Positions 1 to 64,000 of a stretch of DNA of 64,000 nt are shown here, in pieces. The stretch lies in NCBI RefSeq assembly GCF_002776695.1, contig NZ_LFJC01000003.1:707588-771587 (forward strand), in the 5' to 3' direction. Made by a program: the position numbers and the translations under genes. The notes below the pieces were generated by a model. That model worked only from the letters and a program-made list of their open reading frames with translations, was not told the origin of the DNA and did not search any database. Positions within the stretch are counted from its first letter, which is position 1. Each line of letters starts with the position of its first letter. Source of the stretch: Bradyrhizobium nitroreducens. GTDB taxonomy: Bacteria > Pseudomonadota > Alphaproteobacteria > Rhizobiales > Xanthobacteraceae.

Positions 1-489
1 CAGATTGCCGGCGCCGGGCGCATCATCGCCATCGACACCAATCTGGCAAAGCTCCAGCTCGCGACCAAGCTCGGTGCCACCGACATCATCAATCCCGCCG
101 ATGGCGACGTGGTGAAACAGGTGCGCGATCTCACCAATGGCGGCGTGCATCATTCCTTCGAGGTGCTCGGCCGCAAGGAGACCGCCGAGCAGGCCTTCGG
201 CATGCTCGCTTCCGGCGGCACCGCCACCATCGTCGGCATGATCCCCTTCGGCCAGAAGATCGAGCTGCACGGCTTCGATTTCCTCAGGGAGCGCCGGATC
301 CAGGGCTCGTCGATGGGCTCGAACCATTTTCGCGTCGACATGCCGAGGCTGGTCGATTTCTACCTGCGGGGACGGCTGCACCTCGAGGACTGGATTTCGG
401 CCAAGCTGAAGCTCTCGGAGATCAACGAGGGCTTCGCCAACATGAAGGCCGGCAAGACGCTGCGCAGCGTGATCGTGTTCGATAGCTGA
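1..489 (+). CDS. Zinc-type alcohol dehydrogenase, C-terminal part (5' end outside window)
   Basis: The reading frame is open from base 1 and encodes the last 162 residues of a medium-chain, zinc-dependent alcohol dehydrogenase. The visible part begins in the NAD-binding Rossmann fold (GAGRIIAID, acidic residue at the end of beta-2) and runs through the typical segments 'GGVHHSFEVLG', 'GTATIVGM' and the C-terminal substrate-domain ending 'GKTLRSVIVF'. This pattern fits class III/Rxyl-type alcohol dehydrogenases that oxidise alcohols with NAD. The catalytic zinc ligands would lie upstream of the window, so neither activity nor substrate can be judged. The gene ends 168 bases before the convergent amidase gene, with a palindromic repeat between them. 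Confidence 0.9.
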   Translation, partial: QIAGAGRIIAIDTNLAKLQLATKLGATDIINPADGDVVKQVRDLTNGGVHHSFEVLGRKETAEQAFGMLASGGTATIVGMIPFGQKIELHGFDFLRERRIQGSSMGSNHFRVDMPRLVDFYLRGRLHLEDWISAKLKLSEINEGFANMKAGKTLRSVIVFDS

Positions 490-565
490 GCGCTGGTACT
501 CGTTAACGCAACCTCACGGAAGGTGTCATCGCCCGGCTCGACCGGGCGATCCAGCATTACAAGCC

Positions 566-651
566 GTCATTGCGAGCGTAGCGAAGCAATCCAGGAATGT
601 CTCCGGGGATGCAGTCTGGATTGCTTCGTCGCTTCGCTCCTCGCAATGACG
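566..651. repeat. Palindromic intergenic repeat (CATTGCGAG family)
   Basis: Long imperfect hairpin with arms starting GTCATTGCGAGCG and ending CGCTCCTCGCAATGAC, each followed by the 'GCGAAGCAATCCAG' core. It sits between two convergent genes and could end transcription from both sides. Repeats of this layout are common between genes in Bradyrhizobium and Rhodopseudomonas; that family link is from general knowledge. Confidence 0.8.
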
Positions 652-657
652 GAAGCG

Positions 658-2130
658 CTAATCATTGAACAATGGCGGCGGCACGAACCCGCCGAATTCG
701 CGTTCGATCAGCTCGGCGAGCTTGAGCGGCGTGCGATCCTCGAGGAACGGCCCGATGATCTGGACGCCGACCGGCAGGCCGTCCTTCGACAGGCCGAGCG
801 GGATCGCCGTGGCCGGCAGGCCCGTCAGCGTGGCGATGCCGGGCCAGGCAAGCTGGTCCGGATAGGCATGATCCTTGCCGTCGATATTGATCCGGCGCTT
901 CTCCTGCTCCGGGGAATGATCGTGCGGATAGGCCGGGGTCGGCATGATCGGGCAGATCACCGCGTCGAACGTCCTGAACAGATGCCGCCATTGCGCGCGC
1001 AGTCCGGCGCGTGCGCCCTCGTCGAACACCCAGGCCTGATGGCTGGAGGTCATGCCGCGCAGCCGCTCGGCCGCAAGGCTCTTGTCCTCGGGCGAGAGCT
1101 GGGCCGCGCCGGCACGTGCGCCGGCGAGAATGTCCGGCGGAAAGAACGCACCGAGAAAGCCCATCAGCATGCGCATGTAGAGGCGGGAGGCCTCCCGGAA
1201 GTCCGGAAACAGCGGGCTTTCGCGCGCGACATTCGCGCCGGCCTGCGTCAGTTGCCCGGCCAGCTTTTCAATCGCGCCGCGGATCTCGGCATTCGCGGGC
1301 AGCAGCGGATGGCTGTCGATCACCAGCAGGCGGAAATCTTTCAGCCCGGCATGGCGCGCCTCCGGCAGCGCGAGCTTGTAGCCGACGCCGAGGTCGAGCG
1401 GATCGGGGCCGGCCATCACGTCCAGCAGCAGCGTCAGATCGGCGGCGCTCCGGGCCATGGGGCCGATCACCGCCATATCGCGCTCCATCGGGATCGCGGG
1501 AAATGGCGGCGGCGTATGGCCGCGCGTCGGGCAGAGATTGTAGGTCGGCTTGTGTGCATAGACCCCGCAATGGAAGGCCGGCACGCGCAGCGAGCCGCCG
1601 ATGTCGGAGCCGAGCGAGAGTGGTCCGTAGCCGGCTGCAAGCGCGGCCGACGAGCCGCCCGATGAGCCGCCAGGCGTGCGGCCGAGATCGAACGGATTGT
1701 TCGTCGTGCCGTAGATGTCGTTGTAGCTCTGCCAGTCTCCGAGCCCGACGGGAACGTTGGTCTTGCCGAGAATGACGCCGCCGGCATTCTTGACCCGGCT
1801 GATCGACAGCGCATCCTCCGCCGGCCTGAAATCCTTCTGCGGCGTCCAGCCCCAGGTCGTCGGCAGGCCGGCTACGTTGTAGGATTCCTTTACCGTGACG
1901 GGAAGGCCGAGCAGCGGCTTGCGCTCGCCGCGCGCCAAGGCGGCATCCGCCTCGCGCGCGGCACTGAGCCCGCGCTCGAAATCCCGCACGCAGATCGCGT
2001 TGATCTTGCCGTCGTGCCGTTCGATGCGCTCGATCGCGTCCCTGGCGAGTTCGACCGCGGAGACCTTCTTGGTGCTCAGTGCGTTCGACAGCTCGACTGC
2101 GCTCTTGAAACTCCATTGCGACTTGGCCAC
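658..2130 (-). CDS. Amidase of the amidase-signature family
   Basis: A 490-residue enzyme expected to hydrolyse a C-N amide bond in the cytoplasm. The amidase-signature Ser-cisSer-Lys triad is complete: Lys81 (VTVKESYNV), Ser156 in GGSSGGS and Ser180 in DIGGSLRVPA. The spacing (75 and 24 residues) is that of classic family members such as fatty-acid amide hydrolase. Length is normal for a stand-alone amidase. It is not obviously GatA: no gatB or gatC is nearby and the gene is monocistronic. The substrate cannot be read from sequence. It converges on the alcohol dehydrogenase on one side; on the other it is 165 bases from mbfA, which is transcribed in the same direction but has its own promoter. 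Confidence 0.93.
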   Translation of the reverse strand: MAKSQWSFKSAVELSNALSTKKVSAVELARDAIERIERHDGKINAICVRDFERGLSAAREADAALARGERKPLLGLPVTVKESYNVAGLPTTWGWTPQKDFRPAEDALSISRVKNAGGVILGKTNVPVGLGDWQSYNDIYGTTNNPFDLGRTPGGSSGGSSAALAAGYGPLSLGSDIGGSLRVPAFHCGVYAHKPTYNLCPTRGHTPPPFPAIPMERDMAVIGPMARSAADLTLLLDVMAGPDPLDLGVGYKLALPEARHAGLKDFRLLVIDSHPLLPANAEIRGAIEKLAGQLTQAGANVARESPLFPDFREASRLYMRMLMGFLGAFFPPDILAGARAGAAQLSPEDKSLAAERLRGMTSSHQAWVFDEGARAGLRAQWRHLFRTFDAVICPIMPTPAYPHDHSPEQEKRRINIDGKDHAYPDQLAWPGIATLTGLPATAIPLGLSKDGLPVGVQIIGPFLEDRTPLKLAELIEREFGGFVPPPLFND

Positions 2131-2295
2131 GGCGCCTCTCCTGTTCTCATTGTCAGGCGATGATGCGCAGTCTGGCCGAAGGCCGCAACGGTTGTTTGAT
2201 CGCGATTGATATGTGGGCAGGTCCGAAGCGGACGGAGTAAAGAACTCGCCGTCATCGCCCGGTCAAGCCGGGGCATGACAGTGGGTGTGTGGTTC

Positions 2296-3267
2296 CTACG
2301 CCGCCCCGATCAATATCCCCACCGCGAGCACGATCGCGCCGCCGAGCACGATCTGGAAAACGGCCTGGAGGAACGGCGTGTCCATGTAGCGCGAGCGGAT
2401 GAAGGCGATCGCCCACAATTCGAAGAACACGACCACGCAGGCGATGGCCGTTGCGATCCAGAACGCATTGGCCCAGCTGTCCGGCACGAGATAAGGCGCG
2501 GTGTGGCCGAGCCCGCCGAGCGTCGTCATCGCGCCGCAGGTGACGCCGCGCAGCCAGGGCGAGCCGCGCCCCGTCAGCGAGCCGTCGTCCGACAGCGCCT
2601 CCGCAAAGCCCATGCTGATGCCGGCGCCGATCGAGGCGGCAAGACCAACGAGGAACGTCTGCCAGTTCTGGTGGGTGGCGAAAGCGGCCGCGAACAGCGG
2701 CGCCAGCGTCGAGACCGAGCCGTCCATCAGGCCGGCAAGGCCGGGCTGCACATATTGCAGCACGAACATGCGGCGGTTGGTGCGATCCTCCTCGGCGCGG
2801 ACGTCGGAATTCAGGATCTCGCCCGTCAGCTTTGCGGCTGTCTCCTCGTGACCTTTCTCGGCTTCGGCGAGATCGCCGAGCAGGCGGCGCACGCCGACGT
2901 CCTGGGCCTGTTCGGCAGCCTTCACGTAGAAGCGCTCCGCCTGCATCTCCATGGTCTCCACTTCGCGGCGGATGGCATCGAGCGACAGGTTCTTGGTGAG
3001 CCAGACCGGACGGCGGCGCAGGAATCCCTTGACGTCCTCGCGCCGGATCGGCGGCAGATGCGGGCCGAAGCGCTGCTCGTATAATTCCAGCAACATGTGC
3101 CGGTGGCCGCGTTCCTCCTCGGCCATCTGCTCGAACAGCTTGGCCGAGTCCGGATAGCGCTCCTTCAAGTCCTCGGCGAAGGTCATGTAGATGCGGCTGT
3201 CTTCCTCCTCCGAGGAAATCGCGACCGCAAGCACCTCGCGCTCGGTTAGATCGGCAAAATTCTTCAC
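2296..3267 (-). CDS. mbfA: Membrane-bound ferritin MbfA, iron exporter
   Basis: A 323-residue fusion of an N-terminal ferritin-like/rubrerythrin domain (about residues 1-150, with metal-ligand Glu/His pairs such as EEERGHRH and EKGHEE) and a C-terminal VIT1/CCC1-type membrane domain with several helices (about 170-323, '[17 protein letters not shown]' at its start). This architecture defines MbfA, which in Bradyrhizobium and Agrobacterium exports iron and protects against iron and peroxide stress. In those organisms it is repressed by Irr when iron is scarce. The start ATG lies 19 bases from an Irr-type ICE palindrome (3286-3300). The acidic N-terminal helices are intact, and length matches the family. 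The identification is firm; the regulation is inferred from the site. Confidence 0.95.
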
Positions 3268-3285
3268 GACGGCCCTGAACTCAGT

Positions 3286-3300
3286 TTAGAACTATTCTAA
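3286..3300 (-). promoter_or_regulatory. ICE-like operator (Irr box) of mbfA
   Basis: Perfect inverted repeat TTAGAA-CTA-TTCTAA, flanked by further A/T bases, centred 26 bases upstream of the mbfA start codon. It fits the iron-control element bound by Irr in rhizobia (TTTAGAA...TTCTAA type). Its closeness to the start codon fits repression under low iron, when Irr is stable. Confidence 0.8.
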
Positions 3301-3332
3301 TTTATATAGGGTGTCGCGGTTCCCGGGTCAAA

Positions 3333-4481
3333 TCAGGCCGCGCGGGCCGCGGCCAAGAAGTCCAACACCAATCGGCTGACCTCGGCCGGCTGCTCCTGTT
3401 GCACCCAATGGCCGGCGCCGTCGACCAGATGGCAGCCGAGCATCTTCGTGCAGCCGCGCCCCTGCATCGCCTCGAACACGCCGGGTCGCTGATGGGTGCC
3501 CCAATCCTGCTGGCCCGAGATGAAGCAGGAGGGCACGTCAATGCTGCGGCCGGAGAACAGCTGCATCTCGCTGTTGAGCAAGCCCGACGTGCCGTAGCGA
3601 TACCATTGCAAGCCGCCCTGAAATCCGGTGCGGCCATATTCGGCGGCGTAATAGGCAAGCTCGCCATCGGGCAGCCATTGATTGGCGGCAATCGCGGCGG
3701 GCGACGGCATCTCCTTGGCGACGGTCCCCGCCATGGTCTCGCCGGCGTCCATCACGTAGTAGGTCGGCAGCTTTGCGAGCTCGCCTGCCGACCACGACTT
3801 GAGCGGATACGGCTTGTTGCCGGCCCAGTCCGCACTCTTGTGATGGTAATAGGCGCGCAGGAAATCGTGCACGCCCTGCGGCGCGTGCTGCATGTCGGCG
3901 TTGGCCTGACGTGTCGAATAGTACCATTGATAGTGCTTGCGCGGACGCGGCAGCGCGGCGAGCTCGCGATGAACGGGGTCTTCGACCGGAGGCTTTGCGG
4001 GAGTATCAACCGTGTTGAATGGCAGCGGCGGCGCTCCGCCGAACGGCGCGCTCATCATCGTCACCGAGCGAAACACGTCGGGCCTGATCAGCGCACACCA
4101 GGCCGCGACCGGGCTGCCGAAATCATGCCCGACGACATCGACCTGCCTGTAGCCGAACGCCGACACCAAAGCGAGCGCGTCGCGCACCAGGTTGAGGAGC
4201 GAGAACGGGGCCAGGTCGCCGTCATAGTCCGCGCTCCATCCGGTGGTGCGGCCATAGCCGCGCTGGTCCGGTGCAATCACGTGGTAGCCGGCCGCAGCGA
4301 GCGCGGGCATCACCTTGCGCCAGGAGAAGGCGAGCTCGGGAAAGCCGTGCAGCAAGAGGATGCAGGGGCGGCCCTTGGTCTCGAACCCGGCTTCCAGCAC
4401 ATGCACGCGCAAGCCGTTGATGCCGTCGACGTCACGCGAGCGTATGCCGGCGGGGACAGGGATGTCGGGGAGTGCGGTCAT
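3333..4481 (-). CDS. Alpha/beta hydrolase, epoxide-hydrolase-like
   Basis: A 382-residue alpha/beta-hydrolase. The HGFPE oxyanion motif is followed by the nucleophile elbow GHDFGSPVA, in which Asp is the nucleophile as in epoxide hydrolases and haloalkane dehalogenases. A cap region rich in Tyr/Trp (YYAAEYGRTGFQGG) could supply the ring-opening tyrosines, and a C-terminal DGAGHW supplies the catalytic His. A GTG 12 bases upstream also opens the frame. The ATG at 4481 is preferred because GGAGG lies seven bases before it. The likely role is hydrolysis of an epoxide or related compound, with unknown substrate. It is a single gene between mbfA and an MBL hydrolase, with a large palindromic repeat upstream. 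Confidence 0.88.
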   Translation of the reverse strand: MTALPDIPVPAGIRSRDVDGINGLRVHVLEAGFETKGRPCILLLHGFPELAFSWRKVMPALAAAGYHVIAPDQRGYGRTTGWSADYDGDLAPFSLLNLVRDALALVSAFGYRQVDVVGHDFGSPVAAWCALIRPDVFRSVTMMSAPFGGAPPLPFNTVDTPAKPPVEDPVHRELAALPRPRKHYQWYYSTRQANADMQHAPQGVHDFLRAYYHHKSADWAGNKPYPLKSWSAGELAKLPTYYVMDAGETMAGTVAKEMPSPAAIAANQWLPDGELAYYAAEYGRTGFQGGLQWYRYGTSGLLNSEMQLFSGRSIDVPSCFISGQQDWGTHQRPGVFEAMQGRGCTKMLGCHLVDGAGHWVQQEQPAEVSRLVLDFLAAARAA

Positions 4482-4506
4482 CGTTTCCTCCACTAGAGCC
4501 TCTCTG

Positions 4507-4664
4507 ACCCTCCCCTGGAGGGGGAGGGTCGATCGCGCGAAGCGCGAGCGGGGTGGGGTGATCTCTCAACGCGGGCAGTTGACGAAGCGGAGAGACCGTC
4601 ACCCCACCTCGGTTCGCATTGCGCTTCGCTGCATGCGAACCGATCCTCCCCCTCCAGGGGAGGA
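4507..4664. repeat. Large palindromic repeat (CCTCCCCTGGAGGGGGAGG type)
   Basis: Begins with CCCTCCCCTGGAGGGGGAGG and ends with the inverse CCTCCCCCTCCAGGGGAGG. An inner pair (CGGGGTGGGGTGA / TCACCCCACCTCG) also matches. The whole 158-base element could fold into one long hairpin. It fills the gap between the epoxide-hydrolase-like gene and the MBL gene behind it. Confidence 0.75.
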
Positions 4665-4692
4665 TGGGAGTTCGCGGCGCGAGCCACGCCAA

Positions 4693-5562
4693 TCACAACG
4701 CCTCACATACGAACGCGTTGCCCTTGCGCCGGATCTTGCCGACCGAGGGCGAGGGGAAGTGCGCCGTGCAGCACAGCGTCTCGGTGTCGCAATAGCGTTC
4801 CAGGAAGCTCCGCCGCGTCGTCGCCGCCTTGGCCGGGTCGACGTCGAACTTGATCGACAGCTCCGGATAGAGCGTCTGCAGCGGTGAATGCATGAGATCG
4901 CCGGAGAACACGGCGTCGTCCTTGCCGCGGCCCATCGTGATGGCGATATGGCCCGGCGTGTGACCGGGTGTCGGCAGGATGCGGACATGGTCGCCGATCA
5001 CATGATCATTGGCGACCAGCTCGTGGCGCCCCGCCTCGACCACCGGCAGTACGCTGTCGGCGAAAGGCGGGACTTCCGCCTTCGCGTTCTGCGCGGACCA
5101 ATGGTCGAATTCCTGCCTGGCAAAGACGTAACGCGCCCTCGGGAAGGTCGGCACCCAGCGGCCGTTTTCCAGCCGCGTATTCCAACCGACGTGATCGACA
5201 TGCAGATGCGTGCACATCACGAAGTCGATGTCATCGACCGAGAATCCGGCAGCACCCAGAGCACGCAAATACGTGTCGTCCGTCTTCATGTTCCATTTGG
5301 GACGATTCGGCCGCGGCTTGTCGTTGCCGATGCAGCTGTCGACCAGAATGGTGTGGTGCGGCGTCTTCACCACGTAGGACTGGAAGCACAGCAGCAGCAC
5401 GTCCTGCTCGTCCAGCGCCTTCGCCTCGCGCATCCACGCCCGGTTCTCGGCCAGCACTTCAGGCGTCAGTCCCGGCAGCATCTCCAGCGCCGGGACGAAC
5501 GAGGTTTCCTGCTCGATGATGCGATGGATGGTGAGATCGCCGACCGAGAACTTCAGACTCAT
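4693..5562 (-). CDS. Metallo-beta-lactamase-fold hydrolase (paralogue 1)
   Basis: A 289-residue MBL-fold protein with the dinuclear zinc motif THLHVDHVGW (His119, His121, Asp123, His124), a later TPGHTPGH ligand segment, FSGDLMHS, and a distal His near the C-terminus (TAHFPSP). No signal peptide is seen, so it should be cytoplasmic. The family includes lactonases such as AHL-degrading enzymes and other ester hydrolases; the substrate cannot be assigned. It resembles the product of 8681-9529 in layout (N-terminal beta strand, 'WNTRLENGRWVPTF', 'FARQEFDHW', same zinc motif). Two copies within 4 kb suggest duplication. It lies 17 bases downstream of the beta-lactamase-fold gene, probably in one transcript with the GST gene. 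Confidence 0.9.
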   Translation of the reverse strand: MSLKFSVGDLTIHRIIEQETSFVPALEMLPGLTPEVLAENRAWMREAKALDEQDVLLLCFQSYVVKTPHHTILVDSCIGNDKPRPNRPKWNMKTDDTYLRALGAAGFSVDDIDFVMCTHLHVDHVGWNTRLENGRWVPTFPRARYVFARQEFDHWSAQNAKAEVPPFADSVLPVVEAGRHELVANDHVIGDHVRILPTPGHTPGHIAITMGRGKDDAVFSGDLMHSPLQTLYPELSIKFDVDPAKAATTRRSFLERYCDTETLCCTAHFPSPSVGKIRRKGNAFVCEAL

Positions 5563-5579
5563 GCTTGCTTCCCTCGTGA

Positions 5580-6776
5580 TCAGTGCGCGTCGCGCACGGA
5601 TGGAATGACGATATTGGTGAGGATGTCGACCGCGGCCAGGCCCTCCTTCGGCTGGCCGTATTGCGAGGCGGTCGTCATCATGACGAAGTCAAGCTCAGGC
5701 ACGATGAAAATGCGCTGTCCGCCCCAGCCGAACGCGGCAACCCAGTTGATCTCCCTGCCGCCGGCGAGCGAACGACCCATCCACCATTGATAGCCGTAGA
5801 AGAGCGTGCCACCGAAATAACCTACGGCTTGGAAACGTGGCGTGATCGATTGTGCGATCCAGTCGGCCGAGACGATTTGCTGGCCGTTCCACTGGCCGCG
5901 ATTGAGTACGAGCTGGCCGATCTTGGCCGCATCGCGCGGCCGCAAGCGCAGCCCCGCGGCCGCCGCAAGCTTGCCGTTCTTGTAGTTCTTCCATTCGACA
6001 TCGGTAATGCCGAGCGGTTGGAACAGCACCTCGCGCGCGAACGCCTCCAGCGACGTCTTCGAGGCGCGCTCGACGATGTTTCCGAGCAGTTCTGTGCTGC
6101 CGCCACTATAGGCCCATAACGTATCGGGCGGTGCTGCGATTGGTCGCGACAACACGTAGCCAAGCGGATCCGGCTCGGTGAGGAGATGCGGCTCGTCGTT
6201 CTTCGGATCGGTCCAGTCCCGCGCCTCGTCCCATTTGAAGCCGGAGGACATCGTCAGCAAATGCCGCAGTGTGATGGCGTCCCATCCCGGCTGCTTCACT
6301 GCCGCGTAGTCGGGGAAGAATTTCAGGACGGGCTCATCGACACCCGCGATCAGCTTGCGGTCGATCGCGATTCCAACCAGCAGCGACGTCACGCTCTTGG
6401 ATGCCGAACGCATGTCGTGCTTCGTCGTTGCGTTAAATTTGTACTGGCCGTCGGGCTGTCCCCAGGGTTGGTCGTAGCCGGGAAAATATTGCTCGAAGAC
6501 GAGCTTGCCATGCCTGACGACGACGATCGAGTGGACCGCGGTTGACCTCTGCGTGAGCCGCGCCGCGATGGTGCAAAGCTGTGCGCCGTCCATGCCGACA
6601 TTGTCGGGCGAGGCGATCTCCCAACCATCGTCGATCGATGACGGCGATCCGCAGGCCTGGCCTTGTTGTCCAGGCGGCGTGCTCTCGGCCCGTAGATGGG
6701 TTGCTGAGATGGACAGCGCGAGCACAAGGCCCGCGCCGAGAATTGTGAACCGGGAGAATTGATCGTGCACCGTCAT
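5580..6776 (-). CDS. Secreted serine beta-lactamase-fold hydrolase
   Basis: A 398-residue class C beta-lactamase / D-aminopeptidase-like (COG1680) protein. The N-terminus carries an export signal (hydrophobic stretch about residues 11-27, cut near 'HLRA'), so it acts in the periplasm. The active-site SxxK is SASK at 124-127, and the second motif is YSG at 223-225 in 'WAYSGGS'. Family members are esterases, peptidases or carboxylesterase-like enzymes more often than true beta-lactamases. The frame stays open another 300 bases upstream, but that part overlaps the GST gene. The ATG at 6776 is chosen because an AGGAGA sequence precedes it and the signal peptide follows. It is placed 17 bases after the GST stop and 17 before the next gene. 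Confidence 0.88.
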   Translation of the reverse strand: MTVHDQFSRFTILGAGLVLALSISATHLRAESTPPGQQGQACGSPSSIDDGWEIASPDNVGMDGAQLCTIAARLTQRSTAVHSIVVVRHGKLVFEQYFPGYDQPWGQPDGQYKFNATTKHDMRSASKSVTSLLVGIAIDRKLIAGVDEPVLKFFPDYAAVKQPGWDAITLRHLLTMSSGFKWDEARDWTDPKNDEPHLLTEPDPLGYVLSRPIAAPPDTLWAYSGGSTELLGNIVERASKTSLEAFAREVLFQPLGITDVEWKNYKNGKLAAAAGLRLRPRDAAKIGQLVLNRGQWNGQQIVSADWIAQSITPRFQAVGYFGGTLFYGYQWWMGRSLAGGREINWVAAFGWGGQRIFIVPELDFVMMTTASQYGQPKEGLAAVDILTNIVIPSVRDAH

Positions 6777-6793
6777 TCTCCTGGCCCATCCCG

Positions 6794-7405
6794 CTACGCC
6801 GCCGGCGGCACCGAGATCTTCACGGAGGGGCGCTCCAGCATCTTCTGGTGGAAGGCGTCGAGCTTCGGATAGGCCTTGCGCCAGCCGCAATCGGCGAAGC
6901 GGAAGTCGGCATAGCCGAGCACGCAGACGAGGCCGATCTGCGAGATGTCGAACGGGCCGTTCAGCACCTCGGGCATGTTCTCGAAGCGCGCCATGCCGGT
7001 CCAGGCCCGGTTCCAGTGGTCGTCCGACCATGCCTGCCATTGCAGGCCTTGCGGCCGCACCATCTTCTCGTAGCGGCACAGCAGCATGGAATCGAGCATG
7101 CCGTTGATCAGGGAGTGATTGGTTTTGGCCTTCCAGCGCCGCGGGCCGTAGTCCGGGATCAGGCTGCCGCCGGCCATCTCGTTGAGATATTCGACGATCA
7201 CGTAGGAATCCAGAATGACGTCGCCATCATTGGTGATCAGCACCGGCAGCTTCTTCAGCGGCGTGATCTTCGAATAGTCCTCGTTGACTGTGCCCGGTGC
7301 GACGGTCGCCGGCGTGAATTCGATCTTGTCGATCAGCCCGAGCTCGATCGCGGCGATGCGCACCTTGCGGGCGAAGGGCGAGGCGGGGGAGAAGGAGAGT
7401 TTCAT
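6794..7405 (-). CDS. Glutathione S-transferase family protein
   Basis: A 203-residue protein with the thioredoxin-like N-terminal GST domain ('SPFARKVRIAA', cis-Pro in 'KKLPVLIT', 'ILDSYVIVEYL') and the all-helical C-terminal domain. It most likely conjugates or exchanges glutathione on an unknown substrate in the cytoplasm. The 'SPFARKVRI' start resembles the plasmid-type GST group common in rhizobia. It leads a likely three-gene unit with the secreted beta-lactamase-fold protein and the MBL hydrolase, all on the minus strand with short gaps. The role of that unit is unknown. Confidence 0.9.
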   Translation of the reverse strand: MKLSFSPASPFARKVRIAAIELGLIDKIEFTPATVAPGTVNEDYSKITPLKKLPVLITNDGDVILDSYVIVEYLNEMAGGSLIPDYGPRRWKAKTNHSLINGMLDSMLLCRYEKMVRPQGLQWQAWSDDHWNRAWTGMARFENMPEVLNGPFDISQIGLVCVLGYADFRFADCGWRKAYPKLDAFHQKMLERPSVKISVPPAA

Positions 7406-7432
7406 CGGGATGACCTCTGTCCAAACATACAG

Positions 7433-7580
7433 ACCTCATCCTGAGGAGCGCGCCCTTGGCGCGCGTCTCGAAGGATGGGCAACGGGCGGGGCTCTCTCGT
7501 CACCCGGCGCGAACGCCGGGCGACCGTGCTTGTGGCGCATCCTTCGAGACGCGCGCGTTGCGCGCTCCTCAGGATGAGGG
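7433..7580. repeat. Palindromic repeat (CATCCTGAGGAGC family), copy 1
   Basis: Outer arms ACCTCATCCTGAGGAGCGCG and CGCGCTCCTCAGGATGAGG are inverted, with inner arms GTCTCGAAGGATG / CATCCTTCGAGAC. A single-unit relative lies at 48846-48892. It separates the GST-led unit from the fumarylacetoacetase-family gene. Confidence 0.8.
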
Positions 7581-7593
7581 CGGAGGTCGCAGC

Positions 7594-8436
7594 TTACGCC
7601 GCCACGATCTCCTGCCTCTGCTCGCCGAGGCCCTCGATGCCGAGCGTGACGACGTCGCCGACATTGAGGAAGGTCGGCGGCTTCATGCCGAGGCCGACGC
7701 CGGGCGGGGTGCCCGTCGTGATGACGTCGCCGGGCAGCAGCGTCATGAACTGCGAGACATAGGAGATGCACTTGGCCATGGAGAAGATCATGGTCTTGGT
7801 CGAGCCGGTCTGGCGGCGCTGGCCGTTGACGTCGAGCCACATCGACAGGTTCTGCACGTCCTTGATCTCGTCCTTGGTTGCGAGCCACGGTCCGAGCGGG
7901 CCGAACGTGTCGTGCGACTTGCCCTTGGTCCACTGTCCCAGGCGCTCGATCTGGAAGGCGCGCTCGGAGACGTCGTTGCAGACGCAATAGCCGGCGACGT
8001 GGTTCAGCGCGTCGGCTTCCGAGACGTACTTGGCGCGGGTGCCGATGATGGCGGCGATCTCGACTTCCCAGTCGAGCTTGGTCGAGCCGCGCGGCTTCTC
8101 GACGGCGTCGTTCGGGCCGGACAGCGAGGTGTTGGCCTTCATGAAGATGATCGGCTCGCTCGGGATGTCGGCGCCGGTCTCCTTGGCGTGGTCGGAATAG
8201 TTGAGGCCGATCGCGACGAATTTCGAGATGCCGGTGACGGGAGCGCCGAACCGCGGCTTGCCCGAGACGGCGGGCAGCGAGGCGGGATCGAGGCCCGCCA
8301 GCTTCTTCAGGCTCTCAGGCGAATAGGCCTCGCCCGTGAGGTCCTTCACATGCGCCGACAGGTCGCGCAACTGGCCGGATTTGTCGATCAGGCCGGGCTT
8401 TTCCGCACCCTTCTCGCCATAGCGAACAAGCTTCAT
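7594..8436 (-). CDS. Fumarylacetoacetate hydrolase-family protein
   Basis: A 280-residue FAH-fold enzyme. The catalytic metal site is visible as WEVEIAAIIG (Glu124, Glu126) and Asp155 in 'CNDVSERA'. An N-terminal 60-residue lead and the 'GLNYSDHAKE' segment match bacterial acylpyruvase / 2,4-diketo-3-deoxy-sugar hydrolase relatives (often named ureidoglycolate lyase or FAHD). It should cleave a C-C or C-O bond in a 2-oxo acid in the cytoplasm; the true substrate is not deducible. A ribosome site GGGAG lies ten bases before the ATG. It stands alone, with repeats on both sides. Confidence 0.92.
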   Translation of the reverse strand: MKLVRYGEKGAEKPGLIDKSGQLRDLSAHVKDLTGEAYSPESLKKLAGLDPASLPAVSGKPRFGAPVTGISKFVAIGLNYSDHAKETGADIPSEPIIFMKANTSLSGPNDAVEKPRGSTKLDWEVEIAAIIGTRAKYVSEADALNHVAGYCVCNDVSERAFQIERLGQWTKGKSHDTFGPLGPWLATKDEIKDVQNLSMWLDVNGQRRQTGSTKTMIFSMAKCISYVSQFMTLLPGDVITTGTPPGVGLGMKPPTFLNVGDVVTLGIEGLGEQRQEIVAA

Positions 8437-8560
8437 TCTCGTTTCTCCCTAGGAATGGACCGATCGGTTAACAGCTTCATGGAACAGGGCGGCGGGAAAT
8501 TCAACCGCCGAAAAGGGATGCATTGCAGCTCTCGAAATTCGGCAGGCGGGGCCAGTCTCG

Positions 8561-8676
8561 TGCCCCGGACGCAGCGCAGCGCGAAGCGGTGCGCCGCAGG
8601 GCCGGGGCCCATGCAGCGGCATTCTGGGTCCCGGCTCTGCGGAGCAGCGTTGCACGCTGCACCGCGTCCGGGACAC
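8561..8676. repeat. Palindromic intergenic repeat (CCCCGGACGC family)
   Basis: Outer arms TGCCCCGGACGC and GCGTCCGGGACA are inverted, with inner GGGCCGGGGCCC and related GC-rich palindromes. It lies between the FAH-family gene and the second MBL gene, both on the minus strand. Confidence 0.65.
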
Positions 8677-8680
8677 CGGA

Positions 8681-9529
8681 TCATCCCAGCGCCACGAACC
8701 TGAACGCGTCCCCGTCCCGCTGGATATGGCCGGCCGAGAAGTGCCCGCCGATCACCAATGTCGGCGTGCCGGCAAAGCGGCCGAACAATTCGCGCCGTGT
8801 TTCGGCCGATCGCGCCTGATCGGAATCGGCGGTCGAGGACCAGTCGAGATGCGCCATCTGGCAGGGGTGATGGGCAACGTCGCCGGTGAGCAGGCCCTGC
8901 TCGCCATCCGACTGGATCAGGATGCTCATATGGCCGGGGCTGTGGCCCGGCGTCGGGATCATGCTGATCTCGTCCGACAGCCGATGGTCGCTCGCGATCA
9001 GGTCGGCCTTGCCGGCCTCGACGATCGGTTGCACGGAATCATTGAATACCGCGGCCTTGTCCGGTTCGGTGGAATGATCGCGCCAGTGCTCGTATTCAGT
9101 CTTGCCGAACACATAGCGCGCGTTCGCAAAGGTCGGCACCCATCGGCCATCGACCAGTTTCGTATTCCAGCCGACATGATCGACGTGAAGATGCGTGCAC
9201 AGCACCGTGTCGATGCTGTCAGGAGCGAATCCGGCCGCAGCCATGATCTCCAGAAATGGCGTGGTGCGGTTGTTCCAGGTCGGCACGTTGCGGCCCTGCT
9301 TGTCGTTGCCGAGCCCGGTGTCGACCACGATCCGGCGCGTCGGCGTCTCCACCACCAGCGAATGGATCGACATCTTCAGCCGTCCCTCCTCTGTGGCGAA
9401 ATGCGGCATCAGCCAGGGCAGTTTCTGGATCTCTGCGTGGTCCGCGAGCGGCAGGATGAAGCGGGTCGAGCCGACCGTCTCCAATTCCACCACTTTCGTG
9501 ATTTTGACCCTGCCCACCTTCCACTGCAT
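8681..9529 (-). CDS. Metallo-beta-lactamase-fold hydrolase (paralogue 2)
   Basis: A 282-residue MBL protein with CTHLHVDHVGW (zinc ligands His113, His115, Asp117, His118), TPGHSPGH and a C-terminal 'IGGHFSAGHI'. It shares the overall sequence layout of the product of 4693-5562, including 'WNTKLVDGRWVPTF' before a 'FGKTEYEHW' segment. The two are evident paralogues. The frame extends 63 bases further upstream, but the ATG at 9529 gives an N-terminus matching paralogue 1 and has GGAAG upstream. Probable cytoplasmic lactonase or esterase, substrate unknown. It is transcribed alone and diverges from the DUF3775 gene. Confidence 0.88.
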   Translation of the reverse strand: MQWKVGRVKITKVVELETVGSTRFILPLADHAEIQKLPWLMPHFATEEGRLKMSIHSLVVETPTRRIVVDTGLGNDKQGRNVPTWNNRTTPFLEIMAAAGFAPDSIDTVLCTHLHVDHVGWNTKLVDGRWVPTFANARYVFGKTEYEHWRDHSTEPDKAAVFNDSVQPIVEAGKADLIASDHRLSDEISMIPTPGHSPGHMSILIQSDGEQGLLTGDVAHHPCQMAHLDWSSTADSDQARSAETRRELFGRFAGTPTLVIGGHFSAGHIQRDGDAFRFVALG

Positions 9530-9642
9530 CCGACGTCTTCCCATGTTCTTGCTTTGGTGCCGGAACATGCGGTTTTCCGCCATCGAGCGCAACGGATCAT
9601 CTGACGCGATACGGCGTTATCGCGGGAACCGGAGGAGGAGCC

Positions 9643-10119
9643 ATGCCAGAGCTTGCAATATCCGCTGAAAAGGTCGCCTTCATCATCGAGAAGGCGCGCG
9701 AATTCGACGTCAAGGAGGGAGATTCCGATCCGGATTCCGGCTCGAACCCGAGCGATGACGATGCGCTCGACGTGCTCGAGGATGACGGCTCCGATCCAGT
9801 CGTCCAGGAGCTCGGCGGCTTCATGATCGCGTTGAACGAGGACGAGCAGCTCGATCTCGTCGCGCTGACCTGGCTCGGTCGCGGCGACGGCACGATCGAC
9901 GATTGGGACGATCTGCGCGCCCGCGCGGCGGAGGCGCGTGCCGAATATCGCAGCCCGCGCCGCGAAACCGTGCACTATCTGCTCGGTGAACCCATGCTGG
10001 GCGACCTGCTCGCGGATGGGCTCGATGAATTCGGCATCGACTGGACCGGCGAGCGCACGACGGCCGATTCCTCCGCTCCGAGTCAGCAGGACGAAGACGA
10101 GCCGACCAAGCAGCGGTGA
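9643..10119 (+). CDS. DUF3775 domain protein
   Basis: A 158-residue, very acidic protein matching the DUF3775 family (ISAEKVAFIIEKAREFDVKE near the N-terminus, then 'LNEDEQLDLVALTWLGRG' and 'HYLLGEPMLGDLLADGLDEFG'). The centre (residues 26-50) is a low-complexity Asp/Ser stretch and the tail is Ser/Gln/Asp-rich, both likely disordered. No catalytic motif, signal or membrane segment is seen. A strong GGAGGAGGAG ribosome site precedes the ATG. Its function is not known. It is followed by a clean hairpin that ends transcription before the convergent SDR gene. Confidence 0.88.
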   Translation: MPELAISAEKVAFIIEKAREFDVKEGDSDPDSGSNPSDDDALDVLEDDGSDPVVQELGGFMIALNEDEQLDLVALTWLGRGDGTIDDWDDLRARAAEARAEYRSPRRETVHYLLGEPMLGDLLADGLDEFGIDWTGERTTADSSAPSQQDEDEPTKQR

Positions 10120-10130
10120 TCCTGCAAGGT

Positions 10131-10159
10131 GCTCTCTCCCCGCAGGACGGGGAGAGAGC
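10131..10159. terminator. Hairpin between convergent genes
   Basis: Perfect 12-base inverted repeat GCTCTCTCCCCG / CGGGGAGAGAGC around a CAGGA loop, located between the ends of the DUF3775 gene and the SDR gene. It has no clear T-run, so it is either a weak bidirectional terminator or a single unit of the CTCTCCCCGC repeat family seen at 57.8 and 59.8 kb. Confidence 0.6.
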
Positions 10160-10168
10160 GAGGGGACG

Positions 10169-10951
10169 TCAGAGCGTCCCCGGGAATGCGCCGCCATCCA
10201 GCAGAATGTTCTGGCCCGTGATGAAGCCGGCCTTGGCGCCGCACAGGAAGGCGCAGGCATAGCCGAACTCGTCGGGCTGGCCGAAACGGCCGGCGGGGTT
10301 GAGCTTGGCGCGCTCGGCCAGGACCTGTTGCGGCGTGATGCCACGCTTGTCGGCTTCGCCCTTCGCGGTGCTGGTCAGACGATCGGTCTCGAACGGGCCC
10401 GGCAACAGGCCGTTGATGGTGACGTTGTTGATCACCGTCTTGCGCGACAGGCCGGCGATGAAGCCGGTGAGGCCGGCGCGGGCGCCGTTGGAGAGGCCGA
10501 GGATGTCGATCGGCGCCTTCACCGCGGCCGAGGTGATGTTGACGATGCGGCCGAACTTGCGCGCCATCATACCGTCCACCGTCGCCTTGATCAGCTCGAT
10601 CGGGGTCAGCATGTTGGCGTCGATCGCCTTGATCCAGTCGTCGCGGGTCCAGTTGCGGAAATCGCCGGGCGGCGGGCCGCCGGCATTGTTGATCAGGATG
10701 TCGGGCTCGGGGCAGGCCTTCAGCACGGCCTCGCGGCCCGCCGGCGTCGTGATGTCGCCGACGATCTCGGTGACCTTCACATCAGGATGGGCTTTTCGGA
10801 TCTCGTCCGCCGTCTTCTTCAAAGCCTCAGTGCCGCGCGCGGTCAGCGTGACGTCAACGCCGGCCTCCGCCAGCGAGATGGCGCAGGCACGGCCGAGGCC
10901 CTTGCTGGATGCGCAGACGATGGCGCGGCGACCTTTGATCCCAAGATCCAC
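10169..10951 (-). CDS. SDR-family oxidoreductase lacking the YxxxK motif
   Basis: A 260-residue short-chain dehydrogenase/reductase. The cofactor site is CASSKGLG (residues 13-20, replacing TGxxxGxG), with NNAGG at the usual place. After the catalytic Ser ('VNITSAAVK'), the expected YxxxK is replaced by LSNGAR, so the Tyr and Lys proton-relay residues are absent. This variant ('LSNxxRAG') occurs in a recognised subgroup of FabG-like SDRs, so it is not a sequence error. It may still bind NAD(P), but a classical mechanism is unlikely. The gene is monocistronic and its substrate is unknown. Confidence 0.9.
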   Translation of the reverse strand: MDLGIKGRRAIVCASSKGLGRACAISLAEAGVDVTLTARGTEALKKTADEIRKAHPDVKVTEIVGDITTPAGREAVLKACPEPDILINNAGGPPPGDFRNWTRDDWIKAIDANMLTPIELIKATVDGMMARKFGRIVNITSAAVKAPIDILGLSNGARAGLTGFIAGLSRKTVINNVTINGLLPGPFETDRLTSTAKGEADKRGITPQQVLAERAKLNPAGRFGQPDEFGYACAFLCGAKAGFITGQNILLDGGAFPGTL

Positions 10952-11075
10952 AGTTTCACTCCCGAAAATAGCAGGCAGGTTTGGATGGCGGCACTCTAGC
11001 CAAATGTGGCGCGGCTGGTAAGGGATGGGCCCGCATCAAAATGCATGCGACCGTGCGCCAGCGATGCAAATGCGC

Positions 11076-11123
11076 GGGCATGATCCGGAAAAGTGTTGGC
11101 GGTTTTCCGGAAAGATCATGCCC
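11076..11123. repeat. Palindromic repeat (GGGCATGATCCGGAAAA family), copy 1
   Basis: Arms GGGCATGATC and GATCATGCCC are perfect inverse copies enclosing CCGGAAAAGTG...CGGTTTTCCGG. Related copies lie at 16483-16530 and 49440-49530. It sits between the SDR gene and the CvpA-like gene. Confidence 0.8.
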
Positions 11124-11150
11124 AAGAACAAAGCGCGATCCTATCGCGCG

Positions 11151-11663
11151 TCAGATGCGCTGCTCCTGCTTGAGGCGGTCGATCGCGGAGGCCGCCTCCG
11201 GCGGCAGCGACTTGAAGCCCATCTGTCCGACCGTGGAGAACAACGGCCGCAGATGCGAACCGGCGAGGAACGGCGGCTGGCGGTTGGCCGGCACGATCTG
11301 GTCGAACACCAGCACCAGCGTGGTGGCGACGAGGCCGACCCTGATGGCGCCGAGCGCGGCGCCGCCGAGCCGGTCGCCGATGCCGGCCTCGCCGATGGTG
11401 TCGTTCAGCGCGATGCGGCCGATATGCCCGAACAGCATGCCGACCACCACGAAGATGCCGAACAGCCAGATCCAGTTCTGCAGCAGCGGTGAATTCGGGT
11501 TGCTTGCAATCTGCGGCGCGATCAGCGGCATCAGCGCGACTGCGATCGGTGCAGCGAGAAGATAGGCGAGGATGGTCATGGCGCTGCGCAGCAGGCCGGT
11601 CCTGAAGCCGAAGCCGACCGCGACGGCGAGCGCGGCATAGACGGCGAGATCGAAACTGTTCAT
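11151..11663 (-). CDS. CvpA-family inner membrane protein
   Basis: A 170-residue protein with four hydrophobic segments (about residues 4-22, 27-50, 63-85 and 100-120), and the family-typical start 'FDLAVYAALAVAVGFGFRTGLLRS' compressed between helices. It matches the CvpA / colicin V production family, small inner-membrane proteins of uncertain function linked to envelope stress. The C-terminal 50 residues are polar and probably cytoplasmic. The ATG at 11663 is chosen over an in-frame TTG six bases upstream. It is monocistronic and divergent from the next SDR gene. Confidence 0.82.
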   Translation of the reverse strand: MNSFDLAVYAALAVAVGFGFRTGLLRSAMTILAYLLAAPIAVALMPLIAPQIASNPNSPLLQNWIWLFGIFVVVGMLFGHIGRIALNDTIGEAGIGDRLGGAALGAIRVGLVATTLVLVFDQIVPANRQPPFLAGSHLRPLFSTVGQMGFKSLPPEAASAIDRLKQEQRI

Positions 11664-11772
11664 GAGCAAAGCCCTGCCTCGGTGGAACGAATGAACGCCG
11701 AACCGATCATTCCGGTTTCAGATCGATAAAATCGTCTGTATTGATGCCTCCAAAAGTCCAGGGATTGTGCCA

Positions 11773-12534
11773 ATGTCAGACCTATTCGACGTCAGTAAAG
11801 AAACCATCCTCGTCACCGGCGCGAGCCAGGGGCTGGGGCGGCAATTTGCCCGGGTGCTGGCGGCCCATGGGGCGGCGGTCGCGCTCGCGGCGCGGCAGGC
11901 TGACAAGCTGAGGAGCCTGGAGGAGGAGATCCGCGGCAAGGGCGGCCGCGCTGCTGCGATCGCGCTCGACGTCACCGACATCGCCTCGATCGCCGCGGCC
12001 GTGAATGCGGCAGAAGCGGCGCTGGGCCCCGTCACGGTGCTGATCAACAATGCCGGCATCGCCATCGAGAAGCTCGCGACCGAGCAGACCGAGGCCGATT
12101 GGGACGCGGTGATCGGTGCCAATCTGAAGGGCGCCTATTTCCTGGCGACCGAGATCGCGCGGCGCATGATCGCGCGCAAGCAGTCGGGCAACATCGTCAA
12201 CATCGCTTCCGTGCTCGGCACCGGCGTCTTGAAGGCGGTGTCGCCCTACGCGATCTCCAAGGCCGGCATCATTCAGGCGACGAAAGCGATGGCGCTGGAA
12301 CTCGCCGGACAGAACATCCGCATCAACGCGCTCGCACCCGGCTATATCGACACCGAGATGAACCACGCCTTCTGGTCGACGCCCGCAGGCGAGCGTCTCG
12401 CCAAACGCATCCCGCAGCGCCGCGTCGGCGCCGAGTCCGATCTCGACGGCGCGATCCTGCTGCTGGCCTCGCAGGCGTCGCGGTACATGACGGGGAGTGT
12501 GGTGACGGTGGATGGTGGCTTCCTGCTGAATTGA
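11773..12534 (+). CDS. SDR-family oxidoreductase (classical type)
   Basis: A 253-residue classical SDR with the cofactor motif TGASQGLG, NNAG, the catalytic Ser ('VNIASVLG'), a complete YAISK active site, and the terminal 'MTGSVVTVDGG' seen in 3-oxoacyl-ACP reductase-like and glucose dehydrogenase-like members. It should be a cytoplasmic NAD(P)-dependent dehydrogenase or reductase; substrate unknown. A GTG six bases upstream is in frame, but the ATG at 11773 fits the family N-terminus. It is monocistronic and ends at an inverted repeat before the convergent GMC gene. Confidence 0.92.
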   Translation: MSDLFDVSKETILVTGASQGLGRQFARVLAAHGAAVALAARQADKLRSLEEEIRGKGGRAAAIALDVTDIASIAAAVNAAEAALGPVTVLINNAGIAIEKLATEQTEADWDAVIGANLKGAYFLATEIARRMIARKQSGNIVNIASVLGTGVLKAVSPYAISKAGIIQATKAMALELAGQNIRINALAPGYIDTEMNHAFWSTPAGERLAKRIPQRRVGAESDLDGAILLLASQASRYMTGSVVTVDGGFLLN

Positions 12535-12568
12535 CTGCCGTCGTATTACTCGGCAAGCGAGTTTCACT

Positions 12569-12614
12569 CCGCTGTCGTCCCGGACGGTCCCCGCCTTCGC
12601 GGGGACGACAGCGG
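12569..12614. terminator. Hairpin between convergent SDR and GMC genes
   Basis: Perfect 12-base inverted repeat CCGCTGTCGTCC / GGACGACAGCGG enclosing a smaller palindrome (GTCCCCGCCTTCGCGGGGAC). It is placed between two convergent genes and is likely to stop transcription in both directions. The 'GTCGTCCC...GGGGACGAC' core is also a dispersed-repeat type in this lineage. Confidence 0.6.
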
Positions 12615-12667
12615 AGGATGACGCGGCAGTTTCGCGCCTCACTGAAACGACAAAGCGGAAACAGCGA

Positions 12668-14266
12668 CTAACCCGCCCGCATCTCCCCCCGTATCATATC
12701 CGCCGCCTTCTCCCCGATCATGATGGTCGGCGCATTGGTGTTGCCGCCGATCAGCGTCGGCATGATCGAGGCATCGACGACGCGCAATCCCTCGACGCCG
12801 TGCACCTTCAAGGCCGGATCGACCACGGCCATCGCATCCGTCCCCATCCTGCAGGTGCCGACGGGGTGATAGACGGTGTCGACGCGCTCGCGCAGGATGT
12901 TGCGGATGTCGTCGTCGGTTCGCACGTCGGCCGTGAACATGTCCTTCTTCTGCAGCGCGCGCAGCGCCGGCGTCTCCATCAGGCGGCGCGTCGTCTTGAA
13001 GCCTGCGACCATCCTCTCGACATCCTCTTCCTCGCCGAGGAAATTCGGATCGATCATGGGAGCTGCGAGCGGGTCGGCGCTTTTCAGCCAGACGCTGCCG
13101 CGACTCTTCGGCCGCAACAGGCAGACGTGACACGAGAAGCCCGCCTCCTTGTGCTTCTTGCGGCCGTGGTCGTCGAGCATCGCGATGACGAAGTGAAGCT
13201 GGATGTCGGGCACGTCGAGATCGGGCCGGGTCTTCAGGAAGCCACCGCATTCGGCGAAATTGGTGGTCATCAGGCCGCGCCGTTCGCGGCGATATTGCTG
13301 GATGGCGCGGAGCAGGGATGGCAGCCGGCCGAGCGAGGCGTGAACGAAGTGCGGATAGTCGGAGGCGTAGACGAACACGAAATCCGGGTGGTCCTGCAGA
13401 TTGCGCCCGACGCCCGGCAGATGATGGACGACGCCAATGCCGTGCTTGCCGAGTGCCTCGCCATCGCCGATGCCCGACAGCATCAGCAATTGCGGTGACT
13501 GAAAGGCGCCGCCGGCAAGGATCACCTCGCGGCGCGCGCGCAGCTGCTTCGTCTGTTTGCCCTGCAAATATTCGATGCCGACCGCGCGCCCTCCCTCGAA
13601 CAGGATCTTCGTGGCGTGCGCGCCCGTCTCGACGCGCAGATTGGCGCGCTTATCCATGTGGGGCTGCACGTAAGCGCGCGCCGCGCTCCAGCGCTCGCCA
13701 TTGTGCTGGGTCGCCTGGTAGCTGCCGAGCCCTTCGTGGTCGTCTTCGTTGAAGTCCTCGCGGATGCGGAACTGCGCCTCGCGTGCGGCCTGACGGAAGA
13801 TATCGTGGATCGGATTGTCCGAGCGCAGCCGGTTGACATGCAGCGGGCCGCCCTTGCCGTGATACTCGCCGTCGAAATCGGAATTGTTCTCGGAAGCCTT
13901 GAAATAGGGCAGCACGTCCGCAAACGACCAGCCGGCGTTGCCGAGCGAAGCCCAGTGGTCGTAGTCCGATTTGTGGCCGCGGATGTAGACCATGGCGTTG
14001 ATCGCCGAGGAGCCGCCAAGACCCTTGCCGCGCGGCTGATAGCCGATGCGGCCGTTCAACCCTTTTTGAGGCACGGTATCGAACGCCCAATTGGCCGCCT
14101 GGTAGGGCAGGGCGAGCCCGAATGGCGTCGTGATCCGCCAACTGTCGTTTCGCCCGCCTGCATCGAGCAGCGCGACGGATGTCCCCGCATCCTCCGACAG
14201 CCGCCCCGCCACCGTGCAGCCGCCTGAGCCCGCGCCCACGACGACGAAATCGAATGTGTCAGTCAA
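12668..14266 (-). CDS. GMC-family FAD-dependent alcohol dehydrogenase
   Basis: A 532-residue glucose-methanol-choline oxidoreductase. It shows the N-terminal FAD dinucleotide motif VGAGSGGCTVAGRLSE, the first GMC signature around 'GKGLGGSSAINAMVYIRG', the second signature 'AGGAFQSPQLLMLSGIG', and a catalytic His in 'VYHPVGTCRMG' near the end. It oxidises a primary alcohol to an aldehyde; AlkJ-like aliphatic or aryl alcohols are likely, and choline is less so because no betaine genes are near. It sits 159 bases downstream of an aldehyde dehydrogenase gene on the same strand, so the two may convert an alcohol to an acid in sequence. Confidence 0.93.
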   Translation of the reverse strand: MTDTFDFVVVGAGSGGCTVAGRLSEDAGTSVALLDAGGRNDSWRITTPFGLALPYQAANWAFDTVPQKGLNGRIGYQPRGKGLGGSSAINAMVYIRGHKSDYDHWASLGNAGWSFADVLPYFKASENNSDFDGEYHGKGGPLHVNRLRSDNPIHDIFRQAAREAQFRIREDFNEDDHEGLGSYQATQHNGERWSAARAYVQPHMDKRANLRVETGAHATKILFEGGRAVGIEYLQGKQTKQLRARREVILAGGAFQSPQLLMLSGIGDGEALGKHGIGVVHHLPGVGRNLQDHPDFVFVYASDYPHFVHASLGRLPSLLRAIQQYRRERRGLMTTNFAECGGFLKTRPDLDVPDIQLHFVIAMLDDHGRKKHKEAGFSCHVCLLRPKSRGSVWLKSADPLAAPMIDPNFLGEEEDVERMVAGFKTTRRLMETPALRALQKKDMFTADVRTDDDIRNILRERVDTVYHPVGTCRMGTDAMAVVDPALKVHGVEGLRVVDASIMPTLIGGNTNAPTIMIGEKAADMIRGEMRAG

Positions 14267-14296
14267 TGTTTGTTTCCCCCTGCATTTTCTTTCTCG

Positions 14297-14413
14297 TCAT
14301 TCCGGGGCGCGCGTAGCGCGAACTATGGTGCGCAATTGCGCACCTGAGAATCCATCTCACCACCATTGATGCGGATGAATGGATTCCGGGTTCGATGCTG
14401 CGCATCGCCCCAG
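14297..14413. repeat. Palindromic repeat (TCATTCCGGGG family), copy 1
   Basis: Begins TCATTCCGGGGCGCGCGTAG and carries GAATCCAT / ATGGATTCCGGGTTCG in opposite orientation before GATGCTGCGCATCGCCCC. It lies between the aldehyde dehydrogenase and GMC genes; a shorter relative lies at 63105-63180. Confidence 0.65.
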
Positions 14414-14425
14414 AACGACTGTTAG

Positions 14426-15859
14426 CTACGACATGAACCGCATCAGCTTCTCCAGCCGCGCGATCTTGCCGCCATAGGGCGGATAGAGGTCGGCGAGGCG
14501 GTTGAACTTGGAGCGGTAGAACACCGGCTTCAGCTTGCTGAACGTGCGGAAGCCCCATTCGCCGTGATAGGCGCCGGTGCCGGATGCGCCGACGCCGCCC
14601 ATCGGCTGGTTGATTTGCGTGAAGTGAAACAGGCAGTCGTTGATGGTGACGCCGCCGGAGATGGTGCGCGCCAGCACCTCGTCGCGCGCGGCGCCGTCCT
14701 TGCCGAACCAATAAAGGGCAAGCGGCCGGTCGCGATGGTTGATGAAGGCGATGGCCTCGGTGAGATCGCGATACCCGAGCACGGGAAGCACCGGGCCGAA
14801 GATCTCCTCTTGCATCGCCGCCATCGCATCGGTCGCGCCGACGATCAGCGTCGGCGGGAATTTGCGGTGCGCCTTCCAGTTCGGGTCGTCCGCCTTCGCC
14901 GGCTGCAGGATTTTTGCGCCGCGCTGCGCCGCGTCCGCGACGAGGCCCTCGAGCCGGGCATAGTGCCGGTCCGAGATGATCGAGGTGTAGTCCTTGTTCG
15001 AAGGATCGGTGCCGAACATCCGCCGCATCTGGGCGCGCACCTTCTCGGCGAAGGCCTGCAATGCAGGTTCGGGCACCAGCACATAATCCGGCGCGATGCA
15101 GGTCTGCCCGGCATTGAGCAGCTTGCCGTAGGCGATGCGCTCGGCGGCCTCCTCGAGATCGGCCGAGGCGTCGATGATCGCAGGCGACTTGCCGCCGAGC
15201 TCGAGCGTGACCGGCGTCAGGTTGCGCCCCGCGGCCTCCGCGACCAGCCGCCCGACCCGGGTCGAGCCGGTGAACACGAGATGATCGAGCGGCAGGCGCG
15301 CAAAGCCTTGCGCGATCTCGCTCTCGATGCCGGTGACGAGCAGCTCCGTCGCATCGAACCTCGCGGCGATCGTCTCTCTCAGCAGACCTGCGAAATGCGG
15401 CGTGAGCTCGCTCGGCTTGATCAGGACGCGGTTGCCGGCGGCGAGCGCGCCGATGGCGGGCGCCAGCGTCAGCTGCAGCGGATAGTTCCACGGCGCGATG
15501 ATGCCGACGACGCCGAGCGGCTGCGGCATCAGCCGGTTGCGCGCAGGGAGGAACTGCAGCGCGGTCGCTACCCGCTGCGGCGCCATCCAGGACTTCAGGT
15601 GCTTTGTGGCGTGCCGGATCTCCGAATACAGCAGCATGGTCTCGGCAATGGTGGTCTCGACCGCCGAGCGGTGGCCGAAATCGGCCGAGATCGCCTGCCG
15701 GAAACGCTCTTCGTTGTCGGCGACGACGCTGCGCAGCCGCGCCAGCCGGTCGAGCCGCTCGGCAAGGCCGGGCGCCGGCTCGTCCCGCGACCGCGCGACC
15801 ATGGCGTGGAAGGCCTCCTCCAGCGCTCGGACCGGGGCGCTCGTTGCGGATTTGTCCAC
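14426..15859 (-). CDS. Coniferyl-aldehyde-type aldehyde dehydrogenase
   Basis: A 477-residue NAD(P)-dependent aldehyde dehydrogenase close to the coniferyl aldehyde dehydrogenase subgroup ('ADFGHRS' near residue 60, 'GVVGIIAPWNYPLQL', 'LELGGKSP' with the general-base Glu, 'GQTCIAPDYVLVP' with the catalytic Cys). The frame is open far upstream. The GTG at 15859 gives the family length and has GAGGGAG ten bases before it, while the upstream extension has no family match. It oxidises an aromatic or aliphatic aldehyde to the acid. Together with the GMC gene downstream it could take an alcohol to a carboxylate, perhaps a lignin-derived phenylpropanoid; the substrate is inferred. Confidence 0.92.
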   Translation of the reverse strand: MDKSATSAPVRALEEAFHAMVARSRDEPAPGLAERLDRLARLRSVVADNEERFRQAISADFGHRSAVETTIAETMLLYSEIRHATKHLKSWMAPQRVATALQFLPARNRLMPQPLGVVGIIAPWNYPLQLTLAPAIGALAAGNRVLIKPSELTPHFAGLLRETIAARFDATELLVTGIESEIAQGFARLPLDHLVFTGSTRVGRLVAEAAGRNLTPVTLELGGKSPAIIDASADLEEAAERIAYGKLLNAGQTCIAPDYVLVPEPALQAFAEKVRAQMRRMFGTDPSNKDYTSIISDRHYARLEGLVADAAQRGAKILQPAKADDPNWKAHRKFPPTLIVGATDAMAAMQEEIFGPVLPVLGYRDLTEAIAFINHRDRPLALYWFGKDGAARDEVLARTISGGVTINDCLFHFTQINQPMGGVGASGTGAYHGEWGFRTFSKLKPVFYRSKFNRLADLYPPYGGKIARLEKLMRFMS

Positions 15860-16169
15860 GGCGTTTCTCCCTCGAGGGCGCGTTTCGGCCCTCATCTTGT
15901 TGCCGCAAGCTGGCCCTTTGTGGAACTTCTGGCAAGAGCGCAGGGAACGCAGCGGAAATCGGTCGATTCCCCTGTCATAAAGTCGAAAAAAAACGTTCCC
16001 GCAGCCCTTTCCAAAGGCAGCTTGGGTTGGTACATACGCCCCGCACCCGAGGGCTTGCCCGGGGTTGCCTTCCAAGGAAGCCTTTGGGACGGACGAGAAA
16101 AGCCACGCGAACAGCGCAGGCCTCAACCGATCGTCCCCGGGACTAAACTGAAGGCGCGCAGGTGTTTAA
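15860..16169. other. 310-base gap between aldehyde dehydrogenase and tRNA
   Basis: Divergent promoter space for the aldehyde dehydrogenase (minus) and the initiator tRNA (plus). I see no gene, no clear sigma-70 pair and no strong operator. It includes an A-rich tract (AAAAAAAACG near 15987). Confidence 0.5.
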
Positions 16170-16219
<50 letters not shown>

Positions 16220-16246
<27 letters not shown>

Positions 16247-16349
16247 AATTCGGATTTGACCGGATCCGAGACGAAAATGGCCCGCATCGCGCGGGCCATT
16301 TTTGTTTTGGGGGCGGTCTCCGAGCGGACCAGCAAGAGCGCGGGCCGGC
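16220..16349 (+). repeat. 130-bp direct repeat, copy A (tRNA 3' end plus flank)
   Basis: Starts in the T-arm of tRNA-fMet and runs through its terminator to 'AGCGCGGGCCGGC'. Copy B at 18646-18773 matches at almost every base, with a few substitutions and small indels. The two copies bracket the TetR/monooxygenase pair. Confidence 0.9.
16274..16308 (+). terminator. Rho-independent terminator of tRNA-fMet
   Basis: Stem AATGGCCCGC / GCGGGCCATT with a five-base loop followed by TTTGTTTT. It lies 28 bases past the tRNA 3' end, a standard intrinsic terminator for this gene. Confidence 0.88.
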
Positions 16350-16558
16350 AAAGTGCCGGCTCGTGCAGCATCGGGAAAAAGAAGGCGCTCAGGAAGCCTG
16401 ATATCTTTGGCCTCGGCGGTGCATGGCGGAAGGCCGGACATGTCAGCTGCAAACCGCGGAAGCTTGAGCGCCGCCCCGCCTCGAGCATGATCCGGAAAGG
16501 TGTGCAGCGGATTTCCGCAAGATCAGGCTCAAACAACAACCTGCAGCGCGATGGCGTT
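16350..16558. other. Gene-free stretch with a dispersed repeat
   Basis: With the repeat copy just before it, this makes a gene-free stretch of 312 bases between the tRNA and the TetR stop. Beyond the tRNA terminator I see only the palindromic repeat at 16483-16530. Small frames here read through the terminator and have no coding character. Confidence 0.5.
16483..16530. repeat. Palindromic repeat (GCATGATCCGGAAA family), copy 2
   Basis: Arms GAGCATGATC and GATCAGGCTC with CCGGAAAGGTG...GGATTTCCG inside. It is a diverged relative of the element at 11076-11123 and lies just past the TetR gene stop. Confidence 0.75.
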
Positions 16559-17257
16559 TCATCTTGATCGCATTGCGCTGCAGGCGTTTCGCTTGACGCA
16601 GGCGCCCGCCAGGATGAAGTCGACGCCGGCGACGAACTGTTGCCGATCGTCATGCTCGCTCAGCTGTGCCGCCACCCGCCGAAGAAATGGACGCGATTCG
16701 GGATCATCCTGAATCCAGCCGCTGGCTATGCCCTTCAGCCAGGCCTTGCGATCCGTTCCGCGCGGAAGCGTGCGGGCGTTGGCCGCGTTCTGGCCGGCCA
16801 CACCGAGGATGTAGTTCGTCAGCGCTGAGGCGCAGTCGAATTGTGCATGCACAGGGACGCCAAGCGGCTGGAGCCATTCGCCGATGCGTTCGAAGATCTC
16901 TCCAACCGCGGCATGCCATGGTTCGCGGGAAAGGTGAGCGCCTGCCCAGGGGTGAGCGTCAATCGCATCGAATGCCGCGAGCGCGATGGCGCGGATCGCG
17001 ACCCTTGGCTCCTTTTCCTTGGCCACTTTCGCCAGAGCGCGGGCGAGAACATCGCCCGTCGCGGCGCCAAGGAGGCCGTTCCTGTCGGCGATATGCCAGT
17101 AGATCGCCCCGCTGCCCGTCGCCAAGTGTGTCGCCAGCGCCCGGAATGTCAGAGCGGCCTCCCCGCGCGCATCGAGAATCTCGATCGCCGCCTCAACAAT
17201 CCGCGCCTTGGAGAGGGCGTCCGCGCGCCGCGCCGACCGGTGGGCCCGTTTTGACAT
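16559..17257 (-). CDS. TetR-family transcriptional repressor
   Basis: A 232-residue regulator with an N-terminal TetR helix-turn-helix (about residues 17-62: 'KARIVEAAIEILDARG', 'TFRALATHLATGSGAIYWHIADRNGLLGAA') and a ligand-binding C-terminal domain resembling TetR_C. The ATG at 17257 is chosen because GGTGG precedes it; an ATG at 17272 is also possible. It is divergent from the FAD monooxygenase, and two 15-bp palindromes lie in the 79-base gap, so it very likely represses both itself and the monooxygenase until a ligand, perhaps the monooxygenase substrate, binds. The pair lies inside the tRNA-fMet-flanked islet. Confidence 0.92.
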   Translation of the reverse strand: MSKRAHRSARRADALSKARIVEAAIEILDARGEAALTFRALATHLATGSGAIYWHIADRNGLLGAATGDVLARALAKVAKEKEPRVAIRAIALAAFDAIDAHPWAGAHLSREPWHAAVGEIFERIGEWLQPLGVPVHAQFDCASALTNYILGVAGQNAANARTLPRGTDRKAWLKGIASGWIQDDPESRPFLRRVAAQLSEHDDRQQFVAGVDFILAGACVKRNACSAMRSR

Positions 17258-17275
17258 GCGCCACCATGGCATACC

Positions 17276-17290
17276 TGGAACGTCGTTCCA
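17276..17290. promoter_or_regulatory. TetR-type operator O1
   Basis: Perfect palindrome TGGAAC-GTC-GTTCCA in the gap between the divergent TetR and monooxygenase genes, 19 bases from the TetR start. It has the same arms as O2, and the two centres are 27 bases apart. Confidence 0.85.
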
Positions 17291-17302
17291 ATCCATGTTA
17301 TA

Positions 17303-17317
17303 TGGAACACTGTTCCA
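17303..17317. promoter_or_regulatory. TetR-type operator O2
   Basis: Perfect palindrome TGGAAC-ACT-GTTCCA with arms identical to O1, 20 bases upstream of the monooxygenase ATG. Tandem operators between a TetR gene and its divergent target are the classical tetR/tetA layout. Confidence 0.85.
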
Positions 17318-17336
17318 ATCCTCTCGAGGGACCACC

Positions 17337-18455
17337 ATGACCGCCTCCGTTACTATTGTTGGTGCAGGCTTGGGCGGCCTGACCCTCGCCCGTGTACTCC
17401 ACGTCCACGGCATCGCTGCCACGATCTATGAAGCAGAGCCCTCCGAGAGCGCGCGCGCTCAAGGCGGCCAGCTCGATGTTCACGAACACGACGGTCAGCG
17501 CGCGCTCGCTGCGGCCGGCCTGACAGACCCGTTTCGCGCGATCGTTCACGAGGGCGGCGACGCGACGCGCGCGCTCGACCGAAACGGCAACGTGCTGCTC
17601 GACCAGCCCGGAGATGGCAGGCGTCCCGAGGTGCTTCGGGGCGAGCTGCGGCGCATCCTCATCGACTCCTTGCCTGCCGGGACGATCCAGTGGGGGCGGA
17701 AACTGGTCGGAGCCACGCCCTGTGGCGCCGGTCGTCACGAGCTGACCTTCACCGATGGTTCGGCTGCAGAGACCGAATTGCTTGTCGGCGCCGACGGCGC
17801 CTGGTCGAAAGTACGCCCGCTGTTGTCAGACGCGGAGCCTGCCTATGTCGGCGTGTCCTTCGTCGAGGCCTACCTGCACGACGCTGATCGGCGATTCCCC
17901 GCAACGGCTGTGGCGGTCGGAGCCGGCGGAATGTTCGCGCTCGAACCGGGCAAGGGGATCACCGCGCACCGGGAGCCGGCAGGCGCGCTTCACACCTACG
18001 TTCAACTGATGCGACCTGCGGCGTGGTTTGCAGAAATCGACTTCAACGACACAGCGATCGCGAAAGCCCGGATAGCAGCCGAATTCGACGGGTGGACATC
18101 GACTCTCACCACATTGATCACAGGTAGCGACACGGGGCTGGTCCTGCGAACGGTCAATGCGCTGCCAGTTGGTCACCGATGGAATCGCACGCCCGGCGCG
18201 ACGCTGCTCGGCGATGCCGCGCATCTGTCGCCGCCGGCCGGCGACGGCGCAAACCTGGCGATGCTCGACGGGGCCGAGCTTGGCGAGGCCATAGCCGCTC
18301 GGGCTGGAGACATCGAGGGCGCGCTGGCCGCCTATGAGGCGGTGATGTTCTCGCGCAGCGAGGCCGCTGCCGTGGACGCGCACCGGGTCCTGGACCTTTG
18401 CCTGGGTGAGCGTGCGCCCTTCAGCCTCGTCGACTTTCTCGGCGCCGCGCAATAG
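17337..18455 (+). CDS. TetX-like FAD-dependent monooxygenase
   Basis: A 372-residue class A flavin monooxygenase. It has the N-terminal FAD motif IVGAGLGGLTLARVL, a middle 'GADGAWSKVR' (DG motif) and C-terminal LLGDAAHLSPPAGDGANLAM, which binds FAD. Residues around 44-70 ('GGQLDVHEHDGQRALAAAGL') follow the pattern of the tetracycline-inactivating enzyme Tet(X). Many soil relatives have other substrates, so resistance cannot be claimed. It hydroxylates a polycyclic or aromatic substrate with NADPH and O2. It starts after GAGGG and two TetR operators and is divergent from the repressor. No signal peptide is seen, so it is cytoplasmic. Confidence 0.88.
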   Translation: MTASVTIVGAGLGGLTLARVLHVHGIAATIYEAEPSESARAQGGQLDVHEHDGQRALAAAGLTDPFRAIVHEGGDATRALDRNGNVLLDQPGDGRRPEVLRGELRRILIDSLPAGTIQWGRKLVGATPCGAGRHELTFTDGSAAETELLVGADGAWSKVRPLLSDAEPAYVGVSFVEAYLHDADRRFPATAVAVGAGGMFALEPGKGITAHREPAGALHTYVQLMRPAAWFAEIDFNDTAIAKARIAAEFDGWTSTLTTLITGSDTGLVLRTVNALPVGHRWNRTPGATLLGDAAHLSPPAGDGANLAMLDGAELGEAIAARAGDIEGALAAYEAVMFSRSEAAAVDAHRVLDLCLGERAPFSLVDFLGAAQ

Positions 18456-18620
18456 CCACGGTGCTTCGGGCAAGCGACGCTGGCGTTGCCGAACGTGTCT
18501 CCGATCGCGCAGCGAGCGCGTTCACCGCGTTCACCCGCCATGTCGGGCCAGGTGGCACCACGCCTCCGGCGGCATAAGAGTATTTTCAGATGGGATCATA
18601 TTGATTGTCAGTTGATTAGA

Positions 18621-18671
18621 CGGGGTGTCCGCCTGCTCATGGCCGTAGGTTCAAATCCTATCCCCGCGCCA
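18621..18671 (+). pseudogene. Decayed initiator tRNA-fMet copy
   Basis: CGGGGTG (acceptor 5' side) is followed, after loss of the D-arm and most of the anticodon stem, by 'GCTCAT', then an intact T-arm TAGGTTCAAATCCTA and acceptor 3' side TCCCCGCGCCA. The order of pieces and the shared 3' flank show that it derives from the tRNA-fMet gene at 16170-16246. It cannot fold as a tRNA. Confidence 0.75.
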
Positions 18672-18773
18672 AAATTCGGATTTGACCGGATCCGGGACGA
18701 AAATGGCCCGCGCGAGCGGGCCATTTTTGTTTTGGGACGGTCTCCGAGCGGACCAGCAGGAGCGCGGGCCGGC
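18646..18773 (+). repeat. 130-bp direct repeat, copy B
   Basis: Matches 16220-16349 from the tRNA T-arm through the terminator to 'AGCGCGGGCCGGC', with a handful of substitutions and small indels. It marks the right edge of the TetR/monooxygenase islet. Confidence 0.9.
18701..18731 (+). terminator. Duplicate tRNA terminator
   Basis: Perfect 11-base stem AAATGGCCCGC / GCGGGCCATTT around GCGA, then TTGTTTT. It is equivalent to 16274-16308. Confidence 0.8.
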
Positions 18774-18790
18774 CGCTGCCGTGGCGCAGC

Positions 18791-19336
18791 TTACCTGGCA
18801 GAGTGCTCCTGCCGAACCTCTGCCGAGGCATCCGCCTTCCGCGACTTGGTCGTGTAAGGGCAGACCATGGTCAGATTGAGCAGCGTCGGCGCCTGGTCTT
18901 CGCCGTTGCCGTATTCCCAGACCAGACGAATCTCGTGCTGGTCGGAATTGACGTCGTCCTGCTGATGCTGCGTGATGTCGGCCTTCATCGGAATCGGCGG
19001 CTCCGAGTTGAAGCATTTGCGGATGGAGGCATCCAGCAGCGCGCATTTGGTTGGCGGCACCACGACGCGCTCGTCATTCGAGAGCGGCGTGGTGTTGGGC
19101 TGCGCGGTGAGCTGAAGCCGGGCATGGCCGAGCGCCTTGAACCACACCTTGCCGCTGCCATTCGGCCACGTCTCGAGCGGCGACAGGATCGGCTGGTACT
19201 GGCCGTATTCCATCGTCTCGATGTCGATCTGCTTGGAGGCTTTGAGTCTCGCCACGCTCTTCTTCATGTTTTCGAGCGGGTAGTAGTTGGCGTTCATCAG
19301 GTTCTTGTAGTTTTGGTCGTCGTAAATTCCGCCCAT
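18791..19336 (-). CDS. Uncharacterised protein, paralogue of 20991-21482
   Basis: A 181-residue protein that I cannot assign. It has no signal peptide or membrane segment. It shares long stretches with the product of 20991-21482: 'LMNANYYPLENMKKSVARLK', 'GQY..IL.P...WP.GS.K.W', 'QPNT.PLS.DE', 'RKCFNSEPPIPMK', 'HEIRL.WEY' and 'PTLLNLTMVCP'. The strict conservation of the RKCFNSEPPIPMK block, with a Cys, and of the LNLTMVC ending suggests a folded domain, perhaps about 160 residues of mixed alpha/beta. The C-terminal extension (KSRKADASAEVRQ) is unique. The start is set at 19336 after GGGAG. It lies downstream of the MATE gene on the same strand, with its own ribosome site and a 179-base gap. 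Confidence 0.82.
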   Translation of the reverse strand: MGGIYDDQNYKNLMNANYYPLENMKKSVARLKASKQIDIETMEYGQYQPILSPLETWPNGSGKVWFKALGHARLQLTAQPNTTPLSNDERVVVPPTKCALLDASIRKCFNSEPPIPMKADITQHQQDDVNSDQHEIRLVWEYGNGEDQAPTLLNLTMVCPYTTKSRKADASAEVRQEHSAR

Positions 19337-19515
19337 CGATCGCTCCCGATCTTCGCCTGAGCACTGGCACGCGTGCCGGCGAGACATTCCAAAGCCGCGT
19401 GGCCCATGATGAACCACGCTTGTGCCCCAAAGCTTACAACTGCGAACGCTACCATTCGTGCAGATGCGGCGTCAACGAAAGCAACCTGAGAGCGTCGTGG
19501 TGTGACCTTGCGCTG

Positions 19516-20958
19516 CTATTTGTCCGCCGCATTCGCCAAGCTCAGCGAGCCCTTTGCGCCGGTCATGCGCGGCCCCCAGCGAGTCAACGCAACTGCTGCA
19601 CAAGAGAGAAGGCCGAGCAATATCATCGACGCGGCCGTCAGCATGAAGAAGCTCTCGGCTGTTGCCGCCTGCGATGTCAGATACCAGCCGCCAAGGATGA
19701 TGAAGAGCAGGCGCGCCGTTTGCGCCAGCACGGGACCGAGCACGTTGCCGGCACCCTGCGACGAGAAGTACATCGCCGAGGCGAGCCCGATGAAGGCATA
19801 GAACGGGGCGACGGTCCGGAGATATTGCCGGCTGGCGGCGTGCGCTTCGGCATTGTCGGTAAAGAGGCTAACCCACGGATCCGGGAAGAGCGCGACCGCG
19901 CTTGCGAGCCCTCCGACCACAACGAGCGCGACAAGGCCGGTCGTCCAGGCGACACGGCGGGCCCGCGGGATGCGCCCCGCGCCGACCGCTACCCCGATCA
20001 TCGGTACCGAGCCGATGCCTACGGAGAAGGCAATGGTCGCGAGCACGTATTCGAGCCGTGCCCCGATGCCATAGGCGGCGAGAACCGCGGTGCCGAACAC
20101 GGCCAGCATATGGGTGAAGATGAGGTTGGTCAGCGTATTTTGCAGCGGGGAGAGGCAGGCGACCATGCCGACCTTGAGGATGTCGACAAACAGGGGCCAC
20201 TGCATGCGAAACCCGCGCAGCCGGGGAGCGATGCGGCTCTGGCCCGAGAACAGATACCAGGCCATGATCGCGATATTGATCGAATAAGCGATCAAAGAAC
20301 CGGTAGCGACTCCCGGCATGCCGAACTGCGGCACGGGACCGAGGCCGAGACCGAGCGTCCCGCCGAGGATGGTCTGGCAAATCGCGGAGTTCACGATCAT
20401 CATCGACGGCAGTTTCATGTTGCCGGTGCCGCGCAGGATGCTGGCCAGAATATTGACCAGCCAGGTCAGCACCGCTCCGCCGAAATAGATCTCGCTGTAA
20501 GCGATTGCCTGCGCCAACACGTCGCCCCTGCCGCCGAGCAGCTGCAGTAATTGCCTGCCGCCCATCTGCATGCCCAGCATGAAGACGAGGCCAAAGAAGA
20601 CCGCGATCAGAAGCGCGTGTGTGGCAAGGCTCTCGGCGCGATCGCGGTCACCTGCGCCGAGCGCGCGCGCAATAGCTGAAGATACGCCCCCACCCATGGC
20701 AGCCCCCGAAACGCTCATGGTGAGCATCACGCAGGGAAACACCAGCGCCATCGCCGCCAGCGATTCGACGCCCAGTTGTCCGATGTAGGATGTCTCCGCG
20801 ATCGCGACCAGCGTCCCGGCCGAGAATGCGATGGCATTCGGCCAGGCCAGTGAGAGCAGCGTGTGCAGGACCGGTCCGTCGAGCAGCTTGTTCGCAGCTG
20901 CCTGCGCGGTCGGCGGCAACGGACTGTCTTCTTTCGCTTGGCGGGCGGGCGTCTCCAT
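19516..20958 (-). CDS. MATE-family multidrug/toxin exporter
   Basis: A 480-residue membrane protein with about twelve hydrophobic helices in two homologous halves. Each half begins with a MATE-type helix ('LLSLAWPNAIAFSAGTLVAI' and 'PLFVDILKVGMVACLSPLQN'). It couples Na+ or H+ entry to export of organic cations or other small molecules across the inner membrane. The frame is open upstream through the neighbouring gene, but only the part from the ATG at 20958 has family character; the first 30 residues are polar and cytoplasmic. The ribosome site is weak, so the start is not certain. Uncharacterised paralogous genes lie on both sides and may be functionally linked. Confidence 0.9.
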   Translation of the reverse strand: METPARQAKEDSPLPPTAQAAANKLLDGPVLHTLLSLAWPNAIAFSAGTLVAIAETSYIGQLGVESLAAMALVFPCVMLTMSVSGAAMGGGVSSAIARALGAGDRDRAESLATHALLIAVFFGLVFMLGMQMGGRQLLQLLGGRGDVLAQAIAYSEIYFGGAVLTWLVNILASILRGTGNMKLPSMMIVNSAICQTILGGTLGLGLGPVPQFGMPGVATGSLIAYSINIAIMAWYLFSGQSRIAPRLRGFRMQWPLFVDILKVGMVACLSPLQNTLTNLIFTHMLAVFGTAVLAAYGIGARLEYVLATIAFSVGIGSVPMIGVAVGAGRIPRARRVAWTTGLVALVVVGGLASAVALFPDPWVSLFTDNAEAHAASRQYLRTVAPFYAFIGLASAMYFSSQGAGNVLGPVLAQTARLLFIILGGWYLTSQAATAESFFMLTAASMILLGLLSCAAVALTRWGPRMTGAKGSLSLANAADK

Positions 20959-20990
20959 CGGAGCATCCGCCCCTGGGGCTCGGATCGTGT

Positions 20991-21482
20991 TCAGGATCTG
21001 TGCGGACAGACCATCGTCAGATTGAGCAGTGTCGGCGTGTCCGAGCCCTTCTTGTACTCCCACTCGAGCCGGATCTCGTGCCGGTGAGCGTAGGCGTCGC
21101 TGGCTGCGTGGGTGATGATCTTCGTCTTCATCGGGATCGGCGGCTCGGAGTTGAAGCACTTCCGGACGCAGGCATCGAGCAGGTCGCATCGCGTCAGCGG
21201 GATGACGCCCGGCTCGTCCCTGGAAAGGGGGACGGTGTTCGGCTGGGTGCTGAGATCGACGCGCGCCCGGCCCTTTTCCTTGTGCCAGTACTTGGCGCTT
21301 CCCTGTGGCCATTTCGAGGGTGGGGTCAGGATCAGGTGGTACTGGCCGTATTCCAGGGTCGGCAGATCGATGTCGTCCGACGCCTTGAGCTTGGCGACGC
21401 TCTTCTTCATGTTCGCCAGGGGATAGTAATTGGCGTTCATCAAGTCTCGAAATGCCTTGCCGCTATATGCCAGTCCGCTCAT
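20991..21482 (-). CDS. Uncharacterised protein, paralogue of 18791-19336
   Basis: A 163-residue protein without recognised domain, signal peptide or membrane segment. It aligns over nearly its whole length with the product of 18791-19336, sharing about half of the positions by eye. Invariant blocks include 'NANYYPL.NMKKSVA.LKAS', 'RKCFNSEPPIPMK' and 'PTLLNLTMVCP'. It ends directly after that last block, so this is probably the minimal domain. It precedes the MATE gene by 32 bases on the same strand and is probably co-transcribed with it. GGGGA precedes the ATG. A role with the exporter, such as substrate binding or detection of a toxic compound, is only a guess. Confidence 0.85.
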   Translation of the reverse strand: MSGLAYSGKAFRDLMNANYYPLANMKKSVAKLKASDDIDLPTLEYGQYHLILTPPSKWPQGSAKYWHKEKGRARVDLSTQPNTVPLSRDEPGVIPLTRCDLLDACVRKCFNSEPPIPMKTKIITHAASDAYAHRHEIRLEWEYKKGSDTPTLLNLTMVCPHRS

Positions 21483-21704
21483 CGTCTTTTCCCCAATCGA
21501 AATTGCTGGGCTCGTGGCCCAGGTATCAAAGCTTATCCGCCGCCTAGTGCCTGCTCTTAGACGCTACCATCCAAGAAAGCGTCGCGTCCAGAGAGCTACC
21601 CCAATAAGTTGTGTTCTGTGCGAGACTGATTGCCATGGATATCCCGATCGGTAATCTTACGCTTAATTGAGCGCGCCATCTCCGCGCCCGGTGAGAACGC
21701 AGGA

Positions 21705-24700
21705 ATGAATTGCCAGGCGTGCCAGTCGATGATTGACCCAGGCGATAGCTGGTGCCGCAAATGCGGGGCAGCAGTCGGGCATCGCCTTGATCCCGACAAT
21801 GAGCGGAGGTTTGTGACGATCCTCCGCGCCGATGTCATCGATTCGACCGGTCTCGTTGCCGAGTTGGGACCGGAAGAGGCGGTCTTGCGCCTGGAGCCGG
21901 CCTTGGCGGCGATGAGGGGCGCGGTACGGCAGTTCGGCGGCATCGTCAGCAAAGAGCTTGGCGACGGGCTTGCCGCGGTGTTCGGTGCCCCTATCGCGGA
22001 CGATAACCATGCGCCGCTGGCTTGCCATGCCGCCATCGAACTCGTCCGGCGCGTCGCGAGCCTGGGCGATCCCGGACTTCAGGTGCGTGTTGGCCTGCAT
22101 TCCGGCCACGTCGTCGCCTACATGGTCGCAAGCGAGTTCTCCAAGGTTTACGAGATTGGTGGTGCTGCGCAGCACTTGGCCGCGCGGCTGGAGTCGGCTG
22201 CCGAGGCGAATCAGATCTACGTGTCCGAAGCCTGCCAGAGCCTTGCGGATGGGCACGTCCGTTTTGAGTTTTTAGGGTCCAAGACGCTGCGCGGCTTCAA
22301 TGAGCCCCTGCCGGTCTACAGGATTATGGGCGCGAGTGACCTGTCGAGCTGGCGGGTCCGACGGGCGCGGAGCATCTCCCGGTTCGTCGACCGCACCACG
22401 GAGCGCGCCCTGCTGGCGCGTGCGGCCGAAGAAACGAGCGAGCTCCGCCAGACGGTTCTGCTGTTGGGCGATGCTGGAATCGGAAAGTCCCGGCTCGCGC
22501 ATGAGTTCGCGCAGGGGCTGCGGGCCGAGGGCTGGAGCCTTGTCGCCGCCGAGTGCAGCCCAAACCTTCAGGGAGCGCCGTTCAGCACGCTCAAGCGCGT
22601 GTTGCTTCCGATCCTGGAGGCGGCCGCAAAGGATCCCGATGATCCCGCCGATCCTCGTAAGGACCTGCCCGCGATTCAGCGGTGCGCGCTCGATGCGGTG
22701 CTCGATTTGCCCATATCCGATCCGCAGTGGAACGACCTGGAGCCTGATGCTCGAAGACGCGCGATTTCCGATGCGAGCTGCGCAATCATCGAAGGTATGG
22801 CCCATCGCCAGCGCACGGTGCTTTTGATCGAGGACTTGCACTGGATCGATCGAGCGAGCGACACGGTCGTGGCCATGATCGCTTCGTTACGAGCGCGAGG
22901 TCTTTTGGTGCTTCTCACCACGCGGCCGGATGGCATGCCGGTTTGGATCGCCAGTTGTCACGCGGAAGTCGTCGCGATGCGGCCTCTCGACGATGATTCT
23001 GGATTGGCAATGCTGGCGGACATGCTCGGTCCTTCCGAGACGAATGCCGACCTCAAGCATCGGATCATTTCTCATACGTCCAATGTCCCCCTTTTCATCG
23101 AAGAGGTTTGCCGTGGGCTGAAGGATAGTGGGACGCTTCGCGGTCAGTGGGGTGATCTTGCTCTCGTGCGCCCCATTGATGAACTCGGTATCCCCGCCAG
23201 CATCCAAGGCGTGATCGCGGCACGGCTTGATCGCGTGTCGAAGCAGGAGCGTTTCATTCTCCAGATCGCCGCAACGCTAGGTCAGCGATCGAGCGAAGCG
23301 ATGCTGCGGAAGGTCGTCGGGCTGCCTGAAGAGGCGTTGCAGAATTGCCTTTCTACTCTCGATCGCGCCGAACTGCTGGTCAGGATTGATAGCGAGGTGG
23401 AGGACGCTCTCGAGTTTCGGCATGAGATGGTTCGCCAGGTGACCTACGACTCGATGGTCGAAAAGGTGCGCGAGAATTTACATGCTCGCGTCGTGGCCGC
23501 ATTCGAGAACGACGAAGCATGGCGCGATGCTCCCGAGAGGCTCTGCTATCACGCGACACGAGCGAAGAATTGGCAGAAGGCGTCTAGCTATGGGAGAGCC
23601 GCGGCACGAAAATGTCTGGTGCGCTCGGCTTATGCGGATGCCGCCGACTACTTTGAAATCGCGATGAACTCGCTCGACAAAACTCCAATAACTCGGTCGC
23701 GCGAGGCGGACGCGGTTGATCTCCGGATGGAGGCGCGGATGGCCTTCATGTGGTCTGGTTCAGTTGCTCGGGCGTTGGAACTCGGAAATGAAGCTGAGGA
23801 ACGGGCCGACGCAATCAATGACGTCGAGCGTAAAGTCGCGGCCATGACGGTGAGAGCGAGTGCGCAGAATTTCTACGGAACGCCGAGCGAGGCCGTCGCT
23901 ATCGGCGAGGCCGTCGTGCGCCTGGCGGCGGACTGGGGCAATCAAGGCTGGAGCAATCTGGCGCAATATGGTCTCGGGCAGGCATACTTTGTCGCCGGCC
24001 GTTATCATAGCGCCGAAAAACTGTTGGCTGCGGTCCGCGCCCGGTTGCTCGACCCGGAAGCCCATGCGCCCATCGGAACGACTCCGCAATACCTCCTCCT
24101 CCTCTGCTGCATGATGAACAGCATCACCCACACCGTCATGGGCGAGTTCGCCGCCGCCGGGCAGCTCCAGCAACAGGCCGAGGCGATCGCCGAGGAGACG
24201 GGCCGGCCCTATGATCGCGTCGCCGCCGCCTATAGCGGCGGCTGGCTGAAGCTCGGTCAGAACGATCCCACAGCTGCCGCCGCCATTCTCGAGGACGGCT
24301 TCGTGCTGGCGCAGAAGCACGGCATCCGCCTGTTCGTGCCGGTGCTCGCCTGCCATCTCGGCATGGCTTACCTGGAGCAGGGGCTGTTCGACCGGGCGCG
24401 CGGCATGTTGACCGAGGCGCGCGAGGAGGCGAGGGCGGTCGGCTATACCTCGGCCGTGCTGCGCAGCTCGATCTACCTCGCGCTCGCGACCTGGCGCCTC
24501 GGCGATGGTCAGGCGGCGCAGAACATGCTGCGCGAGGCACGCAACACCGCGCGCCAGCAGGGGTTTTCCGGCCTCGAGGCCGAGGCCCTGGTCGGCGAAG
24601 CCGTCGTGACGCCTGCCGCCTCCGAGGCGAACAAGGCCGCCGTCCTGGCGTCCCTGCGCGCGGCGATCGCGATCGCCTCCGAAAGCGGCGCCAAGCCGCT

Positions 24701-24761
24701 CCAGCAGAAGGCCGAAGCGATGCTGGCCGGGATGCTCGCCCGGGACGACCGGCCCGCCTGA
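21705..24761 (+). CDS. Zinc-ribbon / class III cyclase-like / AAA ATPase / TPR signalling protein
   Basis: A 1018-residue multidomain protein. Order: zinc ribbon (Cys3, Cys6, Cys17, Cys20); class III nucleotidyl-cyclase domain (about 33-208) with both metal Asp (Asp43, Asp87) and the substrate Lys83 in 'SKELGDGL'; AAA/STAND ATPase (Walker A GDAGIGKS at 255-262, later 'VLLIEDLHWIDRA' as Walker B); and a long C-terminal TPR-like helical region (about 620-1000). In the cyclase the usual GDTVNxAAR segment reads GAAQHLAAR: the base-specifying Asp is Ala and the transition-state Asn is His, while Arg161 stays. His occurs at that place in other rhizobial cyclases, so activity is uncertain. A TTG 75 bases upstream also opens the frame. 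It stands alone. Confidence 0.88.
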   Translation: MNCQACQSMIDPGDSWCRKCGAAVGHRLDPDNERRFVTILRADVIDSTGLVAELGPEEAVLRLEPALAAMRGAVRQFGGIVSKELGDGLAAVFGAPIADDNHAPLACHAAIELVRRVASLGDPGLQVRVGLHSGHVVAYMVASEFSKVYEIGGAAQHLAARLESAAEANQIYVSEACQSLADGHVRFEFLGSKTLRGFNEPLPVYRIMGASDLSSWRVRRARSISRFVDRTTERALLARAAEETSELRQTVLLLGDAGIGKSRLAHEFAQGLRAEGWSLVAAECSPNLQGAPFSTLKRVLLPILEAAAKDPDDPADPRKDLPAIQRCALDAVLDLPISDPQWNDLEPDARRRAISDASCAIIEGMAHRQRTVLLIEDLHWIDRASDTVVAMIASLRARGLLVLLTTRPDGMPVWIASCHAEVVAMRPLDDDSGLAMLADMLGPSETNADLKHRIISHTSNVPLFIEEVCRGLKDSGTLRGQWGDLALVRPIDELGIPASIQGVIAARLDRVSKQERFILQIAATLGQRSSEAMLRKVVGLPEEALQNCLSTLDRAELLVRIDSEVEDALEFRHEMVRQVTYDSMVEKVRENLHARVVAAFENDEAWRDAPERLCYHATRAKNWQKASSYGRAAARKCLVRSAYADAADYFEIAMNSLDKTPITRSREADAVDLRMEARMAFMWSGSVARALELGNEAEERADAINDVERKVAAMTVRASAQNFYGTPSEAVAIGEAVVRLAADWGNQGWSNLAQYGLGQAYFVAGRYHSAEKLLAAVRARLLDPEAHAPIGTTPQYLLLLCCMMNSITHTVMGEFAAAGQLQQQAEAIAEETGRPYDRVAAAYSGGWLKLGQNDPTAAAAILEDGFVLAQKHGIRLFVPVLACHLGMAYLEQGLFDRARGMLTEAREEARAVGYTSAVLRSSIYLALATWRLGDGQAAQNMLREARNTARQQGFSGLEAEALVGEAVVTPAASEANKAAVLASLRAAIAIASESGAKPLQQKAEAMLAGMLARDDRPA

Positions 24762-25072
24762 CCGTTGCTCGTCGTTGCCCGTGCGATCATACCGTTGCGC
24801 CGATTTTCCTGCCCGACGGGTCATTTGAGTTTCGTAGTCAAAGCAAGCGCTTAGGCGGCCCTCGCTACTGTGCATGGGGTTGTTTTCGAGTTTTTGAATC
24901 GGCGCTGCTCGAGGTCGGAGCGCAGAATCGCCCAGCGGTGCCCCGTTCGCCAATGACAAGTCCCTTGCATGAAGGCCAAGCTCGGCTACCGTTGACACCA
25001 GCCCCGGGGACCGGATGACTTTTTGATCGAGATGTTTGCCATGGCGCGGCGCCCGGCTGGAGAGGCGGGGCC
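24762..25072. other. Gene-free 311-base stretch before opgC
   Basis: Promoter space of opgC. No gene, terminator or clear operator seen; the part near 24870-24900 is locally T-rich. Confidence 0.4.
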
Positions 25073-26308
25073 ATGATCACACGGGACCAGCAGGCCCTGT
25101 TGTCGCCGATCGAGCGCGATCTTCGGCTCGATCTGTTCCGCGGCATCGGCCTGTGGATGATCTTCCTCGATCACATCCCGCACGAGGTCGTGGCCTGGCT
25201 CACGCTGCGCGACTACGGCTTCAGCGACGCTGCCGAGGTTTTCGTCTTCATCTCCGGCTATCTGGTCGGCTGGCTCTACGGGCCGGTCATCGCCGGCGGT
25301 TACTTCCTCGCCGCGCTCAAGCGGCTCTGGCGTCGCGCTCTGTCGCTGTATGTCGCGCACATCATGCTGTTCCTGCTGTTCACCGCGCAGGTCGCACGGA
25401 CGGCGCGCCGCTTCGACAATCCGATGTATGCGCATGAGTTCAACGTGTTCAACTTCCTGGCGCATCCGGACGAGCTGATCGAGCAGGCCATCCTGCTGAA
25501 ATACAAACCGGTCAATCTGGACGTGCTGCCGCTCTACATCACGCTGGTGTTCGCCTCGCCCTTCATCGTCTGGTGCCTTGTGCGCCGGCCGAACCTGACG
25601 CTCGCCGGCTCCGTCGTGCTCTTTGGGCTGGCGCGCTGGTTCGACTGGAACATCGCCTCCTATCCGCCGGGCACGACTTGGTACTTCAACCCGTTGTGCT
25701 GGCAGCTGATCTTCATCTTCGCCGCCTGGTGCGGCATCGGACAGATCGACAAGATCGGCAGATGGGTCTGGTCGAGGACGGCGATGGCATTGGCGGCGGC
25801 GTGGGTCGTCTTCGCCTTTCTCATCGTGATGACCTGGCACTTCCACGCGCTCGAAGCCTTCGTCCCGAAATGGATGATCAAGGCGATCTACCCGATCGAC
25901 AAGTCCAACCTCGACCTGCTGCGCTTCAGCCATTTCCTCGCGCTGGCGATCCTGGTGACCTGCTGCGTCTCGCGCAAATGGCCGGCGCTCCATTCGGTCT
26001 GGCTGCGCCCCGTCATCCTGTGCGGGCAGCACTCGCTGCCGATCTTCTGCCTGGGCGTCTTCCTGTCGTTCTCCGCGCACTGGATCCTGACGCAATATTC
26101 GGAAGGCGTGTGGGAGCAACTCGCCGTCTCTCTCGCCGGCATCGTCATCATGACCGGTGCGGCCTGGCTGCTCGATCGCGTCAAGCGCGTCCCCGACCTG
26201 TTCGTGAAGGTGACGGACGACGAGGACGCGGGGACCGCAACGGAAGCTGCTCCGCTTGCGGCCCCGTCCGCTAGGCCAGAAACGCGCGAAACCGGCGCAG
26301 CGCGATGA
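25073..26308 (+). CDS. opgC: OpgC-family protein (periplasmic glucan modification)
   Basis: A 411-residue inner-membrane protein with about ten hydrophobic helices and the OpgC signature start 'RDLRLDLFRGIGLWMIFLDH', then 'FSDAAEVFVFISGYLVGWLYG'. OpgC proteins are acyltransferase-3-like enzymes that add succinyl groups to osmoregulated periplasmic glucans; in rhizobia these are cyclic beta-glucans. The early Arg/His pair (RG...DH) that forms the acyltransferase site is present. A GGCGGGG sequence precedes the ATG. The final 30 residues are Ala/Thr/Pro-rich and cytoplasmic. Its last 38 bases overlap the end of the convergent ABC permease gene. Confidence 0.9.
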   Translation: MITRDQQALLSPIERDLRLDLFRGIGLWMIFLDHIPHEVVAWLTLRDYGFSDAAEVFVFISGYLVGWLYGPVIAGGYFLAALKRLWRRALSLYVAHIMLFLLFTAQVARTARRFDNPMYAHEFNVFNFLAHPDELIEQAILLKYKPVNLDVLPLYITLVFASPFIVWCLVRRPNLTLAGSVVLFGLARWFDWNIASYPPGTTWYFNPLCWQLIFIFAAWCGIGQIDKIGRWVWSRTAMALAAAWVVFAFLIVMTWHFHALEAFVPKWMIKAIYPIDKSNLDLLRFSHFLALAILVTCCVSRKWPALHSVWLRPVILCGQHSLPIFCLGVFLSFSAHWILTQYSEGVWEQLAVSLAGIVIMTGAAWLLDRVKRVPDLFVKVTDDEDAGTATEAAPLAAPSARPETRETGAAR

Positions 26309-27383
26309 CGAAGAAGACGCCGCCGATCACGGCGAGCGCGGCCAGCTGCGGCCACACGGCCTCGAGGCCCGCGCCGCGGAACAGGATCGCCTGCGCCAGC
26401 ATCACGAAATGCGTGTTGGGCGCCGCCAGCATGATGTCCTGAACGAAGAGCGGCATGCTCTCCCGCGGCGTCATGCTGCCCGACAGGGTCTGCAGCGGCA
26501 GCAGGGTCATCATCAGGAGCAACCCGAACTGCGGCATGGAGCCGGTGACGGTGGCGAGGAAGATGCCCATGCTGGTGGTGGCGAACAGATGCAGCGCCGC
26601 GCCGAGCAGGAACAGTGCGACCGAGCCCTCGATCATGACCGCCAGCCATCCCTGGATCACGAAGGCGATCGACAGCGCCGAGGCCGCGAGCACCACGGCT
26701 CCCATCGACCACACCTTGCTGACCATGATTTCGAGCGGCGTGACCGGCATCACCAGCAAATGCTCGATGGTGCCGTGCTCACGCTCGCGGATCAGTGCCG
26801 CGCCCGTCAGGATGATCGAGAGCATGGTGATCGACATGATGAGGTGGTCGACCGCGCCAAACCAGGATCTCTTCAGCTCCGGATTGAAACGGGCGCGCAG
26901 TGCGAGGTCGATCTGCGGTGCCTGAGCCTGGCGGTTTCGCGCCAGAAATTCCGCGATCTCGGCGCCGACGATCTGCTCGACATAGCCGCCGCCGTTGAAG
27001 GCTTGCGAGATGCGCGTCGCGTCGACGTTGAGCTGGATTGACGGCGCCTTCCGCGCCAGGAGGTCGCGCTGGAAGTCCGGCGGGATGTCGAGGGCAAACG
27101 TGTCGAGGCCGGCATCCATCCGTCGGTCCATCTCGTATTGCGAGATCATCCGAGGTGTAGAGAAGTACGGAGCGGTGAATGCCATCGCGATGCGCGTCGA
27201 GATCGGCGAATGGTCCTCGTCGACGACGGCGATTGCGGCGCGGTTCAGCGTCTCCGGCAGCGTGTTGGCACCCTCATACACCGCGAACGTAAAGGAATAG
27301 GCGATGAGCACGAGCAACACCGGGTCGCGTGCCAGTCCGCGCAATTCCTTGATTCCGAGCTGGAGCAGGTTGCCAAGGCGCAT
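26271..27383 (-). CDS. ABC-2 type transporter permease (YhhJ-like)
   Basis: A 370-residue permease with the ABC-2 layout: one N-terminal membrane helix (about residues 20-40), a large extracytoplasmic domain (about 45-180, 'RAAIAVVDEDHSPIST'), then five to six helices with 'REREHGTIEHLLVMPVTPLEI' in the conserved coupling loop. It is the last gene of a HlyD-RbbA-permease operon, like E. coli yhiI-rbbA-yhhJ. Only two bases separate it from the rbbA stop, so translation is probably coupled. The complex should export an unknown substrate, and the HlyD subunit bridges the periplasm. It overlaps opgC tail-to-tail by 38 bases. Confidence 0.92.
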   Translation of the reverse strand: MRLGNLLQLGIKELRGLARDPVLLVLIAYSFTFAVYEGANTLPETLNRAAIAVVDEDHSPISTRIAMAFTAPYFSTPRMISQYEMDRRMDAGLDTFALDIPPDFQRDLLARKAPSIQLNVDATRISQAFNGGGYVEQIVGAEIAEFLARNRQAQAPQIDLALRARFNPELKRSWFGAVDHLIMSITMLSIILTGAALIREREHGTIEHLLVMPVTPLEIMVSKVWSMGAVVLAASALSIAFVIQGWLAVMIEGSVALFLLGAALHLFATTSMGIFLATVTGSMPQFGLLLMMTLLPLQTLSGSMTPRESMPLFVQDIMLAAPNTHFVMLAQAILFRGAGLEAVWPQLAALAVIGGVFFVIALRRFRAFLA

Positions 27384-27385
27384 GG

Positions 27386-30157
27386 TCAGCGGGCCTGTTT
27401 CTTCAGGAGCAGCGCAGCTGCGGTGACCAGCACCGGGATCATGACGGCGAGCGCCAGGAGCTCGTTGTGGAGCGTGCCGAATCCCAGTGCCTTCGAAAAT
27501 GCGCCGCGCGAGATGGTCACGAAATAGCTGGTCGGATAGACAAGGCCGATCATCTTGCCGGCCCCTTGCAGCGAGGAGACCGGATCGATCAGGCCGGAAT
27601 ACTGGATCGCGGGAATCAGCGTGATCAGCACAGTTCCGAACAGCGCGGCGATCTGGCTCTTCATGAAGGCCGAGATGACCAGCCCGATGCCGGTGGTGGC
27701 CGTGACGTACAGCAGCGCGGCGGCCGCATAGGTCGGGAAGCTGCCCGTGAAAGGAACGCGGAAGACGACGAGCGCAAAGGCGACCAGCAGCAGGAAATTG
27801 CCAAAGGCCAGCACCACGTAGGGCAGCTGGGTGCCGAGCAGGAACTCGAGCCGCGTCACTGGTGTGACGTAGAAATTGACAATGGAGCCGAGCTCCTTCT
27901 CGCGTACGACGGCGAGGGCGGCGAGCACCGCAGGGATCATGATCAGGAGCAACGGGATAATGCCGGGCGCCATGGCGACGACGCTCCGGACGTCCGGATT
28001 GTAACGGTAGCGCAGCTGGAGCTGGTAGGAGCCGGCGATCGCCGCCTCGCCATAGAGCTCGCGGCCCTTCTGCGCCAGCCAGGCGGCGTGGATCGCCTGG
28101 GCGTAGGAGCGCAGCGTCTCGGCCCGCGTCGGATTGGCGCCGTCGACCCAGGCGCCGATCTCGACATGGCGGCCGCGGCTGACGTCGCGGCCGAAGCCGG
28201 GCGGCAGCTCGATGGCGAGGCCGATCTCGCCCGCACGCATGCGGCGGTCGAGATCGGCATAGTCGATGATGGGGGATTTCTCGGTGAAATAGCGCGACCC
28301 GGCGATCTGGAGGCTGTAGTCGCGGCTGATCGCGCTGTCGTCGCGGTCGAGCACGGCGAAGGTCAGGTTCTCGACGTCCATGCTGATGCCGTAGCCGAGC
28401 ACGAACAGCAGCAGCACGCTGCCGAGGATCGCGAGCGTGGCGCGGATCGGATCGCGCCGCAGCTCGAGCGCCTCGCGCCGGGAATAGGCGAGCATGCGGG
28501 TCGGGTTGAACGTCATGCCGCGCTTGCGCGACGCTGCCGTCGTCCCGGCCGGTACGGCCGGTGCGGTTGCCGGCTGGATGGCTGCATCCGAGGTGTCGGC
28601 GATCGCTTCTTCCAGGCAGGCGATGAAGGCCTGCTCCAGCGTCGCGGAGCCGCGTGCGGCCACGATGGCCGCGGGCGTGTCCGACGTCAGCACCTTGCCG
28701 GCGTGCATCAGCGAGACCCGGTCGCAGCGCTCGGCCTCGTTCATGAAGTGCGTCGAGACGAAGATGGTGACGTTGTCCTTGCGGGAGAGCTCGGCGAGGA
28801 TCTGCCAGAAGCGGTCGCGCGCGACCGGATCGACGCCGGAGGTCGGCTCGTCGAGGATGAGGATGTCCGGCGCATGGATCATCGCGACGGCGAGCGACAA
28901 TCGCTGCCGCAGCCCGAGCGGCAGGGCGTCGGGCAGGGCATCGGTGACGTCGGCAAGATCGAACCGGGCGACCATCTCGCTGATGCGCGGGCCGATGGTC
29001 TCCGCCGGCAGCTGGAACAGGCGCGCGTGGAGATCGAGATTTTGCGCGACCGTGAGCTCCGAATAGAGCGAGAAGCCTTGCGACATGTAGCCGATGCGCC
29101 GCCGCACCGACATGTCGCCGGCATCGATGGTGTTGCCGAACAGCCGTGCAGTGCCCCCGCTGACCGGCAGAAGGCCGGTGAGCATCTTCATGGTCGTGGT
29201 CTTGCCGCATCCGTTCGAGCCGAGAAAGCCGAATATCTCGCCCTTCCTGATACGGAAGCTGACGTCGTCTACCGCCACGAAGCCGTTGAATCGCCGGGTC
29301 AGGTGATCGGCCTCGATCGCGATCTCCTCATGGCCGTCGCTCCGCGGCGGGATCACCACTTTGGTATGGTCGCCGCGATCGGCTTCGGGCAGGAGGCGGA
29401 TGAAGGCCTCGTCGAGCGTCTCGGCGCCGGTCTGCCGTTTCAGCTCGGCGGGCGTTCCGGTCGCCAGCACGCGGCCGGCGTTCATCGCGATCAGGAAATC
29501 GAACTGCGCCGCCTCCTCCATATAGGCGGTCGAGACGATCACGCTCATGCCGGGCCGGCTGCTCCGGATCGAGGCGATCAATTCCCAGAACTGGCGCCGC
29601 GACAGCGGATCGACGCCGGTGGTCGGCTCGTCCAGGATCAAGAGCTCGGGATCGTGGATCAGGGCGCAGCACAGGCCGACCTTCTGCTTCATGCCGCCGG
29701 ACAGCTTTGCGGCGGGCCGATCGGCGAACGGCGCGAGACCAGTGTCGCGCAGCAGGCCGGCGATCCGCCTGTCCCGTTCCACCTTGTGATGTCCGAACAG
29801 GCGGCCGAAGAAGTCGATGTTCTCGAACACCGACAGCGTCGGATAGAGGTTCTTGCCGAGCCCCTGCGGCATATAGGCGATGTCGGGGCACACGTTGCGG
29901 CGATGGCGCGAGCTTGCCATGTCGCCGCCGAGCACGTGGACGTGCCCCTGCTGGATCGCGCGGGCTCCGGCGATCAGCGACAGCAGGCTGGATTTGCCGA
30001 CACCGTCGGGGCCGATCATCCCGACCATGCACCCGGCCGGCAGGTCGAGCGTGATGGACTCGAGCGCCCGGGCCTTGCCGTAGCTCAGGCCTACGCCTTC
30101 CAGATGCACCACGCTGCCGACGGCAGACGGTGCTTCGGCTGCGGCAGTCGTGCTCAT
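27386..30157 (-). CDS. rbbA: RbbA-like ABC transporter, two ATPase domains fused to a permease
   Basis: A 923-residue protein. The first ATPase domain (about 15-250) has Walker [10 protein letters not shown], signature LSGGMKQKV and Walker [14 protein letters not shown]. The second (about 285-520) has Walker [10 protein letters not shown] and [12 protein letters not shown], but its signature reads LPLGLRQR instead of LSGGQ. An ABC-2 permease half follows (about 550-923) with '[23 protein letters not shown]' in the coupling loop. This is the RbbA arrangement; E. coli RbbA also binds ribosomes, which cannot be inferred here. It shares a four-base ATGA overlap (30154-30157) with the upstream HlyD gene and lies two bases from the next permease, so the three form one export operon. 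Confidence 0.93.
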
Positions 30158-31221
30158 CTCGTCAGCTTGATCTTGAGGTTGTCGGGCCATTGCGCGGCCG
30201 GATCGAGCTGCACATAGGCCATGCCCGGCAGGCCGGTCTTCACATGCTCGACGTGCTGGCGCAGCAGATCGGGTGCGATATGCGCCTTGATGCGGAACAT
30301 CAGCTTCTGGCGCTCCTCCTCGGTTTCGACCGTCTTGGGCGTGAATTGCGCGACGTCGGCGACGAAGGTGGCCTTGGCGGGGATCACATATTGCGGGATG
30401 GCGTCGAGCACGAGACGAACCTCGGCGCCGATCGCGACGCGGCCGGCGTCGGCCGTCGGCAGGAAGAACGTCATGTAGACGTCGCCGAGATCGACCATGT
30501 TGAGGACGCGGCCGCCGGCGGCCAGCACCTCGCCCGGCTGCGACACGCGATACTGCACGCGACCGTCGCGCGGCGCCTTCAGCACGCTGTCGTTGAGGTC
30601 GGCATTGATGCTTTCGATCGCGGCCTTTGCCGCGTCGACCGAAGCGCCGGCGTCGATCACCATGGCGCGCGCGGAGCTGATCGCGGCCTCCGATGCGGCG
30701 ACCTGGGCGTGGGACGCGGCGAGCGCCGCCTTCGCCGTGGCGTTGGCGGAGCGGTCGTCGTCGAGGACCTGCTGCGCCACGGCACTGGTCTTGATCAATT
30801 TTTCGGAGCGATCGAGCTTGCGGCTCGTGGTGTCGAGCTGCGCGATGCGCTGGTCGACCACGGCCTCGGCCGCTTTGCGCTCGGCCTCGCGCTGATTCAC
30901 CAGGCTCTTGGCCGTCTCGACATTGATGGCGGCGCGCTGCAGCTGCGCCTCGGCCTGGCGGCGCTGGGCCTGCAATTGCTCGGTGTCCATACGCGCCAGA
31001 ACCTGGCCCGCGCGCACGAGGTCGCCTTCGTTGACCAGGATCTCGCGAATCCGGCCCGGCGTCTTGGTCGCGATATCGATCTCGACCGCTTCGATGCGTC
31101 CGTTGCCGCGGGCGAAGCCTGCCGGCAGCGTGTTGGTATCGCGGTGCTGCCAATAGTAATAGCCGCCGCCAGCAACGAGGACGGCGATCGCGGCGATGAC
31201 GCGACCCGGAGTGAATTTCAT
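30154..31221 (-). CDS. HlyD-family membrane fusion protein
   Basis: A 355-residue periplasmic adaptor. It has an N-terminal membrane anchor (about residues 8-24, '[17 protein letters not shown]'), a first biotinyl-lipoyl half ('[20 protein letters not shown]'), a long alpha-helical coiled-coil hairpin (about 95-205), the second lipoyl half ('[16 protein letters not shown]') and a beta-barrel domain. It links the ABC permeases of the same operon to an outer-membrane channel, which is not encoded here. It is the first gene of the operon and overlaps rbbA by four bases. The start at 31221 places the membrane anchor at the N-terminus; the ribosome site is weak. Confidence 0.92.
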
Positions 31222-31469
31222 CTGTTCAAAACGCCGTGAGGCGGCGCCCACTGTTGAGAAACGTACGCCCGGCCCGCTGATGGCGCGGGGAGGGCAGCCC
31301 CAACATTGCAGCCAATTTTGCATCGCAACTTGATGCAGATCAGACGTTGGCGCGAGGCGTCAGTGCCCGTATTCTTGGCTCCGCGTCGTCGCCGCTCGTC
31401 CGCCCTGATTGGTCAAGCGGACGAGCCAGGCCTGCTCAACGGATTGCCATCGGCCTGATCCGGGCTGCC

Positions 31470-32675
31470 TCATTTCACCAGCGGGCAGCCGCCGTCCTTG
31501 AGCGGGCGGAACGCCTGGTCAGCGGGCACTTCGGCGAGCAGCTTGTAGTAATCCCACGGTGCCTTCGACTCCTCCGGCTTCTTCACCTGGAACAGGTACA
31601 TGCTGTGCACCATGCGGCCGTCCTCGCGCAGCACGCCGTTGTCGGTGAAGGCGTCCTTCACCGGCAGCTCGCGCATCTTCGCCATCACCGTCTTGGTGTC
31701 GCGGGTGCCGGCGGCCTGCACTGCCTTCAGATAGTGCAACGTTGCACTATAGGTCGCGGCCTGGTTCATCGTCGGCATCCGCTTGACCCGCTCCATGAAG
31801 CGCTTGCCGAAAGCACGGGTCTTGTCGTTGAGATCCCAGTAATAGGCCTCGGTGATGATCAGGCCTTGCGCAAGCTTGAGGCCGAGGCTGTGCACGTCGG
31901 AGATGAACATCACGATCGCCGCCAGATTCTGGCCACCGGCGACGATGCCGAACTCGCCGGCCTGCTTGATTGCGTTGATGGTGTCGCCACCGCCATTGGC
32001 AAGCCCGATGATCTTGGCCTTGGACGCCTGGGCCTGCAACAGGAACGAGGAGAAATCGGCTGTGTTGAGCGGATGCTTGACGCTGCCGAGCACCTTGCCG
32101 CCCGCCGCCTTCACGACATCGCCGGTGTCGCGCTCGACCGAATGGCCGAATACGTAGTCGGCGGTGAGGAAGAACTAGGTGTCGCCGCCGTTCTTGACGA
32201 TGGCGCTGCCGACGGTGTGGGCGTTGGCATAGGTGTCGTAGGTCCAGTGCGCGGTGTAGGGCGAGCAGGACTTTCCGGTGATGTCGGAGCTGGCCGCATC
32301 CGTCACGATCATGATCTTCTCGTACTGCTTCGACAGCTCCATCACCGCGAGCGCGGTGGCCGAGGTCGGCAGGTCGATGATCATGTCGACCCCTTCGGTC
32401 TCCCACCATTTACGCGCGATGGTGGAGGCGACGTCGGGCTTGTTGAGCACGTCGGCCGCGACCATGTCGATCGGCTTGCCGAACATCTGCCCGCCAAAAT
32501 CTTCGATCGCCATCTTGGTGGCCTCGACATTCCCCTGGCCGCCGATGTCGGAATAGACCGACGAGAAATCGGAGAGCACCCCGATCTTGAGCGGCGCCTG
32601 CTGGGCTGAAGCCGAACCGAGCAGAGACGCGAACAGCAATCCAACGGTGACGGCAAAGCGAGTATTCCGGCACAT
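31470..32675 (-). pseudogene. ABC branched-chain-type substrate-binding protein, broken by an amber codon
   Basis: Encodes a periplasmic binding protein of the branched-chain amino acid / aromatic acid type: signal peptide ('FAVTVGLLFASLLGSASAQ'), then 'KIGVLSDFSSVYSDIGGQG' and a C-terminal half with family-typical 'NGVLREDGRMVHSMYLFQVK'. A TAG at 32175-32177 interrupts the frame after 166 residues. Reading continues in the same frame with 'FFLTADYVFGHSVERDT', where relatives have a Trp directly before FFLTADY, so a single TGG-to-TAG change explains it. All else is intact (about 400 residues), so the lesion is recent, or a sequencing error. No permease or ATPase genes lie nearby. The start at 32675 has AGAGGG before it. 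It is divergent from the acyl-CoA synthetase. Confidence 0.9.
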
Positions 32676-32886
32676 GAACATTTCCCTCTGTAAAGTTTCT
32701 TGTTGCTGAAAGCCTAGATTTGCCTCCGAGGAGTGCAAGGTCTTGCGCGACGGCGCCGGCGCGAAGTGCGATTTGACGCGGTCAATTGACGCAATTACGG
32801 TCCGCGGAGCAAAAGCGGCAAGCGCCGCGCCTCATTGGCGTCGAGGCGGGCGGCCAAGCCAAACATCAGAAGTTCAGGGGATGGAT

Positions 32887-34500
32887 ATGTCCAGCGAGAC
32901 CGCAGCCACGATCGCGAAAGCCCGCGAGCATTCGATCGGCGATCTGCTGCGCCGCTCCGCGGCCCGCGAACCGCACAAGCTCGCCGTGAGCTGCGGCAAG
33001 GTCAGCTGGAGCTTTGCCGAGATGGATGCGATTTGCAATCGGCTCGGCCGCGGCCTGCTCGGCCTCGGCGTCAAGAAGGGTGATCGCATCGCGGTTCTCT
33101 CGCGCAACTCGCATGCCTTCGCGACGCTGCGCTTCGCCGCGGCGCGGATCGGCGCGGTGCTGGTGCCGATCAACTTCATGCTCAATCCCGACGAGATCAA
33201 TTTCATCCTGAGGAGCTCTGGGGCAAAGCTGCTGGCGACGGGTCCTGATTTCGTCGATCCGGCCAAGGCCGCAAGCGCGAAGGATTGCGCGGTCGAGAAG
33301 ATGATCTGGCTGCCGGGCGAAGATTCCGCGTCGGCGCCCGCGGGCCTCACCACCTTCGACGATCTGCTCCATGCCGACGGCTCGTTCCTGGACGCGTCGG
33401 TCGACAGTCGCGATCTCGCGCAGATCGTCTACACCTCAGGCACGGAATCGCTGCCCAAGGGGGCGATGCTGACCCATGAAGCGGTGATGTGGCAGTATGT
33501 CAGCTGCATCATCGACGGCGGCATGAGCGTGGACGACAAGTTCCTGCACGCCCTGCCGCTCTATCACTGCGCCCAGCTCGACGTGTTCCTGGGCCCGCAA
33601 GTTTATCTTGGCGCCTCCGGCGTCATCACGGGCAAGCCGACCGCCGGCAACATTCTCGCGCTGATCCAGGCGCACAAGATCACGTCGTTCTTCGCGCCGC
33701 CGACGATCTGGATTGCGATGCTGCGCTCGCCGAACTTCGACAAGACCGATCTGTCGACCTTGCAGAAAGGCTATTACGGCGCCTCGATCATGCCGGTGGA
33801 GGTGCTGCTCGAACTCCAGCGCCGCCTGCCCAATGTCAGATTCTGGAATTTCTACGGTCAGACCGAGATCGCGCCGCTCGCGACCGTGCTGCGGCCGGAG
33901 GACCAGCTGCGCAAGGCCGGCTCGGCCGGCAAGCCCGTGCTCAATGTCGAGACGCGCGTGGTCAACACGTCGATGGAGGACGTCAAGGTCGGCGAAGTCG
34001 GCGAGATCGTGCATCGCTCGCCGCATCTGCTCTCCGGCTATTACAACGATCCTGAAAAGACCGCGGCGGCGTTCTTCGGCGGCTGGTTCCACTCCGGCGA
34101 TCTCGCGACCGTCGACGAGGAGGGCCACATCACCGTGGTCGACCGTGTCAAGGACATGATCAAGACCGGCGGCGAGAACGTTGCCAGCCGCGAGGTCGAG
34201 GAGATGGTCTATCGCATTCCCGCCGTGTCGGAGGTCGCCGTCGTCGGCCTGCCCGACCCGCGCTGGATCGAGGCGGTCACGGCCATCGTCGTGGTCAAGA
34301 GCGGCGAAAAGCTCGACGAGGAATCCGTCATCAAGCACTGCGCCGGCCAGATGGCGCATTTCAAGGTGCCCAAGCGCGTCATCTTCGTGGATGCGTTGCC
34401 GAAGAATCCGAGCGGCAAGCTGCTCAAGCGCGAGCTGCGCCAGCGGTTTGTCGGCGGCGAGACGCTGGACAAGGCGGTGCAGAAGAGCTTCGGCACCTGA
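32887..34500 (+). CDS. Acyl-CoA synthetase (AMP-forming, FadD-like)
   Basis: A 537-residue ANL-superfamily ligase that activates a carboxylic acid to its CoA thioester via an acyl-AMP. The P-loop is YTSGTESLPKGAML (182-195), with later 'YGQTEIAP', 'YHSGDLATVDEEG'-type hinge sequence (HSGDLA) and the catalytic Lys in 'KNPSGKLLKREL' near the C-terminus. The overall pattern fits medium/long-chain fatty acyl-CoA or aromatic acyl-CoA ligases. The start is set at 32887, where AGGGG has proper spacing; an ATG six bases upstream is an alternative. It is divergent from the broken binding-protein gene and directly followed by an alcohol dehydrogenase remnant. Confidence 0.92.
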   Translation: MSSETAATIAKAREHSIGDLLRRSAAREPHKLAVSCGKVSWSFAEMDAICNRLGRGLLGLGVKKGDRIAVLSRNSHAFATLRFAAARIGAVLVPINFMLNPDEINFILRSSGAKLLATGPDFVDPAKAASAKDCAVEKMIWLPGEDSASAPAGLTTFDDLLHADGSFLDASVDSRDLAQIVYTSGTESLPKGAMLTHEAVMWQYVSCIIDGGMSVDDKFLHALPLYHCAQLDVFLGPQVYLGASGVITGKPTAGNILALIQAHKITSFFAPPTIWIAMLRSPNFDKTDLSTLQKGYYGASIMPVEVLLELQRRLPNVRFWNFYGQTEIAPLATVLRPEDQLRKAGSAGKPVLNVETRVVNTSMEDVKVGEVGEIVHRSPHLLSGYYNDPEKTAAAFFGGWFHSGDLATVDEEGHITVVDRVKDMIKTGGENVASREVEEMVYRIPAVSEVAVVGLPDPRWIEAVTAIVVVKSGEKLDEESVIKHCAGQMAHFKVPKRVIFVDALPKNPSGKLLKRELRQRFVGGETLDKAVQKSFGT

Positions 34501-34515
34501 GAGGGAGCGCCTCCC

Positions 34516-34842
34516 ATGAAAGCCTGGCAGGTCGCGCGCGACTGGTCGATCGAGGGAATGGAGCCGGCCGATCTGCCCGAGCCTGTGCCCGGACCGGGTG
34601 CAGTGAGTGACCGCGTGTTCAGCTTCGATGCCGTGCCGGACGCGCTGCGGCTGATGCAGCAGGGTGGCGGCCATTTCGGCAAGATCGTGGTCGAGTTCGA
34701 CCAAAGCGTTTTCGAACGAAGTGGCTATCGGTTCGCGTCAAGAGAACGCGCAAGAAGGAAGCTCTATTTGCTCTCGCCGGAAAGCTTCCTGACATCGTCC
34801 GGCGTTTGCCCGAAGCGACGGCGAAACGCGCGATGGAAGTAG
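34516..34842 (+). pseudogene. Zinc alcohol dehydrogenase with large internal deletion
   Basis: The first 28 residues (start MKAWQVARDWSIEGME, then PADLPEPVPGPG) are the N-terminus of a medium-chain alcohol dehydrogenase. They join directly to about 30 residues ('DRVFSFDAVPDALRLMQQGG', 'HFGKIVVEF') that form the normal C-terminus. Some 280 central residues with the zinc and NAD sites are missing. The normal stop after 'VVEF' is also lost, so the frame runs 47 codons further into the opposite-strand AraC gene. It can make no active enzyme. It sits 15 bases after the acyl-CoA synthetase and was once probably in its operon. Confidence 0.85.
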
Positions 34843-35714
34843 GAGACGTCGTGGAAGCCCGCGAGATGCGCGATCTCGATGATCTTGCGGGTGCGCATGG
34901 CTGGGTTTCGGAGCAGCCGCTCGGCGCGCAGCAAGCGCTGCTCCAGCACGAAGCCGCTGTAGGTGATGCCGGCCTGCTCGAACAGCAGCTGGATCGTGCG
35001 TGGGCTGACCCGATGCGCGGCTGACAGGACGGTGAGCGACAGCGCGGGACTGTCCAGCTGCGCCAGGATGTCGGATTTGAGAGTCTCCAGGCGCGCTGCG
35101 GCAAGGCCGCGCGTCCGCGCTTCCTCGGCGACGTCGCCGCGGGCCCCGATCATCAGCACGGCGAGATCGAACAGATGCTGCGAGACCGCATCGAGCTCCG
35201 CGGGCGCGAGCTTGTCGGCATAAGCGTGCGCGAGATCGTAATATCGGACGAACATCGACGTGATTGGATTGGCGCCGGGGATCGACCCTGCAATCAGATC
35301 CTCCGCATTCGGGCAGGCGCGCAGCAGCGCCTTGCGCGGCAGCAGCGCGGTCTGAAAATTGCCATGCCCTATCTGGGTGATCCGAGCGCCCTTGATCGAG
35401 GGGTCGCCGATCGTGACGTCGCCCGCGGCAACCTCCAGCGGACGATGCCCCATGGCGCCGCTGAGCGCTGAATTGGGCGACATCGTAATCACCAGTTCGT
35501 CATTCGTCCCCAGCGACACGAAAGATATCGGCGAGCCAAACGAGGCCGAGAGCCTGAGACGGGGAAGAATGGCCGGCGCAATGGTCCGGTGAACGCGCCC
35601 TTCTCCAACCGGGACGAAATCGACATTGGCGACCTGACGGCAGAACTGCTCGCGCCATCTTTCATAGGCCTGGCCATTCGGGTCGCCGTCGAATGAGAGT
35701 TGAGGCTGGATCAT
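34764..35714 (-). CDS. AraC-family transcriptional regulator
   Basis: A 316-residue regulator. The C-terminal 100 residues hold two AraC helix-turn-helices: 'SLTVLSAAHRVSPRTIQLLFE' and the second with 'RTRKIIEIAHLAGFHDVSYF' followed by 'HRAFRRRFGQTPDDVR'. The N-terminal 200 residues are the AraC ligand-binding region 2 type, typical of regulators for aromatic or amide catabolism (ArbR / FeaR-like). The target is unknown. The acyl-CoA synthetase unit, convergent with it, is the nearest metabolic candidate. The end of the gene overlaps the runaway tail of the alcohol dehydrogenase remnant. Confidence 0.92.
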   Translation of the reverse strand: MIQPQLSFDGDPNGQAYERWREQFCRQVANVDFVPVGEGRVHRTIAPAILPRLRLSASFGSPISFVSLGTNDELVITMSPNSALSGAMGHRPLEVAAGDVTIGDPSIKGARITQIGHGNFQTALLPRKALLRACPNAEDLIAGSIPGANPITSMFVRYYDLAHAYADKLAPAELDAVSQHLFDLAVLMIGARGDVAEEARTRGLAAARLETLKSDILAQLDSPALSLTVLSAAHRVSPRTIQLLFEQAGITYSGFVLEQRLLRAERLLRNPAMRTRKIIEIAHLAGFHDVSYFHRAFRRRFGQTPDDVRKLSGESK

Positions 35715-35995
35715 CGATCAGAAAGGCAGTGAGTTGGCGATGTCCTGCAGGTTGTATCGTTAGTCTGGTGCGCCGCAACGGCAAAAGCGCCGGATTGCGT
35801 GATAAGCCATTCGCGATGGCGTGCTGAGACCGCGACCAGGTGCCGCAGCCCGGTGTGCCCGGATCGCAACAGGCTCCGGCTTTGCCGCCGCCTTTCATTT
35901 CAGTCCATTCGGCGCTTCGCGCCTCGCCACGAATGCGGATCGCTTCCTGCCTATCGTCGCCGGCGAACGATCGACCAATTGGAAGGAAATGACCA

Positions 35996-36847
35996 ATGAC
36001 ACCTCGTGCGCGCGATTGGCGGCCGGCTTTGCTGGCGCTTGGCCTTGGTGCCCTCGGCGCCGTCGATGCAACGGCCGCCGACATCGCGCTCAAGGCTCCG
36101 CCAGCGCTGCTGCCGGCCGGCTTCAGTTGGACAGGCTTCTATGCCGGTGTTCACGCCGGCTACGGCACCGGCGACGGCAACGCTGCGCGGGTCGATCCCG
36201 CCGCGCTTCTGGCGATGTTTCCCGGCGTGAACAATCTCACCTCGACGGCATCTGCTCCGTTCACGCTCGGTGTCGATCAATCGGGTTGGCTGGGCGGCCT
36301 GCAGGCCGGCTACAATTGGCAGAGCGGCCATCTGGTCGCCGGTGTTGAAGCCGACGTCAGCGCGGCCGGGATTGGCGGACGCGCATCAGGCTCGTATGCG
36401 TTCCGCCCGGTCTTCCTCGTCGGCGATTTCGACAATTACACCGGCACCGTGACGGTGACGCAGGACATCGATTATCTCGGCACGCTGCGCGGCCGCCTCG
36501 GTTACGCCAGCCACAACTGGCTGTTCTATGCGACAGGCGGTCTGGCCTGGGCGCATGTCAAGGCACGTCTCGACAGCAGCCATGTCAGGCTGACCAACAA
36601 CTTCCCGATCCCCGGTCTTCCCGGTGCACTGGACGGTCATGCCTCGGCCAGCGGCTACAATATCGGCTATGCGGTCGGCGGCGGTGGAGAGTGGGCGTTC
36701 GCGCCGCATTGGTCGCTCAAGGCGGAGTATCTGTATCTCAACCTTGGTCGTCAGCTTTCCCTGTCCATTCCCGCGACGAGCCTTGCGGCCAGCGACATCG
36801 AGCTTCACACCTTCAGGATCGGTCTGAACCGGCAATTTACGCCGTGA
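35996..36847 (+). CDS. Outer membrane beta-barrel protein (Omp25/RopB type)
   Basis: A 283-residue outer-membrane protein of the rhizobial Omp25/Omp31 family: signal peptide ending near 'VDATAAD', then 'FSWTGFYAGVHAGYGTGDGN', strongly typical of the first beta strand. Alternating aromatic strands follow, including 'GTLRGRLGYASHNWLFYATGGLAWAH' in the middle (shown in part), and the C-terminal strand 'HTFRIGLNRQF' for assembly by BamA. Such proteins are structural barrels, often tied to envelope stability and host interaction. A GGAAGGA ribosome site precedes the ATG. It is monocistronic, with a 281-base promoter region. Confidence 0.92.
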   Translation: MTPRARDWRPALLALGLGALGAVDATAADIALKAPPALLPAGFSWTGFYAGVHAGYGTGDGNAARVDPAALLAMFPGVNNLTSTASAPFTLGVDQSGWLGGLQAGYNWQSGHLVAGVEADVSAAGIGGRASGSYAFRPVFLVGDFDNYTGTVTVTQDIDYLGTLRGRLGYASHNWLFYATGGLAWAHVKARLDSSHVRLTNNFPIPGLPGALDGHASASGYNIGYAVGGGGEWAFAPHWSLKAEYLYLNLGRQLSLSIPATSLAASDIELHTFRIGLNRQFTP

Positions 36848-37055
36848 TCTCGATGAGGCTCAGTGGCCTGTCCCTCGGCCACGGCTCGATACCTGAGCAT
36901 GCTGTTCGTGTGTCGCGATCCTCCTGGCCAATCGTTCTGGCATTGAACTGAACGTAACGGGCGCTTTCTGCGTTGGTTCGAGCCACCCCGCTCATCGACC
37001 TTGCTGAAGGCGCGTCCGCGATGCCATGTTGCGATCCTGCCACGGAGCTCTGCTC

Positions 37056-37859
37056 ATGCCTCTCTGGACCTGCGAAACCTGCGGCGCGCAATTCCCGAAC
37101 GGCGGGAGTCCGCCGGCCTCCTGCCTGATCTGCGAGGACGAGCGGCAGTTCGTGAATTGGAAGGGGCAGACCTTTCTCACGCGCGAGCAACTCATGCAGA
37201 CGCATCGGCTGGTCGGACGCGACGATCTCGGCCTCACCGGCATCGGCCTGGAGCCGAGCTTCGCCATCGGGCAGCGCGCGCTGCTGGTGCCGCAAGGCGA
37301 CGGCTGCGTGATGTGGGACTGCATTCCGCTCGCAACCGACGACGCCATTCAATATGTCGCAGCGCTCGGCGGGCTGAAGGCGATCGCGATCTCGCACCCG
37401 CATTACTATGGCGCGGTGGCCGACTGGAGCGATGCTTTCGGTGGCGTGCCGATATATCTGCACGCCGACGATCGCGCCTTCGTCACGCGGCCGCATCCCT
37501 CGATCATGCACTGGACCGGCGACAGTCTTCGGATCTCCGACGACGCGCTGCTGCTGCGCACTGGAGGACATTTCGCCGGCGCCACCATGCTGCATTCGGC
37601 GCGCAGTGCGGACGGCCGGGGCGCGCTGCTCACCGGCGACATCGCCCAGGTGACGATGGACCGCCGCTTCGTCAGCTTCATGTACTCCTATCCCAACTAC
37701 ATGCCGCTCAACGCAACCGCAGTGCGGCGGATCGCGGCCGCCGTCGAGCCGCTCGCCTTCGATCGCATCTATGGCGCGTGGTGGGGCCGCAACATCGCCG
37801 GCGGCGCCAAGGCCGCCTTCGCGGCATCGGTGGAGCGCTACATTGCGGCCATCGCCTGA
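37056..37859 (+). CDS. MBL-fold protein with N-terminal zinc ribbon
   Basis: A 267-residue protein. It opens with a Cys4 rubredoxin-like zinc ribbon (CETCGAQF...CLICEDE, residues 5-31), followed by a metallo-beta-lactamase fold. The metal motif is altered: SHPHYYGAVADW replaces HxHxDH, keeping the two His but with Tyr-Gly in place of the Asp. Later elements 'GGHFAGATMLH' and 'LLTGDIAQV' are preserved. The active site may therefore hold one metal or be changed in specificity. An upstream ATG at 37026 is possible, but 37056 begins exactly at the ribbon. Function unknown. It is separated by a palindrome from the MetX-like gene on the same strand. Confidence 0.87.
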   Translation: MPLWTCETCGAQFPNGGSPPASCLICEDERQFVNWKGQTFLTREQLMQTHRLVGRDDLGLTGIGLEPSFAIGQRALLVPQGDGCVMWDCIPLATDDAIQYVAALGGLKAIAISHPHYYGAVADWSDAFGGVPIYLHADDRAFVTRPHPSIMHWTGDSLRISDDALLLRTGGHFAGATMLHSARSADGRGALLTGDIAQVTMDRRFVSFMYSYPNYMPLNATAVRRIAAAVEPLAFDRIYGAWWGRNIAGGAKAAFAASVERYIAAIA

Positions 37860-37894
37860 GCCGGCGGGAGAAGCGGATTTATCTTGCCGGCCGC

Positions 37895-37923
37895 TAATAA
37901 CTGTACTATAAGTACAGTTATTA
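37895..37923. promoter_or_regulatory. Perfect 29-bp palindromic operator
   Basis: Arms TAATAACTGTACT and AGTACAGTTATTA are perfect inverse copies around ATA. It is AT-rich in a GC-rich genome, lies 94 bases upstream of the MetX-like hydrolase start and lacks a T-run, so it is an operator rather than a terminator. The binding protein is unknown. Confidence 0.78.
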
Positions 37924-38016
37924 AAACTGCTGCGACGGCGCAGCTGCGGGTCCGGCATGGTCGATGCATGATGGAAGCCGCGGCGCTCTGCGGCCGCGTG
38001 AGCGGGAGTTGGACGC

Positions 38017-39033
38017 ATGACGGCGCTAAGCGATGGTCAGATCTTCGAGGTAGGCGACGTCACGCTCCAGTCAGGAGCCGTGCTCTCTGCGCTGAAGCTT
38101 GTCTACAAGACCTACGGCACGCTGAGCCCGGCCAGGGACAATGTCATCCTCTATCCGACTTCGTTCAGCGCACAGCACACCGACACCGAATGGCTGATCG
38201 GGCCCGACGGCGTGCTCGACACCACGCGCTACTTCGTCATCATCCCGAATCTGCTCGGCAACGGCCTGTCATCCTCGCCGTCGAACACCGCCGCGCCGTT
38301 CCCCGAGGTGACCTATCACGATGCCGTCGCGGTCCAGCACAGGCTCCTCACCGAGCGCTTTGGCATCTCGAAGCTGGCCCTGGTGTATGGCTGGTCGATG
38401 GGCGGCATGCAGGCCTATCACTGGGCGGCGCTGCATCCCGGCATGGTGGAGCGGGCCGCCGTGGTCTGCGGCAGCGCGCGTTGCGCCCCCTACAACTACG
38501 TCTTCCTGGAAAGCGTGAAGGCCGCGCTCACCGCCGATCCCGCCTTCCGCGACGGCCGCTTCGTCGAGAAACCCGTCGCCGGCTATCGCGCCATGGGGCG
38601 CGTCTATGCCGGCTGGGCGATGTCGCACGGCTTCTATCGCGACGAGCTCTGGCGCGAGGCCGGCTTCACCTCGCTGGAGGACTATCTCGTCCGCACCTGG
38701 GACGCGACGTTCGCGCGGCGCGACGCCAATGATCTCCTGGCGCAGGTCGGTATCTGGCAGCGGGGCGACATCAGCCGCTGTGAGGCATTCGGTGGTGATC
38801 TCGATCGCGCGCTGGCGGCGATCAAAGCGCACATGCTGCTGATGCCCGGCGCGACCGATCGCTATTTCGATGTCCGCGACAACGAGGACGAGCTCGGCCG
38901 GCTGGTGAACGCCAAGTCCGCCGTGCTGCATCCGATCCCGTCGCTGCACGGCCATCGCGCCGGCAATCCCGTCAGCAATCCGCGCGACCAGGCCTTTCTC
39001 AAGGCCGAGGTCGCGGCACTTCTCGACAAATAG
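38017..39033 (+). CDS. MetX-like alpha/beta-fold acyltransferase/hydrolase
   Basis: A 338-residue alpha/beta-hydrolase of the homoserine O-acetyltransferase family. The nucleophile elbow is YGWSMGGMQAYHW (Ser127). 'YKTYGTLSPARDNVILYPTS' and 'DTTRYFVIIPNLLGNGLSSSPS' match the family start, and a C-terminal 'PSLHGHRAGNP' supplies the catalytic His. Many such stand-alone relatives are hydrolases or use substrates other than homoserine. No methionine genes are near, so MetX function is not claimed. It lies 15 bases upstream of a fatty-acid desaturase gene and is likely co-transcribed under the 37895-37923 palindrome, which hints at a lipid-related role. Confidence 0.88.
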   Translation: MTALSDGQIFEVGDVTLQSGAVLSALKLVYKTYGTLSPARDNVILYPTSFSAQHTDTEWLIGPDGVLDTTRYFVIIPNLLGNGLSSSPSNTAAPFPEVTYHDAVAVQHRLLTERFGISKLALVYGWSMGGMQAYHWAALHPGMVERAAVVCGSARCAPYNYVFLESVKAALTADPAFRDGRFVEKPVAGYRAMGRVYAGWAMSHGFYRDELWREAGFTSLEDYLVRTWDATFARRDANDLLAQVGIWQRGDISRCEAFGGDLDRALAAIKAHMLLMPGATDRYFDVRDNEDELGRLVNAKSAVLHPIPSLHGHRAGNPVSNPRDQAFLKAEVAALLDK

Positions 39034-39048
39034 AACAGGCATCCAATC

Positions 39049-40014
39049 ATGACCGACGCGACAGTTTCAGAGTCCGGCCATCGCCTGAAGCCGCTGACGC
39101 CGGCGATGCTGCGCGAATTGTCGGTCCGCTCCGATCTCCGGGGCGCAGGCCAGAGCCTTGGCCATTACGCGATGATCGCGCTCGTGGGCGCGCTGATCTG
39201 GATGGTGTCGTCGACATGGGGCGTGCTTTGGGCGCTGCCATTGATGATGGTGCAGGGCTATGTCGTCGCCTTCCTGTTCATGGCGGTGCACGAGACCGCG
39301 CACAAGACCGCGTTCAAGAGCCGCGGCCTCAATCTTGCGGTCGGTAATCTTTCGGCCTTCATCATCGGCCTGCCTTACGAATATTACTGCCTGTTTCACT
39401 GGGATCACCACCGCTACACCCAGGATCCGGACAAGGACCCCGAGCTGATCGTCGGCGTGAAGCCGACATCCGACACGCAGCTCGCAATCGCCTATAGCGG
39501 CCTGCTCCAGGTCGCCGGCCGTCTACGGCTGATGCTCGGCCACGCGATCACCGGCAAGGTCGTCGTGCCCTGGATCCCCGAGGGCAAGCGCGCCGTCATC
39601 GTCAGGGAGGCGCGTGCCTATGTCGCGCTGTATGCCCTGCTGCTTGCACTGTCGCTGTGGTTCTCGTCGGCGCTGCTGCTCTGGGTCTGGATCGTCCCGC
39701 TCGTGATCGGGCAGTTCTTCCTGCGGCCCTATCTCTATGCCGAGCACACCGGCTGCGAGCGCACCCGCAGCGCTTTCGAGAACACGCGCACCACCTACAC
39801 CGCTGCGATCGTCAAATGGTTCGCGTGGAACATGCCCTATCACGTCGAGCACCACGCTTATCCCTCGATCCCGTTTCACGCGCTGCCGAAGCTGAACGCG
39901 ATCGTCGACGGCGAGATCGTCCATCGCGGCCGCGGCTACATCAGAACGACGCGTGAGACCTGGGCCTGGTTTCATCGGCAGCTGCGGGCCGGGCCAATCG
40001 ACGCGCGCCGCTGA
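39049..40014 (+). CDS. Membrane fatty acid desaturase
   Basis: A 321-residue integral-membrane di-iron enzyme with the three His boxes: HETAH (81-85), HWDHH (117-121) and HVEHH (265-269). Two pairs of membrane helices (about 40-80 and 195-225) flank the boxes. Such enzymes insert a double bond or hydroxyl into an acyl or carotenoid chain with O2 and an electron donor. The position of the third box and 'RTTYTAAIVKWFAWNMPYH' fit fatty-acid desaturases more than carotenoid hydroxylases. It follows the MetX-like gene by 15 bases. The substrate is not known. Confidence 0.92.
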   Translation: MTDATVSESGHRLKPLTPAMLRELSVRSDLRGAGQSLGHYAMIALVGALIWMVSSTWGVLWALPLMMVQGYVVAFLFMAVHETAHKTAFKSRGLNLAVGNLSAFIIGLPYEYYCLFHWDHHRYTQDPDKDPELIVGVKPTSDTQLAIAYSGLLQVAGRLRLMLGHAITGKVVVPWIPEGKRAVIVREARAYVALYALLLALSLWFSSALLLWVWIVPLVIGQFFLRPYLYAEHTGCERTRSAFENTRTTYTAAIVKWFAWNMPYHVEHHAYPSIPFHALPKLNAIVDGEIVHRGRGYIRTTRETWAWFHRQLRAGPIDARR

Positions 40015-40016
40015 AG

Positions 40017-40043
40017 ATGCCCCCGTAATTTATCGGGCATTTG
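40017..40043 (+). terminator. Possible terminator after desaturase
   Basis: Stem ATGCCC / GGGCAT around an AT-rich loop, followed by TTT, directly after the desaturase stop. Short stem and short T-run. Confidence 0.4.
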
Positions 40044-40288
40044 CCGGCTTCCGATAGCGAGCTTTACGACGCGTTCATTGCACTTGCGCATGAGGAAGAG
40101 CATTGGAGTACCGTCCCGCCGCACGTCGCATAAGTGCGAGAAGAATCAATCGCTTGAGGGCGTCAAAAACGTGCCTAACGAATGCTTCCGGATCTGGAAA
40201 GTTTTAGCCGTCTTGTATTCATGACCAGGCGAGACCGCCGCTCTAATGTTGGTGCCATCAACGCTGCCGACGTCTGGAGAAATTGGTG

Positions 40289-41521
40289 ATGAGTGCGACG
40301 AGAGGCCGTCTTCTGGTGGTCGACGACGACCTGGTGCAGCGCGTTCTGATCGGCAAGATCGGGGCGAAGCTCGGCTACGAGACGGTCGTTGCGTCCTCCT
40401 TTGAGGCCGCAACCGAGCTTCTGGCCCGCGACACCTTCGAAATCATGGCGCTCGATTTGTCGCTCGGCGAGCGGGACGGCGTGGAGCTGTTGCGCTTCGT
40501 TGCGGAAGCCGGGCTGCGCGCGATGTCGATCGTGATCATCAGCGGCTGCGATGATCGCATCATGAAAGCGACGCGACGGGTCGCGAACGGGCTGAAGTTG
40601 TCGGTCGGCGGATGCCTGACCAAGCCGCTCGATCTGAACCGCCTGCGCAGTGCATTGGAATTGCCGCAGCGCGCACCGCTGGCCGCGTCGTCCGCCTCGC
40701 CGCAGCTTCGGATCACGCCGGAGAGAATCCTGCGCGGACTGGCCGACGGTGAGTTCTTCGTCGAGTTTCAACCGAAGATCGCGCTCGAGACCGGAAGAGT
40801 CGTCGGCGCCGAGGCACTCGCACGCTGGCGGAGCGCCGAATTCGGCATGGTCTCGCCATTGATCTTCATTCCGATCGCCGAGGAAGCCGGCATCATGCGC
40901 GAGGTGACCGATTGCATCCTGTCGTCGGCGATGTCGCAGGGCCGCAAGCTGATCGAGCGCAATCCCGGCTTCACCATTGCCGTCAACATCTCGGGCTCGC
41001 TGATGTCGGATCTGACCCTGCCCGACCGCATCGAGGAGATCCTGCGCCGCGAACACATCTCGCCGACCTCGCTGACGGTGGAGATCACCGAGACCTCGGC
41101 GATGGCCGACGTCGACCGCGCCAACGACATCCTGGTCCGGCTGCGGATCAAGAAGATCGGGACGGCCATCGACGATTTCGGCACCGGCTATTCGTCGCTC
41201 GCGGCCCTGGTGCGGCTGCCGTTCAGCGAGCTGAAGATCGACCAGTCCTTCATCAAGGGCTGCGAATCCGACGACGACATGATGAAGATCGTCGATGCTT
41301 CGGTCGCGCTTGCCAAGGCGTTCAACATGAAAGTGGTGGCCGAGGGCGTCGAAAGTCCGGAGGCGCTCGAGATCATCCGCCGGATCGGCTGCGATGTCGC
41401 CCAGGGCTTCCTGTTCGCGCCTTCGCTGCGGCGCTCGCGCGCCGAACGATGGATCTCCGAGCGCAATTCCCTCGCGGACGAACAGGCCGCTTCCGTGACA
41501 CAGGCGGCGCTCGCGAGCTAA
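40289..41521 (+). CDS. REC-EAL response regulator, c-di-GMP phosphodiesterase
   Basis: A 410-residue two-domain regulator. The receiver domain (residues 7-125) has the acidic pocket VVDDD (12-14), phospho-acceptor Asp56 in ALDLSLG and Lys112 in LTKPLD. The EAL domain (about 148-395) keeps GAEALARW (EAL at 175-177), 'VEITETSAM', 'AIDDFGTGYSSLA' and 'VAEGVES', all residues needed to hydrolyse cyclic di-GMP to pGpG. It is therefore probably an active phosphodiesterase switched by phosphorylation. No histidine kinase is adjacent, so the partner is unlinked. Two codons upstream (TTG GTG) are in frame; the ATG at 40289 is preferred. It ends at a strong hairpin. Confidence 0.93.
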   Translation: MSATRGRLLVVDDDLVQRVLIGKIGAKLGYETVVASSFEAATELLARDTFEIMALDLSLGERDGVELLRFVAEAGLRAMSIVIISGCDDRIMKATRRVANGLKLSVGGCLTKPLDLNRLRSALELPQRAPLAASSASPQLRITPERILRGLADGEFFVEFQPKIALETGRVVGAEALARWRSAEFGMVSPLIFIPIAEEAGIMREVTDCILSSAMSQGRKLIERNPGFTIAVNISGSLMSDLTLPDRIEEILRREHISPTSLTVEITETSAMADVDRANDILVRLRIKKIGTAIDDFGTGYSSLAALVRLPFSELKIDQSFIKGCESDDDMMKIVDASVALAKAFNMKVVAEGVESPEALEIIRRIGCDVAQGFLFAPSLRRSRAERWISERNSLADEQAASVTQAALAS

Positions 41522-41528
41522 GACGACG

Positions 41529-41555
41529 AACCCCGGTCGCGGAACGACCGGGGTT
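41529..41555. terminator. Bidirectional hairpin terminator
   Basis: Perfect 11-base stem AACCCCGGTCG / CGACCGGGGTT with CGGAA loop, between the convergent EAL gene and the small secreted protein gene. Confidence 0.75.
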
Positions 41556-41577
41556 GCGCCAGTCGATGCAGGCGGGC

Positions 41578-41820
41578 TCAGTAGATCCCGTAGGCGCAGA
41601 CGTTCACGACGCGGACGCGCAGGCCGTGACGGGTCTGGACAACGCGCTCCTGGTAGCAGTTGCTGACGCCGGTGTTGACGTAGACACCGCCGAAGCCCCA
41701 GCCCGGACCCCAGCCATGGCCCCAGTGATGGAAGCCGTGGGCGGAGGCGGCGGTGGGCGCGAGAGCGGCGGCGCCGAGCGAACCGGCGGCGATCAGACCA
41801 AGAGCAAGCTTACGAAACAT
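41578..41820 (-). CDS. Small secreted Gly/His/Trp-rich protein
   Basis: An 80-residue protein with a clear signal peptide ('KLALGLIAAGSLGAAALAPTAASA'-type hydrophobic core, Ala-x-Ala cut near residue 27). The mature part of about 53 residues starts with a Gly/His/Trp stretch (HGFHHWGHGWGPGWGFGG) and ends with a Cys pair and an aromatic tail (VCAYGIY). It is exported to the periplasm or beyond. The His cluster could bind metal; that is a guess. The ATG at 41820 has GGAG at correct spacing, better than the ATG at 41826. Similar short secreted proteins are common in Bradyrhizobium but have no known role. It ends at the hairpin shared with the EAL gene. Confidence 0.82.
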   Translation of the reverse strand: MFRKLALGLIAAGSLGAAALAPTAASAHGFHHWGHGWGPGWGFGGVYVNTGVSNCYQERVVQTRHGLRVRVVNVCAYGIY

Positions 41821-41958
41821 CTTCATTCTCCAGTATGGCGCTAGGGCCGTTGTTGTGTCCCTGCATCTCGGTCGGGCCGAGATGCGATCGCGTTCACGCG
41901 GCACGAGGAGAATCGTGTTTCAGGAATGTTTCGTGGCCCGCGGCAAAATATGCCGCCG

Positions 41959-42939
41959 TCAGGCTTTCGGCGCCGCGCGATAGTGCGCGGCCATCGCCTG
42001 CGTCATCTTCATCATCTTGTCGCGGAGATCGGCGGGCTCCAGCACCTCGGCCTCGGGGCCGAGCCGCAACAACTCGGCCGCGGCGTGCCAGGATGTCTTG
42101 CCGACAGGCACGTGCGCGATGCGCCAGCCGTCCGCATCGGCGCTGTCCTCGATCTGTGTGCGTGCCTTGACGTAGGGCTGGCTCAGCGCGTCGAGCAGTT
42201 TGACGCCGAGCGGCGACAGCCGCACCACCGCGACGTTGGGATGCATCTCGGCCTCGAGGCGAAGCGTCGCGGCCTGCCAATAGGCGGCGAGATCGAAATC
42301 GCCGGGGCGATCGAAGCGGTCGTCGAGCGCCGTGCAGTCGAGCACGCGCGCCACGCGATAGGTGCGCACGCTGCCGTCGACCTGTCCTGCGAGATACCAG
42401 CTGCCGCCCTTCAGCACGAGGCCAAGCGGTGCGACGCGGCGCTGCTTCTCGGCGCGCCAGCTCTGGTAGCGGATCTTGATCAGTGTCCCGCGCAGGGCGG
42501 CGCCGGCAATGGCGCGCAGATGTTTTGGTTCTTCCGCCTCGCCGAACCAGCCCGGTGCATCCAAATGAAAGCGCTCCTGCATCCGTCCGGCGTCTTCGCG
42601 CAGGTGGACCGGCAGGGCCGCCATCAGCTTGTTCTGCGCGGCGATCATCGCCGCGTCGAGCCCGAGCGCCGCAGCGGGGCCCGGGAGCCCCGCGAGGAAG
42701 AGCGCGCCGGCCTCGCTTTGCGACAGTCCATTCAGCCGAACGCGGTAGCCGTCGAGCAGGCGATAGCCGCCCTCCGCGCCGCGATCGGCATAGACAGGTA
42801 CGCCGGAGGCTGCGAGCGCATCGATGTCGCGATAGATCGTGCGCACCGAGACCTCGCAGGCCTCCGCAAGCTCGGGCGCAGTGACCTGCCCCTTGGCCTG
42901 GAGGGTAGTGAGGATCGACAGCATCCGGCTCGCACGCAT
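41959..42939 (-). CDS. WYL-domain transcriptional regulator (YafY-like), module 1
   Basis: A 326-residue regulator: N-terminal DeoR-like winged helix-turn-helix (residues 1-60, 'GQVTAPELAEACEVSVRTIY' then RDIDALAASG), central WYL domain (about 140-215, 'LRGTLIKIRYQSW' and 'GLVLKGGSWYLAG') and a C-terminal extension (WCX). WYL domains bind small ligands or nucleic acid and control the helix-turn-helix. It is divergent from a GST gene, with a 27-bp inverted repeat 12 bases from its start, so it probably represses itself and the GST. The same gene arrangement occurs at 49.8-51.7 kb. Confidence 0.92.
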   Translation of the reverse strand: MRASRMLSILTTLQAKGQVTAPELAEACEVSVRTIYRDIDALAASGVPVYADRGAEGGYRLLDGYRVRLNGLSQSEAGALFLAGLPGPAAALGLDAAMIAAQNKLMAALPVHLREDAGRMQERFHLDAPGWFGEAEEPKHLRAIAGAALRGTLIKIRYQSWRAEKQRRVAPLGLVLKGGSWYLAGQVDGSVRTYRVARVLDCTALDDRFDRPGDFDLAAYWQAATLRLEAEMHPNVAVVRLSPLGVKLLDALSQPYVKARTQIEDSADADGWRIAHVPVGKTSWHAAAELLRLGPEAEVLEPADLRDKMMKMTQAMAAHYRAAPKA

Positions 42940-42951
42940 AACTCCTTAAAT

Positions 42952-42978
42952 CATACCTGACACAGGATGTCAGGTATG
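42952..42978. promoter_or_regulatory. WYL operator, module 1
   Basis: Perfect inverted repeat CATACCTGACA / TGTCAGGTATG around CAGGA in the gap between the divergent regulator and GST genes. The core 'CTGACA...GGATGT' recurs in module 2 at 50595-50618. Confidence 0.85.
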
Positions 42979-43022
42979 GGTGCGTAAAAAGGGGGCGCCA
43001 GCCAGTACCCAGGAGACCTGCC

Positions 43023-43667
43023 ATGACCGATTCGAACCGCATCACGCTGTATTACTCGCCGCAAAGCCGCGCCACCGGCACGCGGGTGCTGCTGGAGGAG
43101 CTGGGCGCGCCCTACGATCTCCACGTCCTCAACATGAAGGCCGGCGAGCAGCGTCGGCCCGCCTATCTCGCCGTCAATCCGCTCGGCAAGGTTCCGGCGA
43201 TCCGCCATGGCGAGGCGCTGGTGACCGAGCAGGTCGCGATCACCATCTATCTCGCCGATCTCTTCCCGCAGGCAGGTCTGACGCCTGCGCTGAACGATCC
43301 GCTGCGCGGTCCATATTTGCGCTGGATCGCCTATTACGGCGCCTCGTTCGAGCCGGCGCTGATCGACAAGTTCATGCAGCGCGAGCCGGCCCCGATCACG
43401 CAATCGCCCTATGCCGATTACGACACCATGCTGGGGGCGCTCGAAGCACAGCTGTCGAAGGGGCCGTACCTGCTCGGCGAACGCATGACGGCTGCTGATG
43501 TATTGTGGGGCGTCGCGTTCAAATGGACCATGATGTTCGGCATCGTGCCGAAAAAGGACGTCTTCGTCCGCTATGCCGAGCGCATGACAGCGCGTCCCGC
43601 GTTCCAGCGGATCAATGCCGCTGACGATGAGATGGCGGCGCAGCATGCCGCGGTTGCCGATGGTTGA
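43023..43667 (+). CDS. Glutathione S-transferase, WYL module 1
   Basis: A 214-residue cytoplasmic GST. The N-terminal thioredoxin-like domain has 'YYSPQSRATGTRVLLEELG', 'NPLGKVPAIRHG' with the cis-Pro and 'VTEQVAITIYLADLF'. The C-terminal helical domain contains 'LLGERMTAADVLWG', the N-capping box region. A CAGGAGA ribosome site precedes the ATG. It is divergent from the WYL regulator and faces the operator at 42952-42978. The likely task is detoxification of the compound sensed by the regulator. A tandem 23-base repeat starts at its stop codon. Confidence 0.92.
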   Translation: MTDSNRITLYYSPQSRATGTRVLLEELGAPYDLHVLNMKAGEQRRPAYLAVNPLGKVPAIRHGEALVTEQVAITIYLADLFPQAGLTPALNDPLRGPYLRWIAYYGASFEPALIDKFMQREPAPITQSPYADYDTMLGALEAQLSKGPYLLGERMTAADVLWGVAFKWTMMFGIVPKKDVFVRYAERMTARPAFQRINAADDEMAAQHAAVADG

Positions 43668-43712
43668 ATGAACCTGGATTGTAGATGACAATGAACCTGG
43701 ATTGTAGATGAC
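43667..43712 (+). repeat. Two tandem 23-base direct repeats
   Basis: The unit AATGAACCTGGATTGTAGATGAC occurs twice with no spacer (43667-43689 and 43690-43712; split here as AATGAACCTGGA + TTGTAGATGAC). The second copy supplies the start codon of the DUF6157 gene. It looks like a recent slippage duplication. Confidence 0.9.
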
Positions 43713-44142
43713 GAAGCCGATGCACACGACCAACTGCTTCAATACCTTCATCCAGGTCGCTGAAGACTGTCCCGCGCGTACTGGCGAGGAGCCGCCGCTC
43801 CGCGCGGGGAAGCCGACGGTGGCGTGCCTTCAATACGGGATGATCGCCAAGGCGCCCTACAAGCACACCTCCGACGACGTGATCTTCGCGACATCCGCGC
43901 CGGGACGCGATCTCGACGTGAAGGCGACGGAAACGGAGAAGCATGCGGCTCGCGAAGCGTTCTTTTCCCGGGGGCAGGCGTGCATGAGGGCGTCGAGCCT
44001 GGGCAAGCGCTTCGGCTGGGGCGTTCATGCTGACAGTGAGGGCCGGATCGCGATCTACGCCGTCGACAGCAAACGCTACCAGGCGCTCGTCCGCGATCCC
44101 AAGCTCACGCAGGAGCGTGCGATGCGGTCGAAGCGGGCCTGA
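43708..44142 (+). CDS. DUF6157-like protein
   Basis: A 144-residue cytoplasmic protein resembling the DUF6157 family ('MHTTNCFNTFIQVAEDCPAR', 'PYKHTSDDVIFATS', 'REAFFSRGQACMRASSLGKR' and 'FGWGVHADSEGRIAIYAVDS'). No catalytic motif is known for this family, and no signal or membrane segment is visible. The ATG at 43708 lies inside the tandem repeat; an ATG at 43720 is a fair alternative since relatives often begin at 'MHTTN'. It follows the module 1 GST by 40 bases and may be co-transcribed, so it may share its WYL control. Confidence 0.83.
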   Translation: MTKPMHTTNCFNTFIQVAEDCPARTGEEPPLRAGKPTVACLQYGMIAKAPYKHTSDDVIFATSAPGRDLDVKATETEKHAAREAFFSRGQACMRASSLGKRFGWGVHADSEGRIAIYAVDSKRYQALVRDPKLTQERAMRSKRA

Positions 44143-44928
44143 TCAGAATTTTGGCGCTCTCTTCTCCGCGAACGCCTTGATTCCTTCCTTGATCTCGTCG
44201 CCGCGCATGCTGTCGCGGTGGCGCTGGTCGGCGGCGCGATCGTCGAGCTCGCCGCGGGCGAATTCGTTGATCGCGCGCTTCATGCCGCGCATGGCCTGCG
44301 GCGCGTTGCCGGCGAGGATACCGGCGAGCTTGTCGACCTCCTCGTCGAGCGACTCTTCCGGCACCATCGCGGTGAGGTAGCCGATGCGCAGCATTTCCGG
44401 CGCGCTGATCTTCTGCGCCGTCAGGAACAGCTTCTTCGCATTGTCGACGCCGAGCCGGGTCACGTAGCGTTTGATGCCGCTCCGGTAATAATGCAGCCCG
44501 AGCCGCGCCGCCGGCATGAACATCTCGGCGGTGTCGACGCCGATGCGGAAATCGCAGGCGAGCGCGAGGTCGGTCGAGCCGCCATAGACGCCGCCGTTGA
44601 GCCGGCAGATCGTGGGCACACCGAGATCCTCAAGCCGGTTGACGACCACCTCGAAGGCCGAGCCCGCGCTCTGCTGCTCGTTCGCGCTCACCGCGCGCTC
44701 GGCCACCGAATTGAGGTCATAGCCCGCGGAGAAGGCGCGGCCGGTGCCGGTCAGCACCAGCACGCGGATGGCGGGATCGGCCTCGATCCGGTCGAACAAT
44801 TTCAGGAGCTCGCCGAGATCCTCGGCCTGCAGCCGGTTGAGATGTTTTGGCCGGTTGAGGCGGATGGTGGCGCGCGCGCCGTTGATTTCGAGCACGGGGC
44901 TGGATGCCGCGTCGGCGATATCCGACAT
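44143..44928 (-). CDS. Enoyl-CoA hydratase/isomerase family protein
   Basis: A 261-residue crotonase-fold enzyme. The oxyanion-hole segments are 'GRAFSAGYDLNSVA' and 'NGGVYGGSTDLALACDFRIG'. At the usual catalytic positions, Asp/Ser residues (GGSTDLALA) stand where hydratases have Glu, so hydratase activity is uncertain and an isomerase, hydrolase or other crotonase reaction is possible. It acts on a CoA thioester in the cytoplasm. It lies 13 bases downstream of the cyclic-nucleotide-gated channel gene on the same strand, an odd operon partner. Confidence 0.9.
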   Translation of the reverse strand: MSDIADAASSPVLEINGARATIRLNRPKHLNRLQAEDLGELLKLFDRIEADPAIRVLVLTGTGRAFSAGYDLNSVAERAVSANEQQSAGSAFEVVVNRLEDLGVPTICRLNGGVYGGSTDLALACDFRIGVDTAEMFMPAARLGLHYYRSGIKRYVTRLGVDNAKKLFLTAQKISAPEMLRIGYLTAMVPEESLDEEVDKLAGILAGNAPQAMRGMKRAINEFARGELDDRAADQRHRDSMRGDEIKEGIKAFAEKRAPKF

Positions 44929-44941
44929 TCTTGTCTCCTTC

Positions 44942-46048
44942 TTACTTGTTTTCGAGCGCGCGGCGTCTTGCTTCCGCGTCGATGGTCTCGGCGAGGTCCG
45001 GGTGCCGTGCCATCAGCACGCGAAAGTCGACGAGATCGAGCACCAGAAGCCGCGACACTTTCGTGGTCGAGACGTTGGCGCCGCGCTTGTTGTTGCCGAG
45101 CAGCGCCATCTCGCCGAAGAAGGCGCCCTCGCCGAGCTGCACCTTCTTGCCGGGCAGCTCGACCTCGACCTCGCCGGCGGCGATGAAATACATGCAATCG
45201 CCTTGCGCGCCCTTGCGGATGATCATGGTGCGCGCAGGAAGCTCCATGGTGCGCAGCATGTGGGTGACGTCGGCAATGGCGGCGGGTCCAAGCGCCGCGA
45301 AGAACGGCACCTTGCTGACGGACTCCCAGGTCTTGAGAAAATTGTCGCGCCGCGTCTCGGCGGCAAACCCGGTTGCCAGGATACCGGTCCAGAGGCCGAA
45401 CACGCCGAGGCCGGAGATCATCACCGCGGCCGCCACCATGCGCCCGAGCGGCGTGACCGGCACGGCATCGCCGTAGCCGGTGGTCGTGAGCGTGACGACG
45501 GCCCACCAGAGCGCGGCCGGCACGCTGCCGAACGTCTGGGGCTGTACGTCCCGCTCCAGGAAATATTCGGCGACGGAGGCGAGGAAGACCACGGTCAGGA
45601 AGATCACGAGCACGCTGACCAGCGGCCCCGATTCCAGCACCAGCACGCGACGAAGCTGCCGCAGTCCAGGAATGCCCGGAATCACCTTCAACACCCAGAG
45701 CACGCCGAGCAGCCAAGCCGTCCTGGGGTCGACGCCAAGGAGAAGCGCGGCCGGCACGGCCAGCGCTCCGATCGCATCGACGATGCCGGCGGAGGAGGAC
45801 ACATAGAGCGAAAGCCGTCCCTGTTGCCTCATGTGGCGTAGCCGGACCAGCCATTCGAACACGAAATAGGCGAGGCAGGTCCAGAGCAGGCTGTCGACCC
45901 AGCCGCGCGCCCCCCTGGCCCGGTTGTCCGTCAGCAGCACCATGCTGAGCACGCCCACGGTCACCGCGACGTAGGCCGCCTTGGTCATGTTGCGGCCGGC
46001 CGTGGCGGCCGTGAACTGGGCCAAAGCGGAGATCAGCGGCTTGAACAT
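44942..46048 (-). CDS. Cyclic-nucleotide-gated potassium channel (MlotiK1-like)
   Basis: A 368-residue inner-membrane channel: six hydrophobic segments (S1-S6, residues 20-230), the K+ selectivity filter TTTGYGD at 188-194, and a C-terminal cyclic-nucleotide-binding domain (about 245-360) with the phosphate-binding cassette 'FFGEMALLGNNKRGANV', including Arg322. Length and order match MlotiK1 of Mesorhizobium. The S4 segment has few Arg residues, so gating is by cAMP or cGMP rather than by voltage. It is followed by an enoyl-CoA hydratase-family gene 13 bases downstream. Confidence 0.94.
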   Translation of the reverse strand: MFKPLISALAQFTAATAGRNMTKAAYVAVTVGVLSMVLLTDNRARGARGWVDSLLWTCLAYFVFEWLVRLRHMRQQGRLSLYVSSSAGIVDAIGALAVPAALLLGVDPRTAWLLGVLWVLKVIPGIPGLRQLRRVLVLESGPLVSVLVIFLTVVFLASVAEYFLERDVQPQTFGSVPAALWWAVVTLTTTGYGDAVPVTPLGRMVAAAVMISGLGVFGLWTGILATGFAAETRRDNFLKTWESVSKVPFFAALGPAAIADVTHMLRTMELPARTMIIRKGAQGDCMYFIAAGEVEVELPGKKVQLGEGAFFGEMALLGNNKRGANVSTTKVSRLLVLDLVDFRVLMARHPDLAETIDAEARRRALENK

Positions 46049-46206
46049 GCGGGAAGGCTGTTTTGTCTCGGGGCAGGTCTCGAGGCCCCGGTTGGGACGT
46101 CGGCGCCAAAGTGCCTGTCCGGGGGGAGGCCGTCAACGACGGCAGGCGGCTTTGCCGGCGCTGCTGCGCCGGGCTGGCCGGTCTGTGCCGCCGTCGTTGG
46201 CGGTGC

Positions 46207-46425
46207 CTACCTGAAATGGGGCGGCTCGTCGTAGCCGCGGCGGCTGCTGAAGAACAGCAGCACCATCAGCCCGATGCCGACCACGACGGAAAACCCCGCG
46301 CCCAGCGCCAGCGCCACGTAGCCTTCCGTCGGGATCGGCTCACCTTGGATCGCTATTGCGGAATAAGCAAAATAGCCGGCCGCCGCCAGCATTCCCAGAA
46401 GGAGGAGGATGAGGAGTGCACGCAT
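46207..46425 (-). CDS. Small two-helix membrane protein
   Basis: A 72-residue protein with two hydrophobic helices (about residues 3-22 and 35-60) joined by a short polar loop (QGEPIPTEG), ending in a charged cytoplasmic tail (SSRRGYDEPPHFR). No family is recognised. The ATG at 46425 has CGGAGA before it. It lies 115 bases downstream of the TAXI-type binding protein gene on the same strand and might be an accessory membrane subunit, but nothing proves that. The codon use is like that of neighbouring genes. Confidence 0.75.
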   Translation of the reverse strand: MRALLILLLLGMLAAAGYFAYSAIAIQGEPIPTEGYVALALGAGFSVVVGIGLMVLLFFSSRRGYDEPPHFR

Positions 46426-46540
46426 GCTGCGGTCTCCGGTTGTAGTCGCGAACCAACGGTTGCAGAACACGCCAGTTCCCGAATGAAGCGGTGTCCTCGA
46501 CAAGGAACATCCGACAGGAACGGGGGCAAGACCCCGCGCC

Positions 46541-47986
46541 TCAGGCACTTTGGGCGGTCTTCACCACGACGACATTGCTCTCGTCGTGCTGGGCAGGGCC
46601 GCCGGCCTGCACCGTCTCCTCGGTCTCTCCGGCGTGACGTTTCAGATAGTCGCGGCGCATGCCGATCTCGTCGCGGACGAATTCGTAGCCCAGCTTGAAG
46701 GTGTCGAGCCCGTCGGTACTGATCGTGCCGTCTCTGAGGCCGATGACGGCACCGCGCAGGATGCCCTCCAGCTCGTCCTGGAGGCATTCGAGCTGATCCA
46801 GGGAGTGGGCGTGTTCGATCCGCTCGCCGATGTCGAGGATGGCGGTAGAGAGCTCGCTGGCCTTCTCGGGCGCGATGCGGGTGATCTTGGCGTAGATCGC
46901 CGCGAAGATCGAGCCGATGACACTGAGTGCGGCGGCGCCCAGATACATCAGGTCGCTGTACTTCTCCATGAACGACTTGGTGTCGTCGTTGATGTAGTCG
47001 GCCGCACCCTGGTGCGCCATCACGAAGGCGTCCTTCTCGACGGAGGCCGGCTCGATCCTTGTGGCAAAGCCGTTGTCGAGCCCGAGCGCAGGCTTGTTCT
47101 CGTAGACGACACGGGCGAGCTCGCCTGCCGTGGTCGGGGACATCCTGGATTGCGCGACCAGCAGCCATTCGAGCCCGATCGTGTCGAGGTCGTCGTCGGG
47201 GATTTGCGGCGAGGTCGATAGCGTGCCCGCCGTCAGCGTTTCGCTGGAAATGCCGGGAAGCCTGCGCGCCAGCGCCTTGGCCTCGTCGATTGCATTGAGG
47301 GTGAAGCCGCCGCGCTTGGCGAGTTGCTCATAGCCCTTGTCCCTGACGGCCTTGGAGGCATGGACGATGGCGATCACCGCGCCAAAGCCGTTCGATGCTG
47401 CGAACAGCTTGTCCAGCGTTGCGCCCTGCGGCGCCATCTGGATCTTGGCGGCCTCCGGCCCGTCGGGAATGTCGAGAATGCTGCGGACGAAGGCGAGGGA
47501 GGCTTCACTCTCGGCGACGACCGCGACCTTCTTCTTCTTCAGCTCCGCGATCGACTTGATCTTCTTGTTGCCGGGACCGAGCAGAAGCACGAGATCGTGC
47601 TCGAGGATCGCCAGCGTGCGCGCTCGCAACGGGACCTTGGCGTCGGTGCGCAGGACGGCGAGATCGGCCTGCTTGCGGTCGAACTGCGCGAGCGCCTTGG
47701 CGCCGTCTGCGTTGTTGACGATCTTGATCCGGAAGCGCGAGGCGTTGGCGTTGAGCACGGCGGCGAGCTTGGCCGCGAACAACGCCTCCTCGCTGTTGGG
47801 AGCGCCGGCGGCAAAGGTCAGCGTCTCCGAATTGTGCAGCAAGGCGCGACCACCCCAGACGGTGGCGAGCGACAACAGCAGGGTCAGCACGACGTAGAGG
47901 AAGACCTGCTGTTGATTGGTCTTGATCACCTTGGGTCGCCGGGGCGGCGGCTCGGTCAGCGACGAAATGGGGCCTTCAGCACTCAT
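46541..47986 (-). CDS. TAXI-family TRAP-type solute-binding protein, membrane-anchored
   Basis: A 481-residue protein with an N-terminal membrane anchor (about residues 27-47), a periplasmic binding domain of the TAXI type (about 55-330, 'GAPNSEEALFAAKLAAVL', 'KKVAVVAESEAS'), a second membrane helix (about 348-368) and a C-terminal cytoplasmic domain of about 110 residues with a coiled-coil-like Glu-rich region. TAXI proteins normally feed a fused DctQM permease. No such permease is near, and the extra C-terminal part is not typical of a simple binding protein, so it may act as a sensor rather than in uptake. Confidence 0.83.
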   Translation of the reverse strand: MSAEGPISSLTEPPPRRPKVIKTNQQQVFLYVVLTLLLSLATVWGGRALLHNSETLTFAAGAPNSEEALFAAKLAAVLNANASRFRIKIVNNADGAKALAQFDRKQADLAVLRTDAKVPLRARTLAILEHDLVLLLGPGNKKIKSIAELKKKKVAVVAESEASLAFVRSILDIPDGPEAAKIQMAPQGATLDKLFAASNGFGAVIAIVHASKAVRDKGYEQLAKRGGFTLNAIDEAKALARRLPGISSETLTAGTLSTSPQIPDDDLDTIGLEWLLVAQSRMSPTTAGELARVVYENKPALGLDNGFATRIEPASVEKDAFVMAHQGAADYINDDTKSFMEKYSDLMYLGAAALSVIGSIFAAIYAKITRIAPEKASELSTAILDIGERIEHAHSLDQLECLQDELEGILRGAVIGLRDGTISTDGLDTFKLGYEFVRDEIGMRRDYLKRHAGETEETVQAGGPAQHDESNVVVVKTAQSA

Positions 47987-48363
47987 GGCAGCACTCTGGC
48001 CTTATTCTTTCGGTGGCGGGTGGCTCGCGAATGTGATCGCGGCGAGCGCCCTCTAATTCGTAAGCGTCTGAAAAAAGAACGATATTCTCTGTCTTCAATG
48101 ATAGCGCGAAGGTCGCGGAATGCAAATTTCGAGCCGACGGTAACCTTACGCGATGTGTCCGCGGCGATTGGTCATCCTATCACCAGTTAGCCACACTTGG
48201 CGATTTTCCGGTTCCCCCGGCTGCATTCCTCCGCGGGAGATGTCATAAATCGCGCGTCCCGGCGATTTGACCGGTCCAGAACTGGTCCAAGAAGAAGTTG
48301 CGCTGAACGGCTCCCATTTTTCTTGTCACGTCAATGAGGGCGTCAGCCTTGTCGTTTCCACCC
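47987..48363. other. Gene-free 377-base stretch
   Basis: Divergent promoter space between the TAXI-type gene (minus) and the DUF3307 gene (plus). Lower GC near 48050-48130. I see no RNA gene, palindrome or clear promoter pair. Confidence 0.4.
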
Positions 48364-48750
48364 ATGTCATCGGCGGTTCCGGTCGAAGCGCTCATTGGCT
48401 GGATGTTGCTGCTCACCTTCAAGCACATCATCGCCGATTTCGTCCTCCAGACCGCCTGGATGGCGCATGGCAAGGACCAAAAGCACGGCTGGGCCCTGCC
48501 GCTTCTGGTGCACTGCCTGGTTCACCTTGCAGTTGCACTGCCGCTGATACTGATCGTGGCGCCGAAATTCTGGTTCGTGGCGCTGATCGACTTCGTGATC
48601 CACATCACGATCGACCGCGCCAAGGGGTTCGTTTCGGCCAATTTCGGTGTTGACCTCCAGCATCCCTGGTTCTGGACCCTGATCGGCGTCGACCAGGCCC
48701 TGCACCACCTCACCGGCTTCGGCCTCTCCATCTTCATGGCGGCGAACTGA
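48364..48750 (+). CDS. DUF3307 membrane protein
   Basis: A 128-residue inner-membrane protein with three or four hydrophobic helices. It matches DUF3307: 'LIGWMLLLTFKHIIADFVLQ' at the start, a HxxxD pair (KHIIADF, HITIDRAKG) and 'WTLIGVDQALHHLTGFGLSI' at the end. The conserved His/Asp in membrane helices suggest a hydrolase or transport role, but none is established. The start is uncertain: ATG at 48334 and 48364 both lack a good ribosome site. The second is chosen since the domain begins there. Confidence 0.8.
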   Translation: MSSAVPVEALIGWMLLLTFKHIIADFVLQTAWMAHGKDQKHGWALPLLVHCLVHLAVALPLILIVAPKFWFVALIDFVIHITIDRAKGFVSANFGVDLQHPWFWTLIGVDQALHHLTGFGLSIFMAAN

Positions 48751-48845
48751 GTTAGTGGCCATCTGGAGAAGCCGCCGGCCGGCATGGTTCGACGGCGCTT
48801 CGCGCCTCCTCACCATGAGGGGTTGGAGTCTTGCAGCAGAAGCAG

Positions 48846-48892
48846 ACCTCATCCTGAGGAGCCCGCCAAAGGCGGGCGTCTCGAAGGATGGC
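48846..48892. repeat. Palindromic repeat (CATCCTGAGGAGC family), copy 2
   Basis: CTCATCCTGAGGAGCCCGCC - GGCGGGC - GTCTCGAAGGATGG, a single unit of the type seen doubled at 7433-7580. Confidence 0.75.
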
Positions 48893-49024
48893 CACAGGTG
48901 AGCCGTCCGCCGGCTCCCTGATTCGCGGCCAGGGCGCAACCACCCCGGGTGACTACCGCCCAGGGTGGTTAACCTTTCGTTAGAGAATTGCACTGCATCT
49001 TCCCCGAGACGAGGGAGAACTGCA

Positions 49025-49423
49025 ATGTTTTCAAGCCGCGATACCTTTGAAAGCGATTTCTGCCCGGTCCGCGACGAGCTCCTTGGCGAGATGTATCGCG
49101 CCAGCGAGAGTGGCCTGCCGAGGCTGGTTGAGAGTGTTTCCCCCGACGCGCGCGCCAGGCTGGCGCTGTTCTGCTATCGCCGCAGCCATCTGCACTCGCT
49201 GGCGGTCGCGATCGCAGGCAGCTGCAACGAGCGCGACCTGATCGAGAACGGCGGGCGCGTCGGCTCGACGCTTTACGCGCTGTCGCGCGAGAGCACGGCG
49301 AAATCCTCGCCGTCGCTGTCGGGCGGGCGCAAGCCGATCACGCTGTCGACCAAGCCGCTTTCGGTGCTCGCGCCGCTGGACGACGAGATCGACGACGAGA
49401 TCAGCGAAGCGGTTCCGGCTTAA
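49025..49423 (+). CDS. Hypothetical protein
   Basis: A 132-residue soluble protein without recognised family. The middle is predicted helical ('LLGEMYRASESGLPRLVESV', 'SPDARARLALFCYRRSHLHS'), followed by a Ser-rich linker and a very acidic tail (LDDEIDDEISEAVPA). No signal peptide or membrane segment. A strong GAGGGAGAAC sequence precedes the ATG, which supports this start and real translation. Its neighbours give no clue; it is monocistronic with palindromic repeats on either side. Confidence 0.78.
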   Translation: MFSSRDTFESDFCPVRDELLGEMYRASESGLPRLVESVSPDARARLALFCYRRSHLHSLAVAIAGSCNERDLIENGGRVGSTLYALSRESTAKSSPSLSGGRKPITLSTKPLSVLAPLDDEIDDEISEAVPA

Positions 49424-49439
49424 GCGGCTCCTTGTTGGC

Positions 49440-49530
49440 GTATGATCTCCGCGCAAACGCTTTGCGTTTGTCTCGCGGAAAACCGCTGCACACTTTGCGC
49501 TAACGCGGCCCTCCGGGTCCGGATCATGCG
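49440..49530. repeat. Palindromic repeat (GATCCGGA family), copy 3
   Basis: Reads GTATGATCTCCGCGC, then AAACGC / GCGTTT, CGCGGAAAACCGC and GGTCCGGATCATGC. It is a longer relative of 11076-11123 and 16483-16530 and lies between the ends of two convergent genes. Confidence 0.65.
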
Positions 49531-49847
49531 CTAACGATCACGGGCAACCCGAACTTCCGCCGCGCCATCGCGCATTCGGCATCGCCCGGCATGCAGGTGC
49601 GGCACACCTCCGGCCTCACGGCATAGATGCCGCAGGCGGTCGCTTTCCCGATTTCCCCCTGCAAGGCCGAGCAGCGATCGCCCTCGCACCGCATGCCGGA
49701 TTGACGCGCGTTGACGAGCGCCTCCGGAATGGCTGCAAGCTCTTCGTCGCTCTCGACCGAGAAGCGCGGCCAGTTGGCCGAATAGCCACAGCACGCGCCG
49801 CAACTCTGGCAATAGCTCGACGGATCGGTGGGGAAATCTTGCTGCAT
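49524..49847 (-). CDS. YkgJ-family cysteine-cluster protein
   Basis: A 107-residue protein of the YkgJ/Fe-S cluster-binding family. Its Cys residues come in the family order CQSCGACC...CEGDRCSAL...CGIYAVRPEVCRTCMPGDAEC, and probably bind zinc or an iron-sulfur cluster. It is cytoplasmic. A GTG at 49856 is in frame, overlaps the upstream WYL gene stop by four bases and has AAGGA before it, so that may be the true start; the ATG at 49847 is the conservative choice. Either way it is translationally coupled to the module 2 regulator. Confidence 0.85.
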   Translation of the reverse strand: MQQDFPTDPSSYCQSCGACCGYSANWPRFSVESDEELAAIPEALVNARQSGMRCEGDRCSALQGEIGKATACGIYAVRPEVCRTCMPGDAECAMARRKFGLPVIVSA

Positions 49848-49852
49848 ACTCG

Positions 49853-50551
49853 TCACGTGTCCTTTGGCGGGCCCCAGACCAGGCTCTGCCGCCATCTTGC
49901 GCGCAGCACGTCGCGACGCTCCGGATATTTCTCGTCGAGATAGTTCGCGTCCACCACGCGGTCGGTGCGGAAGCTGCGGAAGTCGCCGCGCAGTTCGCAC
50001 CAGGCCGCGAGCAGCCGCACGGCTTCGAGATAGCCGACCGAAATCGGCCAGATCATGCGCTCGCTGGCGCGTCCCTGCTCGTCGCGATAGCGCAGCATGA
50101 TCTTCTTGCCCTCGTGGATCTGCGTGCGGGTGCGCACCATGTCGAGACGGTCCGGCTCCCTGTTCCAGCTTGGCCGGGCGCGGCTCGCCGGCTCCAGCAC
50201 GAAGGGGCGCAGGCGCTCAGGCACAGTGTCGGCAATCTTGGCCATCAAGTCTTCGGCCGCGCGCGCCAGCGCGGAATCGGCGTGGCCCGCGACCCACTGT
50301 GCGCCCAGCACTGCGGCCTCGATCTCGTCGGGTGTCAGCATCAGGGGCGGCAGGTCAAAGCCCTTTTCCAGGATGTAGCCCATGCCGGCTTCGCCGCGGA
50401 TCGGCACGCGCTGGCCGATCAGCGTGGCGATGTCGCGATAGATCGTGCGCTTCGAGGTCTCGAGCTCGGCCGCGATGGCATCCGCCGTCAGCGGCTTACG
50501 CGTGCGTCTCAGCACCTGGATGATCTGAAACAGCCGGTCGGCGCGTCTCAT
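49853..50551 (-). CDS. WYL-domain transcriptional regulator (YafY-like), module 2
   Basis: A 232-residue regulator: N-terminal winged helix-turn-helix ('RRADRLFQIIQVLRRTRKPL', 'TADAIAAELETSKRTIYRD') and a WYL domain ('EGKKIMLRYRDEQGRASERM' then 'IWPISVGYLEAVRLLAAWC'). It lacks the C-terminal extension of the module 1 regulator, so it is about 90 residues shorter. It is divergent from a small gene and a GST. The intervening region has an inverted repeat (50595-50618) sharing 'CTGACA-GGATGT' with module 1. Likely self-repression plus control of the GST in response to a toxic small molecule. A YkgJ-like gene overlaps its end. Confidence 0.92.
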   Translation of the reverse strand: MRRADRLFQIIQVLRRTRKPLTADAIAAELETSKRTIYRDIATLIGQRVPIRGEAGMGYILEKGFDLPPLMLTPDEIEAAVLGAQWVAGHADSALARAAEDLMAKIADTVPERLRPFVLEPASRARPSWNREPDRLDMVRTRTQIHEGKKIMLRYRDEQGRASERMIWPISVGYLEAVRLLAAWCELRGDFRSFRTDRVVDANYLDEKYPERRDVLRARWRQSLVWGPPKDT

Positions 50552-50594
50552 GACAATTCTCTTATCGGTGATCTTTTCAGAAAGCGGCGCGCGG

Positions 50595-50618
50595 CTGCTG
50601 ACAGGATGTTGGCAGCAG
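50595..50618. promoter_or_regulatory. WYL operator, module 2
   Basis: Inverted repeat CTGCTGACA / TGGCAGCAG (eight of nine pairs) around GGATGT, 44 bases from the regulator start. The core resembles 42952-42978. Confidence 0.75.
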
Positions 50619-50664
50619 GGGAGTTCTATACCGGGACAACACAGCGACTGAAGAGGATTTGTCC

Positions 50665-50925
50665 ATGATCATTCCAACCCATTTCGGCCCGGTCATTCCG
50701 ATGCTGCGGGCCCAGGCATGGTCCGTGGCGGTATTCGGCCGCCTCGTTTCGCTCGATCTCATGGCCGTCGACCTCCGGTTTGCCCTCGCCGGCGCAGTGA
50801 CAGGCTCGCTGGTTCGGGCCGCCGACGCGCTGGTCCGCCACGTGATGTGCCGCGCCTGGCGAGGGGCTCGCTTCGCAGAAGATATCACGACTGCTGCCAC
50901 CATGGTGGCAGCAGCCGGCCACTAG
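50665..50925 (+). CDS. Small hypothetical protein, WYL module 2
   Basis: An 86-residue protein with no recognised family. It has high-GC third codon positions, like true genes here, and a GAAGAGGA ribosome site before the ATG at 50665. It is rich in Ala/Val/Arg, with a moderately hydrophobic stretch (about residues 24-55) that may be a peripheral helix; no clear signal peptide. It lies between the WYL operator and the GST gene, 36 bases from the latter, and is probably co-transcribed with it. No function can be given. Confidence 0.65.
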   Translation: MIIPTHFGPVIPMLRAQAWSVAVFGRLVSLDLMAVDLRFALAGAVTGSLVRAADALVRHVMCRAWRGARFAEDITTAATMVAAAGH

Positions 50926-50961
50926 GTTCCCCAAACTTTCGAGAGGTCCAGGAGAGATCGC

Positions 50962-51690
50962 ATGATCACACTTTACGGCTTCGGCACCGGCTTCGGCCTG
51001 CCTGAAATCAGCCCCTTCGTCACCAAGACCGAGGTGCAGCTCAAGATGGCGGGACTGCCCTACCGGAAGGAGCGGGCGATGCCGCCGGCCTCGCCCAAGG
51101 GGCAGCTGCCGTTCATCGACGACGGTGGCGAGGCGGTGGCCGATTCCACCTTCATCCGCGCCCATATCGAACGTCGCTACGGCTTTGATTTCGACGCCGG
51201 TCTTTCACTGGCCGAGCGGGCGCAGGCCTGGGCGTTCGAACGGATGATCGAGCATCACGTCTATTGGGGGCTGGTCGGCGCCCGCTGGGTCGATCCGGTC
51301 AATTTCGCCAAGGGCCCTGCGCATTTCTTCGACGGCGCGCCGGAGCACAATCGCGAGAAGCTGCGCGAGGATGCGCAATTCCGCGTCGCCGAGAACTATC
51401 TGCTCTCGGGGCTCGGCCGCCATGGGCCCGACGACGATGTCGACCTTGCCGTGCGCTCGCTGTTCGCGCTGTCGGTGCAGCTCGGCGACAAGTCCTTCCT
51501 GATGGGCAACAAGCCCTGCGGCGTCGACGCCACCGCCTTCGGCATGCTCGCCGGCATCCTCACGCCGTTCTTCGAATCGGCCCTGCGCGAGCGCGCCGAG
51601 GGGTTTCCGAATCTCACCGCCTATGTCGATCGCATGATGGATGGCTATTATCCCGAGTTCGCGTGGACGCCGCTGCGGCAGGCGGCGTGA
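50962..51690 (+). CDS. Glutathione S-transferase, WYL module 2
   Basis: A 242-residue GST-like protein. Its N-terminal domain is of the metaxin/Tom37-like bacterial group ('ISPFVTKTEVQLKMAGLPYR', 'KGQLPFIDDGGEAVADSTFI') and its helical C-terminal domain contains 'LGDKSFLMGNKPCGVDATAF'. The first residues 'YGFGTGFGLPEISPF' replace the usual active-site Ser/Tyr context, so it may not conjugate glutathione in the normal way. AGGAGAG precedes the ATG. It is the second gene under the module 2 operator. Probable role: protection against an electrophile sensed by the WYL regulator. Confidence 0.9.
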   Translation: MITLYGFGTGFGLPEISPFVTKTEVQLKMAGLPYRKERAMPPASPKGQLPFIDDGGEAVADSTFIRAHIERRYGFDFDAGLSLAERAQAWAFERMIEHHVYWGLVGARWVDPVNFAKGPAHFFDGAPEHNREKLREDAQFRVAENYLLSGLGRHGPDDDVDLAVRSLFALSVQLGDKSFLMGNKPCGVDATAFGMLAGILTPFFESALRERAEGFPNLTAYVDRMMDGYYPEFAWTPLRQAA

Positions 51691-51841
51691 AGCCCGATGC
51701 GATGAGGCTCCTTCCCGTACCTCGCAGGAAGTGCGTTCCCTCCCCCCTTGTGGGGAGGGAACGGAGAGAGTGGTGCTGTTGGCCGAACTCAATTTGATTT
51801 CACGCCCACTGCAACTCGATCTCACGGACACACAAAACAAA

Positions 51842-51866
51842 AGAGCCGGCCCATCGGGCCGGCTCT
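51842..51866 (-). terminator. Rho-independent terminator of the binding-protein gene
   Basis: Perfect 11-base stem AGAGCCGGCCC / GGGCCGGCTCT around ATC. On the minus strand it is followed by TTTTGTTTTG, so it ends the minus-strand gene 51891-53042. Confidence 0.88.
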
Positions 51867-51890
51867 CGTCGTCTCTCAATCGCGCCGCGC

Positions 51891-53042
51891 TTACTTCACC
51901 AGCGAGTACTTGCCGTCCTTCACCGTCAGCAGGATGCGGGCGCGTTCGTCGACGCCGTAGCGGTCCTTTTCGGTGAAGTTGTAGACGCCCTGGCTCGCTG
52001 CGAGGTCCTTCTCCGACAGCAATGCCTGGCGGATCGCTTCGCGGAATTCCGGCGTGCCGGGCTTGGCCGTCTTCAGCGCGACAGGGATGATCCGCTTCAG
52101 GATCTCGAACGCATCGTAGGAATGGCCGGCGAACTGGCTGCGGCTGTTCGGGCCATACTTGGCCTCATAGGCCGCGTTGAGCGCGAGGCCGGGCTTCTTG
52201 GTGAGCGCGCTGTCCGGCTGATCTTCCGGATCCATCACGGGGCCCGAGGCCATCAGCACGCCTTCCGCCGCTTTGCCGGCGATGCGGATGAAGTCCATGC
52301 TGGCGGCGCCGTGGGTCTGGTAGATCAGGCCCTTGTAGCCGCGCTCGCGCAGCTCGGTCTGCGGCAGCGCGGCCGCGGTGCCCGAGGCGCCGACCAGGAT
52401 CGCGTCGGGATTGGCGGCAACGAGCTTCAGCACCTGTCCGGTCACCGAAGTATCGGGACGGGCAAAGCGCTCCTCGTCGACGATGGTCATGCCCATCGGC
52501 ACGGCCTGGGCCTTGAGGTCGTTGAACCAGAGGTCGCCATAAGAGTCGGAGTAACCGATATAGCCGAGCGTCTTCACGCCCTTGGCCTTCATGTGGTCGT
52601 ACAGCACCTTGCCGACGATCGGAATCGGCTGCGGCATCGCCACCGACCACTTCATGCGCTCGGGCGTGATCGGGAACGGCGCCAGGCCGAAATGCGGAAT
52701 GCCGGCTTCGTTGGCGACGTTGGAGACCGCGATGGTCGGCGGCGTCAGCGCCGAGCCCATGATGATGTCGGCCTTGGATTCGGTCACGAAGCGGCGGGCG
52801 TTGGTGGTCGCCGTGGTGGGATCACCGCCGTCGTCGAGCACGATCACCTTCAGCGGCACGCCGCCGATCTCCTTCGGCACGAATTCGAGCGCGTTGCGCT
52901 CGGGAATGCCGAGGGCTGCGCCCGGGCCGGTCGTGGTGGTGGTGATGCCGATGGTGACTTCGGCGGTCTGGGCCAGCGCGGGCAGCGCCGGCAAGGCGAG
53001 CGTCGCAGCCGCGATGGCGGCGGTCAGGTAAAAGCGTTTCAT
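51891..53042 (-). CDS. ABC transporter substrate-binding protein, branched-chain/aromatic type
   Basis: A 383-residue periplasmic binding protein with a signal peptide ('AAATLALPALPALAQ', cut near residue 25) and the type I fold of Leu/Ile/Val-binding proteins ('VTIGITTTTTGPGAALGIPE', 'KTLGYIGYSDSYGDLWFNDL'). In Bradyrhizobium and Rhodopseudomonas many such proteins bind aromatic acids rather than amino acids, and the aromatic gene block that follows favours this. No ABC permease or ATPase genes lie near, so it relies on distant partners. A GGGAGGAAC ribosome site precedes the ATG. It has its own intrinsic terminator. Confidence 0.92.
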   Translation of the reverse strand: MKRFYLTAAIAAATLALPALPALAQTAEVTIGITTTTTGPGAALGIPERNALEFVPKEIGGVPLKVIVLDDGGDPTTATTNARRFVTESKADIIMGSALTPPTIAVSNVANEAGIPHFGLAPFPITPERMKWSVAMPQPIPIVGKVLYDHMKAKGVKTLGYIGYSDSYGDLWFNDLKAQAVPMGMTIVDEERFARPDTSVTGQVLKLVAANPDAILVGASGTAAALPQTELRERGYKGLIYQTHGAASMDFIRIAGKAAEGVLMASGPVMDPEDQPDSALTKKPGLALNAAYEAKYGPNSRSQFAGHSYDAFEILKRIIPVALKTAKPGTPEFREAIRQALLSEKDLAASQGVYNFTEKDRYGVDERARILLTVKDGKYSLVK

Positions 53043-53120
53043 TTGTTCCTCCCTTGACGTGTTTCTTTGAAAGCAGAAATCGGGGGGTAATTCAGCCCCC
53101 TCTTTTGGTGATGCGGCGAT

Positions 53121-53540
53121 TTAGCTTCCCGTGAACTTGGCTACCATTTCCGCCGGGAATGGTGCCGATTTCAGCTTGTCGGGGTTAACGGGATCGCGGC
53201 CGACCAGGACGCGGGTCTCGAAGCCCTCGATCGCGAGCGCCTCGCCCTTGTAGACGTTGTGCTTCACCTCGAAGCTCGAGCGCTTGATGCTCTCGATTCT
53301 GGTTTCGATGGTGATCCAGTCGCCATAGGTCGAGGGGATGTAGAACTTGGACCGCGTGTCGACCATGGGGATGCCCACCAGGCCGTATTTGCGGACCAGG
53401 TCCTGCTTGGAGAAGCCGGCGACCTCGAACAGGGTCGAGGTCGAATCGTCGAACATCGCGAAATAGCGCGGGTAGTAGACGATGTTGGCGGGGTCGCAAT
53501 CACCCCACTGGATCTGGACCTCGCGCCGGTTCACGAACAT
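53121..53540 (-). CDS. 4HBT-type acyl-CoA thioesterase
   Basis: A 139-residue hotdog-fold thioesterase. The motif WGDCDPANIVYYPRYF (residues 12-27) matches the 4-hydroxybenzoyl-CoA thioesterase active site, with Asp16 as catalytic residue. It releases a free acid and CoA from an aromatic or acyl-CoA. Its position 12 bases downstream of the HSD10-like gene and near feruloyl-CoA synthase supports a role in hydroxycinnamoyl/benzoyl-CoA turnover, for instance releasing 4-hydroxybenzoate, the substrate of pobA at 61.3 kb. That link is inferred. Confidence 0.92.
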   Translation of the reverse strand: MFVNRREVQIQWGDCDPANIVYYPRYFAMFDDSTSTLFEVAGFSKQDLVRKYGLVGIPMVDTRSKFYIPSTYGDWITIETRIESIKRSSFEVKHNVYKGEALAIEGFETRVLVGRDPVNPDKLKSAPFPAEMVAKFTGS

Positions 53541-53552
53541 GCGATTGTTGCC

Positions 53553-54314
53553 CTACTTCGGCGCCATGCGCAGCGAGCCGTCGAGGCGCACCACTTCGCC
53601 GTTCAGGTAGGAATTCTCGACCATGTGCAGGGCGAGCGCGGCGAACTCGTCGGCGTTGCCGAGCCGGCGCGGGAAGGGGATCGCGGCGGCGAGCGAGTCC
53701 TGGGCTTCCTGCGGCAGGTTCGCCAGCAGTGGCGTCAGGAACAGGCCGGGCGCGATGGTCAGTACGCGAACGCCGAACTGCGCGAGCTCGCGCGCGATCG
53801 GCAGCGTCATGCCGACGATGCCGCCCTTGGAGGCCGAATAGGCGGATTGGCCGATCTGGCCGTCATAGGCGGCGACGGACGCCGTGTTGATGATGACACC
53901 ACGCTCGCCGGTCGCCTGCGGTTCCAGCTTCGACATCTCGGTCGCGGCAAGGCGCAGCATGTTGAAGGTGCCGATGAGGTTGACCTTGATCACCTTGTCG
54001 AAATCGGCGAGCGCCATCGGGCCGTCGCGGCCGACCACGCGCTTGGCAACGCCGATGCCGGCGCAATTGACCAGCACGCGCGGCGCGCCGACGGTCTTGA
54101 TCGCCTGCGCGATCGCGGCTTCAGCGGAAGCGGCATCGGAAACGTCGCAGGTTATCGCGACGCCCTTGATCTCTGCGGCAACGGTTTCGGCAAGCTTGGC
54201 ATTGAGGTCGAACACCGCGACCTTGGCGCCCTGCGCCGCCAGCTTTCGCGCGGTGGCCGCGCCCAGTCCCGATGCGCCGCCGGTGACGATGGCTGCCTGA
54301 TCCTTCAACAACAT
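53553..54314 (-). CDS. SDR-family 3-hydroxyacyl-CoA dehydrogenase (HSD10-like)
   Basis: A 253-residue SDR with cofactor motif TGGASGLG, Asp at the end of beta-2 (VFDLN, NAD preference), NCAGI, catalytic Ser ('[11 protein letters not shown]') and complete YSASK. The pattern '[20 protein letters not shown]' and C-terminal '[17 protein letters not shown]' match type 2 3-hydroxyacyl-CoA dehydrogenase. It would oxidise a 3-hydroxyacyl-CoA to the 3-ketoacyl-CoA. Placed between feruloyl-CoA synthase and a thioesterase, it points to a beta-oxidative shortening of the hydroxycinnamoyl side chain. Neighbour gaps are 12 and 25 bases, so it is part of the 53.1-57.0 kb operon. Confidence 0.92.
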
Positions 54315-54339
54315 GGCGTTCTCCTGGTGCGGTGATTTC

Positions 54340-56223
54340 TTATCCGACCGATATCACACGGTTGGATGGATTGGCAGCGTAGAGCTCCTCGATCAATTCG
54401 GTGCGGTGCTCGAGCACAGCGCGCTGGTTGATCGAGCCCTTGTCGGTGACCTCGCCCTTGTCGATCGAGAGCGGCGTGTCCATCAGGATGGCGCGCGTGA
54501 TCCTGGTCGACGAGCCCGTGGCCTGGCCGAGGAAGCGGGTCAGGCGCTCGCGGAAGGCTTCGCGGACCAGCCGGTCGCGCGTCGCAACGAGGAGATCGTC
54601 GGTCGGCAGCGTCGGATTGATCAGCCGGCAGCCGTCGAGGTCGAGCACGACCAGCGCGGAGACCTCGTCCCGGTTGATGCCGGCAATGACGACGTCGCGC
54701 ACCAGCGGTGCGCAGGCTGCCGTGAGGCGCGCGCGCAAGGGGCCGACGCTGACCCAGGTGCCGCTGGCGAGCTTGAAGTCTTCACCGACACGGCCGTCGA
54801 AATCGAAGCCGGCGTTGAAATCGTCGGGATCGGCGGGCTTGAGCGCGTCGCCCATCTTGTAAAATCCTTCCTCGTCGAAGGATTTTGCGGTGATGTCGGC
54901 CTGGCGCCAGTAACCGGGCATCACGTTCGGCCCCTTGGCGCGCACTTCCAGCTTGCCGTTGTTCGGCACCAGCTTGGCATCGTTGCCGGACACAGGCAGG
55001 CCGACATGGCCGGATCGGCTGGTGCGCGGATTGACCGACATGAAGAACGGCGCGGTCTCGGTCGCGCCGAGGCCGGTCAGCATCGGCACGCGATAGCCTT
55101 TTTCCTTCACCGCGAGCTCGTCGAGGCTGTCCCAGATGAACGGCGAGAGCGCGGCGCCCGAGAAGAACATCGCGTGCAGGCGGTCGAAGAACTTTGCGCG
55201 CAGGCCCTGATCGTCGCGCAAATAGGGCAGCAGCGATTCATAGCCCTTGGGCACGTTGAAATAGACCGTCGGCGAGATTTCCTGGAGATTGCGCACCGTC
55301 TCCTCGATGCCGCCGGGCATCGGCTTGCCCGCGTCCAGATACATCGAGCCGCCGTTGTAGAGCGTCAGCCCGATATTGTGGTTGCCGCCAAAGGTGTGAT
55401 TCCAGGGCAGCCAGTCGATGATGACGGGCGGCTCGTCCTTGAGGAAGGCGAGCGTCTCGCGCAGCATCACCTGGTTGGCGCAGATCATGCGCTGGGTGTT
55501 GATGACGGCCTTCGGGTTGCCGGTCGAGCCCGAGGTCAGCAGGAATTTCGCGATCGTGTCGGGGCCGATCCTGCCGTGGACGTCGTCGAGATCGCTGCGG
55601 ATCGGCGTCGCCATGAGATCGGCGAGCAGGGTGACGTCGCGGCCCGGCACGTGGCCATAGGACGCGGCGATCTCGGTGCCGAGCGAGACATTGGCGGCGA
55701 GTGCATCGGCGAACTTGTCGGCATCCTCGGCGAAGACGAGGCCGGGCGTCAGCAGCTTCATCAGATAGGACAGCTTGCCGTAGTCCTTCGACACCAGCGA
55801 ATAGGCCGGCGACACCGGGCAGAACGGAATGCCGGCATAGAACGCGCCGAACGCGAGCAGGGCGTGGTCGATCGAATTGCCGGAGAGGATGACGACCGGC
55901 CGCTCCGCCGACAGGCCGCGCGCGATCAGGCCCGACGCGATGTGCCGGCTGGCGACGAGCAGCTCGGCATAGGTGATCTTGCGCCAGAAGCGGCCGCCTT
56001 CGCGCTCGGCCATGAAGACGCGGTCCGGCGTGGTATTGGCCCAGTGATGCAGGCGGTCGGTGATGCGGACGGGATAGTCGCCGAGCGGCTGTTTGGGCCG
56101 CAGGTAGATCGTGCCGTCGTCGCGCCGTTCGATGTTGACGACGGGATCGCCGAACGAGATGGGCCGCAGCGGGAAAGTGCTCGCGCCGCGCTCCATGCTG
56201 GAAGAGGACGGCTGCGCGCTCAT
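54340..56223 (-). CDS. fcs: Feruloyl-CoA synthase
   Basis: A 627-residue AMP-forming ligase of the feruloyl-CoA synthase type, longer than ordinary acyl-CoA ligases. It has the P-loop [13 protein letters not shown] (229-240), '[16 protein letters not shown]' (typical of this family), '[15 protein letters not shown]', 'GWRQ'-like acceptance motif '[11 protein letters not shown]', and no classic C-terminal GK-Lys segment but '[15 protein letters not shown]'. It activates ferulate, p-coumarate or caffeate to the CoA ester in the cytoplasm. Its ATG overlaps the stop of the upstream crotonase gene by four bases (56220-56223), so the two are translationally coupled. It is the key first step of the operon. 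Confidence 0.92.
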
Positions 56224-57029
56224 GACTTCGGCTTTACCTTTGCGGTCTTGTGTTCGAGGAATTCGCGGATCCTGCGCTTCGCTTCCTTGTCGCTCTGCGC
56301 GACGGTCGCCATCAACGATTCCATCAGCAGGCCGGTCTGCGGATTGGCCTCCGCGATCATCGGCAGCGCCTGGAGCACGGCGAAATTGGTCAGCGGCGCG
56401 TTGGACGCGACCTTGGTCGCGAGCTCCATGGCCTTGCCGAGCGCGTTGCCGGCTTCCGTCACATATTGCGCGAAGCCGTAGGAGGCGCCTTCGGTCGCGC
56501 TGTAGACGCGGCCCGTCAGCATCATGTCCATCATCCTGGCGACGCCGATCAGCCGCGGCAGCCGCACCGAGCCGCCGCCGCCGACGAAGATGCCGCGCTG
56601 GCCTTCCGGCAGCGCGAAATAGGTCGAGGGCTCGGCGACGCGGATATGCGCCGAGCAGGCAAGCTCCAGCCCGCCGCCGATCACGGCCCCCTTCAGCGCC
56701 GCGATCACGGGCACGCGGCTGTACTGGATGCGGTCGAATACCCGGTGCCACATCTGGGAATGGAGCAGGCCGCCGGTCGCGTCATGCTCGGTCAGCTCGG
56801 AGAGATCGAGGCCGGAGGAGAAATGATCGCCGATGCCGTGGATGACGACTGCGCCGATATCCTCGGGCAAGGAGGCAAAACACTCGCCGATCTCCAGGAT
56901 GATGCCGTCGTTCAGCGCATTGCGCTTGGCCGGCCGGTTCAGACCCACGGTCAGAACCCGGTCCGCCCTCTCGATCCGGAGCAGCCCGGAGGCACCCGCC
57001 TTCGCGGTATCGGCGTTTCCCTGTGTCAT
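56220..57029 (-). CDS. Enoyl-CoA hydratase of the hydroxycinnamate operon
   Basis: A 269-residue crotonase-fold enzyme: 'GDHFSSGLDLSELTEHDATG' and 'GAVIGGGLELACSAHIRVAE' form the oxyanion hole, and the first-position Glu (GGGLELA) and 'ALPEGQRGIFVGGGG' supply the acid/base residues, so hydratase chemistry is expected. It would hydrate feruloyl- or coumaroyl-CoA. Whether it also cleaves to the benzaldehyde, as in classical Ech/HCHL, cannot be decided by sequence alone; the neighbouring 3-hydroxyacyl-CoA dehydrogenase argues for simple hydration. It is the first gene of the operon, with the GTTAT-N5-ATAAC site 27 bases before its ATG. Confidence 0.9.
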   Translation of the reverse strand: MTQGNADTAKAGASGLLRIERADRVLTVGLNRPAKRNALNDGIILEIGECFASLPEDIGAVVIHGIGDHFSSGLDLSELTEHDATGGLLHSQMWHRVFDRIQYSRVPVIAALKGAVIGGGLELACSAHIRVAEPSTYFALPEGQRGIFVGGGGSVRLPRLIGVARMMDMMLTGRVYSATEGASYGFAQYVTEAGNALGKAMELATKVASNAPLTNFAVLQALPMIAEANPQTGLLMESLMATVAQSDKEAKRRIREFLEHKTAKVKPKS

Positions 57030-57048
57030 TTGCGTCCTTATCAGAATA

Positions 57049-57063
57049 GTTATGTTGTATAAC
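57049..57063. promoter_or_regulatory. Operator GTTAT-N5-ATAAC of the feruloyl-CoA operon
   Basis: Perfect inverted repeat GTTAT / ATAAC with a GTTGT centre, placed between 20 and 34 bases upstream of the hydratase ATG. A 12-of-15 match (GTTAT-ATGGT-ATAAT) lies upstream of pobA. Size and symmetry fit a MarR-family regulator, the type that controls coumarate genes in Rhodopseudomonas (CouR). Confidence 0.72.
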
Positions 57064-57256
57064 GAATTCTGGGGGAGTCAAGGTCAGGACGGCAGAATCG
57101 GGCTCAGCATACGGTGTCGTCCCTGCAAATGCAGGGGCCCATAACCCCAGGGGAAAGTCTGGCGAAAGCCCGTCGTCCGGTACTCCGACCGTTCGCAATC
57201 GATAAATCCTGCGGCATGGGTTCCTGCGTGCCCAGGGACGGCAGCGGAGCGTGCGG

Positions 57257-57715
57257 TCAAACCACCTGATGCACGTCGATCACCACGCGGTCCGCGTGAC
57301 GCGCGGCCGAGCCTACGAAGATGTGCTCCATCAGCCAGCGATACTTCTCATGTCCGGTCTCGAATCTCGGCACGGTGCGGAAATAGATCAGCTTGGGATC
57401 AACAGGCTCGCCGCGCTTGAGCTTCTGCAGCAGATCGACGGGACCGAAGCGCATGCCCTTGTTCTCGACATAGACGACGGCGCCGTCGTCGGTCTCGAAG
57501 GCGTATTTGGCCTCTAAGTCGATCAGCTCGTTGGGACGGATGGTCTGGAAGTCGGCCCCGAACGGCAGCACTTTGCCTGCTATCGCGCCCGTCACCTCGC
57601 CGCCGATGATCGGGATGATGCGGCGAACGCCGATCCCGGTCTCGCCGGCGGTGACGACGTCGCCGATGCGAGCGGTGACGGTGAAAACGTATTTGGTCTC
57701 GAGAATGGGAGTCAT
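57257..57715 (-). CDS. DUF3237 protein
   Basis: A 152-residue protein of the DUF3237 family: 'TKYVFTVTARIGDVVTAGET' near the start, 'RRIIPIIGGEVTGAIAGKVLP', 'YAFETDDGAVVYVENKGMR' and 'YFRTVPRFETGHEKYRWLME' towards the end. It should be a small beta-barrel-like cytoplasmic protein. No biochemical role is established; the family often occurs beside aromatic-acid degradation genes, as here. It is probably transcribed with the TRAP permease genes upstream across a palindromic repeat, or from its own promoter. The ATG at 57715 begins the family domain; the open frame further upstream is repeat sequence. Confidence 0.88.
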   Translation of the reverse strand: MTPILETKYVFTVTARIGDVVTAGETGIGVRRIIPIIGGEVTGAIAGKVLPFGADFQTIRPNELIDLEAKYAFETDDGAVVYVENKGMRFGPVDLLQKLKRGEPVDPKLIYFRTVPRFETGHEKYRWLMEHIFVGSAARHADRVVIDVHQVV

Positions 57716-57756
57716 GGATTGCTCCAATTTCGTGTCAGAAGGCGTCGATGTCTTCG

Positions 57757-57900
57757 CCTCTCCCCGCAAGCGGGGAGAGGCCGGAATCCGCGCGATTAGC
57801 GCGGATTCCGGGTGAGGGGGAGTCTCCGCGAGTCCAACTGTCACCGTCCCCGCGGAGGCTCCCCCCTCACCCCAACCCTCTCCCCGCAAGCGGGGCGAGG
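57757..57900. repeat. Palindromic repeat (CCTCTCCCCGC family), copy 1
   Basis: Two hairpin units CCTCTCCCCGCAAGCGGGGAG at each end plus internal GGAATCCGCGC / GCGCGGATTCC and GTGAGGGGGAG / CTCCCCCCTCAC. A second copy is at 59831-59975. Confidence 0.85.
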
Positions 57901-57939
57901 GAGCTCACCGGCGTCGCGGCGACAATTCAGTCTCAATCC

Positions 57940-59259
57940 TCAATTCGCCATCATCCGCGTCGGCAGCCAAGTTGCCAGCAGCGGGAAGGCGATCAGGATC
58001 ACCAGGCGGATCAGGTCGGTGACCACGAACGGGATCACGCCTTTGAAGATGGTGGAGAAGGAGACGTCCTTCACCACGCTCTTGATGACGAAGACGTTCA
58101 TTCCGACCGGCGGATGGATCAGGCCGAGCTCGACGGTCATCACGATGATGACGCCGAACCAGATCGGGTCAAAACCCAAATGGGTGATCACGGGGAAGAT
58201 GATCGGCACGGTGAGGATGATCATCGCCATGGCGTCCATCAGGCAGCCGAGCACGAGATACATCACCATGATCAGCGCCAGCACGCCGTAGCTGCCGAGA
58301 CCGAGGCCGGTGAGGAACTCGGTCACCTTCTGCGGTGTCTGCGTCACCGTGAGGAAATAGCCGAAGATCAGCGCGCCGATCAGCACGGTGAAGACGGCGG
58401 CCGCGGTGCGCGTCGCCTGCAGCAGCGAGGCCAGGATCTTCTCGCGGTCGAGACGGCCGGTGAGCACGCCGATGATGAACGCGCCGGCGGCGCCGACGCC
58501 GCCGGCTTCCGTCGGCGTGAAGCGCGGCAGATAGGGCAGGCCGTAGAGGCCGCCGATCACGAAGATGAACAGCAGCACCGGCGCCCAGATCTCCTTCAGG
58601 CCCGCAAAGCGCTCGCGCCACGGGGTCACCTTGCCCTTGGGCAGGAAGTCGGGACGGAAATAGCCGATCAGGAAGATCGTGATCATGTACATGCTCATCG
58701 CCAGCAAGCCCGGGATGATGCCGGCGATGAAGAGCTTGCCGATGTCCTGCTCGGTGATGATGCCGTAGACCGCGAGCACCGTGGAGGGCGGCAGCATCGC
58801 GCCCAGCGTGCCGCCCGCCGCGATCACGCCGGTGGCGAACGACTGCGGATAGCCGAAGCGGCGCATTTCCGGATAGGCGACGGCGGAGAAGGTCGCGGCG
58901 GTCGCCACCGACGAGCCGCAGATTGCGGCAAAGCCGCCGCACGCGCCGACGGTGGCGATGCCGAGGCCGCCGCGCAAATGGCCGACGAAGCCGTTGGCGG
59001 CGCGGAACAGCTCGCGGCTCATGCCGGAGTTGGACACGAACGAGCCCATCAGCAGGAACATCGGGATGACGCCGAACGTATAGTCGGTCACCGTGCGCAT
59101 CGAGGTCTGGCCGACCAGCTTCAGCGCCGCATTGCCGTTGACGAGATAGGCGAAGCCGGAGACGCCGACGAGGCCCATGGCCATGCCGACGGGCACGCGC
59201 AGCAGCATCAGGACGAACAGGGAAACGAAGCCGATTAAGGCGACGGCATCGGTGCTCAT
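57940..59259 (-). CDS. TRAP transporter large permease (DctM type)
   Basis: A 439-residue inner-membrane protein with about twelve hydrophobic helices, the large catalytic subunit of a tripartite ATP-independent periplasmic transporter. Family features include 'LRVPVGMAMGLVGVSGFAYL', 'ICGSSVATAATFSAVAYPEM' and 'GCLMDAMAMIILTVPIIFPV'. It moves an organic anion into the cell with Na+. Its start lies two bases before the small permease stop, so they are coupled. The aromatic setting suggests hydroxycinnamates or related aromatic acids as cargo, like the TarPQM system of Rhodopseudomonas palustris. Confidence 0.94.
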   Translation of the reverse strand: MSTDAVALIGFVSLFVLMLLRVPVGMAMGLVGVSGFAYLVNGNAALKLVGQTSMRTVTDYTFGVIPMFLLMGSFVSNSGMSRELFRAANGFVGHLRGGLGIATVGACGGFAAICGSSVATAATFSAVAYPEMRRFGYPQSFATGVIAAGGTLGAMLPPSTVLAVYGIITEQDIGKLFIAGIIPGLLAMSMYMITIFLIGYFRPDFLPKGKVTPWRERFAGLKEIWAPVLLFIFVIGGLYGLPYLPRFTPTEAGGVGAAGAFIIGVLTGRLDREKILASLLQATRTAAAVFTVLIGALIFGYFLTVTQTPQKVTEFLTGLGLGSYGVLALIMVMYLVLGCLMDAMAMIILTVPIIFPVITHLGFDPIWFGVIIVMTVELGLIHPPVGMNVFVIKSVVKDVSFSTIFKGVIPFVVTDLIRLVILIAFPLLATWLPTRMMAN

Positions 59260-59261
59260 GA

Positions 59262-59798
59262 TTACTCCGTCGCCTTCAATTTGGGGTCGTGCATCTCTTC
59301 AGGATGGAAAATCAGCCGGTAGGTGCGGATCGCGATCAGCAGCACGGCCGAGACATCGCCGATCCAGGCGACCGCGAAGAACGGCCAGGTCGGCATGTGC
59401 ATGTCGAAGGTCTGGACGTTGTCGTTGTAGGTGCCGCGCACCTTGTCGAACAAGGTCCAGGTCTGGACCGTAACGACGAACAGCAGAACCAGGGTGGCGA
59501 ACACGTCGATCCAGCGTTGATAGCGCGGCCCGACATTGCCCCAGACGAGATCCACGGTGATGTGGGTGCCGCGATAGGAGGTCGCGGCGATGCCCCAGAA
59601 GATGAGGATGCCGAGCAGCATGCGGCCGATGTCGAAGCTGTCGGGGATCGAATAGTTCAGCGTGTTGCGCAGCAGCACCGACAGGAAAATGTCGAGCGCG
59701 ACGATGCCGACGAAGCCGGCCGCGATCCATTCGATCGAGTCGATCACGCGATCCATCCAGGAGCGCTTCATGGGAGGGGTCACATCGTGTGCTGTCAT
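59262..59798 (-). CDS. TRAP transporter small permease (DctQ type)
   Basis: A 178-residue four-helix inner-membrane subunit of the TRAP transporter ('SIEWIAAGFVGIVALDIFLS', 'MLLGILIFWGIAATSYRGTH', 'ITVDLVWGN' and 'WIDVFATLVLLFVVTVQTW'). It supports the large permease and docks the binding protein. Start set at 59798 by family length. The frame is open upstream only through repeat sequence. It lies between the dctP-type gene (203 bases upstream, with a repeat between) and the large permease (two bases). Confidence 0.93.
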   Translation of the reverse strand: MTAHDVTPPMKRSWMDRVIDSIEWIAAGFVGIVALDIFLSVLLRNTLNYSIPDSFDIGRMLLGILIFWGIAATSYRGTHITVDLVWGNVGPRYQRWIDVFATLVLLFVVTVQTWTLFDKVRGTYNDNVQTFDMHMPTWPFFAVAWIGDVSAVLLIAIRTYRLIFHPEEMHDPKLKATE

Positions 59799-59830
59799 CG
59801 TTCGATCTCGACTCCGGCGGCGGCTCCTCG

Positions 59831-59975
59831 CCTCTCCCCGCGTGCGGGGAGAGGCCGCATCGCATCGAAGATGCGATGCGGGTGAGGGGGGACTCTCCGC
59901 GAGTCCATCTGTCACCATCTTTTGCGGAAGCGGCCCCTCACCCCAGCCCTCTCCCCGTAAGGACGGGGAGAGGGG
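59831..59975. repeat. Palindromic repeat (CCTCTCCCCGC family), copy 2
   Basis: CCTCTCCCCGCGTGCGGGGAG at one end and CCCTCTCCCCGTAAGGACGGGG at the other in part, with CATCGCATCG / CGATGCGATG-like inner arms. Same plan as 57757-57900. It lies inside the TRAP operon, between the binding-protein and small-permease genes, so it may attenuate permease expression. Confidence 0.82.
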
Positions 59976-60001
59976 GAGGAGAGACCGATCGCGCCGCGGC
60001 G

Positions 60002-61018
60002 TCACTCCGCCAGCGCGTTGTACTTCTTCAGCGAAGCCTTGAGCTCCGTGAGCGCCGCATCGGGATCGGCACCGGCTTTCTTGGCTCCGTCCGCCCAGGT
60101 CTTGACCAGAGGCTCGGCGGCCTTCTTCCAGGCTGCGGTCTGCTCCGCCGTCAGCTTGTAGACCTCGTGGCCGGATTCCGCCTTCACCTTGTCGATGCCG
60201 GCGTCCTCGAACTTGCCCCAGTGCTCGCCGACCACGCCCGCCATCTCGACCGAGCAGTTCTTGTCGATCGCGGCCTTCTGCTTGTCGGACATCGCATTGT
60301 ACTTGTCCTTGTTGATCACGAACACGAAGGTCGTGGTGTAGAGCGGCGCCTCCATGTCGTACTTGGTCACCTTGTCGATGCCGAACAGCACGAGGGAGCC
60401 CCAGGGGAAGGTGACGCCGTCGGCGACGCCGCGCTCGATGATGTCGCGCACCTCCGGTGCCGAGGACTGCACGTTGGTGCCGCCGAGCGAGGTCACGAAG
60501 TTCGCCATGGTGGCGTGCGCCGGGCGGATCTTCATGCCCTTCACGTCCTCGGGCATCACGATCTTCTTGGTCTTGGAATGGAACGAGGAGGGCGAGTGGA
60601 CGAACGCCAGGCAATATTTGACGTCCTTCATCTCCTTCTCGGCATATTTGCGATACCAGGCGTCCAGGCCCATCGAGCCGCCCTTGGCGTCGGAGATCAG
60701 GAACGGCAGCTCGCCGGCGCCGACGATCGGGAAGCGCCCGGGCTGGTAGCCGGGATTGACGTAGGTGACGTCGGCGATGCCGTCGCGCGCCATGTCGTAA
60801 TGGTCGAACGCCTTGCCGAGCTGCTGGGCCGGAAACACCTTGCCCTTGATGGTGCCGCCGGAATCCTTCTCGACCGCGGCCGCCCAGTCCTCCAGCGACT
60901 TCTGCAGCGGATGCGAGGCCGGCACCCAGTGTGAGATCTTCAAATCGAAGGTCTTGTCCTGCGCGAACGCGGGCGTCACGCTTGCTGCCAGCAGCAAAGC
61001 CAGACAGGCTTTCCTCAT
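60002..61018 (-). CDS. TRAP transporter substrate-binding protein (DctP type)
   Basis: A 338-residue periplasmic binding protein. It has a signal peptide ('ACLALLLAASVTPAFAQ'), the family start 'LKISHWVPASHPLQKSLEDW' and the conserved Arg in 'VKGMKIRPAHATMANFVTSL', which binds the carboxylate of the substrate. It delivers an organic acid to the DctQM permease encoded downstream. The pattern is close to aromatic-acid TRAP receptors of the coumarate type; the substrate assignment is inferred from the cluster. GGGAGAG lies before the ATG. It diverges from pobA, with a 267-base regulatory region that holds the shared operator. Confidence 0.93.
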   Translation of the reverse strand: MRKACLALLLAASVTPAFAQDKTFDLKISHWVPASHPLQKSLEDWAAAVEKDSGGTIKGKVFPAQQLGKAFDHYDMARDGIADVTYVNPGYQPGRFPIVGAGELPFLISDAKGGSMGLDAWYRKYAEKEMKDVKYCLAFVHSPSSFHSKTKKIVMPEDVKGMKIRPAHATMANFVTSLGGTNVQSSAPEVRDIIERGVADGVTFPWGSLVLFGIDKVTKYDMEAPLYTTTFVFVINKDKYNAMSDKQKAAIDKNCSVEMAGVVGEHWGKFEDAGIDKVKAESGHEVYKLTAEQTAAWKKAAEPLVKTWADGAKKAGADPDAALTELKASLKKYNALAE

Positions 61019-61072
61019 CACACGTCTCTCCCTGTTGTCGACGGCGGGCTTCGATGGCCCGGTCTCTTTAAT

Positions 61073-61082
61073 TAACATGTTA
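61073..61082. promoter_or_regulatory. Palindrome TAACATGTTA before the TRAP gene
   Basis: Ten-base palindrome in an AT-rich tract (AATTAACATGTTATCTAA), 55 bases upstream of the TRAP binding-protein ATG. It contains a GTTAT half-site like those at 57049 and 61204. Confidence 0.5.
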
Positions 61083-61087
61083 TCTAA

Positions 61088-62455
<1,368 letters not shown>

Positions 62456-62465
62456 GACAGTGCCG

Positions 62466-62546
62466 GGTGGGCAAAGGCGCTCTTGCGCCGTGCCCACCAC
62501 CTTCCCATGATTGCGAAAACGCGTGGGCACGCTTCGCTTTGCCCAC
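62466..62546. repeat. Palindromic repeat (GTGGGCAAAG family)
   Basis: GTGGGCAAAGGCGC - GCGCCGTGCCCACC, then GCGTGGGCACGC and GCTTTGCCCAC in inverse order. It lies just after pobA and may end its transcript. Confidence 0.75.
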
Positions 62547-62677
62547 TCTACGGCTCCGTCATTGTGGTGCCGTCCGTGTTTCAAACACCCGCGCAAATCG
62601 CGTTTAAAACTTTGTAATTGATGCGTTCGTCTCGTCCATCGCGTTCAATGCCGGCGACACGGTAACGCGAGACAGTC

Positions 62678-63097
62678 ATGACCGCTCCCGACATCCCCGC
62701 CGGCTTCGAGCCGCATTTTCGCAAGGCGCCGCTGACCGATCCCTGGGAGCCGCTCTATTCGAAAAAGACCGACAAGGGCGTCACCGTGGGCTTGCGTCTG
62801 GCGACGCCACACACCAACGCGCGCGGCCTGATCCATGGCGGGCTGATCGCGGCATTGTCGGATGCCGCCATGGGTTACAGCTGCGCCCAGGCGACGGGCT
62901 GGACGACGTCGTTCGTCACCATCTCGCTGTCGATCGACTATGTCGGCGCCGCCGGGATCGGCCAATGGCTCGCGGTCGAAGGCGAAGCGATCAAGACCGG
63001 CAATACGATCTGCTTCGCGCAGTGCCTGGTGAGGGCCGACGACGCCGTGATCGCGCGGGCGAGCGGCACGTTCCGCGTGGTGCCCAAGAAGGGTTAG
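62678..63097 (+). CDS. PaaI-family thioesterase
   Basis: A 139-residue hotdog-fold thioesterase with the PaaI-type active region 'ARGLIHGGLIAALSDAAMGY' (HGG at 53-55, Asp62). It hydrolyses an acyl-CoA, usually an aromatic or medium-chain one, in the cytoplasm. It lies 222 bases downstream of pobA across a palindromic repeat, on the same strand. A link to aromatic CoA esters is likely from the context but not shown by sequence alone. It is convergent with the LysR gene. Confidence 0.92.
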   Translation: MTAPDIPAGFEPHFRKAPLTDPWEPLYSKKTDKGVTVGLRLATPHTNARGLIHGGLIAALSDAAMGYSCAQATGWTTSFVTISLSIDYVGAAGIGQWLAVEGEAIKTGNTICFAQCLVRADDAVIARASGTFRVVPKKG

Positions 63098-63104
63098 TTG
63101 TCGT

Positions 63105-63180
63105 TTCGGGGCGGTGCGACGCACCGAACCCGGAACCTCGAGATTCCGGGGGCTCGCTTCGCGAGTCCCGGAATGACGGT
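63105..63180. repeat. Palindromic repeat (CGGAATGACGG family), copy 2
   Basis: GTTTCGGGGCGGTGCGACGC, then CGAACCCGGAA and 'AGATTCCGGGGGCTCGCTTCGCGAG', ending CCCGGAATGACGG. It is related to 14297-14413 and lies between convergent genes. Confidence 0.65.
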
Positions 63181-63182
63181 CG

Positions 63183-64000
63183 TCACCCGAATCTCCACTC
63201 TGCCGTCTCCACCACGAGATCGATGAACGCGCGCACCTTGGCCGAGAGCAGGCGCGAGGTCGGATAGACGATATGGATCGGCAGCGCCGGCTGCTCGTAT
63301 GCCGCGAGCACGATTTTGAGCCGCCCGCGCTTCAGCCCCTCGGCGGCCTGATAGGCCAGCACGCGCGTCACGCCGCCGCCGGCCTCGGCATATTGCAGGG
63401 CGGCGTCGGCGCTGTTGCTGGCGAAGCGCGGGGCCGTCGTCACCTCGATGTCGCGACCGTCCTGAACGAAATGCCAGATGGCGGACGGGCCGAACGCGAT
63501 GGTCTGATGCGCGAGCAATTCTTGCGGTGTCTTCGGTTCGCCGTGACGCCTAAGATAGCCCGGCGTCGCCACCGTGATCCGCCGCATCTCGCCGACCTGG
63601 CGCGCAACCAGCGAGGAATCGGCGAGATGACCGATCCGCACCGCGGCGTCGACAGCGTCTTCCACGAGGTTGACGAGATGGTCCGACAGCCTGAGCTCGG
63701 CGGCGACCTCGGGATAGCGCTTGAGATAGGCCGTCATCACCGACGCAACATGCAGCCGGCCGAAACCGACCGGGGCCGACACCACGAGGCGCCCGCTCGG
63801 CCGGTTGCGTTCCTCCCGGGCGGAGCCGTCGGCCTCCTCGACATCGGCGAGGATGCGCCGCGCGCGTTCCAGGTAGCGCGTGCCGACGTCGGTCAGCGTC
63901 ACCTGCCGCGTGGTCCGCTGCAACAGCCGGGCGCCGAGATGCTCCTCCAGCGCCGCGATCAGCCGCGTCACCGCCGAGGGCGACAGCCTCAGTTTGCGCG
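63183..64000 (-). CDS. LysR-family transcriptional regulator (N-terminus outside window)
   Basis: 272 residues of a LysR-type regulator are visible. The frame is still open at the right edge, where 'KLRLSPSAVTRLIAALEEHL' is the recognition half of the helix-turn-helix. Then come 'GARLLQRTTRQVTLTDVGTR' and the substrate-binding domain (about 80 residues later to the end, 'PSGRLVVSAPVGFGRLHVAS'). The true start lies some 25 codons further right. The group resembles regulators such as DsdC/AaeR-like CrgA relatives. It could control genes to its right, which are not visible; the nearest leftward gene is convergent. Confidence 0.93.
   Translation of the reverse strand, partial: RKLRLSPSAVTRLIAALEEHLGARLLQRTTRQVTLTDVGTRYLERARRILADVEEADGSAREERNRPSGRLVVSAPVGFGRLHVASVMTAYLKRYPEVAAELRLSDHLVNLVEDAVDAAVRIGHLADSSLVARQVGEMRRITVATPGYLRRHGEPKTPQELLAHQTIAFGPSAIWHFVQDGRDIEVTTAPRFASNSADAALQYAEAGGGVTRVLAYQAAEGLKRGRLKIVLAAYEQPALPIHIVYPTSRLLSAKVRAFIDLVVETAEWRFG

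Follow-up and report, generated by a model that had tools for sequence, protein, structure and literature searches.

Two WYL-family regulator genes, each divergent from a glutathione S-transferase (GST) gene and separated from it by a palindrome, lie in the window, the 64,000-nucleotide stretch of Bradyrhizobium nitroreducens DNA that we analyzed (Table 1). A sequence-only reading had described the two pairs and their palindromes, and both were recovered by Pfam and palindrome searches and are conserved in relatives. That reading had called the pairs unlinked. They are about 7 kb apart, and a spacing of 5–10 kb is kept in the six of six sampled genus genomes that hold both.

Table 1. Features of the two WYL/GST modules (positions in the window).
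Feature	Positions	Strand	Basis
WYL1 regulator, 326 aa, HTH_11 + WYL + WCX	41959..42939	-	Pfam, homologues
op1, CATACCTGACA-N5-TGTCAGGTATG, core GAC(N7)GTC	42952..42978	no strand	palindrome search
Putative GST1 -10, TAAAAA	42985..42990	+	TA 12 nt past TGTCA
GST1, glutathione S-transferase, GST_N/GST_C	43023..43667	+	Pfam
DUF6157 gene	43708..44142	+	Pfam
YkgJ-like CxxCxxCC protein gene	49524..49847	-	begins 5 nt past WYL2 stop codon
WYL2 regulator, 232 aa, short YafY-type, HTH_11 + WYL, without WCX	49853..50551	-	Pfam, homologues
op2a, CTGCTGACA-N6-TGGCAGCAG	50595..50618	no strand	palindrome search
Putative -10 after op2a, TATACC	50627..50632	+	TA 12 nt past TGGCA
86-aa ORF between op2a and op2b	50665..50925	+	ORF
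op2b, perfect palindrome CTGCTGCCACCATGGTGGCAGCAG, second WYL2-type operator	50891..50914	no strand	palindrome search
Putative GST2 -10, TAGGTT	50923..50928	+	TA register
GST2, GST_N_4/GST_C_6	50962..51690	+	Pfam

The regulator of the first module, WYL1, scored 57.1 bits for HTH_11 (cut-off 25) and 58.4 bits for WYL (cut-off 21.8), and its predicted architecture is DriD-like. Op1 is a perfect palindrome with 11-nt arms and a 5-nt spacer. The strict form TGACA-N5-TGTCA was present at 12 of the 14 WYL1 loci, with altered forms at L042 and L043. The DUF6157 gene accompanied the module at 4/14 WYL1 loci (1.5-kb flanks examined). Allowing up to two mismatches, the op1 core was found once in the genome, and the WYL1 operator looks local.

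The second module has two operators. WYL2 scored 59.2 bits for HTH_11 and 35.1 bits for WYL (cut-offs 25 and 21.8), and Pfam found the WCX domain in WYL1 and not in WYL2. The op2a arms are 9 nt long, with one mismatch, around a 6-nt spacer. Op2b, which the earlier reader had missed, overlaps the 3' end of the 86-aa ORF directly before GST2. Both operators were present in all 80 of the 80 named relatives' loci examined, and TGMCA-N6-TGKCA was found at 29/30 WYL2 loci (exception, L032). The 86-aa ORF gave no match in Pfam and NCBIfam searches. An ATG lies 67 nt past the point where the op2a core begins in 73/80 named loci; the ORF at this position varied in length from 39 to 108 aa by script, with its frame ending in or just past op2b, and its TAG stop codon in the window falls within the putative GST2 -10. 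The YkgJ-like gene was downstream of WYL2 in 20/23 WYL2-GST2 loci. We rejected an assignment of GST2 as the isoprene-epoxide GST IsoI: the nearest NCBIfam model, NF049950, scored 157 bits, below its cut-off of 300 bits.

Loss of the neighbors or operators in relatives had been named beforehand as evidence against the two-module proposal. The operators were conserved as given above, and the divergent arrangement was kept, at 23/30 family loci examined for GST2 and WYL2 and at 13/14 loci for GST1 and WYL1.

The element common to the two operators is a pair of related half-sites, with a common core TGACA-N5/6-TGKCA, and not the 'CTGACA...GGATGT' strings first proposed. CTGACA alone occurred in the window at the level expected by chance (22 found, 22.7 expected). 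CTGACA-N2..20-GGATGT was found only at op1 (0.08 expected); this pattern missed op2a because the two strings abut there. GGATGT is out of register, running into the half-site in op1 and forming the spacer in op2a, and in relatives the op2a spacer is variable (GCATGT, CCATGG, and others). We therefore rejected the plain strings as a common element.

Most operators were followed by TA at a fixed distance. TA was exactly 12 nt past TGKCA at 160/160 module-2 sites in the 80 named loci, and it was at this offset in 12/14 WYL1-family loci, 35/42 WYL2 family sites, and 18/22 of the class- or phylum-level loci that have an operator. Among dispersed sites other than those near uvrB, 45/49 had TA at offset 12, whereas the other offsets averaged 0.5; this count leaves out eight sites without a recognized target, as well as L087, L131, L174, L175, L182, L183, and L184. 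TA was at offset 12 in L087, L131, and L174 and not in L175 or L182, and no operator core was found in L183 or L184. Near uvrB, 0/13 sites had TA at offset 12; the spacer points the opposite way and only the site itself is invariant. The three full GST3 sites carry GACAAT or GACACT in place of TA. The GST3-labeled site L178 has TA, yet its GST3 match spans only 22 residues. TA was not at offset 12 at the sole glyoxalase site. The position of TA 12 nt past the operator indicates that the palindrome covers the -35 position.

The WYL2 operator was not confined to its own module. Copies of it elsewhere in the genome precede a gene of the GFA family, a third GST gene (GST3), a hotdog thioesterase gene, and uvrB. 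Some congeners have it upstream of EamA, glyoxalase, SDR, or DUF1127-like genes. The pattern CTGMCANNANGNTGKCAG had matches in 40/40 genus genomes (including the window's own), with 300 strand-matches versus 9 for the reversed pattern. We took 58 regions around dispersed sites from 18 of the 40 genomes. Seventeen were before the thioesterase gene, 11 before uvrB, 10 before GFA, three each before an EamA permease gene and a DUF1127-like gene, two before GST3, and single ones before a glyoxalase gene and before an SDR gene; one was at a WYL2-like paralogue, one (L131) was a WYL2-GST2 module, and eight had no recognized target (L085, L112, L113, L116, L128, L129, L133, and L138). Two of these eight (L128 and L133) had TA at offset 12, in one orientation each. 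When the register was built into the pattern and up to one mismatch was allowed, only op2a, op2b, and the GFA, thioesterase, and GST3 sites matched in the window's genome (8 rows, three sites being found in both orientations; 3 for the reversed control).

The presence of the motif was associated with the presence of WYL2. It was found in 27/28 family genomes with a WYL2 of at least 58% identity versus 4/121 others, a count in which the operator adjoining WYL2 is also scored. Dispersed sites were few outside the genus. In other Alphaproteobacteria, WYL2 homologues were often transcribed divergently from a GST, GFA, or glyoxalase gene (class-level neighbors at L268, L277, L282, L283, and L295 were confirmed by Pfam), and the operator was not found at 10/29 class-level WYL2 loci. 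Genes that neighbor WYL2 elsewhere are genes with dispersed sites here: GFA in L026-L028 and glyoxalase in L029-L030.

We compared the two modules with known WYL systems, using excerpts of the published accounts. The joint WYL1 and WYL2 profile matched DriD and PafBC chains, the closest solved being the PafBC structures 6SJ9 (E 3.6e-20) and 7P5X (E 9.6e-17), indicating that DriD of Caulobacter crescentus (PDB 8TP8, 9PFV, 9PGA, 9PFQ) is a homologous HTH-WYL protein. Neither regulator was close enough to be called a DriD orthologue: WYL1 alone matched solved DriD chains weakly (E about 5e-5 to 7TZV and 7U02; 7TZV is a DriD complex, PMC12340889), and WYL2 alone matched none of the DriD chains up to an E of 1. 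As excerpted, the DriD site ATACGAC(N7)GTCGTAT overlaps the -35, at a fixed distance to the -10, in promoters with poor -35 matches (PMC12340889). The putative GST1 promoter has the same arrangement, with an identical GAC(N7)GTC core and spacing in op1. The putative promoters with WYL2 operators keep the fixed register but have N8 between GAC and GKC, and WYL2 is shorter than DriD and lacks WCX. The DriD targets named in these excerpts are didA, bapE, recJ, and dnaG, in contrast to the GST, GFA, and thioesterase genes here.

Other WYL systems share some of these properties. In the excerpts covering it, SiwR of Mycobacterium smegmatis is a WYL activator beside a gene of the DinB superfamily, which includes thiol S-transferases, with a glyoxalase-like pfam18029 neighbor in some species; the intergenic region is about 60 bp, the palindrome lies between -35 and -10, and the -26 region is needed. 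Unlike WYL2, SiwR is actinobacterial, and the target described in those excerpts is one adjacent operon, with no mention of a dispersed regulon. The mycobacterial PafBC likewise has a -26 promoter motif and WYL arginines that align with those here, but is described there as a heterodimer acting by sigma adaptation on more than 150 genes. In the open-access PMC literature we found no paper on GST regulation by WYL/YafY proteins or on WYL proteins in Bradyrhizobium, and SiwR was the only case combining WYL, glyoxalase, and a regulon.

Based on these results, we think it probable that WYL1 and WYL2 are DriD-like WYL activators, one local and one expanded into a glutathione-detoxification regulon. 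A homodimer would bind TGACA-N5/6-TGKCA with its half-sites straddling a weak -35 position and would bring RNA polymerase to a promoter with its -10 starting 12 nt downstream. WYL1 would be a local switch of GST1. WYL2 may at first have acted only locally, on a single gene of the glutathione or glyoxalase type, and may have become, in Bradyrhizobium, the master of a dispersed regulon that takes in GST2 with the 86-aa ORF, GST3, GFA, the hotdog thioesterase gene, and probably uvrB as well. What the WYL arginines sense is probably a nucleic acid, namely ssDNA arising from damage, and in that case the regulon would respond to DNA-reactive electrophiles independently of LexA. R165, R188, and R192 of WYL2 are invariant among 15 orthologues and align with R181, R204, and R208 of PafB, described in the excerpted account as ssDNA-binding (PMC11804915), such that WYL2 has conserved basic arginines in the WYL groove by alignment. 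Sensing of ssDNA by WYL2 is uncertain because the protein lacks WCX and, on inspection, the Trp-Tyr-Leu motif. An AlphaFold model of WYL2 (24 close sequences) was set aside, with a mean pLDDT of 44.

We consider it unlikely, but a serious alternative, that the WYL proteins are instead repressors, with a dimer over the -35 that is released by an electrophile, a glutathione conjugate, or a nucleic acid. BrxR is a WYL repressor that binds 11-bp inverted repeats with a 5-bp spacer, which is the geometry of op1 (PMC9122601, in excerpt); a palindrome spanning -35 would block polymerase, and the distances from the operators to the starts of WYL1 (12 nt) and WYL2 (43 nt) fit autorepression. However, a repressor does not need one exact distance to the -10, yet that distance is kept in several different promoters. 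In addition, the hexamer at -35 resembles the consensus TTGACG/A poorly on inspection, making these promoters look activator-dependent. Furthermore, the WYL regulators of genotoxic stress described so far in an excerpted account are activators and those of phage defense are repressors (PMC10693628). The defense regulators BrxR and CapW are likewise WYL proteins; BrxR adjoins phage-defense systems, and we saw no phage-defense genes in the two modules.

It is improbable that the two modules came from copying of a single sensing/detoxification cassette, the re-use that had been proposed, even though they have a common layout, half-sites, and -10 register and stay close together in the genus. The regulators are only 27% identical and differ in domain architecture, and GST1 and GST2 fall into separate Pfam families with no significant BLASTP match (E 0.12), in agreement with the original remark that they are not close paralogues; on these grounds we rejected a plain duplication. 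The spacers also differ (N5 in op1, N6 in op2), and relatives of WYL1 and WYL2 occur separately in other genera, with other neighbors. The common half-site tracks the regulator family, whether the neighbor is a GST, GFA, glyoxalase, or other gene. The recognition-helix sequence S-x-RTIYRDI is common to WYL1 and WYL2 and may explain the operator likeness more simply than re-use; the detoxification role itself was reinforced by the dispersed sites. We give very little weight to the idea that the dispersed palindromes have no regulatory role and are instead repeat elements or terminators. They are strong, up to 28 bp long, and the uvrB site in the window's genome is directly past the stop of the upstream reading frame. 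In spite of this, they precede the same set of orthologues with a constant distance to the -10, track WYL2 (missing from 117/121 relatives without a close WYL2), and had no T-run after them in the sequences inspected.

Activation by WYL1 and WYL2 could also have a wider meaning, which we offer tentatively, as a possibility short of probable. WYL2 may govern a LexA-independent, ssDNA-sensing regulon that couples glutathione-dependent detoxification (two GSTs, GFA, the thioesterase, and, in some species, glyoxalase) to nucleotide-excision repair by uvrB, and that arose by spread of a local operator to genes that neighbor WYL2 in other genera. If so, one switch would both destroy DNA-reactive electrophiles and repair their adducts.

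The WYL family is very large in bacteria and few of its members have been studied. The operator, promoter register, and target list make a testable set for a WYL branch that is common in Alphaproteobacteria, and they predict that the DriD promoter geometry extends beyond DNA repair. WYL2 would exemplify the growth of a dispersed regulon out of a local switch and, if the link to uvrB is true, would place detoxification and DNA repair under a non-LexA switch in a nitrogen-fixing soil genus.

The 8.2-Mb genome has Pfam WYL family matches (E 0.001) in two places, the minus-strand regulators WYL1 and WYL2. The sequence-only reading had paired each with a divergent plus-strand GST gene (GST1 and GST2) across a palindrome, and both pairs hold up in related genomes. 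WYL1 (domain order HTH_11-WYL-WCX) is separated from GST1 by 83 bp containing its candidate operator, op1. WYL1 was present in 14 of the 149 genomes of the family sample (E 1e-20), and GST1 was divergent from it at all full-length loci (13 of 14) but L042, where a Cupin_2 gene lies opposite WYL1 instead. DUF6157 was present in four of the 14 loci. WYL1 relatives (E 1e-40) were found in 10 of 299 phylum-sample genomes. Even with two mismatches allowed, the op1 core had no second copy in the window's genome, so WYL1 appears to be a local switch.

WYL2 is short, lacks WCX, and lies opposite an 86-aa ORF and GST2, with two candidate operators, op2a and op2b. WYL2 had 65 matches, spread over 56 of the 149 family genomes; the 30 best of these loci were examined, and GST2 was divergent from WYL2 in 23 of them. 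Both operators were present in all 80 named WYL2 loci (kept out of 527 confirmed; 79 labeled Bradyrhizobium and one Hyphomicrobiales bacterium; 87-100% identity). The two-operator form was found in genus loci L003-L009 and in L010-L014 and L016; L015, L017-L021, and L023 have a single operator directly upstream of GST2. The 3' end of the 86-aa ORF is overlapped by op2b, and its stop codon is included in the putative GST2 -10. Across the 80 named loci the start of this ORF is almost fixed and its length ranges from 39 to 108 aa, with the end shaped by op2b; it may be either a leader or a small protein that evolves quickly. Of the 23 loci that pair WYL2 with GST2, 19 also contain a homologue of the 152-aa ORF.

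Positions and contexts of the features discussed
Feature	Sequence	Position	Strand	Context
op1, candidate WYL1 operator	window	42952-42978		perfect palindrome, 11-5-11
152-aa ORF	window	48965-49423	+	convergent with YkgJ-like gene; no Pfam or NCBIfam match
op2a, candidate WYL2 operator	window	50595-50618		
86-aa ORF	window	50665-50925	+	
op2b, candidate WYL2 operator	window	50891-50914		
op2-type site	L050, window's genome			upstream of GFA-family gene
op2-type site	L051, window's genome			upstream of third GST (GST3)
op2-type site	L052, window's genome	1501-1524		upstream of hotdog thioesterase, itself directly 3' of mutY; overlaps 3' end of mutY
op2-type site	L053, window's genome			upstream of uvrB
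uvrB reading frame	L053	3-1440	-	
WYL2-like paralogue	L087, Bradyrhizobium G150	773-1507	-	46%; own TGACA-N6-TGTCA operator, same register

The regulatory system is real and well conserved in its neighbors and operators, and its proposed extent of two modules was too small: dispersed op2-type sites precede the GFA, GST3, thioesterase, and uvrB genes. These sites mark a predicted regulon. With up to three mismatches allowed, the op2 pattern had 8 forward and 9 reverse hits in the window's genome (reversed control, 1 and 0). Matches occurred in 40 of 40 genus genomes, with 300 strand-matches (near-palindromic sites counted on both strands) versus 9 for the reversed pattern. Among the matches listed for 18 other genus genomes, we fetched 58 non-module regions, 50 of which were assigned to a gene and 8 were not. 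Among the family genomes, 27 of the 28 whose WYL2 reaches 58% identity or more carried the motif (one mismatch allowed), compared with 4 of the remaining 121 (Fisher p 2e-24, a test that also counts the cis site beside the regulator). Among these four, the motif in G021 adjoins a 46% WYL2 homologue, and no recognized target was found beside it in G019, G031, and G146. GFA and thioesterase sites were also found in two other genera (L173, L174).

The putative trans targets in Bradyrhizobium are cis neighbors in other groups, since WYL2 relatives there lie opposite GFA or glyoxalase genes. Family relatives without GST2 are opposite GFA in L026-L028 and glyoxalase in L029 and L030 (identified by Pfam for L026 and L029, by likeness for L027, L028, and L030). 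WYL2 homologues (E 1e-30) were present in 65 of 289 class-sample genomes. Beyond the family, the best 29 loci included 19 with an operator, 14 with a divergent GST (excluding GST hits of L274 and L276, on the regulator's strand), and 2 with a divergent glyoxalase; nine out-of-family neighbors run against Pfam included an epimerase-type gene (L275) and a polyketide-cyclase-type gene (L278). The operator of the G150 paralogue points at a gene that, by eye, resembles an MFS transporter.

Most sites share a promoter register. Measured from where TGKCA ends, the TA of a putative -10 is at offset 12 in 160/160 module-2 sites and in 45/49 dispersed non-uvrB sites (mean at other offsets, 0.5): GFA 14/14, thioesterase 22/22, EamA 3/3, DUF1127-like 4/4, SDR 1/1, GST3 1/4, and glyoxalase 0/1. 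The one GST3-labeled site with TA (L178) has a GST3 match of just 22 residues, and the three full GST3 sites have GACAAT or GACACT at that position. The register is also found in 12 of 14 WYL1 loci, 35 of 42 WYL2 family sites, and 18 of 22 class- or phylum-level loci having an operator. The DUF1127-like small protein (L121, L127, L139, and L179) scores 20.9 bits, below the Pfam cut-off of 23.3.

The uvrB site does not have this register (0/13), yet 12 of the 13 sites share an identical 24-mer within variable flanks, making it a conserved island; uvrB is therefore a target that is probable rather than proven. In the uvrB reading frame, 193 residues precede the part matching UvrB models, so the true start and operator distance are uncertain.

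If the TA is -12/-11, the -35 hexamer would fall in the palindrome spacer, where inspection finds almost no -35 consensus. In the published DriD promoters, the palindrome likewise lies over -35, the same as the putative geometry here, and an A lies 15 nt after GNC in the printed didA, driD, and bapE promoters, as in all three window sites; the -10 assignment of that study may be one base off from ours (PMC12340889). Among proteins of solved structure, those closest to the joint WYL1 and WYL2 profile are PafBC, PafC, and DriD. In PafB, ssDNA binding requires certain arginines (PMC11804915), which have invariant arginine counterparts in WYL2. SiwR is a WYL activator adjoining thiol-transferase-type genes, with its palindrome between -35 and -10 (PMC10693628). 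Based on these relatives, arginines, and the SiwR precedent, we infer that the WYL proteins here probably activate, with repression the less likely alternative; every step of binding and expression is inferred. A nucleic-acid ligand is favored on the same grounds, more tentatively than activation and at slightly under even odds.

We found no description of this variant in the open literature searched. The system belongs to a known kind, the WYL activators, and is a variant of that kind.
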